Shown here one piece after another: positions 1 to 39,136 of a DNA stretch of 39,136 nucleotides. The stretch is from an uncultured Mucilaginibacter sp. (GTDB lineage Bacteria > Bacteroidota > Bacteroidia > Sphingobacteriales > Sphingobacteriaceae). Under the pieces are notes generated by a model, which worked only from the letters and a program-made list of their open reading frames with translations, was not told where the DNA came from and did no database searches. Positions within the stretch are counted from its first letter, which is position 1. Each line of letters begins with the position of its first letter. A program made the translations under genes and the position numbers. The stretch spans positions 1 through 39,136 of the forward strand of contig CAIPDP010000047.1 of assembly GCA_903863845.1 (NCBI GenBank). Direction: 5' to 3'.

Positions 1-136
1 CACGCAACGAAGGCACTTTTTTGATCGGTCGGTTTAACACAGATTTAAATTCATCCGCAGTTTCGAAGATTAACTCGATATCTGAGCGATTCAAGTCTTT
101 TATTCCTAATAAGTGCCTTGTACTTAATTCTGCCAT
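1..136 (-). CDS. pyrB: Aspartate carbamoyltransferase, N-terminal part only (cut by window edge)
   Basis: Only the first 45 codons are present; the gene runs off the left edge. The ATG is at 134-136 on the minus strand. The translated start (MAELSTRHLLGIKDLNRSD, then a region ending KKVPSLR) matches the N-terminus of bacterial PyrB, which condenses carbamoyl phosphate with aspartate in de novo pyrimidine synthesis. The carbamoyl-phosphate binding loop (STRT) would lie just outside the window, so no catalytic residue is visible. It follows pyrR with a 6-nt gap, as expected for a pyrR-pyrB operon, and should be read from the promoter upstream of pyrR. The family call rests on the N-terminal sequence plus context. 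Confidence 0.88.
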   Translation of the reverse strand, partial: MAELSTRHLLGIKDLNRSDIELIFETADEFKSVLNRPIKKVPSLR

Positions 137-142
137 AGTTTT

Positions 143-688
143 TTATTTCGCTTCAGATACCAAAATTATCTTGTCTTCTCCATCCGTTTCTTTCCATGAA
201 ACCACAACTTTTTGCGATGCAATGGAGTCAACTTCAATGCCCACATAATCGGCTGCTACCGGCAAATGACGCGAGTATCGGCGGTCAACCAATACCAGCA
301 ATTCAACCTTAGCAGGCCGGCCGAAATAGAGCATACCGTCCATCGCCGCGCGGATCGTACGCCCGGTCCACAAAACGTCATCGATCAGGATCACTTTTTT
401 GCCTTCGATAATAAAATCGATACGTGTTTGGTTGGGTACCAGTTGCCGTTCGCCACGGCGAAAATCGTCACGGTAAAAAGTAACATCCATATCGCCTTGT
501 AATATTGTTTTACCTGGCAATATTTTACGTAGTTCTTCTGCCACACGGCGGGCAAGGTAAATGCCACGTGGTTGTGTACCTATTAAAACAGTATTGGTAA
601 AATCGTCGTGGTTTTCGATCAACTGGCGACAAAGACGCTGTATGGTTATCTGGAATTTAGGACCGTCGAGCAGCGTTAGGTTTTGCAT
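143..688 (-). CDS. pyrR: PyrR: pyrimidine operon regulator / uracil phosphoribosyltransferase
   Basis: 181 residues, the usual PyrR length. The PRPP-binding signature of type I phosphoribosyltransferases is clear at residues 99-111 (VILIDDVLWTGRT), with the upstream GTQPRG loop near 37-42 and the DVTFYRDD segment near 68-75 typical of PyrR. PyrR proteins bind UMP/UTP and, in Gram-positives, control pyr attenuation; many also have weak UPRTase activity. Here it sits 6 nt upstream of pyrB. I see no PyrR-type attenuator leader in the short upstream region, so RNA-binding regulation in this organism is unproven. A -7 element (706-713) gives a leader of only about a dozen nucleotides. Confidence 0.95.
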   Translation of the reverse strand: MQNLTLLDGPKFQITIQRLCRQLIENHDDFTNTVLIGTQPRGIYLARRVAEELRKILPGKTILQGDMDVTFYRDDFRRGERQLVPNQTRIDFIIEGKKVILIDDVLWTGRTIRAAMDGMLYFGRPAKVELLVLVDRRYSRHLPVAADYVGIEVDSIASQKVVVSWKETDGEDKIILVSEAK

Positions 689-705
689 CGTAGGGTGGAT
701 TTGGG

Positions 706-713
706 CAAAGATA
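706..713 (-). promoter_or_regulatory. Bacteroidetes-type -7 element of pyrR
   Basis: On the minus strand this reads TATCTTTG, an exact match to the Bacteroidetes TAnnTTTG element, placed 17 nt before the pyrR ATG. No good -33 TTTG is seen, so the call rests on the -7 element and its position. Confidence 0.55.
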
Positions 714-717
714 GGAA

Positions 718-755
718 TTTTGTTAATTAGTTGACCAGTGATTTGTGATTAGTTG
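718..755. repeat. AT-rich intergenic repeat, ATTTGTTAATTAGTTG family
   Basis: Degenerate units of about 7-8 nt (ATTAGTTG, ACCAGTG, ATTTGTG, ATTAGTTG) lie between the ACT-domain gene and pyrR. The same words occur in the same orientation at 7321-7365, where they form three 15-nt units. Similar words continue to about 778, so the array may reach into the last codons of the ACT-domain gene. Function unknown. Confidence 0.5.
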
Positions 756-764
756 TTTAACTGC

Positions 765-1163
765 TTAGTTTTTAGTTGCTAATTCACAAAGTACATCCAT
801 AGCTTTTTGAGCATCATGGAACGCAACAAATATATGGTCGTGGTAAAAACCGGCAACTACATTATAACTGATCAGATGCTTTGCCAACGCCGTTGAAAAT
901 GCTGCTGTAAGTCCAACTGCTTCCAATGACGAGTGGATAGTTAATGTTATCCAGGCAGCAATATAACTGTAGTTTAAATCTAAACGATCGGCAGTTTCTT
1001 TGTTCAGTATCAGGGTATATCCTTCTTCTTCTCTAAAAAAGCCAATCATATCGGGTAGATTAACCGCTGGTATTTTGTCGACCAAACAAAAAACGTATTC
1101 GCCGACATTGAGTCTGGGCGTCATATTTTTTAGTAAAGCATTGATATCTGTTTCGCCTGCCAT
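765..1163 (-). CDS. ACT domain-containing protein (COG3602-like)
   Basis: 132 residues. The N-terminal pattern MAGETDINALLKNMTPRLN followed by GEYVFCLV is typical of small stand-alone ACT-domain proteins of the COG3602 type, and the second half (SLEAVGLTAAFSTALA ... YHDHIFV) resembles the second ACT unit. ACT domains bind small ligands, often amino acids; no ligand can be named from sequence. The start codon lies only 4 nt after a perfect -7 element (TAGGTTTG, 1168-1175), so the mRNA is probably leaderless or nearly so. It follows rpsA but is separated from it by a strong terminator and therefore has its own promoter. Confidence 0.8.
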   Translation of the reverse strand: MAGETDINALLKNMTPRLNVGEYVFCLVDKIPAVNLPDMIGFFREEEGYTLILNKETADRLDLNYSYIAAWITLTIHSSLEAVGLTAAFSTALAKHLISYNVVAGFYHDHIFVAFHDAQKAMDVLCELATKN

Positions 1164-1167
1164 GGTA

Positions 1168-1175
1168 CAAACCTA
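1168..1175 (-). promoter_or_regulatory. -7 element of the ACT-domain gene
   Basis: TAGGTTTG on the minus strand, an exact TAnnTTTG match, starting right after the T-run of the rpsA terminator and ending 4 nt before the ATG. The expected transcription start would fall at or within a few nucleotides of the start codon. Confidence 0.55.
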
Positions 1176-1180
1176 AACAA

Positions 1181-1208
1181 AAAAAGCCCCCGGTATACCG
1201 GGGGCTTT
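1181..1208 (-). terminator. Intrinsic terminator of rpsA
   Basis: A perfect 26-bp palindrome with core GCCCCCGGTATACCGGGGGC is followed on the minus strand by seven T. It lies 22 nt past the rpsA stop codon. The gapA terminator at 33356-33379 has almost the same design. Confidence 0.93.
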
Positions 1209-1229
1209 CAGGATCTAATTTATTTTTAC

Positions 1230-3188
1230 TTATTTAGCTTCTTCTGATTCTGATTTTTTCGCCTTTTTCGCTTTGTTCTCAGCGCCTTCTAATTGTTCTT
1301 TCAATTGTGCAAGTACGCTCAAGTCGCCTAAAGTTGATTTTTCAACAGACTCTTTCACTTTCTTAACCGCGTTTACTTGTGCTTTAGCATCTTTCTTGCG
1401 GCTTTCGTTTTCCTGGTTCCTTACCTCGTCACGAGCTTCTTCCCAGATACGTGCATGTGAAATAACGATACGTTTGCTGTCCTTGCTAAACTCAATGATC
1501 TTGAATTCGGCAACATCGTCGCCTTTTAGGCTTTTGCCATCTTCTTTAACAATATGTTTAGTAGGAGCGAAGCCTTCAACGCCATATGGCAGGGCAACAA
1601 CCGCACCTTTATCAGTAACTTTCAATACGGTACCTTCATGTATCGAACCGATAGTGAAGATAGTTTCGAAAGTATCCCAAGGGTTTTCTTCCAGTTGTTT
1701 GTGACCCAGGCTCAGTTTGCGGTTGTCGATATCTAATTCTAATACCACTACATCCAGCTTTTCGCCTACTTTGGTAAACTCGTTCGGGTGGTTGATCTTC
1801 TTAGACCATGAAAGGTCAGAAATGTGGATCAAACCATCGATGCCGTCTTCCAGTTCAACAAACACACCAAAGTTGGTCATGTTTTTAACGGTTGCATAAT
1901 GCTTGGTGCCGATAGCATATTTCTGACCGGCATTTTGCCATGGATCAGGCGTAAGCTGTTTGATACCTAATGACATTTTGCGTTCGTCGCGGTCAAGTGT
2001 TAATACTTGTGCTTCGATCTCGTCACCAACTTTCAGGAATTCCTGTGGGTTGCGCAGGTTTTGTGACCACGACATTTCTGATACGTGGATCAAACCTTCA
2101 ACACCCGGGATGATCTCGAGGAATGCACCGTAATCGGCAACAGTAACGATCTTGCCTTTAACTTTTGAGCCGATCTGGATAGCAGTATCAAGCGACTGCC
2201 AAGGATGCGGGGTCAATTGTTTCAAGCCCAGAGCGATACGTTTTTTCTCGTCATCAAAGTCGAGTACAACCACATTGATCTTCTGATCAAGTGCCAATAC
2301 TTCTCTTGGATGCTCGATACGGCCCCATGAAATGTCGGTAATGTGCAATAAGCCGTCAACGCCACCCAAATCGATAAATACACCGAAGTCGGTAATGTTT
2401 TTAACGGTTCCTTCCAATACCTGACCCTTTTCAAGCTTGGCAACAATTTCAGTTTTTTGGTTTTCCAAATCGTCTTCGATCAGCACTTTGTGCGATACCA
2501 CTACGTTTTTAAACTCGTGGTTGATCTTAACAACTTTGAATTCCATTGTTTTGCCCACATAGATATCATAATCCCTGATAGGTTTGATATCGATCTGCGA
2601 GCCTGGTAAAAAGGCTTCTACGCCCATTATGTCAACGATCAAACCACCTTTGGTTCTGCTCTTCACAAAGCCGGTGATGATCTCGTCATTATCCAATGCA
2701 CTATTGATACGTTCCCATGATTTTTGGGTTTTTGCACGCTTGCGTGAAAGTACCAACTGTCCGTTAGCATCTTCCTGCGATTCAACAAAAACTTCAACGC
2801 TGTCGCCGATCTTCAGTTCAGGCGTATCACGGAATTCGGAAACCGATACTAAACCATCTGATTTAAATCCGATGTTTAATACCACATCTTTGCTGTTGAT
2901 ACTTACAACAACACCGCTGATGATCTCGCCTTTATTGATGGAGCTAAAGGTACCATCATACATTTTTTCGAGTTTTTCGCGGTCGGCATCACTGTAATTG
3001 CCGAATTTCTTTTCGTCAGCGTCCCAATCGAAATCCTCGGTGGTTGCTGCTACTTTTAATTTGATCTCTTCGATCGATAATGAATCAGCTTCTGATTCAA
3101 TGGTTTCTTTTTCCTGGGTCGCGGTAACTACGTCGAGTTCAGCTTCCTTGGCTTTTAATTCTTTTTCTGCTTCTTGTTTTTTTGCCAA
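1230..3188 (-). CDS. rpsA: 30S ribosomal protein S1 (six S1 domains)
   Basis: 652 residues with six S1/OB-fold repeats beginning near residues 87, 165, 254, 341, 428 and 515. The central ones carry the typical GVFIDLGGVDGLLHITDISW-type pattern. S1 binds mRNA on the small ribosomal subunit. Acidic N-terminal (about 1-75) and Lys/Glu-rich C-terminal tails extend beyond the domains. The start is a TTG (3186-3188): no ATG occurs before residue 76, and an unusually strong Shine-Dalgarno AAAAGGAG lies 10 nt upstream. A -7 promoter element (3226-3233) and a hairpin directly abutting the SD are discussed separately. Family identity is certain; the start is well supported by the SD. Confidence 0.97.
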   Translation of the reverse strand: MAKKQEAEKELKAKEAELDVVTATQEKETIESEADSLSIEEIKLKVAATTEDFDWDADEKKFGNYSDADREKLEKMYDGTFSSINKGEIISGVVVSINSKDVVLNIGFKSDGLVSVSEFRDTPELKIGDSVEVFVESQEDANGQLVLSRKRAKTQKSWERINSALDNDEIITGFVKSRTKGGLIVDIMGVEAFLPGSQIDIKPIRDYDIYVGKTMEFKVVKINHEFKNVVVSHKVLIEDDLENQKTEIVAKLEKGQVLEGTVKNITDFGVFIDLGGVDGLLHITDISWGRIEHPREVLALDQKINVVVLDFDDEKKRIALGLKQLTPHPWQSLDTAIQIGSKVKGKIVTVADYGAFLEIIPGVEGLIHVSEMSWSQNLRNPQEFLKVGDEIEAQVLTLDRDERKMSLGIKQLTPDPWQNAGQKYAIGTKHYATVKNMTNFGVFVELEDGIDGLIHISDLSWSKKINHPNEFTKVGEKLDVVVLELDIDNRKLSLGHKQLEENPWDTFETIFTIGSIHEGTVLKVTDKGAVVALPYGVEGFAPTKHIVKEDGKSLKGDDVAEFKIIEFSKDSKRIVISHARIWEEARDEVRNQENESRKKDAKAQVNAVKKVKESVEKSTLGDLSVLAQLKEQLEGAENKAKKAKKSESEEAK

Positions 3189-3198
3189 AATAAATTTT

Positions 3199-3222
3199 CT
3201 CCTTTTCCCAATACAATTGGGA
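3199..3222 (-). promoter_or_regulatory. rpsA leader: 5'-terminal hairpin plus strong Shine-Dalgarno
   Basis: On the minus strand TCCCAAT-TGT-ATTGGGA (3206-3222) is a perfect 7-bp stem with a 3-nt loop, directly joined to AAAAGGAG (3199-3206), which lies 10 nt before the TTG start of rpsA. With the -7 element ending at 3226, the transcript would begin at or just before the hairpin. This fits a translational control site; E. coli S1 is known to repress its own mRNA, but autoregulation here is inference. Confidence 0.6.
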
Positions 3223-3225
3223 CTG

Positions 3226-3233
3226 CAAAGGTA
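3226..3233 (-). promoter_or_regulatory. -7 element of rpsA
   Basis: TACCTTTG on the minus strand, an exact TAnnTTTG match, 37 nt before the TTG start. The -33 region is T-rich (TTTTTT near 3250-3256) but has no exact TTTG. Confidence 0.65.
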
Positions 3234-3336
3234 CGGATATATTTTTACGTAATAAAAAATATTTAACTATGATTTCACCGATTATGAGGCATTTAACTGA
3301 ATATTTTGCAGATTTTTCAGGTTAGACCCGGCGGAT

Positions 3337-4023
3337 TTACTGTTTGTTATCGTTTAACTTATCGTCGATCTGATCAAATATGCTCATAAAGCCAGGCAAA
3401 AGGTCATCGCGATAATCCGAAATTATAGCATTCATCCTGCCTTCTTGCTCTGTCGTAAACGGATCCGACCAGATCCGCATACATATCCTTCTTAGTGCAT
3501 AAGCTATTTGCTGGGTATCGGTATAAGTATGCAGGTAGCGGTTGCGGACAAAGCTTTCATAAAAACGAAAAAACTGACTGGTATCTGCCAATCCCGAAAA
3601 ATGGAGAAAGTTATCGATCACATCCTGGTCGCAAAAGCCCAGGTGTTCGTAAAAATTGTCAGCGGAGACTTTGTTGGTGGTAAGTAGTAAATTATCGAGG
3701 ATAAGTTCCAATGTGATATGCCCCAAAAAAAAGGCTTTTACAGGCGAGCCGGCTATAACGGGAGCCAGCAATCTTCGCAATTGGCTGGAATGAACAATAA
3801 AATATTCTGAGGAATGGAAATAGCGGTCAACTTCGAGATGCTTTTTCCAGCCGTAAATGATCTCACTGATCAAAGGTTCGGTGCTACTAAGTTTTTCGGG
3901 GTGTATATTGATACTTTTATCGGCATTCTTTAGAAGGTCGGGCAAAATAGTACCCAGTGTATGGTATCCCCGGGTTTTAGGGTCGCTTTCCCGGTCGAAA
4001 TAAAAATGAGATAAAAAGTTCAT
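3337..4023 (-). CDS. ACP phosphodiesterase-like protein (DUF479/AcpH-like)
   Basis: 228 residues. The start MNFLSHFYFDRE, the LGTILPDLLKN segment near 27-37, and the WKKHLEVDRYFHSS segment near 60-73 follow the pattern of the acyl-carrier-protein phosphodiesterase family (MNfLaHlyl..., G.xxHrxxDxftDxH). The later GHITLELILDNLLL stretch fits its helical core. Family members remove phosphopantetheine from ACP in E. coli, but Bacteroidetes homologues are mostly uncharacterised, so substrate is open. The His/Asp residues expected for metal binding are present but only partly match the canonical spacing. It is divergent from tyrS and lacks a clear promoter match. Confidence 0.55.
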   Translation of the reverse strand: MNFLSHFYFDRESDPKTRGYHTLGTILPDLLKNADKSINIHPEKLSSTEPLISEIIYGWKKHLEVDRYFHSSEYFIVHSSQLRRLLAPVIAGSPVKAFFLGHITLELILDNLLLTTNKVSADNFYEHLGFCDQDVIDNFLHFSGLADTSQFFRFYESFVRNRYLHTYTDTQQIAYALRRICMRIWSDPFTTEQEGRMNAIISDYRDDLLPGFMSIFDQIDDKLNDNKQ

Positions 4024-4137
4024 AAATAGGCAATCGGCGGGATTTTACCCTTACAAGGTACGTATTTTCTCCGTCATTTTGCGCGGGATGCTGATTGTTA
4101 TGGCTGTTTTTACCGAGGGATAACCAAAGTGGTGAAC

Positions 4138-4166
4138 TTGATTACATTGATTTTAATTTATATTTG
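4138..4166 (+). promoter_or_regulatory. Promoter of tyrS
   Basis: TTG at 4138-4140, an 18-nt spacer, then TATATTTG at 4159-4166 (exact TAnnTTTG). Transcription would begin near 4172, downstream of the longer in-frame start at 4095, so it supports ATG 4200 as the tyrS start. Confidence 0.7.
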
Positions 4167-4199
4167 CGTCCCGATAAAACCGGGTTTAATTGCTATAAA

Positions 4200-5483
4200 A
4201 TGAATTTTGTTGAAGAATTGCGCTGGCGTGGCATGCTCCACGATATTATGCCAGGAACTGAAGTTTTATTAGGTAAAGGTATGGTTAGCGGGTATATCGG
4301 ATTTGACCCGACCGCCGATTCATTACATGTTGGCAGTCTGGCGCAGATCATGACGCTGATCCATTTTCAAAGGGCCGGGCATAAGCCATTTGCATTGGTT
4401 GGTGGTGCTACCGGTATGGTTGGCGATCCTTCAGGTAAATCGGCCGAACGTAATTTGTTATCAGAAGAAGCTTTACATCATAATTTACAGGGGATTCAAA
4501 AGCAGCTCGAGAAATTCCTCGATTTCGATCGTGGTGCTAACAGTGCGGAGTTGGTTAATAACTACGACTGGTTTAAAAATTATACCTTCCTTAATTTTAT
4601 CAGGGATGTTGGCAAGCATATCACAGTTAATTATATGATGGCTAAAGATTCGGTGAAAAACCGGATCAACGGCGATACGGGTATGTCATTCACTGAATTT
4701 ACTTACCAATTGGTACAGGGATTCGATTTTTATTATTTGTGGAAAAACCATAATTGTGCTTTACAAATGGGCGGCTCCGATCAATGGGGCAATATTGTAA
4801 CAGGCACTGAATTGATCCGCCGTAAAGATGGGGGAGAAGCATTCGCTTTAACGACTCAATTGATCAAAAAGGCCGACGGCTCTAAATTCGGAAAAACTGA
4901 AGGCGGCAATATCTGGCTCGATCCTGAAAAAACATCACCTTATAAATTCTACCAGTTCTGGCTCAATACCAGTGATGATGATGCCCGTTCTTATATCCGA
5001 ATTTTTACGCTTTTCGATCAGGAATATATCCTCAATTTGGAGGCAGAACACGCTGAGGCACCTCATTTACGCAACTTGCAAAAGGCTTTGGCAAAGGATA
5101 TTACTATTCGTACGCATGGTGAAGCAGAATATGAAAAGGCTATACAATCCTCTGAGTTTTTGTTTGGCAATACAGGAATAGAGTTTTTGAGCGAATTAAG
5201 TGAGTCGGAGGTATTAGGCATTTTTGAAGGTGTTCCAAACTATCGGATCTCGCTGGATGAACTTGCTATAGGAATAAGCGTTACCGACTTGCTTGCTGTA
5301 AGCTCCTCCGTATTTCCGTCAAAAGGAGAAGCCCGTAAAATGATACAAGGCGGTGGGGTGGCGATCAATAAAAATAAAGTTGCGTCACCTGATGACTCTT
5401 TTAGTCATGCAAACCTTATTGGCGGGAAATTCCTTGTAGCCCAAAAAGGGAAGAAAAACTATTTTTTGATTATAGCCGAATAA
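4200..5483 (+). CDS. tyrS: Tyrosyl-tRNA synthetase
   Basis: 427 residues from ATG 4200. Class I signatures are visible: the HIGH-equivalent HVGSL at residues 43-47, the tyrosine/ATP pocket GGSDQWGN at 191-198, and the KMSKS-equivalent KFGKT at 229-233. A C-terminal S4-type RNA-binding domain (about 360-427, including [17 protein letters not shown]) completes the bacterial architecture. The enzyme charges tRNA-Tyr in the cytosol. The reading frame is open up to 4095, but those 35 extra residues precede the promoter at 4138-4166 and are not part of the family, so 4200 is chosen. It is monocistronic or weakly coupled to the toxin-antitoxin pair, which has its own promoter 1 nt after the stop codon. 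Confidence 0.97.
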
Positions 5484-5515
5484 TTTGCTTTTGCGACAAA
5501 AAGTATCTATTTTTG
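5484..5515 (+). promoter_or_regulatory. Promoter of the Xre/RES operon
   Basis: TTTG at 5484-5487, a 20-nt spacer, then TATTTTTG at 5508-5515 (exact TAnnTTTG). It begins just after the tyrS stop. The predicted start of transcription is at about 5520, on top of the first possible start codon of the antitoxin (5521). Confidence 0.7.
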
Positions 5516-5520
5516 GATAA

Positions 5521-6009
5521 ATGTCGGTAAGTAAAAATAAGGAAGTCAAATTCATGGTCAATGAGCCGATGGCTATTTACCTGAAGCAAAATAGCAACAG
5601 CCTGTTTAATAACCTTTTTGGTGGTCAGGCCTATCCACTCAATGATTTTGATATGCTTCGCCTTACCCGCGAGGGTGTTTCGAAACGCCTGTTACTATCC
5701 CTGGCAAAAAAAATCTCGCTTAGCATACAGGAGTTTGCCGATATCATGCATATTTCTGAGCGTACTTTACAGCGGTATGATGATGATGCGATAATCAAAA
5801 CTGAGTATGCCGAAAAGGCTGTCGAATTGGCCCGCTTATATACCCGGGGCGAAGAAGTATTTGGTTCGCTCGATAAATTTAAAACCTGGATGAAAACGCC
5901 ACTCCATGTTTTCAAAGGTGAAACTCCGGTATCGCTTTTGGATACATCCGTGGGCTTTGATATTCTTTTCAAAGAGCTGGGTCGTATCGAACACGGTATT
6001 TTTGCCTGA
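5521..6009 (+). CDS. Antitoxin of the Xre/MbcA/ParS (DUF2384) family
   Basis: 162 residues. An N-terminal helical, Xre-like region (about 40-90, including SIQEFADIMHISERTLQRY, a helix-turn-helix) is followed by the C-terminal DUF2384 toxin-binding region (about 95-160, with EVFGSLDKFKTWMKTP and the LLDTSVGFDILFKELGRIEHG ending). Such proteins neutralise the RES toxin and repress their own promoter. The stop codon overlaps the toxin start by one base (TGATG), a sign of translational coupling. The start may be 5521, giving a leaderless mRNA, or the second ATG at 5554, which has AAGGAAG upstream; the promoter position makes 5554 plausible. Confidence 0.88.
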   Translation: MSVSKNKEVKFMVNEPMAIYLKQNSNSLFNNLFGGQAYPLNDFDMLRLTREGVSKRLLLSLAKKISLSIQEFADIMHISERTLQRYDDDAIIKTEYAEKAVELARLYTRGEEVFGSLDKFKTWMKTPLHVFKGETPVSLLDTSVGFDILFKELGRIEHGIFA

Positions 6010-6461
6010 TGATCCTTTTTCGCCTTACTAATTCCATGTTTGCTAATGACCTCAGTGGTAATGGGGCACGCTTGTTTGGCGGCAGATGGAATAGCGAAGG
6101 CAGACCTGCAATTTATATGGCTGCAACGAGGTCATTGGCAGTTTTAGAATCATTGGCGCACATAAATCCAACCAATATTCCTGATGACATGGTTTTACTA
6201 ACGATTGAAGTGCCAGACGATGTGATCAGCCTCGATACCGAACTATTGCCCGAAAATTGGAAAGCATCGCCTGAGCCTCATATTTTAAAGCAGATCGGTA
6301 ATTTATTTCTGCAGAAAAACGAACACTTGTTACTGAAAGTTCCTTCAGCATTGGTACCCGAGGAGTTCAATTACCTCGTGAATCCGCGTAATCCCAATAT
6401 CGAAAAAGTTAAAATAAAAGCTCAAACACCATTTAGTTTCGATGAACGGATTTTGAGGTAG
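6009..6461 (+). CDS. RES-domain toxin (NAD+-degrading family)
   Basis: 150 residues, the usual size for a RES toxin. Conserved family features are visible: FRL at 4-6, GGRWN at 24-28, Tyr36, Glu47 in SLAVLE, and the VPSA serine at residue 113. These include the Arg, Glu and Ser that name the family. Characterised RES toxins cleave or phosphorolyse NAD+ and stop growth; activity here is inferred from intact signature residues. It overlaps the antitoxin gene by one base and shares its promoter. The 7-nt repeat arrays begin 5 nt after its stop. Confidence 0.9.
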   Translation: MILFRLTNSMFANDLSGNGARLFGGRWNSEGRPAIYMAATRSLAVLESLAHINPTNIPDDMVLLTIEVPDDVISLDTELLPENWKASPEPHILKQIGNLFLQKNEHLLLKVPSALVPEEFNYLVNPRNPNIEKVKIKAQTPFSFDERILR

Positions 6462-6465
6462 GCCG

Positions 6466-6484
6466 TAGTCCATAGTCCATAGTA
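6466..6484. repeat. Short 7-nt tandem repeat (TAGTCCA)
   Basis: TAGT recurs at 6466, 6473 and 6480, giving units TAGTCCA, TAGTCCA and TAGTACT. It adjoins the longer array at 6491-6619, which has the same period but a different unit. Confidence 0.75.
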
Positions 6485-6490
6485 CTTTCA

Positions 6491-6619
6491 CTCCTAACCT
6501 TTAACCTTTCGTCCTTAACCTTTCACCTTCAACCTTTCGCCTTTAACCTTTCGCCTTTCACCTTTTGCCTTTCACCTTTAACCTTTCGCCTTTCACCTTT
6601 TGCCTTTCACCTTTCACCT
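6491..6619. repeat. Heptanucleotide array (CCTTTNN)n, about 18 copies
   Basis: CCTTT (or CCTT) begins at 6498, 6505, 6513, 6519, 6526, 6533 and then every 7 nt without slip through 6610, with a final CCT at 6617. The two variable bases are AA, CG, CA or TG, never fixed. On the minus strand the unit is AAAGGNN, purine-rich. The array lies in the tail-to-tail gap between the RES toxin and the PH-SHOCT gene and would be in the 3' UTR of either transcript. Function unknown. Confidence 0.92.
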
Positions 6620-6621
6620 CA

Positions 6622-7275
6622 CTAAAGGTCGCTCAACAGCTCCAATTTCTTGGCGTTATATTCTTCCTGCGTGATGAGGCCCTGATCAAAAAGGGTACGT
6701 AATTTTTTAAGTTTTTCGGTCAGCTCGTCTTTTTTTGGCTCCTCATGTGTTATGGGTTGTGGCAGCGGAGCAGGTGGAGCATAAATTTCTTCGGCAGCGG
6801 GTTTAGGGCTTTGCTGTGCTGTACCGCTTTGTTCAAAATTAAAAGATCCTGATTCTGCTCGTTTTTCTTCCAGTTCGCGTTGGCGTCTGAGTTCGCGCTC
6901 TTCTTCTTTACGCTCCTGCGCATACTGGTATAATTTACGTGCCTGCACTTTAGGTAAGTAATCGACACCCATTTCGGCCTGGTTGGTGGTTTTTACAGTA
7001 AAAATGGCACCGATGATCTCTTCTTTGATATGTACATCGACAACATCCTTCCAAACAAAATCAATAAATTTTATGGATAATCCCAGATTAGCCGGAGTGA
7101 AAAATAAAACTCTTTTGTTTGTCAATGCAACGCAGTCAGGCAAAAGGTTGACCAAAGGTTTTTTTTGGGTAGCAATGTAAACGATCTCTTCACCTGTCGT
7201 CAATAAATCAACTAATCGGGTATATACCTTTTCAACCGCTTTAGGGTCCTGCTGGTCAGTCAAAAATTTGTCCAT
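6622..7275 (-). CDS. PH-like and SHOCT domain protein
   Basis: 217 residues from ATG 7275. The N-terminal half (about 15-110) has the pattern of bacterial PH-like domains (GEEIVYIATQKK, ALTNKRVLFF), followed by a charged, probably coiled Glu/Arg segment (about 115-145), a Pro/Ala-rich linker, and a C-terminal SHOCT motif (LKKLRTLFDQGLITQEEYN). SHOCT regions are usually oligomerisation or tethering motifs; PH-like domains in such proteins are often membrane-linked. No enzyme activity is suggested. The frame is open to a TTG at 7308, but that codon lies inside the -7 element, so 7275 is preferred. Confidence 0.8.
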   Translation of the reverse strand: MDKFLTDQQDPKAVEKVYTRLVDLLTTGEEIVYIATQKKPLVNLLPDCVALTNKRVLFFTPANLGLSIKFIDFVWKDVVDVHIKEEIIGAIFTVKTTNQAEMGVDYLPKVQARKLYQYAQERKEEERELRRQRELEEKRAESGSFNFEQSGTAQQSPKPAAEEIYAPPAPLPQPITHEEPKKDELTEKLKKLRTLFDQGLITQEEYNAKKLELLSDL

Positions 7276-7305
7276 TTTCGTTATTTCGGGGTTTTGAAGC
7301 TGATA

Positions 7306-7313
7306 CAAATTTA
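7306..7313 (-). promoter_or_regulatory. -7 element of the PH-SHOCT gene
   Basis: TAAATTTG on the minus strand, an exact TAnnTTTG match, 30 nt upstream of ATG 7275. No clear -33 TTTG is seen. Confidence 0.55.
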
Positions 7314-7320
7314 GGGATTA

Positions 7321-7365
7321 ATTTGTGGTTAGTTGATTTGTTAATTAGTGATTTGTTAACCGGTG
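7321..7365. repeat. Three 15-nt tandem units (ATTTGTTAATTAGTG type)
   Basis: ATTTGT recurs at 7321, 7336 and 7351; each unit has 15 nt and ends in TTG or GTG. The unit closely matches the repeat at 718-755, so this is a dispersed family. It lies upstream of the PH-SHOCT promoter. The rest of the gap to 7472 shows nothing recognisable. Confidence 0.7.
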
Positions 7366-7472
7366 CTACGTTAACCCATATTTTGTTTAGTTCTAACACA
7401 GTCCTGCGTAATAATTACTGCCTACAGCCCAATAAAACCTATATAAGAAGCAGCACCATTACAACTGAACCC

Positions 7473-8462
7473 TCAATCAACCACCAATAAATTACAACCC
7501 CGTATATCCGAATTATCAAAACGGCCTAAAACTTCGAAACTACCATCGCCATATACCCGCCCCAGGTCCTGTGTGGCAAGAAATGCACAAGAGTTTACAT
7601 TCGCCAGGTCAATTACATTGATGCCTCCAGTTTGATTATTTTCAAGAATTGTCATGGGGTCGTTGGTATCGCGCGTTAGGATCTTTAGCCAGGGTGGTGT
7701 GTAAAACAGGCCATTGCCGGGCGAATATGCCTGTGATAACATTTCAGTCATGCCATACTCTGAGTGGATCGATTTTACGCCAAAACCGGCACATAGTTTT
7801 TGATGCAGGTCTTCCCTGATCATTTCCTTGCGCCTTCCTTTCATGCCACCGGTTTCCATTACGATCAGGTTCGGAAAGTCGATTTTAAATTCTTCAATAA
7901 AATCGAGTAAAGCAAACGTCACACCTAAAAGCAGGGTAGGAGTATTGGTCGCAAGTTGTTTGTTTAATTGATCGAACAATTCCTTGTATTCATAAAGATA
8001 AAAGCCACTAGCGGTATTGCTTGAATTTTTTACCAGGTCCCCGGCCATATAAATGAGGGACGAACCTTCTCTTTCCAGATATGAAGGCAATAAAGCAAGG
8101 ACACAATAGTCTTTAATATTGCCATAAAATAGGTCAAAAGTGCGTCTGAAACTTTGTTCGTACCAATCCAGATCAGAAACGGCGTGTTGACTATTGATCA
8201 TGCCGGTAGTACCCGAACTGCTGAAAACAACCTGTACCGGCTCTTTAGTGCTTAATATGGTGTGTGATTTGAAAAAGCTAATCGGCAAAAAGGGTATTTC
8301 CCGGATGCTTCCTACCTTGTTCGGGTCGATCCTAAGGTTATTGATAAACTCCTGGTATACAGAACAGTTGGCTGCCTGATGTCGAAAAACTTTTAAAGCA
8401 AGGGCATTAAATTCATCATCGCTGCTGATGGCAAAGATTTCTTGTTTCCCCGGGATATTCAT
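7473..8462 (-). CDS. LuxE/PaaK-like acyl-protein synthetase (adenylate-forming)
   Basis: 329 residues. ANL-superfamily landmarks are visible: the phosphate loop SSSGTTG at 81-87, an METGGMKGRRKEM segment near 203-214 typical of LuxE-like acyl-protein synthetases, and SEYGMTE at 234-240 (ATP/Mg binding). The C-terminal part is short, as in LuxE. LuxE activates a fatty acid as acyl-AMP and passes it to a protein cysteine; the acyl acceptor here is unknown. No luxCD homologue, carrier protein or reductase is nearby, so this is a stand-alone gene. A promoter element ends 5 nt before the ATG (leaderless candidate). Confidence 0.82.
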   Translation of the reverse strand: MNIPGKQEIFAISSDDEFNALALKVFRHQAANCSVYQEFINNLRIDPNKVGSIREIPFLPISFFKSHTILSTKEPVQVVFSSSGTTGMINSQHAVSDLDWYEQSFRRTFDLFYGNIKDYCVLALLPSYLEREGSSLIYMAGDLVKNSSNTASGFYLYEYKELFDQLNKQLATNTPTLLLGVTFALLDFIEEFKIDFPNLIVMETGGMKGRRKEMIREDLHQKLCAGFGVKSIHSEYGMTEMLSQAYSPGNGLFYTPPWLKILTRDTNDPMTILENNQTGGINVIDLANVNSCAFLATQDLGRVYGDGSFEVLGRFDNSDIRGCNLLVVD

Positions 8463-8467
8463 TGCCG

Positions 8468-8494
8468 CAAATATACGGAAAGGACATTTAGCAA
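8468..8494 (-). promoter_or_regulatory. Promoter of the LuxE-like gene
   Basis: On the minus strand TTG (8492-8494), a 16-nt spacer, then TATATTTG (8468-8475, exact TAnnTTTG). The element ends 5 nt before ATG 8462, so the transcript should start at or next to the start codon. Confidence 0.55.
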
Positions 8495-8548
8495 GTTCCG
8501 GGTTTAAATTGGCTATCTATTAACTGAAATTTATCAAAAAAAACAAAC

Positions 8549-9028
8549 ATGAATAATTTTAAGATCGTACCGATGTCTGCAGACTATGCAAAAAAAATCA
8601 GGTCAAATGGCATCGACGGATTTGGAAACCCGGTTATTGAGCAGATTGCCTCGGGCCTGGGGCCTTGCCGGGTATCTTTAAAACCTTTTAAGAAAAATGT
8701 TGATCGGCGAATGCTTTTTGGTCATAGTCCCTTTGCTATCCACAATTCTTTTAACCAGCCCGGACCTGTTTTTATCCAGGCAGATGAGGTTGAAGAATAT
8801 AAGGACATCTATAATTTCCCAACTGAAATAAAAGCCGACAAAGTTAATTTTCCATTGACTTTGATAGGTTATGACAGTTCCCAGATAATGGTATTTACAC
8901 ATTTGGTCGGCGATGCAGATGTATACCTGTTGATAAATGAAATTTTTGAAAATCATCCGGAGATCGAATTTCTTCATGCACGCAATGCCGAAGCTTGCTG
9001 TTATATTTGCAAAATAGAGCGATTGTGA
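8549..9028 (+). CDS. DUF1203 family protein
   Basis: 159 residues. The layout fits DUF1203: an N-terminal FKIVPM strand, a GLGPCRVSLKPF segment near 36-47 (the family's PCR-S motif), the GPVFIQADEVEEY segment near 72-84, and a C-terminal AEACCYICKI strand. No catalytic function is established for this family. No signal peptide or membrane segment is seen, so it is probably cytosolic. It is divergent from the LuxE-like gene with an 86-nt gap; a weak -7-like TAAATTGG lies in that gap. Confidence 0.75.
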   Translation: MNNFKIVPMSADYAKKIRSNGIDGFGNPVIEQIASGLGPCRVSLKPFKKNVDRRMLFGHSPFAIHNSFNQPGPVFIQADEVEEYKDIYNFPTEIKADKVNFPLTLIGYDSSQIMVFTHLVGDADVYLLINEIFENHPEIEFLHARNAEACCYICKIERL

Positions 9029-9089
9029 TTTTTTACAAACCAATTAGCTTTTTTGTAGTTTATTTGAACGATAATTCTATCAAACAGCA

Positions 9090-9761
9090 ATGAGAACAAC
9101 GAAATTAATTACAGGTACCTTTTTACTAGGAATACTACTAATTTTTACATCTGCCAGCAAAGGCGATAAGGAAACCGAAAAGCTACGCGATGCCAATAGC
9201 GTTTTACAGGATTTTGGCAATTTAAAGGAAAGTATTCCTCACGATCTGATCTCGCAATACCAGGGAATAGTTATCGTACCAAACCTGATCAATGCCGGTA
9301 TAGGAATTGGCGGTAAGCGGGGTAAAGGGATTGCAATTGTTAAACTGGATGACGGGACATGGAGCAATCCCGTATTTGTTACGCTTACCGGTGGCAGTAT
9401 TGGCCCGCAAATAGGTATACAATCAGTTGACCTGGTATTGGTTTTTCGTCATAAAGGTGTTTTGACTGAAGTAAAAAAAGGTGATTTTACGATTGGTGGT
9501 GATATTTCAGCAACGGCGGGACCTGTCGGGCGCAGCACCTCAGCAAACACCGATTATAAGCTAGAGGCTGAAGTGTATTCTTATTCACGTAGTCGTGGGC
9601 TTTTTGCGGGTATCAGTATCAATGGCTCGAACCTTGCTATCGATAATACTGCGAACAATAATTTTTATGGAGAGGGCGCGAATGCACAGGATATCTTTGC
9701 AAATTCTAAAAGCACAAATAAAGCTGTTAATGATATAAAAGAAACTTTGGCAGGTTTATAA
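9090..9761 (+). CDS. Secreted SYLF-domain (Ysc84/DUF500) lipid-binding protein
   Basis: 223 residues. A hydrophobic signal segment (about 5-22, LITGTFLLGILLIF) precedes a SYLF domain: helical start with KLRDANSVLQDFGNL, then IPHDLISQYQGIVIVPNL, the GIGGKRGKGIAIVK loop near 73-86, GGSIGPQIGIQSVDLVLVF near 99-117, and the YSYSRSRGLFAGISINGS block near 167-184. These match the family well. SYLF domains bind phosphoinositides in eukaryotes; in bacteria they are exported proteins of unclear role. Probably periplasmic. A bidirectional terminator follows. Confidence 0.88.
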   Translation: MRTTKLITGTFLLGILLIFTSASKGDKETEKLRDANSVLQDFGNLKESIPHDLISQYQGIVIVPNLINAGIGIGGKRGKGIAIVKLDDGTWSNPVFVTLTGGSIGPQIGIQSVDLVLVFRHKGVLTEVKKGDFTIGGDISATAGPVGRSTSANTDYKLEAEVYSYSRSRGLFAGISINGSNLAIDNTANNNFYGEGANAQDIFANSKSTNKAVNDIKETLAGL

Positions 9762-9779
9762 ATTTACAGTTGAAAAACA

Positions 9780-9810
9780 GAAAAGCGCCCGATACTCAGG
9801 CGCTTTTTTT
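9780..9810 (+). terminator. Bidirectional terminator between the SYLF gene and the small membrane protein gene
   Basis: Stem AAAAGCGCC / GGCGCTTTT with a loop of about 9 nt, followed by T on the plus strand and, read in reverse, by TTTTC. It overlaps the stop codon of the convergent gene (stop at 9809-9811). Confidence 0.85.
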
Positions 9811-10147
9811 ATGGCTTTGTGAAAGCTTTTCTGATCAGCACACCGGATAGGGCCGACATGCCACCCACCAGGCCTCCTATTAAGCCGGTTGCCAGCAATA
9901 AAAATACCCAATTGTGCAATTGCATAAGTTTCGCCACCCTATCGGCCAAAATATTGTTATTGGGTAATGTTTGGATCAATGCCAATACGGTCCACGCGAC
10001 CAATATTGCAGCAAAACCTGATAAAAAACTTTGGCCCGGTTTCTTACCAAAAAAGTATGCTGCACCGAACGCTATCATAGCTAGTGTCCACCAGGGCAGA
10101 AAATAACTGCTGGCTATGGTCAATACCAATATGATGAGGAATAACAT
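9809..10147 (-). CDS. Small hydrophobic membrane protein
   Basis: 112 residues and mostly hydrophobic. Predicted membrane segments lie near residues 2-33 (one or two spans), 41-59 and 80-104, separated by a short basic loop (GKKPGQS) and a polar loop (LPNNNILADRVAK); the tail is RKAFTKP. I do not recognise a family. The ATG follows the stop codon of the penicillin-acylase-like gene with no gap at all (TAA then ATG), so the two are almost certainly co-transcribed and translationally coupled. A link to acylase membrane anchoring or product export is only a guess from position. Confidence 0.7.
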   Translation of the reverse strand: MLFLIILVLTIASSYFLPWWTLAMIAFGAAYFFGKKPGQSFLSGFAAILVAWTVLALIQTLPNNNILADRVAKLMQLHNWVFLLLATGLIGGLVGGMSALSGVLIRKAFTKP

Positions 10148-12580
10148 TTATTTGCTTTTTAAAATTAAGGTCGATTTTACACGGTCTGATTTTTCATCGG
10201 CTGAATGTAGAAAAAGTAGCTCGTTAAGCTGCCCATTTTTCCAGGTATCAAACATATCGTCATAGTAATGGCTTCCCGGGTTACCCGATTCGCCCCCGGG
10301 GAAAACACCATAGCCTTTTACTTTGGGCCCTAACTGCACCACCATTCGCCAGGATGGGCCCGTATTCCACCTAAGTGCGTTGACCACATTCCCTCGGCCA
10401 CCAGCAGAAAAACTACCTGTCCCAAAGCCAGGCAGATTGGCCAGGTGATTGATGAAGGTTTCTTTCACCAATCCCCAGGCCCATTTTTTGCCCGGTTGAC
10501 CTTTTGTTTTTACCAAACCGTCAATTGCCTGCTGCAATGCCATATTTACGATGTCTGAGCAGGTTTCTTTGTTCTTAGTAGCAGAATTGTCAAACCAGAT
10601 GGATCCGGGCTCTGTTAGTAAAAGCCGAGCGGTTTGATCATAAGAGGGGAAGTTCAATGCGATGTCTTTTCGGCTAAACTTATCGTCCCAGGTCAGGTGA
10701 AAAAAGTTATCCCACCAGGCGTCAAAAATACTTGCACCCTCTGAATCTTCAGCATAATATTTATCCCAGTTTTTGATGATCGACAATCCCTTTGCCTGAT
10801 TTTCATTCAACGTTGCCGGGTTGATATATTTTAGCATCGTTGGTAATACATCACGAGCTAGTGTACTATAGGTATCCATTTGCAATAAACGCATACTGTC
10901 AACCGTTGCCTTATTCATAGCAGTTAGCCTGCCGTTGATTCGGCTGGCTCTATAATATTGCTCAAAACGCCAGTTGATATAATAAGGATAAGTTTGGTCG
11001 GTAGAAGATTGATTAGCCGAGCTGACAAAGCCCCTAGGTGGGTTTTTTACTGTTGGGTTCTGGTCGGCAGGAATCCAGCCCTGCCAGTTATTGGCCGGGT
11101 CACTGCCGTCCATAACAAATTTTCCCTGATCGCGGAATTTTAGCGGTAGCTTGCCATTGGGCGTTATGGCAATATCTTTCTCGCGGTCGGCAAAAATAAA
11201 ATTCTGGGCAGGTGAGGTAAAATAGGTGAGGGCTTTGCGGTAATCATCATAGTTTTTGGCCCGGTTAAGAAGATAAAAAGTTTGGAAATCGTCCGATTCA
11301 TCGTGTGCTATCCATCGCATAGCATCGCCAACCGGAACATTTGTCCGCCCTTTGGGTCTCTGAGCGATCTTGTCATATACTACCGGGCCGTGAAGTGTAT
11401 AAAATACGGTATCATATACAGTTGCCTGTCCTCTGACCTTTATCTCTTCAACTTTTTTGCTGGTTTCTACCCATTTGTTATCATACCAATATTCAGTTTT
11501 CGATTGGTCCTTAAATTTTATTTGATACCAGTCCAATACATCTACATCAACATTGGTAACGCCCCAACTGATATTTTGATTATAACCGATAATAACTTCT
11601 GGTGCCCCGGGTAAAGAAACGCCATAAACATTTACGGTAGGTGAGGATAATTGAACCTGGTACCATATGGATGGAAAGGTAAGATTCAGGTGGGGGTCAT
11701 TTGCTAAGATCGGGAAACCATTAGCCGACTTACTTCCGGCTATAGCCCAATTATTGCTACCAACGCCGGGCACTATTTTTTGAGGTTTAATAGTATCACT
11801 GGTATTTGCTATAAAATCCGCCGAAGGTTTTGGTAATGGCAAGGGTTTAAAATCCCATTTAGTACCGGCAGGAATGATCGGGTCTTCGTGAAAGGGATAA
11901 TCGGGAAATAAGTCTCGAACAGTTTTTGCACCAAATACCTTCAAATTGTTGGTCATTTCAAAATCGTCGCTTCCGCCGGATAATGTTTCTGACATATTTT
12001 TAAGCAAGTAAGCGCAGTTGATATACTCCCATTTTTCAGGGGCATAATCCAATAGTTTGAACTCAATCGGGTAGTCTTTTTTATTCAAATGACTGATGTA
12101 ACTATTAACGCCATCGCTATAAGCCATCACTGTCATTTTACTGATCGAATCCTTCATCAGCCCTTTAAGCGTGTTGTTTGCGCCATAAGTCATGCCTATT
12201 CGACGATGATAGCGATCAATATCAAGCGCTTTTGGCCCAACTACTTCTGAAAGTCTGCCGGCGGCTGCCCGGGTTTGAATGTCCATTTGCCAAAGACGGT
12301 CTTTTGCCGTCAGGTACCCCTGTACGTAATATAAGTCGTGGTCGTTCTTTGCAAAAATGTGAGGAATATGATGCTCGTCGTAACGGACGATCACCTTGTC
12401 GCGCAGGCCATCCAACTGCAATTCAGTGCCGGAAGAAGAATTGGTGCTTTCGGCATTTTGCCAGAACCCACTTACCGGATTCAGGAACTTACCAATTGGT
12501 GGGATGTCGCCGAATTTGGTTTGCAAGGCCCATATCAGTAACAAAGTAAGCGCGAAAACTACGGTTGCAAGGAATTTCAT
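10148..12580 (-). CDS. Penicillin acylase / acylhomoserine-lactone acylase family (Ntn hydrolase)
   Basis: 810 residues, the usual length of the precursor. An N-terminal hydrophobic segment (about 3-19) acts as signal or anchor; the alpha-chain region covers about 50-265. The autocatalytic cleavage site and nucleophile is Ser275 in GVGSNNWAI, followed by the typical LANDPHL and PGAPEVIIGYN blocks of the beta chain. Family enzymes cut amide-linked acyl groups from penicillins, homoserine lactones or related compounds; substrate cannot be set from sequence. The processed heterodimer would be periplasmic. It is directly followed by a small membrane protein gene. Confidence 0.92.
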   Translation of the reverse strand: MKFLATVVFALTLLLIWALQTKFGDIPPIGKFLNPVSGFWQNAESTNSSSGTELQLDGLRDKVIVRYDEHHIPHIFAKNDHDLYYVQGYLTAKDRLWQMDIQTRAAAGRLSEVVGPKALDIDRYHRRIGMTYGANNTLKGLMKDSISKMTVMAYSDGVNSYISHLNKKDYPIEFKLLDYAPEKWEYINCAYLLKNMSETLSGGSDDFEMTNNLKVFGAKTVRDLFPDYPFHEDPIIPAGTKWDFKPLPLPKPSADFIANTSDTIKPQKIVPGVGSNNWAIAGSKSANGFPILANDPHLNLTFPSIWYQVQLSSPTVNVYGVSLPGAPEVIIGYNQNISWGVTNVDVDVLDWYQIKFKDQSKTEYWYDNKWVETSKKVEEIKVRGQATVYDTVFYTLHGPVVYDKIAQRPKGRTNVPVGDAMRWIAHDESDDFQTFYLLNRAKNYDDYRKALTYFTSPAQNFIFADREKDIAITPNGKLPLKFRDQGKFVMDGSDPANNWQGWIPADQNPTVKNPPRGFVSSANQSSTDQTYPYYINWRFEQYYRASRINGRLTAMNKATVDSMRLLQMDTYSTLARDVLPTMLKYINPATLNENQAKGLSIIKNWDKYYAEDSEGASIFDAWWDNFFHLTWDDKFSRKDIALNFPSYDQTARLLLTEPGSIWFDNSATKNKETCSDIVNMALQQAIDGLVKTKGQPGKKWAWGLVKETFINHLANLPGFGTGSFSAGGRGNVVNALRWNTGPSWRMVVQLGPKVKGYGVFPGGESGNPGSHYYDDMFDTWKNGQLNELLFLHSADEKSDRVKSTLILKSK

Positions 12581-12658
12581 TTGTTTATTTTGGCTCAGCC
12601 TAAATTAAACAAAATGACGTAAGTAATTCCGGGAAATAGAAATTTAACGTGGATTTAA

Positions 12659-13264
12659 TTATTGACCAAGACGCAATACCAATTTGAATCTATTTCCGCC
12701 GAACGAAGCTGTATCAGCATTATAAATGTTAAAGGCGTAACTTGGATATAATCTTAAATTAAGGGAATCTTTTTTGTAGCCATCTTTCAGCCAGATATTG
12801 TATGCCGAGGGAATAGCATCAATTGCCTGAAGAGATAAAGAGTAAATTCCATCTGTTTTTGCCGAAACTTTTAATCCGATACTAGTACCGGCTGGTTTTA
12901 ACGGCAATGTATTAACAGCTAGCGGAACATTATTAGATGACAGACTGGCAAGGCTAACCACACCAAAACCCTGCATAGATGGAGCATCTTCGCCGGGAAC
13001 ATAGGCCGCGCTTGCCGAAGGTTTGAAATTGATCAATATACCATCGGTATTGATAGAGTCTTTTGCCAGTTTCATACGCAGGTAACCATTTACTGAACTA
13101 AGTGCTGCCGCATTGTCCGATGTTCCTGTTTGTGTCACCGGTGCAGTTGCAGTAGTTTGTGTACTAACAGCTTTCGATGTAACAACAGGGTTTACCGCAT
13201 CCTTTGTACAGGAAGCAAGCAGGATGCTTGAAAATAACAAAATAGCACTTATTTCTTTTTTCAT
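12659..13264 (-). CDS. Lipoprotein of unknown function
   Basis: 201 residues from ATG 13264 (the frame is open to a TTG at 13279). The start MKKEISAILLFSSILLASC is a lipoprotein signal with lipobox LLASC, so the mature protein is anchored from Cys19. A Thr/Ala/Val-rich, low-complexity stretch (about 24-55) follows, then a beta-rich region with LNGxL-like strands. The middle part (MKLAKDSINTDGILINF and LQAIDAIPSAYNIWLKDGY) resembles T9SS-type or surface-exposed beta-sandwich lipoproteins of Bacteroidetes, but I cannot assign a family. It is likely in the outer membrane or periplasm. The gene is apparently single. Confidence 0.75.
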   Translation of the reverse strand: MKKEISAILLFSSILLASCTKDAVNPVVTSKAVSTQTTATAPVTQTGTSDNAAALSSVNGYLRMKLAKDSINTDGILINFKPSASAAYVPGEDAPSMQGFGVVSLASLSSNNVPLAVNTLPLKPAGTSIGLKVSAKTDGIYSLSLQAIDAIPSAYNIWLKDGYKKDSLNLRLYPSYAFNIYNADTASFGGNRFKLVLRLGQ

Positions 13265-13421
13265 GATTGGTCCGTACAAATTGTCGCTGCTGGTATAATA
13301 AGTTTCTGAACAGTGGTTTATACGGGTGCAATTGAAATAGGTTTGAAGTATTTATTTGCCATTTTTTTCAAATAATTTATAACATAAAATATTGAAAAAC
13401 AGTATATTAAAAATATTTACT

Positions 13422-14294
13422 TCAAGCAGGAAATTGCTTTTCGGCACTGGTATGGTGCCAGGTTTTTTTGAAGGTTGACGGATTTTTTCCGACAATTTTG
13501 TTAAAAAGGCGATTAAAATAGGACATACTTTCGAAGCCTACTGCATAGCATACCTCGGTAATATTTTTGTCCTGCATCAATAAGTTTTTTGCAAGGTCGA
13601 TGCGGTATTGGTTAACAAAGTCGGTAAAAGTCATATTCGTTTGACGTTTGAAATACCGGCAGAAAGCGGGCGTCGTTAAGTTGACTTTTTGGGCTACTAT
13701 ATTTACATCGGGTTTAAGATTATAATTGGCGTCGATATACTCATAAATGGCCCCCATTCGTATCTTGTCTTTCAGAAAAAATTGGAGGCTAAAATCAACG
13801 TCGTTCAGGATCTCAAATTCTGATGACTGCGCCAGGAATTGGAATATATCCAGCAGTTCTATCAATTGATCAAAAGAGGTGAGTTCATTCAGTAATTTTA
13901 ACCGACGGGCAGCTTCTTGTTTGGTTTGGCCAAAAAAAGCAATACCGGAGGCCGATTTTTTAAACAATTGGTTAATCGCCGCCAATTCAGGCGATACACG
14001 GATTGCTTCGCCTAAAAAATTAGCCCGCAATTGTATAACTACCTGGTGGTAGTCGCTTCTTAGTCGGTAATCGAAGTTTAAATGGGGCAGGTTACTTCCT
14101 ATGAAAACCAGGTCACTTTGTGTATAGCCCGAAATGTGTGAACCAACATGCCTGATACCGGCATCAGCTTCAACAAATACAAGTTCAAATTCAGGATGAT
14201 AGTGCCACAAAAAAGTATTGCGCAAACGGGGAGAAAATAATTTGAATGATTTACCCGGTTCAAATTCAACCTTTTCTAATTGTATCTCATTCAT
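13422..14294 (-). CDS. AraC family transcriptional regulator
   Basis: 290 residues from ATG 14294. The N-terminal half is a cupin-like ligand domain (HYHPEFELVFVEADAGIRHVG, SDLVFIGSNLPH), and the C-terminal 95 residues carry two AraC helix-turn-helices (VNIVAQKVNLTTPAFCRYFKRQTNMTF and NITEVCYAVGFESMSYFNRLF). This is a ligand-responsive DNA-binding protein; such regulators in Bacteroidetes often control nearby sugar genes. It is divergent from the dioxygenase and near the GH35-type gene, so those are possible targets. The upstream region has TTTG, a 21-nt spacer and TATTTTTA. The open frame reaches 14411, but 14294 fits family length. Confidence 0.93.
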   Translation of the reverse strand: MNEIQLEKVEFEPGKSFKLFSPRLRNTFLWHYHPEFELVFVEADAGIRHVGSHISGYTQSDLVFIGSNLPHLNFDYRLRSDYHQVVIQLRANFLGEAIRVSPELAAINQLFKKSASGIAFFGQTKQEAARRLKLLNELTSFDQLIELLDIFQFLAQSSEFEILNDVDFSLQFFLKDKIRMGAIYEYIDANYNLKPDVNIVAQKVNLTTPAFCRYFKRQTNMTFTDFVNQYRIDLAKNLLMQDKNITEVCYAVGFESMSYFNRLFNKIVGKNPSTFKKTWHHTSAEKQFPA

Positions 14295-14390
14295 CTTTAT
14301 TGCTCTTTTTTTTCTATAAAAATAAGAATAATGGTTAATATAGAGCAAAAACTGGTTATTGCAAAGAATAATGCCACATAAAAATGGTGC

Positions 14391-14398
14391 TAACTTTG
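14391..14398 (+). promoter_or_regulatory. -7 element of the PhyH-type dioxygenase gene
   Basis: TAACTTTG, an exact TAnnTTTG match, 21 nt before ATG 14420. No -33 TTTG at good distance is visible. Confidence 0.5.
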
Positions 14399-14419
14399 AA
14401 TTGAAAATCAATTATAAAC

Positions 14420-15397
14420 ATGGATACAGCACAAAAAACCATGGGAACAATGACGATGGCTCCCGCAAATGCCCACAAAGAAATTCCGGGTAATCCTTCA
14501 ACAGCAAAATCAAGCCAGTTGAAATTAAATGATCGGAGTAATGGCAAACCTTTGCACGTATTGAGCGAAGAAGACTGGCAGTTTTGGATACATAACGGCT
14601 ATATCGTTATTAAAAATGCAGTGCCTAAGGATCAGGCAAAAAGATTGGCAGACTACCTCTGGCGGTATGAGGATAAGGATCAGAACGATATTGAAAGCTG
14701 GTATAAGCGCCCCAATGTTCAAATGCAAATGACTGAATTAAATAATACAGGCATGGTGGAAATATATAACCATCAGTATTTGTGGGATAACCGCCAATAT
14801 CCACGTGTATACGAAGCCTTCGCAGATATTTGGGGTACTGAAAAGCTTTGGTCTACCATCGATCGGGCTAATCTGAATTTTCCTTTAAGGCCTGGGTTTG
14901 AATACAAAAGTTTTATTCACTGGGATTATGATCCTGAGACCAAACCAGTAAATGTTCAAGGCGTATTGGCCCTTGCCGATCAAAGAGACGAAAATATGGG
15001 CGGATTTCAATGCGTACCAGAATTGTATCGCACCTATGACACCTGGAAATTGACACAACCCGAAGATCGTGATCGTTATAAACCGGATGTTACTGGTTTC
15101 GAAGTAGTGAAAGTGAAAATGGAAGCCGGTGATTTGTTGATATTTAACAGCCTTGAGCCGCATGGGATAAGGGCCAATACAAGTGGTAACAAAGTGCGGG
15201 TGGCCCAATATATAGCAATGATGCCTGCACAGGAAGAAAACGAAAAGCTGCGTCAATGGCGTATCAACAGCTGGCAAAGTCGCGAGGCGATGCAAGGCTA
15301 TGCCTTCCCGGGCGACCCACTGGAAAGAGAAAAGAAAAACCCGGTTGCCGAACTTAGCCCATTGGGAAGGAAACTTCTGGGCTTAGATAAGTGGTAA
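14420..15397 (+). CDS. Phytanoyl-CoA dioxygenase (PhyH) family Fe(II)/2-oxoglutarate enzyme
   Basis: 325 residues. The iron-binding triad is visible: His167 and Asp169 in HWDYD, and His248 in LEPHG; Arg260 (or Arg251) is the likely 2-oxoglutarate ligand. The GFQCVPELYR loop and the GDLLIFNSLEPHG block are typical of the PhyH family. Members hydroxylate small molecules, from phytanoyl-CoA to ectoine and other metabolites; the substrate here is unknown. The N-terminal 40 residues are polar and low in complexity. It is divergent from the AraC regulator and precedes a secreted GH35-type glycosidase by 71 nt, although the glycosidase has its own promoter. Confidence 0.88.
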   Translation: MDTAQKTMGTMTMAPANAHKEIPGNPSTAKSSQLKLNDRSNGKPLHVLSEEDWQFWIHNGYIVIKNAVPKDQAKRLADYLWRYEDKDQNDIESWYKRPNVQMQMTELNNTGMVEIYNHQYLWDNRQYPRVYEAFADIWGTEKLWSTIDRANLNFPLRPGFEYKSFIHWDYDPETKPVNVQGVLALADQRDENMGGFQCVPELYRTYDTWKLTQPEDRDRYKPDVTGFEVVKVKMEAGDLLIFNSLEPHGIRANTSGNKVRVAQYIAMMPAQEENEKLRQWRINSWQSREAMQGYAFPGDPLEREKKNPVAELSPLGRKLLGLDKW

Positions 15398-15437
15398 ATG
15401 CATAGACTTTGCAATTTCGCTGCTACTCGCTTAGGTT

Positions 15438-15470
15438 ATAAGATCATAAAATTGATAGATTTGATCTTAT
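15438..15470 (+). promoter_or_regulatory. GH35-type gene promoter with a 9-bp inverted repeat (candidate operator)
   Basis: ATAAGATCA (15438-15446) and TGATCTTAT (15462-15470) form a perfect 9-bp inverted repeat with a 15-nt spacer. The -7 element TAGATTTG (15456-15463, exact TAnnTTTG) lies mostly inside the spacer. The right arm covers the first ATG at 15469. It could be a repressor site or, if transcribed from further upstream, a hairpin at the start codon. Confidence 0.6.
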
Positions 15471-15486
15471 GCTAAAGACTTCCTCG

Positions 15487-17094
15487 ATGAGATTTATAAC
15501 GGGGCTTGCCTTTGTTCTTTTAGTAACAGGGCAAGCTTTTGCGCAAAAGAGCCTCTTGCCCGCGCTGGTGCAAAAAAACGGCCATTACTCCTTAATAGTT
15601 GACGGAAAGCCTTTTTTTGTACTGGGCGGACAGGTACATAACTCTAGTGCCTGGCCCAAAATGATGCCAGCGGTATGGAGATCGGCGGCTATTTTAAAAC
15701 TGAACACACTGGAAATCCCGATTTATTGGGAGCAGATGGAGCCTCAGTCTGGAAAATTTGATTTTTCATTTGTAAACACACTTTTGCAACAATCGCGTCA
15801 ACATCGAGTTAAATTGGTGCTGCTATGGTTTGGCACCTGGAAAAACGGCAGTAATCACTATATGCCCGAATGGATGAAAAGGGATGCTGCCAGGTATCCA
15901 AACATTACAGACAAAAACGGACAGCCTGTCGACTCGCCTTCACCGCACGCCAATGCTACTTTGCGGGCCGATATCAAAGCCTTTAAAGCATTAATGAGCT
16001 ACCTTGCTCAAACAGATCAGCAACATCAGGTGATCATGGTGCAGGTTGAAAATGAATCGGGTTCATGGGGAAGTGTTCGTGATTATTCGCCCGAAGCACA
16101 AAAACTATTCGCGGGGCCTGTTCCCGGCAAATTATTGGAGCCAGGGTTATTAAGAGCATTGAATGTGCCGTTGGTTACCGCTGGAACATGGATGGAAGTA
16201 TTTGGAGACAGGGCCGATGAATATTTTCAGGCCTGGTATACTGCAAGCTTTATAGGGCAGGTAGCCGCCGCAGGCAAATCGGTTTACCCTTTGCCGCTTT
16301 ACACCAATGCTGCTTTGCGCGACCCATTGACTAACCCAACCGCCAATAATTATGAAAGCGGTGGACCGACAGATAATGTGATACCCATTTGGAAGGCGAC
16401 TGCTCCGGCTTTAGATCTTGTGGCACCAGACATCTATCTTTCGGGCAGCGAACGCATATTAAAGGTGCTCGATCTTTATAATAGGCCTGAAAACGCGCTT
16501 TTTGTGCCCGAATTGGGCCTTAGCGAGGAACGGGCAAAATACTTATTTGAAGTTATTGCCAGGGGAGGTATCGGCTTTTCACCATTTGGTATAGACGACA
16601 ATGGCACAGTCGAAACCGCCGCTCAGACTGCCAAAAGGTTAGCACCTTTTGCAATGGAATACGCAACTTTGGAGCCTTTGATTAATATGCTGGCAAGGCA
16701 GGCCACAGAAGGTAAAATCAGTAGCGTTGTTGAACATGACGACCACGCAGATCAGACAATTAATTTAGGTTCCTGGCAACTTATCTTGAAATTTGGCGGG
16801 GATGGCCGGGCTAATGCCGCGCCGCTATATACGCCAGAGGCAACCGGAAAGCTTTTAGTGGTGAAATTAGGCGACAATAAATTTATGCTTATTGGCAGCC
16901 GGTGTCATGTGACTTTCAAGCCAAACGGCAACAATGCAGGTAGGGCATGGCAATACCTGAAGGTTGAAGAAGGTGCCTATTCGCATGGAGACTTTAAGGC
17001 GACCAGGATTCTTAACGGTGATGAAACTGATTGGGGCGGGCCGGGCTTTAGTGATAAGCCAACGATACTTCAAGTTAGTTTAGTAGTACGTTGA
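15487..17094 (+). CDS. Secreted GH35-type beta-galactosidase-like glycosidase (DUF5597 type)
   Basis: 535 residues from ATG 15487, or 541 from ATG 15469. The shorter form gives a clean signal peptide (RFITGLAFVLLVTGQAFAQ) and a short leader after the -7 element. Counting from 15469, the TIM-barrel core has the GH35 pattern: IYWEQMEPQ at 85-93, the acid/base Glu196 in VQVENES (GH35 has VENEY), and a probable nucleophile Glu348 in LFVPELG. The C-terminal region (about 450-541) fits the DUF5597 extension. Such enzymes act on beta-galactosides or related glycans in the periplasm; the true substrate is not shown. It follows the PhyH-type gene. Confidence 0.82.
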   Translation: MRFITGLAFVLLVTGQAFAQKSLLPALVQKNGHYSLIVDGKPFFVLGGQVHNSSAWPKMMPAVWRSAAILKLNTLEIPIYWEQMEPQSGKFDFSFVNTLLQQSRQHRVKLVLLWFGTWKNGSNHYMPEWMKRDAARYPNITDKNGQPVDSPSPHANATLRADIKAFKALMSYLAQTDQQHQVIMVQVENESGSWGSVRDYSPEAQKLFAGPVPGKLLEPGLLRALNVPLVTAGTWMEVFGDRADEYFQAWYTASFIGQVAAAGKSVYPLPLYTNAALRDPLTNPTANNYESGGPTDNVIPIWKATAPALDLVAPDIYLSGSERILKVLDLYNRPENALFVPELGLSEERAKYLFEVIARGGIGFSPFGIDDNGTVETAAQTAKRLAPFAMEYATLEPLINMLARQATEGKISSVVEHDDHADQTINLGSWQLILKFGGDGRANAAPLYTPEATGKLLVVKLGDNKFMLIGSRCHVTFKPNGNNAGRAWQYLKVEEGAYSHGDFKATRILNGDETDWGGPGFSDKPTILQVSLVVR

Positions 17095-17319
17095 TCTTAT
17101 TTTGCCGCATGACAGTCGTTATTTTAAAGGCGTGGTATGCTCTTTAGCTATCAAAAAAAAGTACTTAGCCACGTATTGTCAAAGAAGAGCAATAACAATG
17201 CTTTGAGGGGCTTATTTTAGCTGATGCCAAAACATTCAGACCAATAGCATGTTGGGTTTAAAGGAGAAGGTACTGCACAAAGCTTTATTTAACTCCGATT
17301 GTTATTTAAACCCATCATT

Positions 17320-17793
17320 ATGAAATATCTTAATTATTTACTTTGTACATTGGTATTGTTGTTTACTGGCACGGTTGCCTTTGCACAAAAATATAAAACT
17401 ACAGCTGACACAGGTAAACTGAATGTTGAATATGCCAAAGTACAAAATGATATAGCAGATCTGGCGGTTAAATTGGATGCAGCTAAAGCGGATTTGCCCG
17501 ATTACCAAACAAAGGCAGGTAATGCCGGAGCGAATGCACAAACAGCTGCGGTTTCCAGTAGCAACGATGCAGCAAAAGCAACCAGCGGTAATTTGCAGGA
17601 TTCAAAGGATGCGAAAAAGAGCGCCGATGATGCCTACGATAAAGCCAAGGATTCCCGCTCGGCCAATAAGAACGTTGGCAAGCAGAATGAGAAGATCAGG
17701 AAACTTACTGATCAGCTAAAAGAAAAACGTCAGCGGTTGAAAGACCTTGATATTATGCGTAATGCGATATTAGCGCAGATACCAAACAATTAG
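17320..17793 (+). CDS. Secreted coiled-coil protein of unknown function
   Basis: 157 residues from ATG 17320 (the frame extends to a TTG at 17299). A clear signal peptide (MKYLNYLLCTLVLLFTGTVA then FAQ) is followed by a long helical region: EYAKVQNDIADLAVKLDAAKADL, an Ala/Ser/Asp/Lys-rich middle, and a basic coil NEKIRKLTDQLKEKRQRLKDL. No enzyme or binding family is recognised. It is likely periplasmic and oligomeric through its coiled coils. A terminator follows, so this is probably a single-gene unit. Confidence 0.72.
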   Translation: MKYLNYLLCTLVLLFTGTVAFAQKYKTTADTGKLNVEYAKVQNDIADLAVKLDAAKADLPDYQTKAGNAGANAQTAAVSSSNDAAKATSGNLQDSKDAKKSADDAYDKAKDSRSANKNVGKQNEKIRKLTDQLKEKRQRLKDLDIMRNAILAQIPNN

Positions 17794-17816
17794 GAAGCAT
17801 TCCCACTAATAAATAT

Positions 17817-17855
17817 AGCCATAGCAAATCGGATCGATTGTTGTGGCTTTTTTTT
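17817..17855 (+). terminator. Terminator after the secreted coiled-coil gene
   Basis: An imperfect stem AGCCATAGCAAATCG / CGATTGTTGTGGCT is followed by eight T. It begins 24 nt after the stop codon at 17793. Confidence 0.75.
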
Positions 17856-17983
17856 GTTTGAGCGAAATTATAAATGGCAATTGTTATTTACATTTATATT
17901 AGCAGTTCAAAAGTTTTAAATCCTGTGCAACTTGTACCTGAAAACCTATTTCTACAGCTGAGAAAATTCTACTTTATCTAAAT

Positions 17984-18325
17984 GTGTCAGTATACCGTGC
18001 CGTTGGAGCATTGCCTACGTTGTTTGATGATGTGCAACGAGACTATCACATTAGCAGCTTTGGCACAGGTATATTAACATTAATTGAATACACCATTTGT
18101 AAGTTTCTTTTTGGTAGTTTTACCGAGATACATTTTAAATGGTTCCTTTGTGTACCTCTTGTTTTCCATACATTTCTCAGTCAAATTTATTCAAAAGATA
18201 TCAGGCTAATGGCACTCAACTACAATGCCTATTACAATAAAAACCTGTTTTATCCTTTTTATATCTTATTGGCAATTGGTGTATTTGGCTTTTTGATTTT
18301 ATTCAATTCGCTCATCGGAAAATAG
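17984..18325 (+). CDS. Possible small membrane protein (doubtful)
   Basis: 113 residues from a GTG at 17984. No ATG exists between the preceding in-frame stop (17939) and 17984. Two hydrophobic segments are visible (FKWFLCVPLVFHTFL near 51-65 and FYPFYILLAIGVFGFLILF near 88-106). I recognise no family. It stands alone between the terminator at 17817 and the maltodextrin promoter, with no good ribosome binding site. It may be a real small gene, a remnant of a longer membrane protein, or chance. About 200 bases on its right side (18326-18463) hold nothing recognisable. Confidence 0.35.
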   Translation: MSVYRAVGALPTLFDDVQRDYHISSFGTGILTLIEYTICKFLFGSFTEIHFKWFLCVPLVFHTFLSQIYSKDIRLMALNYNAYYNKNLFYPFYILLAIGVFGFLILFNSLIGK

Positions 18326-18463
18326 ACTCCCTATTCCGAGATTTTGGGATTAGCTTTATCGTATTCGCACCAACTATTTATTGGCCAGTTTCCAATCGCC
18401 AATCACTGATCTCAGATTGCCACCCCTATTTTCACTTTTTCCACCAAAAAATCAATTTTATCT

Positions 18464-18471
18464 TAAATTTG
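18464..18471 (+). promoter_or_regulatory. -7 element of the maltodextrin gene run
   Basis: TAAATTTG, an exact TAnnTTTG match, 60 nt before ATG 18532. It covers the TTG at 18469 that would give a longer protein, so it supports the start at 18532. The -33 region is T-rich with TTTTTC near 18436-18441. Confidence 0.6.
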
Positions 18472-18531
18472 AAACGCGGATACGTGTTGATACTTTCGGC
18501 CGCAAAACCGTTTCCCCGGAATAAACCAGGT

Positions 18532-20394
18532 ATGAGAAGATCATTGTTTTTAACCCTAAGCTGCCTGTTGGCAGCCCTCGCCGTTTCGGCACAAATTCCT
18601 TCACTGGAGCGCGTAGAGCCCATGTTTTGGTGGGTTGGCATGAGCAATCCGAACGTGCAACTGATCGTCCATGGTGACCATATTGGTTCGCGAAAAGTAG
18701 TGCTAAAATACCCGGGAGTTCAGCTTGTTAAGGTGCATCAGGTTGAAAATCCGAATTACTTATTTGTGGATTTGCGCATTTCTTCTGCCACTTTACCGGG
18801 AACGTTCCCGATTAAATTCACAAAAGCGGGTGAAAAGGCATTGATATATCAATATACTTTGAACAAACGCGATCATTCCGTTGGTCGCGCGCAGGGCGTA
18901 ACCAGCAAGGATCTGATTTACCTCATCATGCCCGATCGGTTTGCAAATGCCGATCCAAAAAATGATTCTGTAGCAGGTTTGCGTGAACAGGGAATTAATA
19001 GGGCTAAAATGTACAGCCGCCACGGAGGCGACTTGCAGGGTATAATTGATCACCTCGATTACCTGAAAGACCTGGGCGTAACAGCCATCTGGTTAACACC
19101 TGCTATCGAAAATGATGAGCCTAAAACGTCTTATCACGGTTATGCAGTAACAGATCATTATAAGATCGACCCAAGGTATGGCACGAATGAACTTTATAAA
19201 CAGTTAGTTGCCAAATGTCATCAAATTGGTATGAAGGTGGTAATGGACCTGGTTCATAACCATGCAGGCACCGAAGGCTATACCATATTAGATATGCCAA
19301 TGAAAAGTTGGGTACACCAATGGCCCACCTATACTACCTCAAATTTTCGCGATGCGGCGGTAATGGATCCTCATGCTTCGCCTGCCGATCGTAAAAGGAT
19401 GCTGGATGGCTGGTTCGATCATCGCATGGCAGATATGAACGAAAACAATCCTTATGTACAAAATTTCCTTACCCAAAATCATATTTGGTGGGTAGAGTAT
19501 TCTGGCGTTGACGGCTTCAGGCTGGATACCTATCCCTACAATGATCCGCAGTATATGGCAGATTGGGCAGTAAAAGTTAAAGCAGAATTTCCTCATCTGT
19601 CTATTTTCGGCGAAACACTGGTTTGGTCGGCCGCCAACCAGGCCTTTTTTACCGAAGGAAATACAGTTAACCGGGGTTTTGATACCCATTTACCGGGCGT
19701 TACTGATGGTGTCTGGAAAGAAGCTGTATATGATGCCCTAAATGCCCGCGAGGGTTGGACGGAAGGGGTCAATCGCTTGTATTCAGTGATGGCACAGGAC
19801 TTTTTGTACAAAGATCCAACCAAGAATACCATCTTCCTTGATAATCACGACATGAGTCGATTTTTGTCAGTTGTAGGAGAGGATTTTACAAAATACAAAT
19901 CGGGAATAGCGCTTTTGCTGACCATGCGCGGCGTTCCACAAATGTATTATGGTGACGAAATACTAATGAAAAATTTTTCGAACCCGGATGGCCTGGTAAG
20001 AGAAGACTTCCCCGGAGGCTGGCCTGGCGACAAATACAATATGTTTCTGCCGACGGGTCGCGGGGTTAAAGAAAATTACGCTTTTAATTATGTTCGTACG
20101 CTGGCAAATTACCGGAAAAATACGAGTGCCCTGCAGACAGGTAAGTTAATGCAATACATACCTGAAAATGGGGTTTATGTTTTCTTTAGATACGATGCTC
20201 AAAAAACTGTTATGGTTGTTTTTAATAGCTGGGATATTGACCAAACTATTTCTACAGGTCGATATGAAGAACGGATCAATGGTGCCAACAAAGCGTTGAA
20301 TGTGATAACAGGCGAAACAATCGATATCAGTTCTCTTTCCATTGGTGCTAAGGCAACACTTGTTTTAGAAATTCTACCCAACAATAAACATTAA
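18532..20394 (+). CDS. Exported GH13 neopullulanase/cyclomaltodextrinase-like alpha-amylase (SusA-like)
   Basis: 620 residues from ATG 18532. The signal peptide (RRSLFLTLSCLLAALAVSAQ) is followed by an N-terminal cyclomaltodextrinase-type domain (about 22-115, with ERVEPMFWWVGM) and the GH13 barrel. All four GH13 regions are intact: DLVHNH at 239-244, GFRLD with nucleophile Asp332, FGE with acid/base Glu361, and DNHD ending at Asp440. It should cut maltodextrins or pullulan outside the cytoplasm. It is first in a run with phosphoglucomutase, maltose phosphorylase, amylase and an MFS carrier, comparable to SusA in function. No SusC/SusD is in the window. Confidence 0.93.
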   Translation: MRRSLFLTLSCLLAALAVSAQIPSLERVEPMFWWVGMSNPNVQLIVHGDHIGSRKVVLKYPGVQLVKVHQVENPNYLFVDLRISSATLPGTFPIKFTKAGEKALIYQYTLNKRDHSVGRAQGVTSKDLIYLIMPDRFANADPKNDSVAGLREQGINRAKMYSRHGGDLQGIIDHLDYLKDLGVTAIWLTPAIENDEPKTSYHGYAVTDHYKIDPRYGTNELYKQLVAKCHQIGMKVVMDLVHNHAGTEGYTILDMPMKSWVHQWPTYTTSNFRDAAVMDPHASPADRKRMLDGWFDHRMADMNENNPYVQNFLTQNHIWWVEYSGVDGFRLDTYPYNDPQYMADWAVKVKAEFPHLSIFGETLVWSAANQAFFTEGNTVNRGFDTHLPGVTDGVWKEAVYDALNAREGWTEGVNRLYSVMAQDFLYKDPTKNTIFLDNHDMSRFLSVVGEDFTKYKSGIALLLTMRGVPQMYYGDEILMKNFSNPDGLVREDFPGGWPGDKYNMFLPTGRGVKENYAFNYVRTLANYRKNTSALQTGKLMQYIPENGVYVFFRYDAQKTVMVVFNSWDIDQTISTGRYEERINGANKALNVITGETIDISSLSIGAKATLVLEILPNNKH

Positions 20395-20446
20395 TAGATA
20401 TATTTAGAGAGGCTTTAAGCTGCGGTTTAATAGCAATAAAAACATT

Positions 20447-21112
20447 ATGAATTTGATACAAGCATGCATATTTGACCTTGATGGCGTTATTGTTGATACA
20501 GCAGTTTACCATTACCAGGCCTGGAAACGGTTGGCCAATGAACTGGGTTTCGACTTTACAGAAGAAGATAATGAAAAGTTAAAGGGAGTTAGCCGTATGG
20601 CCTCGCTCGACCTGATATTGCAATGGGGCGGACTGGAAAAAACCCAGGCAGAAAAAGAGGAGTTAGCTGCCCGTAAAAACGACTGGTATGTTGATATGAT
20701 CACCAAAATGACGCCTGCGGAAGTGCTGCCGGGTGCCCGCGAATTTGTTGAATCATGCAAAGCCTCGGGTATTAAAACAGCTTTAGGTTCGGCCAGCAAA
20801 AACTCGGAAACGATTCTCGCAAAGGTGGGCATCAGTCATTTATTTGATGTAGTGATAGATGGCAATAAAGTGAGCAAGCCAAAGCCAGATCCGGAAGTGT
20901 TTTTAAAAGGCGCCGAAGAATTGCATATTGCGCCCCGAAATTGTGTAGTTTTTGAAGATGCGATAGCAGGGGTTGAAGCTGCTAAAAACGGCGGAATGCT
21001 GGCTGTGGGCATTGGCTCAGCAAAAACATTGGTTGAAGCCGACCTTGTAGTTAGCGGGCTCGATCAAATGAATATCGAAAAATTGAATGATTTAGGCTTG
21101 TTGCTTCAATAA
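20447..21112 (+). CDS. pgmB: Beta-phosphoglucomutase
   Basis: 221 residues, a HAD-superfamily protein with motif I DLD (Asp10 nucleophile and Asp12), a helical cap (about 15-95), motif II GSASKNS near 109-115, the Lys in KPKPDPEVFLKG, and FEDAIAGVEAAKNGG near 165-180. It interconverts beta-glucose-1-phosphate and glucose-6-phosphate in the cytosol. It lies 75 nt upstream of the GH65 maltose phosphorylase, whose product is beta-glucose-1-phosphate; that pairing is the main reason for the beta-specific call rather than another HAD mutase. Confidence 0.93.
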   Translation: MNLIQACIFDLDGVIVDTAVYHYQAWKRLANELGFDFTEEDNEKLKGVSRMASLDLILQWGGLEKTQAEKEELAARKNDWYVDMITKMTPAEVLPGAREFVESCKASGIKTALGSASKNSETILAKVGISHLFDVVIDGNKVSKPKPDPEVFLKGAEELHIAPRNCVVFEDAIAGVEAAKNGGMLAVGIGSAKTLVEADLVVSGLDQMNIEKLNDLGLLLQ

Positions 21113-21187
21113 AACGACGGGTCGGTTAAATAAATAGAATAAATGTCAACAGTGCCTTGGTTCTGGTTTTGAAGACGATTTGATAAT

Positions 21188-23500
21188 ATGAAGAATTATA
21201 TACTACCGGACGAATGGAAAATAATTGAGGAAGGATTTAAGCCTGAACTTAATATGATTTCCGAAAGCCTCTTCAGTTTGGGTAACGGCCGCATGGGGCA
21301 GCGCGCCAATTTTGAAGAGGCCTATAGCGGCCAAACGCTTCCGGGCAATTATGTTGCCGGTGTTTATTATCCTGATAAAACCCGCGTTGGCTGGTGGAAA
21401 AATGGCTATCCTGAATATTTTGCCAAAGTACTTAATGCCGCAAACTGGATCGGAATCGATATTGTTTTGGGTGATGAACAACTAGATCTGGCTTTGGCCG
21501 AAGTAAAGGCATTCCGTCGCGAATTAAACATGAAGGAAGGTTACCTGAAACGCACCTTCAGCGCCATTACACCAAAAGGCAAAGAATTAACGGTTGAAGC
21601 GATCCGTTTTTGCAGCCTCGCTGATGATGAGACCGGTGCAATTAAATATACCCTCACTCCTTTAAATTATTCTGGACCAGTGACCATTACACCGTTTATT
21701 GACGGTGACGTAGTAAATAAGGATTCAAACTACGATGAGAAATTCTGGGATGAGGTGGCCAAACAAAACTGGGCCGATGGCGGATATGTACAATTGCGCA
21801 CGCGTAAAACAGATTTTGAGGTTGCCACCGGTCAAAAGTATATTTTAAACGCTGGTGGTACGACTGAGGCAGTAACTAAGCAAAATATCGAGAAGGATAA
21901 ATATGTTGCTACAGCATTGAACTTGCAATCAGTTGCGGGCCAGCCGATAACGATCACCAAGTTTGCGGCTAATATTTCGTCTTTGAATTACCCGGCAAAC
22001 ACGCTGAAGGAAGTGTTGATATCAACCTTAAATAACATTAGCGCTAAAGGTTTCGACCAGATGCTAGCTGAACAAGCCGCAGCATGGGACAAAAAATGGC
22101 AGCATAACGATATTATCATTGAAGGGGATACTTCGGCGCAACAGGGGATCCGTTTTAATATTTTTCAATTAAATCAAACTTATACCGGTGAAGACGATCG
22201 GTTAAATATTGGTCCTAAAGGCTTCACCGGCGAAAAATACGGAGGTTCAACCTATTGGGATACCGAAGCTTATTGCGTACCGTTTTACCTGGCTACGGCC
22301 GATCAGAAGGTTACCCGTAATTTATTGTTGTACCGTTACAAACAACTGGGTAAAGCCATTGAAAATGCAAAGCTCTTAGGTTTTAACAACGGTGCTGCAC
22401 TGTACCCGATGGTGACCATGGATGGCACGGAGTGTCACAACGAATGGGAGATAACATTTGAAGAGATACACCGCAACGGGGCAATCGCCCACGCTATATT
22501 CGACTATGTCCGTTATACCGGGGACGAGCAATACCTCAGTGAATATGGTTTGGAAGTGTTGATCGCGATAGCTCGTTTCTGGGCACAGCGTGTCAATTGG
22601 TCAGATGATAAGGCCTTGTACGTGATGTTGGGTGTTACCGGTCCAAATGAGTACGAAAACAACGTCAATAACAATTGGTATACCAGTACCCTCGCTACCT
22701 GGTGCTTACAATATACACTGACGGTGGCGGCCAAAGTGAAAGCAGAAAATCCTGAGGTTTATAATGCGCTGGCAACCAGGATCGGTTTGGATGAACAAAC
22801 TGAGTTTGCCAAATTCAGGGATATTATAGCTAAGATGTATTATCCAACTGACGAAAAATTGGGTATTTTCCTGCAGCAGGATGGTTATCTGGACAAAGAA
22901 CAAATATTGGTAAAAGATCTGCCCGCGAGCGATCGTCCTTTAAATCAGAAATGGAGCTGGGACCGTATTTTGCGTTCCTGTTTCATTAAACAGGCAGATG
23001 TATTGCAGGGGCTCTACTTTTTTGAATATAATTATGATCTGGAGTCCCTGCGTCGCAATTATGATTTTTACGAGCCACGTACGGTACACGAATCATCATT
23101 GTCGCCTTGTGTACATGCGGTAATAGCTGCTAAATTGGGCGACGAAGCCAGAGCCTATGAGTTTTACCTTCGAACCTCACGTCTCGACCTTGATGATTAT
23201 AACAATGATACAGAAGACGGATGCCATATCACTTCTATGGCCGGTACCTGGTTAGCAGTGGTACAGGGGTTCGGGGGGATGCGCGTGAAGAATGATAAAT
23301 TATACTTTAATCCTTTTTTGCCCGGTAAATGGGGGAGTTTTTCCTTTCATATCGGATTTAGGGGAAATTTACTTAATATTAGAGTTGGAAAAGACGGTGT
23401 GCAGATCAAAAACCTATCGGGTAATGAGATCACCGTTACCATTTACGACAAGGATCAAATTGTTAAGGCTAACACAGAATTATTGGTGGAAGCCATATAA
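21188..23500 (+). CDS. GH65 maltose phosphorylase (or related disaccharide phosphorylase)
   Basis: 770 residues, full length for GH65. The N-terminal beta-sandwich (about 1-270) is followed by the (alpha/alpha)6 barrel with the catalytic acid Glu488 in VTGPNEYENNV, in the same place as the known general acid of maltose phosphorylase (Glu487 in Lactobacillus brevis). The C-terminal cap is near 680-770. The enzyme splits maltose with phosphate to glucose and beta-glucose-1-phosphate. No signal peptide, so cytosolic. Kojibiose or trehalose phosphorylase are possible alternatives, but the neighbours (beta-PGM upstream, GH13 downstream) favour maltose. Confidence 0.9.
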   Translation: MKNYILPDEWKIIEEGFKPELNMISESLFSLGNGRMGQRANFEEAYSGQTLPGNYVAGVYYPDKTRVGWWKNGYPEYFAKVLNAANWIGIDIVLGDEQLDLALAEVKAFRRELNMKEGYLKRTFSAITPKGKELTVEAIRFCSLADDETGAIKYTLTPLNYSGPVTITPFIDGDVVNKDSNYDEKFWDEVAKQNWADGGYVQLRTRKTDFEVATGQKYILNAGGTTEAVTKQNIEKDKYVATALNLQSVAGQPITITKFAANISSLNYPANTLKEVLISTLNNISAKGFDQMLAEQAAAWDKKWQHNDIIIEGDTSAQQGIRFNIFQLNQTYTGEDDRLNIGPKGFTGEKYGGSTYWDTEAYCVPFYLATADQKVTRNLLLYRYKQLGKAIENAKLLGFNNGAALYPMVTMDGTECHNEWEITFEEIHRNGAIAHAIFDYVRYTGDEQYLSEYGLEVLIAIARFWAQRVNWSDDKALYVMLGVTGPNEYENNVNNNWYTSTLATWCLQYTLTVAAKVKAENPEVYNALATRIGLDEQTEFAKFRDIIAKMYYPTDEKLGIFLQQDGYLDKEQILVKDLPASDRPLNQKWSWDRILRSCFIKQADVLQGLYFFEYNYDLESLRRNYDFYEPRTVHESSLSPCVHAVIAAKLGDEARAYEFYLRTSRLDLDDYNNDTEDGCHITSMAGTWLAVVQGFGGMRVKNDKLYFNPFLPGKWGSFSFHIGFRGNLLNIRVGKDGVQIKNLSGNEITVTIYDKDQIVKANTELLVEAI

Positions 23501-23530
23501 AAAATTAAATTTCTATTAAAACCAGGTTTC

Positions 23531-25243
23531 TTGGCTGCTGACGATAAACACATCATCTACCAACTATTGCCGCGCTTGTTTGGCAATAGCAATACGCGTA
23601 ATAAATATTATGGCTCGATAGAAGAGAACGGCTGCGGGAAATTCAATGATATCAACGATAAAGCCCTGCAGGAGTTTAAAAAAATGGGTTTTACGCATGT
23701 TTGGTATACGGGTATCATCGAACATGCTACCATGACCGATTATTCTGCATTTGGTATCAAGCCACATGACCCGGATGTAGTTAAAGGCCGCGCCGGTTCT
23801 CCTTACGCCGTCAGTGATTATTATGATGTCGATCCTGATCTGGCGGTGGATGTCAATAACCGGATAGGCGAGTTTGAAGCACTGGTTAAGCGCAGTCACG
23901 ATAACGGATTGAAAGTGATCATCGATCTGGTGCCTAATCACGTGGCCCGTACTTACAATTCAGATAAAAAACCAGAAGGTGTTCGCGATTTTGGTGCGGA
24001 TGATGATCCATCTAAGGCTTTTAGTCCTCTTAACGATTTTTATTATACACCAGGGCAAGCCTTTGTAGTTCCTAAAGGATATAATCCGGGAGGCGATGAT
24101 TTTCAGAGTCCTTTAAAAGACGGATTATTTGATGAAAACCCTGCAAAAGCTACAGGTAATGATAGATTTACGGCAACACCTTCCATCAACGATTGGTTTG
24201 AAACGGTAAAGTTGAATTATGGCGTTGATTACCTGGATTACCGCAAGACATATTTCGATCCGATTCCTCCCCTGTGGTATAAAATTTATGATATTCTGCA
24301 TTTCTGGACTGAAAAGGGGATAGACGGATTCCGTTGCGATATGGTTGAGATGGTACCGGTTGCATTCTGGAACTGGGTTATCACTAAACTCAAGGCGGTT
24401 TACCCCGGGCTAATTTTTATTGGAGAGGCCTATGATACCGGCAAATACCGTGAATACATTTTTGACGGTAAATTTGATTACCTGTACGACAAAGTAGGTT
24501 TATACGACGCTATCAGAAAGCTGACATATAGCCAATGGGATGCTACTACCTGGGATATTAACCAGGTTTGGAATAGTGACGCTAAGGGTATCGATAAACA
24601 TATGCTGCGCTTTATGGAAAACCATGATGAGCAGCGTGTGGCCTCGCGTTATTTTGGTGATCATGGATGGAACGGTGTTCCCGGTATGATCGTTACTGCC
24701 ACCTTAAACACGGGACCGGTAATGATTTACATGGGTCAGGAGGTTGGTGAGCAGGGTGGAGGTTATGAGGGTTTTAGTAATGATGATGGCCGTACGACAA
24801 TTTTTGATTACTGGGGTGTACCCGATCATCAGAAATGGTTAAATAATGGCTTAATGGATGGAGGGCAATTGGAAGAGGGACAGAAAGAATTGCGCGACTT
24901 TTACGGCAAACTGCTCAATATTTGCAGACAAAATGAAGCGATCGTTAGTGGCGAGTTTTGGGAACTGATGCTAGCCAATGAGCATCAGCCAGGTTTTGAT
25001 GCCCGGCTTTATATGTACCTGCGCTATACTGATAAACAACGAATATTGGTGGTCACCAACTTTAACCGCGAGGATCGAAATCTCGAGGTGTTACTCCCGG
25101 CCGACCTGCTGAAATTGTTAAACCTGGGCGGAAGTTGCCAATTCAAAGATCTGCTAAGCGGAAATAGTTTAAATACTGATGATATCGCCAAAGGTGTATC
25201 AGTTAAATTGCCACCGATGGGCGGTGTGCTTCTTGAATTTTAG
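23531..25243 (+). CDS. Cytosolic GH13 alpha-amylase/alpha-glucosidase-type enzyme
   Basis: 570 residues from a TTG start at 23531; there is no ATG between the GH65 stop and this codon, and the family N-terminus (HIIYQLLPRLFGN) begins directly after it. GH13 motifs are intact: DLVPNH at 132-137, GFRCD with nucleophile Asp270, GEA with acid/base Glu299, and ENHD ending at Asp366. No signal peptide, so it works in the cytosol on imported maltodextrins. It follows GH65 by 30 nt and precedes the MFS carrier by 28 nt, which implies one transcript. Confidence 0.9.
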   Translation: MAADDKHIIYQLLPRLFGNSNTRNKYYGSIEENGCGKFNDINDKALQEFKKMGFTHVWYTGIIEHATMTDYSAFGIKPHDPDVVKGRAGSPYAVSDYYDVDPDLAVDVNNRIGEFEALVKRSHDNGLKVIIDLVPNHVARTYNSDKKPEGVRDFGADDDPSKAFSPLNDFYYTPGQAFVVPKGYNPGGDDFQSPLKDGLFDENPAKATGNDRFTATPSINDWFETVKLNYGVDYLDYRKTYFDPIPPLWYKIYDILHFWTEKGIDGFRCDMVEMVPVAFWNWVITKLKAVYPGLIFIGEAYDTGKYREYIFDGKFDYLYDKVGLYDAIRKLTYSQWDATTWDINQVWNSDAKGIDKHMLRFMENHDEQRVASRYFGDHGWNGVPGMIVTATLNTGPVMIYMGQEVGEQGGGYEGFSNDDGRTTIFDYWGVPDHQKWLNNGLMDGGQLEEGQKELRDFYGKLLNICRQNEAIVSGEFWELMLANEHQPGFDARLYMYLRYTDKQRILVVTNFNREDRNLEVLLPADLLKLLNLGGSCQFKDLLSGNSLNTDDIAKGVSVKLPPMGGVLLEF

Positions 25244-25271
25244 ACCAATATAATTACCTAACCAATAAATT

Positions 25272-26597
25272 ATGACAACCGCGAGCATGACCAATAAGCC
25301 AAGGCTGAGTTTTTGGCAGATATGGAATATGAGTTTTGGCTTTCTGGGGATCCAGTTTGGCTGGGCGCTGCAGATGGCTAACATGAGTGCCATTTACGAA
25401 TACCTTGGGGCTAAAGCCGACAAAATACCATTACTGTTTCTTGCAGCACCGTTGACTGGTCTTATCGTTCAGCCGATTATTGGGTATTTAAGTGATCATA
25501 CCTGGAGCAAAAGGCTGGGAAGGCGCAGGCCCTATTTTTTAATTGGCGCTATTTTGAGTACGATCTGCCTGTTTTTTATGCCACAATCATCCACGCTTTG
25601 GATGGCAGCAGGTATTTTATGGATACTTGACACTTCGATCAATATCAGTATGGAACCATTCAGGGCATTTATTACTGATAAACTACCAGATGAGCAGCGT
25701 ACCCATGGGTTTTCAATGCAAACAGTATTTATTGGCTTAGGATCTATTGTAGCATCCGCATTACCCTGGATGATGTCGAATTGGTTCAACGTGCGTACAA
25801 GACTGATCGTCGGTGAGCATATTCCACCTTCGGTGCGATATTCTTTTTATATTGGAGCAGTTGCGTTTATTACTGCGGTATTATACACCATTTTTACTAG
25901 TACTGAATATCCTCCGGCAGATATTAATGAGCGTCAAAAATTAAAGGAATCAAAAAAAGGCTTTGGCGCTGGAGTGGGAGAGATATTTCATTCCATCGCA
26001 ACAATGCCAAAGAAAATGCAGAAACTGGCGCTCGTTCAGTTTTTTACCTGGCCTGGCTTATTCATGATGTGGTTTTACTATACTCCGGCAGTCGCCAGAA
26101 ACATTTTTGGAGCAGTAAGTGAAAAGGACGCGTTGTATACAAAAGGAGTGGAATTCGCCGGACTTACCTTAAGTTTTTACAATGTAATTACGTTCATTTT
26201 TGCTTTCTTTTTGCCGCTTATAGCAGTAAAGATCGGCCGTAAATATACCCACATGATCTGTTTGCTTTGTGGAGCAGCCGGCTTAATATCAGTTGGGTTT
26301 ATACATAACCAATATTTTCTGTATGGATCTATGACCGGTGTGGGCATAGCCTGGGCTAGTATATTATCTATGCCATACGCCATGTTGGGGGGATGTTTGC
26401 CCGAAAATAAAGTGGGTATTTACATGGGCATTTTTAATTTTTTTATTGTACTACCCGAAATCATAGCTTCGCTGTTTTTTGGCAAGATCATGACTTTGTT
26501 CTTGCACAACGACAGGCTTTTAGCAGTAGAGATTGGAGGGTGTCTGATGATACTTGCGGCGCTATTAGTTTTGCGGGTTGATGAACAGGAAGAATAA
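25272..26597 (+). CDS. MFS sugar transporter, SLC45-like (maltose/maltodextrin importer)
   Basis: 441 residues with about 12 membrane segments. The N-terminal FLGIQFGWALQMANMSAIYEYLGA block and LSDHTWSKRLGRRRPYFLIGA (the loop 2-3 motif) are typical of SLC45/GPH-like sucrose and maltose carriers. The neighbours (GH13, GH65, GH31) suggest maltose or short maltodextrin as substrate, carried with protons across the inner membrane. Proton coupling is inferred from the family. It lies 28 nt after the GH13 gene. Confidence 0.9.
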   Translation: MTTASMTNKPRLSFWQIWNMSFGFLGIQFGWALQMANMSAIYEYLGAKADKIPLLFLAAPLTGLIVQPIIGYLSDHTWSKRLGRRRPYFLIGAILSTICLFFMPQSSTLWMAAGILWILDTSINISMEPFRAFITDKLPDEQRTHGFSMQTVFIGLGSIVASALPWMMSNWFNVRTRLIVGEHIPPSVRYSFYIGAVAFITAVLYTIFTSTEYPPADINERQKLKESKKGFGAGVGEIFHSIATMPKKMQKLALVQFFTWPGLFMMWFYYTPAVARNIFGAVSEKDALYTKGVEFAGLTLSFYNVITFIFAFFLPLIAVKIGRKYTHMICLLCGAAGLISVGFIHNQYFLYGSMTGVGIAWASILSMPYAMLGGCLPENKVGIYMGIFNFFIVLPEIIASLFFGKIMTLFLHNDRLLAVEIGGCLMILAALLVLRVDEQEE

Positions 26598-26702
26598 ATT
26601 TTCTCATCATCGTTCACTAATTTAAAATAGATACTCTATTTATAAACCTCATTCATTATATTGCGTAAAAAGAAATTATAGCAGAGACGAATACTTTTTT
26701 GA

Positions 26703-29162
26703 ATGGAAGATCAAAACATATCAAATACCGAAATAACGCCGGATAATCTGGCAGAACTTGAAGAAGACGGGATACACCACGTCAATAACCCGGTAACGGG
26801 ATTGAAACCAATAGTTAAAAAATATCTTAACCGGCCTTTCACCGCAGAGCAGAAAAATAACAAATTCTATTTTTCGGACGGAGATGCAAAAGTTGAGATC
26901 ACTGTTGTAACCGATGAGATCATACGCGTAAGGCTGGCACCACATGGTGTTTTCCTTGACGAGTTTTCTTATGCCGTACCAAAATTAGAGAAAAAGGTTT
27001 CGGTTTTCGGTTTGACAGAATTGGAGGATGAATACCTGGTTTACACCAATATCGTCAACTGTCATATTAAAAAAGATAACTTTTTTATCTCATTTTCAGA
27101 CAACCAAAACTACGTAACCAGCACTGATGCAGTACCTATGCACTGGGAAGAGAACGTAAAATTTGGCGGCTATTATGTTTATTGCACCAAGCAATGCGGC
27201 AAGGGAGAGAGTTTCTTTGGAATGGGTGATAAACCGACCGAACTCAACCTGCGCGGCAAACGACTAAAAAACTGGAATACAGATGCTTACTCTTTTGCCT
27301 GGAACCAGGATCCTTTATATCGTAGCATCCCTTTTTATTTAAGCTTGCAGGATGGTATAGCACACGGTATTTTCTTCGATAACACTTTTAAATCGGAGTT
27401 TGACTTTGGTGCCGAAGATCCAACCAAAACCAGTTTCTGGGCTGAAGGCGGCGAATTGCAATATTATTACATCCATGGTCCGCATATGATGGACGTGGTA
27501 AAACGTTACAGCCTGATCACCGGGACACACCCTATGCCACCTATGTGGGCTTTGGGTTACCACCAGTGCCGCTGGAGTTATTACCCCGAATCAAAGGTTC
27601 GGATGGTAACGAAAAATTTTCGTGAGAAGAAAATCCCTTGTGACGGTATCTACCTCGATATCGACTATATGGATGGCTACCGTTGTTTTACCTGGAACCG
27701 CAAATATTTCCCCGACCCGAAGAAGATGATCAAGGAATTATCCGATCAGGGTTTCAAAACAGTGGTTATCATCGATCCGGGTATTCGGGTGGATGATAAT
27801 TATTCGGTGTTCAGAGAAGGTAAAGAAAAACGCTATTTCTGCCGCCGTTGCGACGACTATTTTATGGAGGGTCACGTTTGGCCGGGCCGCTGCCAGTTCC
27901 CTGATTTTACCAATCCCGAAGTTCGCGAATGGTGGGGCAACCTTTTTGATGAATTGGTACAACTGGGTGTTGCCGGCGTGTGGAATGATATGAACGAGCC
28001 AGCAGTGTTTGGCACCAGTACGTTCCCCGATGATGTCCGTCACCAATTTGACGGGCAACGTGGATCGCACCGTAAGGCACATAACGTTTACGGTATGCAG
28101 ATGGTACGGGCAACTTATGAAGGTCTGCGTAAGATCATGAAGAACAAACGTCCTTTTACGATCACGCGTGCCGGTTATTCAGGCGTTCAGCGGTATTCAT
28201 CAGTTTGGACCGGTGATAATGTGGCTTCCTGGGAACATTTGTTATTAGGTAATATCATGTGCCAGCGCCTTTCTGTATCTGGTATCTCATTTTGCGGTAC
28301 CGATATTGGCGGATTTAGCGGCGAACCTGATGGAGAACTGTTTACGCGCTGGATACAAATGGGAACTTTTTCGCCTTTCATGCGGGCACACTCTGCGGGT
28401 GATACTAAAGAACGGGAGCCCTGGAGTTTTGGCGAACCTTATACTTCGATCAACCGTAAATTTATTGAACTGCGTTATCGCCTGATGCCTTATTTCTATT
28501 CGGCTTTCTGGGAGCACCACCGTTATGGTTTCCCGATCATCAGGCCGATCGTGATGCATGAGCAGGAGCAATTAAGCAACCATTTCCGCCAGGACGAATT
28601 CACCTACGGCGACAAAATATTAGTTTGTCCGGTTTTTGAACCCGGACAAAAAAGCCGCAAGGTTTATCTGCCAAAAGGCAAATGGTATAATTTTTGGACT
28701 CATGAAGTTTTGGAGGGAGGCGCGGAGGTAACCGTTGCGACACCACTTGAAAACATACCGCTATTTGTAAAAGCAGGATCGGTGATACCCGAATATCCGG
28801 TGATGCAATATGTTGGTGAAAAAGAGATCGATGAAGTAAAAATGAATGTTTACTATAGCGACATAGAAGTTAACTCATTTATTTTTGAGGATTACGGCGA
28901 AACTTTTGCTTACGAACAAGACATCTACCTGGAAAAGAAATTTGTTGTTAAGGGAAAAGATAATAAACTTACCATGCAGCAAAGCATGGAAGGTTTGTAT
29001 ACGCCAAGATATGAGAACTATCATTTGAATATCGTCGGTTTACCTTTTAAACCAACGCGTATTATAGCCGATAACCACGAAATAAAAGATTTTGAAATTG
29101 CTCCTGATAAAACGGTTCATTTAAAATTGAGGAAAAACTTTATGCAGTTGGTAATAAGTTAA
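26703..29162 (+). CDS. GH31 alpha-glucosidase
   Basis: 819 residues. The N-terminal beta-sandwich (about 50-270) is followed by the TIM barrel with nucleophile Asp429 in GVWNDMNEP and acid/base Asp505 in VWTGDNVASW, then the distal beta-domains (about 660-819). Both catalytic residues fit GH31. There is no signal peptide (start MEDQNISNTE), so it should hydrolyse maltose and maltodextrins in the cytosol. It is 105 nt after the MFS gene. Other GH31 specificities (isomaltose, alpha-xyloside) cannot be excluded from sequence, but context favours alpha-1,4-glucosides. Confidence 0.93.
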   Translation: MEDQNISNTEITPDNLAELEEDGIHHVNNPVTGLKPIVKKYLNRPFTAEQKNNKFYFSDGDAKVEITVVTDEIIRVRLAPHGVFLDEFSYAVPKLEKKVSVFGLTELEDEYLVYTNIVNCHIKKDNFFISFSDNQNYVTSTDAVPMHWEENVKFGGYYVYCTKQCGKGESFFGMGDKPTELNLRGKRLKNWNTDAYSFAWNQDPLYRSIPFYLSLQDGIAHGIFFDNTFKSEFDFGAEDPTKTSFWAEGGELQYYYIHGPHMMDVVKRYSLITGTHPMPPMWALGYHQCRWSYYPESKVRMVTKNFREKKIPCDGIYLDIDYMDGYRCFTWNRKYFPDPKKMIKELSDQGFKTVVIIDPGIRVDDNYSVFREGKEKRYFCRRCDDYFMEGHVWPGRCQFPDFTNPEVREWWGNLFDELVQLGVAGVWNDMNEPAVFGTSTFPDDVRHQFDGQRGSHRKAHNVYGMQMVRATYEGLRKIMKNKRPFTITRAGYSGVQRYSSVWTGDNVASWEHLLLGNIMCQRLSVSGISFCGTDIGGFSGEPDGELFTRWIQMGTFSPFMRAHSAGDTKEREPWSFGEPYTSINRKFIELRYRLMPYFYSAFWEHHRYGFPIIRPIVMHEQEQLSNHFRQDEFTYGDKILVCPVFEPGQKSRKVYLPKGKWYNFWTHEVLEGGAEVTVATPLENIPLFVKAGSVIPEYPVMQYVGEKEIDEVKMNVYYSDIEVNSFIFEDYGETFAYEQDIYLEKKFVVKGKDNKLTMQQSMEGLYTPRYENYHLNIVGLPFKPTRIIADNHEIKDFEIAPDKTVHLKLRKNFMQLVIS

Positions 29163-29216
29163 ATCTTAGGGTTATATTCACTTGCATTACGGATAATTAA
29201 ATCATAGATTTATCAA

Positions 29217-29517
29217 CGTATCAATTTAACCGACCAATATTATTTTCTTCGACCAATGAATAAACACGGCCTTGATCGGGTTTTCGTTGCGTATCCTGAA
29301 CACGGGGCGGTTACGAATTGCAATTTTGTGGCTTACAGCAGCCATGCCTTTCGTAGCATCCTTAATAAAAATCACAACAACACATCTTTTAATGATAAAA
29401 GGTCTGGAAGTCAATTTCGGTTGTTGGATCAGATCACGTTTCATTTGCAGAGGAATAGATATATAAATTAATGACCCGGAATTTTCGGTCATCAGACGGT
29501 TGAATTGTATTGATACG
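29217..29517. repeat. Intergenic block bounded by imperfect inverted repeats
   Basis: The 398-nt gap between the GH31 gene and glgB holds no confident gene. Its core is bounded by CGTATCAAT...TTAACCGAC (29217-29234) and the complement CGTATCAAT, a 5-nt insertion, then TCAACCGTC (29495-29517 read in reverse). The first nine positions of the arms are identical and the last nine differ at two. Inside, one minus-strand frame (29226-29492) and two plus-strand frames are open over about 200 nt, but none resembles a known protein. It may be a small non-autonomous element, a structured RNA, or relic sequence. Confidence 0.4.
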
Positions 29518-29560
29518 ATACTATTGATATTCGATAATAAAAAAACACTGGCATACAGCT

Positions 29561-31645
29561 ATGGCTAAGAAAAATACTGAAACCGGAAAGCAGGCAAATC
29601 CTGAAAAATCCGCTTCGAAAACTAAGTCGGAAAAAACAACTGCAACTTCAAAAAAAGCTGCCGATCAACCGAAAACAGTTTCTGCAAAAAAAAAGAGCAC
29701 TAAAACTTCAAACGATATGCCCGAGACAACCGTGATCAACAACGTAGTGCCATACAGTCGTTTTACTGATTTTGACATTAGCTTATTCAAATCCGGAAAG
29801 CATTATCGCTTATACGAAAAGTTTGGCTCGCATGTAGTAGATTTTAATGGTGTTATCGGAACCTATTTTTCTGTATGGGCACCTAATGCACAATATGTTT
29901 CGGTCATAGCTAATTTTAATGGCTGGAATCGCGGGTCGCATCCATTGAATTCGCGTTGGGATTCCTCAGGTATCTGGGAGGGCTTTATTCCGAATATTGG
30001 TGATGGTGAGACTTATAAATACTTTATCCGGTCGTCATCGGGCGAAGAATTAGAAAAAAGCGATCCATTTGCCCTTCGATGGGAAGAGCCGCCACGTACG
30101 GCTTCTATCGTAGGCGATACTTTCTACGAATGGAAGGATACGACATGGATGAAGGACCGTTATCAGCATAATTCATTAGACAAACCCTATTCAGTATATG
30201 AAGTTCACCTTGGCTCGTGGATGCGGAGCCCGGAAAGTCCTGATGAATTCCTGAATTATGTGCAACTGGCCGAAAAACTGGTGCCTTATGTAAAGGAGAT
30301 GGGTTTTACGCATGTTGAGTTCATGCCTATCGCCGAACACCCTTACTACCCAAGCTGGGGTTACCAGGTAAGCGGTTATTATGCGGCTTCGAGCCGTTAT
30401 GGTACGCCAAAGGAATTGATGCGGCTGATCGAAAAATTTCACGAAGAAGGTATAGGCGTAATTCTTGATTGGGTTCCTTCACATTTCCCGGGCGATGTAC
30501 ATGCCCTCTATCGTTTTGACGGAACACATCTTTACGAACATGCCGATACCCGTAAAGGCTTTCATCCAGATTGGAAGTCATATATATTCAACTATGGCCG
30601 CAACGAAGTTAGAGCCTTTTTGATCAGTAATGCTCTTTTTTGGCTCGATAGGTATCATGTGGATGGTTTAAGGGTAGATGCGGTAGCTTCTATGCTTTAC
30701 CTCGACTATTCGCGTAAGCATGGTGAGTGGGAACCAAATATTTACGGTGGCAACGAAAACCTCGAAGCGATCTCGTTCCTGAAGGAATTTAACGAAGCAT
30801 GCTACGCCAATTTTCCTGATACGCAGACCATCGCTGAGGAATCAACTTCATTTACAGGCGTAAGCCGACCGGTTTATACCGGCGGGCTTGGCTTTGGCAT
30901 GAAGTGGATGATGGGATGGATGCACGATACCATCAAATATTTCTCAACCGATCCGCTGTATCGCAGGTACCACCACAACCAGATCACCTTTAGCCTGATC
31001 TATGCCTTTACAGAGAACTTTATGCTGCCGTTCTCTCATGACGAAGTGGTATATGGCAAAGGTTCGATGCTTACTAAAATGCCCGGCGATGAATGGCAGA
31101 AATTTGCTAACCTGCGCCTTGTTTATGGCTATATGTTTACCCATCCCGGTGCTAAGCTTTTGTTTATGGGCGCCGAATTTGGACAGGGTACCGAATGGGA
31201 TTACAGTAAATCATTGGATTGGTATGTGCTTGAGTATCCTAACCACCAGGGTATAAAAGAAGTAGTTAAGGGGCTTAATAAACTATATAAAACTGAACCG
31301 GCACTGTATGAAAAAGCCTTTGAAGCCGAAGGTTTCGAATGGATCGACGGTGGAAATACAGCTGATTCTGTTTTGATCTACAGTCGTAAGGGTAAAGAAC
31401 CTAAAAACGACCTTGTAGTTATCCTTAATATGACACCAGCCCCGCATCAGAATTTTAGGGTGGGCGTTCCGCATGAAGGTAGTTGGAAAGAAATATTTAA
31501 TACCGACGATAAAATATACTGGGGCAGTGGTATGAATAATTCCATGGCAATAAAAACTGATAAAAATTCATGGCATGGGCGTAAACATTCGGTATTGGTT
31601 ACTTTACCTCCTTTGTCAGTTATTGTGTTGAAACAGGATAAATAA
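29561..31645 (+). CDS. glgB: 1,4-alpha-glucan branching enzyme with Lys-rich N-terminal tail
   Basis: 694 residues. The N-terminal CBM48-type domain (about 85-190) is followed by the GH13 barrel with region I DWVPSH at 303-308, region II RVD with nucleophile Asp373, region III AEEST at 425-429, and region IV SHDEVVYGKGSM with His493-Asp494. This pattern (GKGSM) is typical of branching enzymes. It makes alpha-1,6 branches in glycogen. Residues 1-52 form an unusual Lys/Ser/Thr-rich, likely disordered tail; an internal ATG at 29717 (Met53) could give a version without it. It follows the maltodextrin genes; glgA and glgC are not in the window. Confidence 0.93.
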   Translation: MAKKNTETGKQANPEKSASKTKSEKTTATSKKAADQPKTVSAKKKSTKTSNDMPETTVINNVVPYSRFTDFDISLFKSGKHYRLYEKFGSHVVDFNGVIGTYFSVWAPNAQYVSVIANFNGWNRGSHPLNSRWDSSGIWEGFIPNIGDGETYKYFIRSSSGEELEKSDPFALRWEEPPRTASIVGDTFYEWKDTTWMKDRYQHNSLDKPYSVYEVHLGSWMRSPESPDEFLNYVQLAEKLVPYVKEMGFTHVEFMPIAEHPYYPSWGYQVSGYYAASSRYGTPKELMRLIEKFHEEGIGVILDWVPSHFPGDVHALYRFDGTHLYEHADTRKGFHPDWKSYIFNYGRNEVRAFLISNALFWLDRYHVDGLRVDAVASMLYLDYSRKHGEWEPNIYGGNENLEAISFLKEFNEACYANFPDTQTIAEESTSFTGVSRPVYTGGLGFGMKWMMGWMHDTIKYFSTDPLYRRYHHNQITFSLIYAFTENFMLPFSHDEVVYGKGSMLTKMPGDEWQKFANLRLVYGYMFTHPGAKLLFMGAEFGQGTEWDYSKSLDWYVLEYPNHQGIKEVVKGLNKLYKTEPALYEKAFEAEGFEWIDGGNTADSVLIYSRKGKEPKNDLVVILNMTPAPHQNFRVGVPHEGSWKEIFNTDDKIYWGSGMNNSMAIKTDKNSWHGRKHSVLVTLPPLSVIVLKQDK

Positions 31646-31691
31646 ATAAGAAGGCAAAAAATAAATTAGAACAACCAATTGCGCGTCAGCC

Positions 31692-31883
31692 ATGAGAAGC
31701 AGAGGATTTTATATTTACCTGGCGGTTACGATCATTGTACTGGCAATTTCTGTCTACGGAATATTCAAATATTACAAATCGTATGATGTTTTCGAAATTT
31801 CTGTAGGTGCCACGCCTGTCCTGCTGCTTTCATTCCTTACTTTTAAAGCATACCATAACGATACCGGCGAAGACCTGATCTAA
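31692..31883 (+). CDS. Small two-span membrane protein
   Basis: 63 residues. The first membrane segment is near 7-24 (YIYLAVTIIVLAISVYGIF) and the second near 38-52 (ATPVLLLSFLTFK), separated by a short charged loop (KYYKSYDVFE); the C-terminus HNDTGEDLI is acidic. I do not recognise a family. It lies 46 nt after glgB and 8 nt before the DUF1330-like gene, so it is probably co-transcribed with the latter. Confidence 0.65.
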   Translation: MRSRGFYIYLAVTIIVLAISVYGIFKYYKSYDVFEISVGATPVLLLSFLTFKAYHNDTGEDLI

Positions 31884-31891
31884 CTTTTATT

Positions 31892-32194
31892 ATGCTTTTT
31901 TTCACCCAGATCATATTTGTAAAAGCAGGTAAGGAGGACCAATTCAACGTTTTTGAATCCCATGTGCTTCCTCTGCTTTCAAAATACAACGGGACATTGG
32001 TTTACCGTGTACGCCCGGCAATAGAACAGGTAATTGCCAGCACATTTGGCAATCCTTATGAAATTCATTTAGTTACTTTTCCTTCAGATGAGGATTTCAA
32101 GGCCTATAGCGGCGACCAGGAACGGTTGCAATTCCTTCATTTAAAGGAAGCTTCCATTGAGAAAGTATTGCTGATAAAAGGCGCCTTGCTTTAA
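31892..32194 (+). CDS. DUF1330-like dimeric alpha-beta barrel protein
   Basis: 100 residues with the layout of DUF1330 or related ferredoxin-like barrels: strand FFTQIIFVKAGKE, helix EDQFNVFESHVLPLLSKY, strand GTLVYRVRPA, IHLVTFPSDEDFKAYSGD, and the final SIEKVLLIKGALL strand. Such small proteins are often dimers of unknown function; some relatives are monooxygenases, but no catalytic residue can be named. No signal peptide. It follows the small membrane protein by 8 nt. Confidence 0.68.
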   Translation: MLFFTQIIFVKAGKEDQFNVFESHVLPLLSKYNGTLVYRVRPAIEQVIASTFGNPYEIHLVTFPSDEDFKAYSGDQERLQFLHLKEASIEKVLLIKGALL

Positions 32195-32239
32195 TTCATC
32201 GAATATTTTTTAGCTTTAGGGGTAATCAATTGCCGCGAA

Positions 32240-33259
32240 ATGAAAAAGCTATTATTCCTGTTACAATTACCCATAATTTTTCTATTATCCTGCCAGCCAA
32301 AAGGTGGTAGCAATACGCCAGTAGCCGAATATTTTGCGCCTGTTGATTCTGGTGTACAGGTGGCTGGTATTAAAATGGTGTCTATTCAGACACCTGTTGG
32401 TAAATTCAGGGTGTGGACAAAACGTTTTGGAAATAACCCGCGCATCAAAGTATTGTTGTTACATGGTGGCCCGGCGATGACGCATGAGTATTTGGAGTGC
32501 TTTGAGAGCTTTTTTCCGAGGGAGGGCTTTGAAATGATTGAGTACGATCAGTTAGGCTCATTTTACAGTGATCAACCTCGCGATAGCAGTCTGTGGACAA
32601 CACCCCGTTTTGTAGAAGAAGTTGAACAGGTGCGCCAGGCATTGAAATTGGATAGCAGTAATTTTTACTTGCTTGGTAATTCATGGGGCGGGCTTTTGGC
32701 GATGGAATATGCGCTCAAATACCAAAAGAATTTGAAAGGATTAATTGTGTGTAACATGATGGCCAGCATTCCGGCTTATGCAAGATACAATGCTGTGCTG
32801 CGCAGCCAGATGCGTAAATCGCTGGTGGATAGTCTGCAAAATTATGAGGCTAAGGGAATGTATAAAGATCCAACCTACGAGTCGTTAGTGATCAAGGAAT
32901 ATTACAATAAACATTTATGTCGTTTGCCTGAATGGCCCGACCCGGTAAATCGTGCATTGAACCATGTCAATGAACAGATCTACGTAATGATGCAGGGGCC
33001 TAGCGAATTTAAAGTTGGGGGTCGATTGTTACAATGGGATATAACCAATCGCTTAAAAGAAATTACTGTGCCTGCGCTGATGGTTGGGGCCAAATATGAT
33101 ACGATGGACCCGAAATATATGGAATGGATGAGTAAGCAGGTGAAAAACGGCAAAAGCTTGTATTGCCCTAATGGCAGTCACCTGGCAATGTGGGACGATC
33201 AGCAGGTGTTTATGAAAGGGGTGATAGGATTTATTAAAGATGTTGATGCGGGAAAGTAA
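32240..33259 (+). CDS. Lipoprotein of the proline iminopeptidase family (S33 alpha/beta hydrolase)
   Basis: 339 residues. The signal KKLLFLLQLPIIFLLSC carries a lipobox (LLSC, Cys18), so the enzyme is lipid-anchored rather than cytosolic. The alpha/beta hydrolase core has LLLHGGPAM at 72-80 (oxyanion region HGGP, typical of proline iminopeptidases), Ser148 in GNSWGG, an acid at Asp287 or Asp290 (KYDTMD), and His314 in GSHLAMW. It should release N-terminal proline from peptides in the periplasm or at the outer membrane; the true substrate is not proved. It ends before a convergent gap with short repeats and the gapA terminator. Confidence 0.85.
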   Translation: MKKLLFLLQLPIIFLLSCQPKGGSNTPVAEYFAPVDSGVQVAGIKMVSIQTPVGKFRVWTKRFGNNPRIKVLLLHGGPAMTHEYLECFESFFPREGFEMIEYDQLGSFYSDQPRDSSLWTTPRFVEEVEQVRQALKLDSSNFYLLGNSWGGLLAMEYALKYQKNLKGLIVCNMMASIPAYARYNAVLRSQMRKSLVDSLQNYEAKGMYKDPTYESLVIKEYYNKHLCRLPEWPDPVNRALNHVNEQIYVMMQGPSEFKVGGRLLQWDITNRLKEITVPALMVGAKYDTMDPKYMEWMSKQVKNGKSLYCPNGSHLAMWDDQQVFMKGVIGFIKDVDAGK

Positions 33260-33269
33260 ATAACTGACT

Positions 33270-33325
33270 GATTCACATAGCCTGTGAGGATTCACGTTGC
33301 CAGTGGGGATTACGTTGCCTGTGGG
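33270..33325. repeat. Three tandem 18-19-nt repeats
   Basis: Units GATTCACATAGCCTGTGAG (33270-33288), GATTCACGTTGCCAGTGGG (33289-33307) and GATTACGTTGCCTGTGGG (33308-33325). The first has a small CACA/TGTG stem. They lie in the tail-to-tail gap between the iminopeptidase gene and gapA. Function unknown. Confidence 0.75.
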
Positions 33326-33355
33326 GACACAAGCAACGGGAGAAACGGACAAAAA

Positions 33356-33379
33356 AAAGCCCCGGCATGCCGGGGCTTT
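33356..33379 (-). terminator. Intrinsic terminator of gapA
   Basis: A perfect 24-bp palindrome with core GCCCCGGCATGCCGGGGC is followed by eight T on the minus strand, 22 nt after the gapA stop codon. On the plus strand it has only three T and may also serve the iminopeptidase transcript weakly. Confidence 0.92.
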
Positions 33380-33401
33380 CAATATTTAAGATTGATAATA
33401 A

Positions 33402-34403
<1,002 letters not shown>

Positions 34404-35252
34404 TTAATTTTTATTAGAATAATATGTTAAGAGATTGTTTATAGGTTCTTTTACAATATTTCCAATCGTAATGTTGGTCTCCGAGGCGGCTTCTAACAGG
34501 TAATCCTGGAAATCAGAGGCAATGCTGCCTGTGAAATGTACAGTCGCCCCCGGATGTTGCTTATGTAAAGGTAATAAATACGTGTGTATTAGTTTAGTAA
34601 AACCGGTGATTATTACGTTTTTCAGATAATTGTCCTCTTTGTTATCGACAAAAAAATCAGCATAGGAGCTCAGGAAAAACGCGGGTTGTTTTTGACGATA
34701 TACTTTTTCAAGCAGGCTCCTGCGGTCGGGATCGTAACGATGTTCAAATTTTTTCTTTACGTTGGCAGGTAAGGTTTCATTCATATAGGCTTTCAGTAAT
34801 TGTCGCCCCAGCCAATTTGCCGACCCTTCATCGGCCAAAATAAATCCGAGTCCGTAGTTATTGGGTTTTACTTTACGCCCATCGAACCAGGCAGCATTGG
34901 AGCCGCTTTCGCAAATACATATGATACCGGGCCTTGTTTTGCAACACGCGATTGCTGCTGCATCAATGTCGTGTTCAACAGTAGTTTTTCCGTATTTGAA
35001 GAAAACCGAAAAAGCATTATGAACAATATTTTTAAGATCGTTTGAAAATGAACCGGCACCATAAAAGTAAATACGCTTGATCACTTCCGCGTGGTGGATG
35101 AGGTTGATGTTTTTGCTTAGCAGTTGTATGATCTGTTTTTCGTCGTTAAAATAGGGATTTATACCTGCAGTTTTAAATGAGGCGATGGTTCTACCTCTAT
35201 CAGCCAGGCGCCAGTCGGCATAATTTGATCCGCTATAAACAACTGCGATCAT
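34404..35252 (-). CDS. BadF/NagK-type ASKHA protein with degenerate ATP site (putative pseudokinase)
   Basis: 282 residues, collinear with the paralogue at 37164-38024. The phosphate-1 motif is lost: where the paralogue has ADGGSTKTNW (residues 5-14), this protein has VYSGSNYADW, so the Mg/ATP Asp, Thr, Lys and Thr become Tyr, Asn, Tyr and Ala. The phosphate-2 motif GTGTNS is changed to ESGSNA, while Asp95 in EHD and DEGS (141-144) remain. It may bind a sugar without phosphorylating it. It lies between pfkA (2-nt gap) and gapA (6-nt gap). Databases would probably call it N-acetylglucosamine kinase; I regard activity as doubtful. Confidence 0.82.
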   Translation of the reverse strand: MIAVVYSGSNYADWRLADRGRTIASFKTAGINPYFNDEKQIIQLLSKNINLIHHAEVIKRIYFYGAGSFSNDLKNIVHNAFSVFFKYGKTTVEHDIDAAAIACCKTRPGIICICESGSNAAWFDGRKVKPNNYGLGFILADEGSANWLGRQLLKAYMNETLPANVKKKFEHRYDPDRRSLLEKVYRQKQPAFFLSSYADFFVDNKEDNYLKNVIITGFTKLIHTYLLPLHKQHPGATVHFTGSIASDFQDYLLEAASETNITIGNIVKEPINNLLTYYSNKN

Positions 35253-35254
35253 GA

Positions 35255-36241
35255 TCAGATTGAAAGAATGTCGGCCATCTCCATCAAATCTTCTTCCAAT
35301 TTAAATTCATGTTCAGTTAACGCTTCTTCCAGGCTCGTGATCTTGATATAGTTTGCCTGTAGGCCTACCATTTCACGGGTATGCCCCTTGATCAACGCTT
35401 TTACAGCTGCGTATCCCAGGCGGCTACCCAATACACGGTCAAAAGCCGATGGACTTCCCCCGCGCTGCAGGTGACCGAGAATGGTAACTTTAATATCGTA
35501 TACTTTAACCTCTTTTTGAACCCGACGGGCGATATCATAAACGCCACCGTTTTTGTCGCCTTCAGCTACGATCACGATACTCGACGATTTCTTGTTATGC
35601 TGCCCGGCCTTCAGATTTTCGATAAGCTCGTCAATAGCAGTTGCTTTTTCAGGAAGCAGGATCGCTTCGGCACCACAGCAAACACCTGCACGCAGGGCAA
35701 TTGCGCCGGAGTCACGGCCCATTACTTCTATAAAGAACAAGCGATCATGTGCATCTGCTGTATCACGGATCTTGTCTATTGCTTCAACAACGGTATTGGT
35801 AGCGGTATCAAATCCAAGGGTATAGGTTGAGCCATACAGGTCATTGTCGATCGTGCCTGGTACGCCCATTACATGGATGTCGGGATATTTTTTTGAGAAA
35901 CGCAAGGCACCTGTAAATGTTCCATCACCACCTATGACAACCAAAGCGTCAATTCCTTGCGCTTTAAGATTTTGGTAAGCGATCTCCATACCTTCGTCAG
36001 TGCGGAATTCGAGGCAACGTGCAGTTTTAAGTATGGTACCACCCAGGTTTAGTATATTGCTGACAGAACGGGGACCCATGTCATACATGTCATTTTCAAT
36101 CAACCCCTGGTATCCTTTTCGGATGCCCACCACCTGCAATCCATTATATATACCTGTACGTACTACCGCCCTTATGCAGGGGTTCATACCGGGTGCATCG
36201 CCTCCGGATGTTAGTACGCCAAGTTTGGTAATTTTATACAT
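35255..36241 (-). CDS. pfkA: ATP-dependent 6-phosphofructokinase
   Basis: 328 residues, bacterial PfkA type. The ATP loop GGDAPGMNP at 14-22, GGDGTF near 103-108 (the Gly expected for ATP- rather than PPi-dependent enzymes), GTIDND near 129-134 (catalytic Asp) and MGRDSGAIA near 173-181 are intact. It phosphorylates fructose-6-phosphate. It is the first gene of the pfkA - kinase-like - gapA operon. Upstream are a -7-like element and an inverted repeat that may be the binding site of the divergent NUDIX regulator. Confidence 0.96.
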   Translation of the reverse strand: MYKITKLGVLTSGGDAPGMNPCIRAVVRTGIYNGLQVVGIRKGYQGLIENDMYDMGPRSVSNILNLGGTILKTARCLEFRTDEGMEIAYQNLKAQGIDALVVIGGDGTFTGALRFSKKYPDIHVMGVPGTIDNDLYGSTYTLGFDTATNTVVEAIDKIRDTADAHDRLFFIEVMGRDSGAIALRAGVCCGAEAILLPEKATAIDELIENLKAGQHNKKSSSIVIVAEGDKNGGVYDIARRVQKEVKVYDIKVTILGHLQRGGSPSAFDRVLGSRLGYAAVKALIKGHTREMVGLQANYIKITSLEEALTEHEFKLEEDLMEMADILSI

Positions 36242-36265
36242 CGTTTGGCAAAAATTTTTTCGGTA

Positions 36266-36273
36266 CGAATATA
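36266..36273 (-). promoter_or_regulatory. -7-like element of pfkA
   Basis: TATATTCG on the minus strand, one mismatch from TAnnTTTG, 24 nt before the pfkA ATG. The inverted repeat at 36278-36290 is just upstream, in the usual -33/-7 spacer. Confidence 0.4.
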
Positions 36274-36277
36274 GTGT

Positions 36278-36290
36278 GTGTAAATTACAC
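36278..36290. promoter_or_regulatory. Inverted repeat GTGTAA-A-TTACAC, candidate operator
   Basis: A 6-bp perfect inverted repeat with one central base. It lies 4 nt upstream of the pfkA -7-like element, so a bound protein would block the promoter spacer. It is about 80 nt upstream of the divergent NUDIX regulator start, making that protein the natural candidate. I did not see a second copy in the window. Confidence 0.45.
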
Positions 36291-36370
36291 CATTGAATTT
36301 TATTTTATTTTTTTTATATTCGAATTTTTACAACATACCTTTAGCCGATTAAACCTAAATAGCTAATATA

Positions 36371-37081
36371 TTGGAAGTAAAGTTACCAACATTTAATTCA
36401 GTATTTTCGATCGACTGTGTAATTTTTGGATTTGAGGCTGGTGAGCTGAAAATACTCCTGATCGAACGTAACGAAGAACCCTATAAGGATTGGCTTGCAC
36501 TGCCCGGCTATATTGTTGAGCAGGATGAAAGTATTGATGATGCAGCCGAACGTATCTTATACGAGCTTACCGGCTTGCGAGACCTGCATATGCAGCAATT
36601 CCATACTTTTGGCGAGGTTAATCGACACCCGCAGGGTAGGGTTATAACAGTTGCTTATTATGCGCTGATCCGCATTAATGGTCAAAAAGAGCTTCGTCCG
36701 GTAACTCAATATGCCCGAAAGGCTTTTTGGCACCCGGTAAATGAGCTGCCAAAATTAGCTTTCGACCACAGTGAAATATTTCAAACCGGTTTTAATAAAC
36801 TCCGTCGCCGTTTAAACTATCAGCCCATTGCGTTTGAATTGCTTCCTGAGAAGTTTACGCTAACCCAGTTGCAATCGCTTTATGAAGCAGTATTGAATAA
36901 AAAACTGGATAAGCGTAACTTCAGAAAGAAGATGCTTAGCTACGGCTTTTTGAAAGAATTGGATGAAAAGCAAAAGGGCGTTTCTTACCGAGCCGCTAAG
37001 TTATATAAATTCGATCGCCGTAAATATTCCAAAATATTCCAGAACGAATTGAACCTGGAGAATAAGCAAAAGGTTTTTTAG
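36371..37081 (+). CDS. NUDIX-type transcriptional regulator (NrtR/AraR-like)
   Basis: 236 residues from a TTG start at 36371 (no better start nearby). Residues 10-150 form a NUDIX fold; the box at 47-69 is degenerate (second Gly replaced by Tyr47, catalytic Glu positions replaced by Ile62 and Leu66), so hydrolase activity is unlikely. Residues about 155-230 form the winged-helix domain typical of NrtR/AraR regulators (FTLTQLQSLYEAVLNKKLDKRNFRKK). Such proteins sense nucleotide-sugar or sugar ligands in Bacteroidetes. It is divergent from pfkA and convergent with the second BadF/NagK-like kinase, so it probably controls glycolysis or sugar phosphate genes. Confidence 0.88.
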   Translation: MEVKLPTFNSVFSIDCVIFGFEAGELKILLIERNEEPYKDWLALPGYIVEQDESIDDAAERILYELTGLRDLHMQQFHTFGEVNRHPQGRVITVAYYALIRINGQKELRPVTQYARKAFWHPVNELPKLAFDHSEIFQTGFNKLRRRLNYQPIAFELLPEKFTLTQLQSLYEAVLNKKLDKRNFRKKMLSYGFLKELDEKQKGVSYRAAKLYKFDRRKYSKIFQNELNLENKQKVF

Positions 37082-37128
37082 TTTGAATCATAAAATCGAA
37101 AGTCTTAAATCAAGAGCTGGTTTTAACC

Positions 37129-37160
37129 GACTCTGGACTTAAGACTTCCGACTCAAGACT
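37129..37160. repeat. Five GACT words at exact 7-nt spacing
   Basis: GACT begins at 37129, 37136, 37143, 37150 and 37157, so the unit is GACTNNN. The unit is unrelated to the arrays at 6466-6619, but the period is the same. It lies in the tail-to-tail gap between the NUDIX regulator and the NagK-like kinase gene. Confidence 0.8.
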
Positions 37161-37163
37161 GAT

Positions 37164-38024
37164 CTACAACTGGCTGGGTGCCAATTCAAGGTGGTATTTC
37201 ACCAGGTTATCTATAGGTGAACGTATGATGTTACCAACAACCATCCCATTTTCAGTCACTACTTCTTCCAGAACATTTCTGAAATTATAGCCAACTGAAC
37301 CGATACAGTTAAAAGTATAGTTTTGATAATTTGGATAATGGGTTACCAGGTTACGGAAGAAATCCTCAAAAGAGGTGCGGACAATATTTCTTGAATATTC
37401 AATATTTACCGGGTTGTCATATACAAATTTGCTAAAGCTGGCGCAAAAACGGTTAGCGCGGGGTTGTGTGTACACTTGTTCGTTAACGTCATCCGGGGTA
37501 AGTTTGAAGGTATCCCAAAAGAGTTTGCGTACTGCTTCCGGCATATAGCCTCGCAAATAATCAACCAGCAGTTTTTTACCGATATAACACCCGCTTCCTT
37601 CATCGCCCAAAATATAGGCACCTGAATCAATATTATGAACCACTTCCTTGCCATTGTAGATACAGCTATTGGTACCGGTGCCCAAAATTGCAGCAAATCC
37701 TTCTGAAGTGCCCAATAATGCTCTTGCAGCGGCCAGCAAGTCGTGGCCAACATATACACGGGCCTTAGTAAATACAGCACGCATTGCTTCTGCCACAATA
37801 TTTCGCATTTCGTCAGTAGAACAACCTGCGCCATAATAATTCACTTCGGTGATTTCGTTTTTTTCCAAATCAGTTGGAAGGTTTTCTGCCAATGATTGAA
37901 TAATATAGGCGGTACTTGAAAAATACGGATTATAACCCTCTGTATTGAAATACACTTTCTTACCCTCTTCAGTAACCAGGCACCAATTGGTTTTGGTGGA
38001 GCCACCGTCAGCAATAATGATCAT
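37164..38024 (-). CDS. BadF/NagK-type sugar kinase (N-acetylglucosamine kinase-like)
   Basis: 286 residues. ASKHA-fold motifs are intact: phosphate-1 DGGSTKTNW at 6-14, catalytic Asp95 in GHDLLAAA, phosphate-2 ILGTGTNS at 113-120, and DEGSG at 141-145. It probably phosphorylates an N-acetylhexosamine or glucose-like sugar; the exact substrate is unknown. It is the functional-looking paralogue of the gene at 34404-35252, with which it aligns residue for residue over at least the first 150 residues. It is convergent with the NUDIX regulator. Two copies of TTAAAAGTAT upstream read as -7-like TACTTTTA on the coding strand. Confidence 0.87.
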   Translation of the reverse strand: MIIIADGGSTKTNWCLVTEEGKKVYFNTEGYNPYFSSTAYIIQSLAENLPTDLEKNEITEVNYYGAGCSTDEMRNIVAEAMRAVFTKARVYVGHDLLAAARALLGTSEGFAAILGTGTNSCIYNGKEVVHNIDSGAYILGDEGSGCYIGKKLLVDYLRGYMPEAVRKLFWDTFKLTPDDVNEQVYTQPRANRFCASFSKFVYDNPVNIEYSRNIVRTSFEDFFRNLVTHYPNYQNYTFNCIGSVGYNFRNVLEEVVTENGMVVGNIIRSPIDNLVKYHLELAPSQL

Positions 38025-38051
38025 AATTAAGATTATCTAATATTAAATTGG

Positions 38052-38105
38052 TTAAAAGTATGATTTTACTTATTGTAAAAAAATAATTTGAAAGTTTAAA
38101 AGTAT
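38052..38105 (-). promoter_or_regulatory. Upstream region of the NagK-like kinase: repeated -7-like words and a small inverted repeat
   Basis: The plus strand has exact TTAAAAGTAT at 38052-38061 and 38096-38105. On the coding strand each contains TACTTTTA, close to TAnnTTTG. Between them TTTTAC (38064-38069) and GTAAAA (38075-38080) form a 6-bp inverted repeat. The nearer word lies 27 nt upstream of ATG 38024 and is the likelier promoter. The gap to the tRNA (38106-38263) otherwise holds nothing recognisable. Confidence 0.4.
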
Positions 38106-38263
38106 AAAAATATTATAAATCTGTACACATGCTTTCGAATGAAGCAAGCATAAATTTTTTAAATAATAGCTGCAAAACAAAAAACAGCAGCTGATCGTAT
38201 TCAAGCTCTGTTTGAAAGGTGTTTATTTTTTGAAGAGATTTATGCATCTTTGCAGCGAATTTT

Positions 38264-38337
38264 GGTCCCATAGCTCAGCTGGATAGAGCAACAGATTTCT
38301 AATCTGTCGGTCTCAGGTTCGAATCCTGATGGGATCA
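38264..38337 (+). tRNA. tRNA-Arg (anticodon TCT)
   Basis: 74 nt. The acceptor stem GGTCCCA pairs with TGGGATC (one G-U pair), the discriminator is A, and the D arm GCTCAGCTGGATAGAGC and T arm GGTTCGAATCC are canonical. The anticodon loop TTTCTAA between ACAGA and TCTGT gives TCT, which reads AGA/AGG. The CCA end is not encoded. A -7-like CATCTTTG (38245-38252) lies 11 nt upstream. Confidence 0.97.
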
Positions 38338-38440
38338 CAGAATGTAGCTGGATACAATGTATCTGGCTATATTTTTTTAAAATCAATTACAAAAGCCTTA
38401 TTTGTATATTAGAGCAACATAAAGTCGCTCTTGTACCAAT

Positions 38441-38914
38441 ATGAAACCTTATTTCAAAATAATTACGATACTGTTTATAATCGGTTTAGTAAAAGAATCT
38501 TTCGCTCAAACTCCGTTATTTAGAAATTATAAAACGAAATTATTTATCGGGATGCCTGTCAGACTTAAAATCAAAGGCAATGTATTGGCAGAAAGATATA
38601 AGACAGCAATTTCTAATTCATATTATGACGATCCATATATCAGAAAATTCCATGGCAAAGGAGGGCTAAACTTCGCTGGTCATTATTGTTTCGTTTATTG
38701 GGGATGCGGATCTGATTGTCAACACGGTGCAATAGTCGATCTGCAAACCGGAAATGTATACGATGGACCTACGGCTGCTCGTCAGTTTGAATATAAGCGC
38801 TGGAGTAGATTGTTAATTGTAAATAGGCCAGGTGATAAAAGCGATTGCGCGGTTTGTCAGCCAGAATATTGGATATTAAATGAAGAAACTAAACGATTTG
38901 TAAAGATAAAATAA
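38441..38914 (+). CDS. Secreted protein of unknown function with conserved Cys residues
   Basis: 157 residues. The signal peptide (PYFKIITILFIIGLVKESFAQ) precedes a domain with the block GLNFAGHYCFVYWGCGSDCQ, then GAIVDLQTGNVYDGP and a C-terminal Cys pair (DCAVCQPEYW). I recall a family of uncharacterised exported proteins with an FAGHY...WGCG...C motif, but no function is known. The Cys residues may form disulphides in the periplasm. The gene is more AT-rich than its neighbours and lies just after a tRNA gene, which would fit recent acquisition. Confidence 0.7.
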   Translation: MKPYFKIITILFIIGLVKESFAQTPLFRNYKTKLFIGMPVRLKIKGNVLAERYKTAISNSYYDDPYIRKFHGKGGLNFAGHYCFVYWGCGSDCQHGAIVDLQTGNVYDGPTAARQFEYKRWSRLLIVNRPGDKSDCAVCQPEYWILNEETKRFVKIK

Positions 38915-39056
38915 TGCGCTGATTTTGCTATTAGCATTCTTACTTAAACTCAACTGTCGCTAATCTCCGTACACGCACCTTCCGGAATTTTGAGACTTGC
39001 AATCGTCTTCAAAATATCGAGAAATTGGTTCGAACAAAATCCAATCGGGTTCACTT

Positions 39057-39095
39057 AAAAAAAAGCCGTTTCTTTGTCTAAGAAATGGCTTTTTC
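39057..39095. terminator. Bidirectional terminator near the right edge
   Basis: GCCGTTTCTT (39065-39074) pairs with AAGAAATGGC (39080-39089), with one G-U pair, flanked by eight A on the left and five T on the right. It can end the plus-strand gene at 38441-38914 or a minus-strand gene entering from the right; the longer T-run is on the minus strand. Confidence 0.8.
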
Positions 39096-39136
39096 TTTGC
39101 ATAAAGGCACTTTTTGGTGCCTGCCATATCTTGAAA

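Follow-up and report, generated by a model that had tools for sequence, protein, structure and literature searches.

A probable sugar-binding pseudokinase conserved between pfkA and gapA in Sphingobacteriaceae

The window analysed here is a whole stretch of 39,136 nucleotides from an uncultured Mucilaginibacter sp., and its relevant features are collected in Table 1. On the minus strand pfkA, a sugar-kinase homologue (called X here) and gapA follow one another in this order, with spacers of 2 nt between pfkA and X and 6 nt between X and gapA. The regulator gene lies divergent from pfkA. The closest named record to X of the window (99%) is an uncultured Mucilaginibacter metagenome-assembled genome, CAIPPO010000067.1, of the Sphingobacteriaceae. 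In many loci of this family the NagK gene lies about 0.9-2.7 kb upstream of pfkA, which leaves space for the NUDIX regulator gene; AraR of the NrtR family is described as governing arabinose use in Bacteroides (PMC4666351).

Table 1. Genes of the pfkA-X-gapA region in the window, with the third paralogue T from the same genome
Feature	Coordinates	Strand	Basis and remarks
gapA, type I glyceraldehyde-3-phosphate dehydrogenase	33402..34397	(-)	TIGR01534, 455.6 bits (cut-off 367.2)
X, 282-aa ASKHA sugar-kinase homologue of NagK/MurK type	34404..35252	(-)	ORF and alignment to the intact paralogue; degenerate phosphate-1 motif YSGSNYA; Asp95, Asn119 and Asp141 retained
pfkA, ATP-dependent 6-phosphofructokinase	35255..36241	(-)	TIGR02482, 393.9 bits (cut-off 371.35)
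NUDIX and winged-helix putative transcription regulator (NrtR/AraR-type)	36371..37081	(+)	PF21906 7.4e-29; PF19368 2.4e-15; PF00293 1.6e-12
Intact NagK-type paralogue	37164..38024	(-)	motifs ADGGSTKTNW, GTGTNS and DEGSG
T, intact third paralogue (P0005)	L283:5001-5861		from the window's own genome

The N-terminus of X reads MIAVVYSGSNYADW and that of the intact paralogue MIIIADGGSTKTNW, and their comparison gives the substitutions D6Y, T10N, K11Y and T12A in X of the window. A first-pass annotation of this DNA had reported the same coordinates, spacers and substitutions, all of which were reproduced by ORF calling and alignment. The alignment with the intact paralogue, claimed there for at least 150 residues, extends to full length with 86 of 279 residues identical (31%, E 2e-44), and Asp95 and the DEGS motif (141-144) are present as described. 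It had also expected X to be labelled simply as an N-acetylglucosamine kinase, which is not what the scanned models give. X scores 21.2 bits against Pfam PF01869 (BcrAD_BadFG, gathering cut-off 31.5), a threshold that the intact paralogue (30.2) and T (25.7) also miss, and 23 bits against NCBIfam NF046058 (NagK_SO3507, cut-off 370; intact paralogue 27.5).

An AlphaFold2 model of X, built on 52 aligned sequences (X itself and 10 intact relatives among them), has a mean pLDDT of 92.3 and a pTM of 0.88. The nearest solved folds are MurK, PG1100 and K1058 (Z 34.7-35.4 over 274-278 residues), and the top sequence match among solved structures is MurK of Tannerella forsythia (E 1.3e-43). X is thereby predicted to have the two-lobed ASKHA (glucokinase) fold of the NagK/MurK subfamily. 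The fold is shared over nearly the whole length with MurK (PDB 8oqw, Z 35.4) and K1058 (Z 34.9), to which X is 31% and 26% identical, and the sugar-contact positions are common to all three. MurK (DSGSTK) and K1058 (ESGSTK) retain the phosphate-1 loop and are active, whereas X has Tyr or Phe at position 6 and neither Thr10 nor Lys11. Solved structures of the two Tannerella forsythia proteins are 8oqw, 8ow9, 8oqk and 8ow7, and their report describes K1058 as more than 200 times slower and ascribes this to residues other than position 6 (PMC10465942). Glu in place of Asp at position 6, found in K1058 (PDB 8oqk) and in the relatives L193, L197, L198, L257, L258 and L279, may deserve attention in that respect.

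The kinase fold is reused for sensing by ROK-family repressors, which carry a DNA-binding domain. One of them, Lmo0178 (PDB 5f7r), matches the model of X with a Z of 16.3, and a ROK repressor has been solved bound to its operator (PDB 5f7q). X differs in that residues 1-280 of its 282 align with MurK, leaving no space for a DNA-binding domain, and none was found fused to the kinase fold.

The loss of the phosphate-1 motif was followed across the family in two sets of proteins. In a set chosen by gene order alone, with PfkA, a kinase homologue and GapA encoded on one strand and some genomes represented twice through different collections, Tyr stands at position 6 in 132 of the 149 loci and Phe in the other 17, and neither Asp6 nor Lys11 occurs in any of them. 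The second set was drawn from 326 proteins and two window proteins, which gave 279 distinct proteins once duplicates and 9 rows shorter than 250 aa, among them the two fragments of the frameshifted X of L085, had been dropped. Its 133 X proteins were defined by Tyr or Phe at position 6, so that the count of 149 loci is the independent one. Thr10 and Lys11 are absent from all 133, and position 12 is Ala in 125 and Ser in 8. The 146 intact relatives carry Asp (140) or Glu (6) at position 6 and without exception Lys at position 11. Since position 12 is Ala or Cys in 35 of 82 intact relatives outside the NagK type, the loss of Thr12 by itself carries little weight. Gly8 and Ser9 are each kept in 132 of the 133 X proteins, which indicates a motif that was gutted rather than erased. 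The phosphate-1 loss noticed in the window is thus a property of every X that was read.

The phosphate-2 motif gives a different picture. The sequence ESGSNA, which the first-pass annotation had given in place of GTGTNS, is correct for X of the window and does not describe the family, in which Gly115 is found in 124 and Glu115 in 2 of 133 distinct X proteins and Ser116 and Gly117 in all. The window sequence is a local oddity, a rare variant of the family's GSG, and the family-wide change at phosphate-2 is that of Thr116 to Ser. The alpha-phosphate serine is present in 69 of 133 X proteins, and Ala195 in 5.

Residues of the sugar site are retained. The numbering of MurK and X is the same; in MurK, hydrogen bonds to the sugar are described for G67, D95, N119 and D141, the pocket is lined by N32, and positions 133-135 shape the fit to MurNAc (PMC10465942). 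Gly67, Asp95 and Asp141 occur in all 133 distinct X proteins, Asn32 in 132 and Asn119 in 125. Positions 133-135 are Tyr or Phe (131/133), Gly (133/133) and Leu or Met (133/133), and Glu142 is invariant. Judged from this sequence record and the model, X is probably a pseudokinase of the Bacteroidota NagK/MurK type, conserved and able to bind sugar, where the sugar binding is read from conservation and fold. The invariant Asp95 counts against this reading, as an active enzyme needs it too. X could still be an enzyme: its phosphate-binding loop may have been rebuilt for phosphotransfer, or its activity may depend on Asp95 and dispense with the Mg-ATP aspartate. The invariance of Asp95, Gly117, Asp141 and Glu142, the near-invariance of Gly8 and Ser9, and a position 6 that is a conserved aromatic rather than random, all under strong constraint, are in line with such an activity. 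The joint loss of the Asp, Thr and Lys of phosphate-1 and the incomplete retention of the alpha-phosphate serine (69 of 133) and of Ala195 (5 of 133) argue against it, and retained catalysis is considered improbable.

In the samples searched, X was seen only in Sphingobacteriaceae-type genomes, a family label taken from named records and from the taxonomy of Mucilaginibacter and Olivibacter. One X-bearing record is titled Flavihumibacter soli, which we take to be a member of another family. A search at the level of the order also returned only the one family, and in a class-level search of 296 genomes none of the 283 outside the family gave an X-like score (best 297.6 bits, against at least 388 for the X matches listed). 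X is present in 135 of 151 family genomes, and 84 X loci were read. The first-pass annotation had asked whether the gene order is conserved, and within the family it is: gapA lies downstream in 84 of 84 and a same-strand pfkA upstream in 80 of 84; the pfkA-X spacer is at most 24 nt and the X-gapA spacer mostly below 11 nt. Every locus but L085 has a full-length X frame. The median dN/dS of X is 0.053 and the maximum 0.114 (48 overlapping pairs, limited to 0.05 < dS < 1.2), next to medians of 0.024 for PfkA (46 pairs), 0.026 for GapA (47) and 0.016 for NagK (15). X therefore evolves faster than its neighbours, yet is clearly constrained by purifying selection. That the operon merely drags X along as a decaying relic is hardly credible given this dN/dS, the intact frames and the many invariant sites, even though one copy (G103, L085) is frameshifted, further losses exist, and X changes six times on a SerRS tree. 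The frameshift in L085 (3828-4675) falls near residue 63, in a one-contig genome without T, and points to decay of the gene unless the sequence is in error.

Among the 89 proteins placed in a tree, X forms one clade (SH-aLRT 100) on a long stem of 0.73. Its closest company there, at a support of only 84-90, is T together with intact kinases of genomes outside the family, and not NagK. Three of these outside kinases (L243, L249 and L269) directly follow pfkA. Intact kinases lie 2-31 nt behind pfkA in L243, L249, L254, L266 and L269, and L272 has the order pfkA-gapA-kinase; these are 6 of 40 outside loci, which were the top scorers rather than a random sample and at which the motifs outside the family were read. 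Their linkage resembles that of X, but their phosphate-1 motif is intact (DSGSTK). The first-pass annotation had named same-operon orthologues with an intact motif as the finding that would speak against a pseudokinase, and such genes were found only in these six loci outside the family, as relatives and not clear orthologues, possibly in the ancestral, active state. The simplest story from the sequences would be that the family's ancestor had an active, pfkA-linked kinase whose ATP site was then lost.

The losses of X suggest a functional connection to T. Both genes were scored in the 151 family genomes by best E-value (X <=1e-70, T <=1e-86). X and T occur together in 132 genomes, neither occurs in 16, a broken X without T occurs in one (G103), and X alone occurs in two, G130 (99% complete) and G119 (92% complete); T alone was not seen. 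T is thus missing in 19 genomes, all 16 without X among them. On a SerRS tree of 60 genomes, made up of all 19 without X or T and 41 hand-picked ones, T changes eight times and is absent wherever X is lost or broken. Well-supported branches give four independent pairs, in which T changes in the same way as X in 3.7 of 4 (median p 0.125, a sign test that is not significant) and the operon pfkA changes with X in 1.8 of 4. These data suggest that the presence of X follows that of T rather than that of the PFK/GAPDH operon. The 17 genomes in which X is lost or broken include nine of small size (1.7-2.3 Mb) that give no match to nagB, so the co-loss is in part explained by general gene loss. T was not found near X, and in the two genomes inspected its neighbourhood offered no functional clue: lnt-, rsmI- and serS-like frames, read from translations, lie beside it in the window's genome, and the neighbours in L286 differ.

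The first-pass annotation had proposed that X is a sugar-binding but non-phosphorylating protein used as a sensor or as a regulator of PFK or GAPDH. The first part of this proposal is in agreement with the kept sugar residues; the proposed target is less well supported. If X were a sensor of this kind, ligand-bound X would dock on PfkA or GapA and adjust glycolytic flux. The tight and conserved operon favours this, as do distance correlations given SerRS (n=37) of 0.57 for X-PfkA and 0.46-0.54 for X-GapA, although values of this kind are expected of genes inherited as one block. The same analysis gave 0.45-0.49 for X-T, 0.38 for T-PfkA and 0.20-0.24 for T-GapA, and did not single out T or any one partner for X. 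Against direct control of PFK or GAPDH, pfkA and gapA are adjacent without X in seven genomes (genera g5, g8 and g20); a GapA+PfkA tree that included five of them places these inside the X-bearing clade, so that they represent losses of X. Moreover, G136, G139, G101 and G062 (L019, L021, L024 and L068) hold X-gapA without an operon pfkA. On balance this regulatory role appears rather unlikely. Only distant pfkA copies, 53-58% identical, were seen in those four genomes. Instead of T, the neighbouring NagK might be the kinase that X assists as a non-catalytic partner, as many loci have a gene of NagK type upstream of pfkA-X-gapA, and it is the nearest upstream match of the four queries in L019, L021 and L024. 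However, 15 of 16 X-less genomes retain a relative of this kinase family, identified as NagK beside pfkA in L216, L217, L219 and L222, and the tree places X closer to T than to NagK, which makes a partnership with NagK very unlikely.

The favoured role of X is that of a non-catalytic partner or sugar sensor of T. X would bind, but not phosphorylate, an amino sugar or hexose and would act with T: it could form the non-catalytic half of a heterodimer or sense the substrate of T. Encoded within the operon, it would be made in amounts tied to glycolytic expression. MurK is described as a homodimer whose interface grows on sugar binding (PMC10465942). The heterodimer option is raised because a protein of X's type is homodimeric and because heteromers of divergent ASKHA paralogues are known, as in the apicomplexan PanK1/PanK2, for which the complex itself is shown in the source (PMC8366970). 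In TsaB/TsaD, too, a divergent ASKHA paralogue partners another. For X and T the corresponding observation is the co-occurrence of their genes. Counted against a link between X and T are the exceptions G130 and G119, the few independent losses, the shrunken genomes and the correlation with PfkA and GapA. Taken whole, the statement that X is a sugar-binding pseudokinase working with T is therefore advanced tentatively, with doubt slightly ahead of belief. In its most specific form, X and T would be an obligate kinase/pseudokinase heterodimer of the NagK/MurK type in Sphingobacteriaceae, in which T phosphorylates an amino sugar and X gates T through a sugar site without an ATP site. The dose of this gate would be set by the pfkA-X-gapA operon, matching the entry of amino sugars to glycolytic capacity; this version is speculative and seems unlikely as it stands.

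Links to particular pathways were sought among the same genomes and set aside. For MurNAc, murQ (TIGR00274) is above the cut-off in 151 of 151 family genomes and does not separate the presence of X or T. For GlcNAc catabolism, nagB is above the cut-off in 50 of the 60 genomes, and the other 10 all lack X and T (nine small ones with no match and G029 with a weak one); nagB is nevertheless present in G004, G026, G042, G054, G007, G052 and G103, which have neither T nor an intact X. nagA is above the cut-off in 44 of 60 and missing on both sides, with no clear link.

The use of dead enzyme copies as sensors or subunits is well established for eukaryotic protein kinases. To our knowledge, descriptions of such pseudoenzymes are rare among bacterial sugar kinases that lack a DNA-binding domain, and nothing on the X gene was found by titles and the starts of abstracts in open-licence papers. 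ASKHA pseudoenzymes are a known kind, of which one fixed family-wide within a glycolysis operon of bacteria appears to be a variant not described before. In X the sugar site is kept and the ATP site lost, a sharp division; the gene is retained across the family in a core glycolysis operon, and its losses form a natural series to learn from. If X gates an intact paralogue or glycolysis, amino-sugar use and glycolysis would be connected at a control point that has not been described, and a kinase label for the gene would be wrong.

A further observation concerns the spacing of the operon. In L027, L028, L030, L033, L034, L035, L037, L041, L047, L068, L076 and L092 the X-gapA spacer is 57-205 nt instead of about 1-10, and these longer spacers perhaps hold an internal promoter or a small feature.
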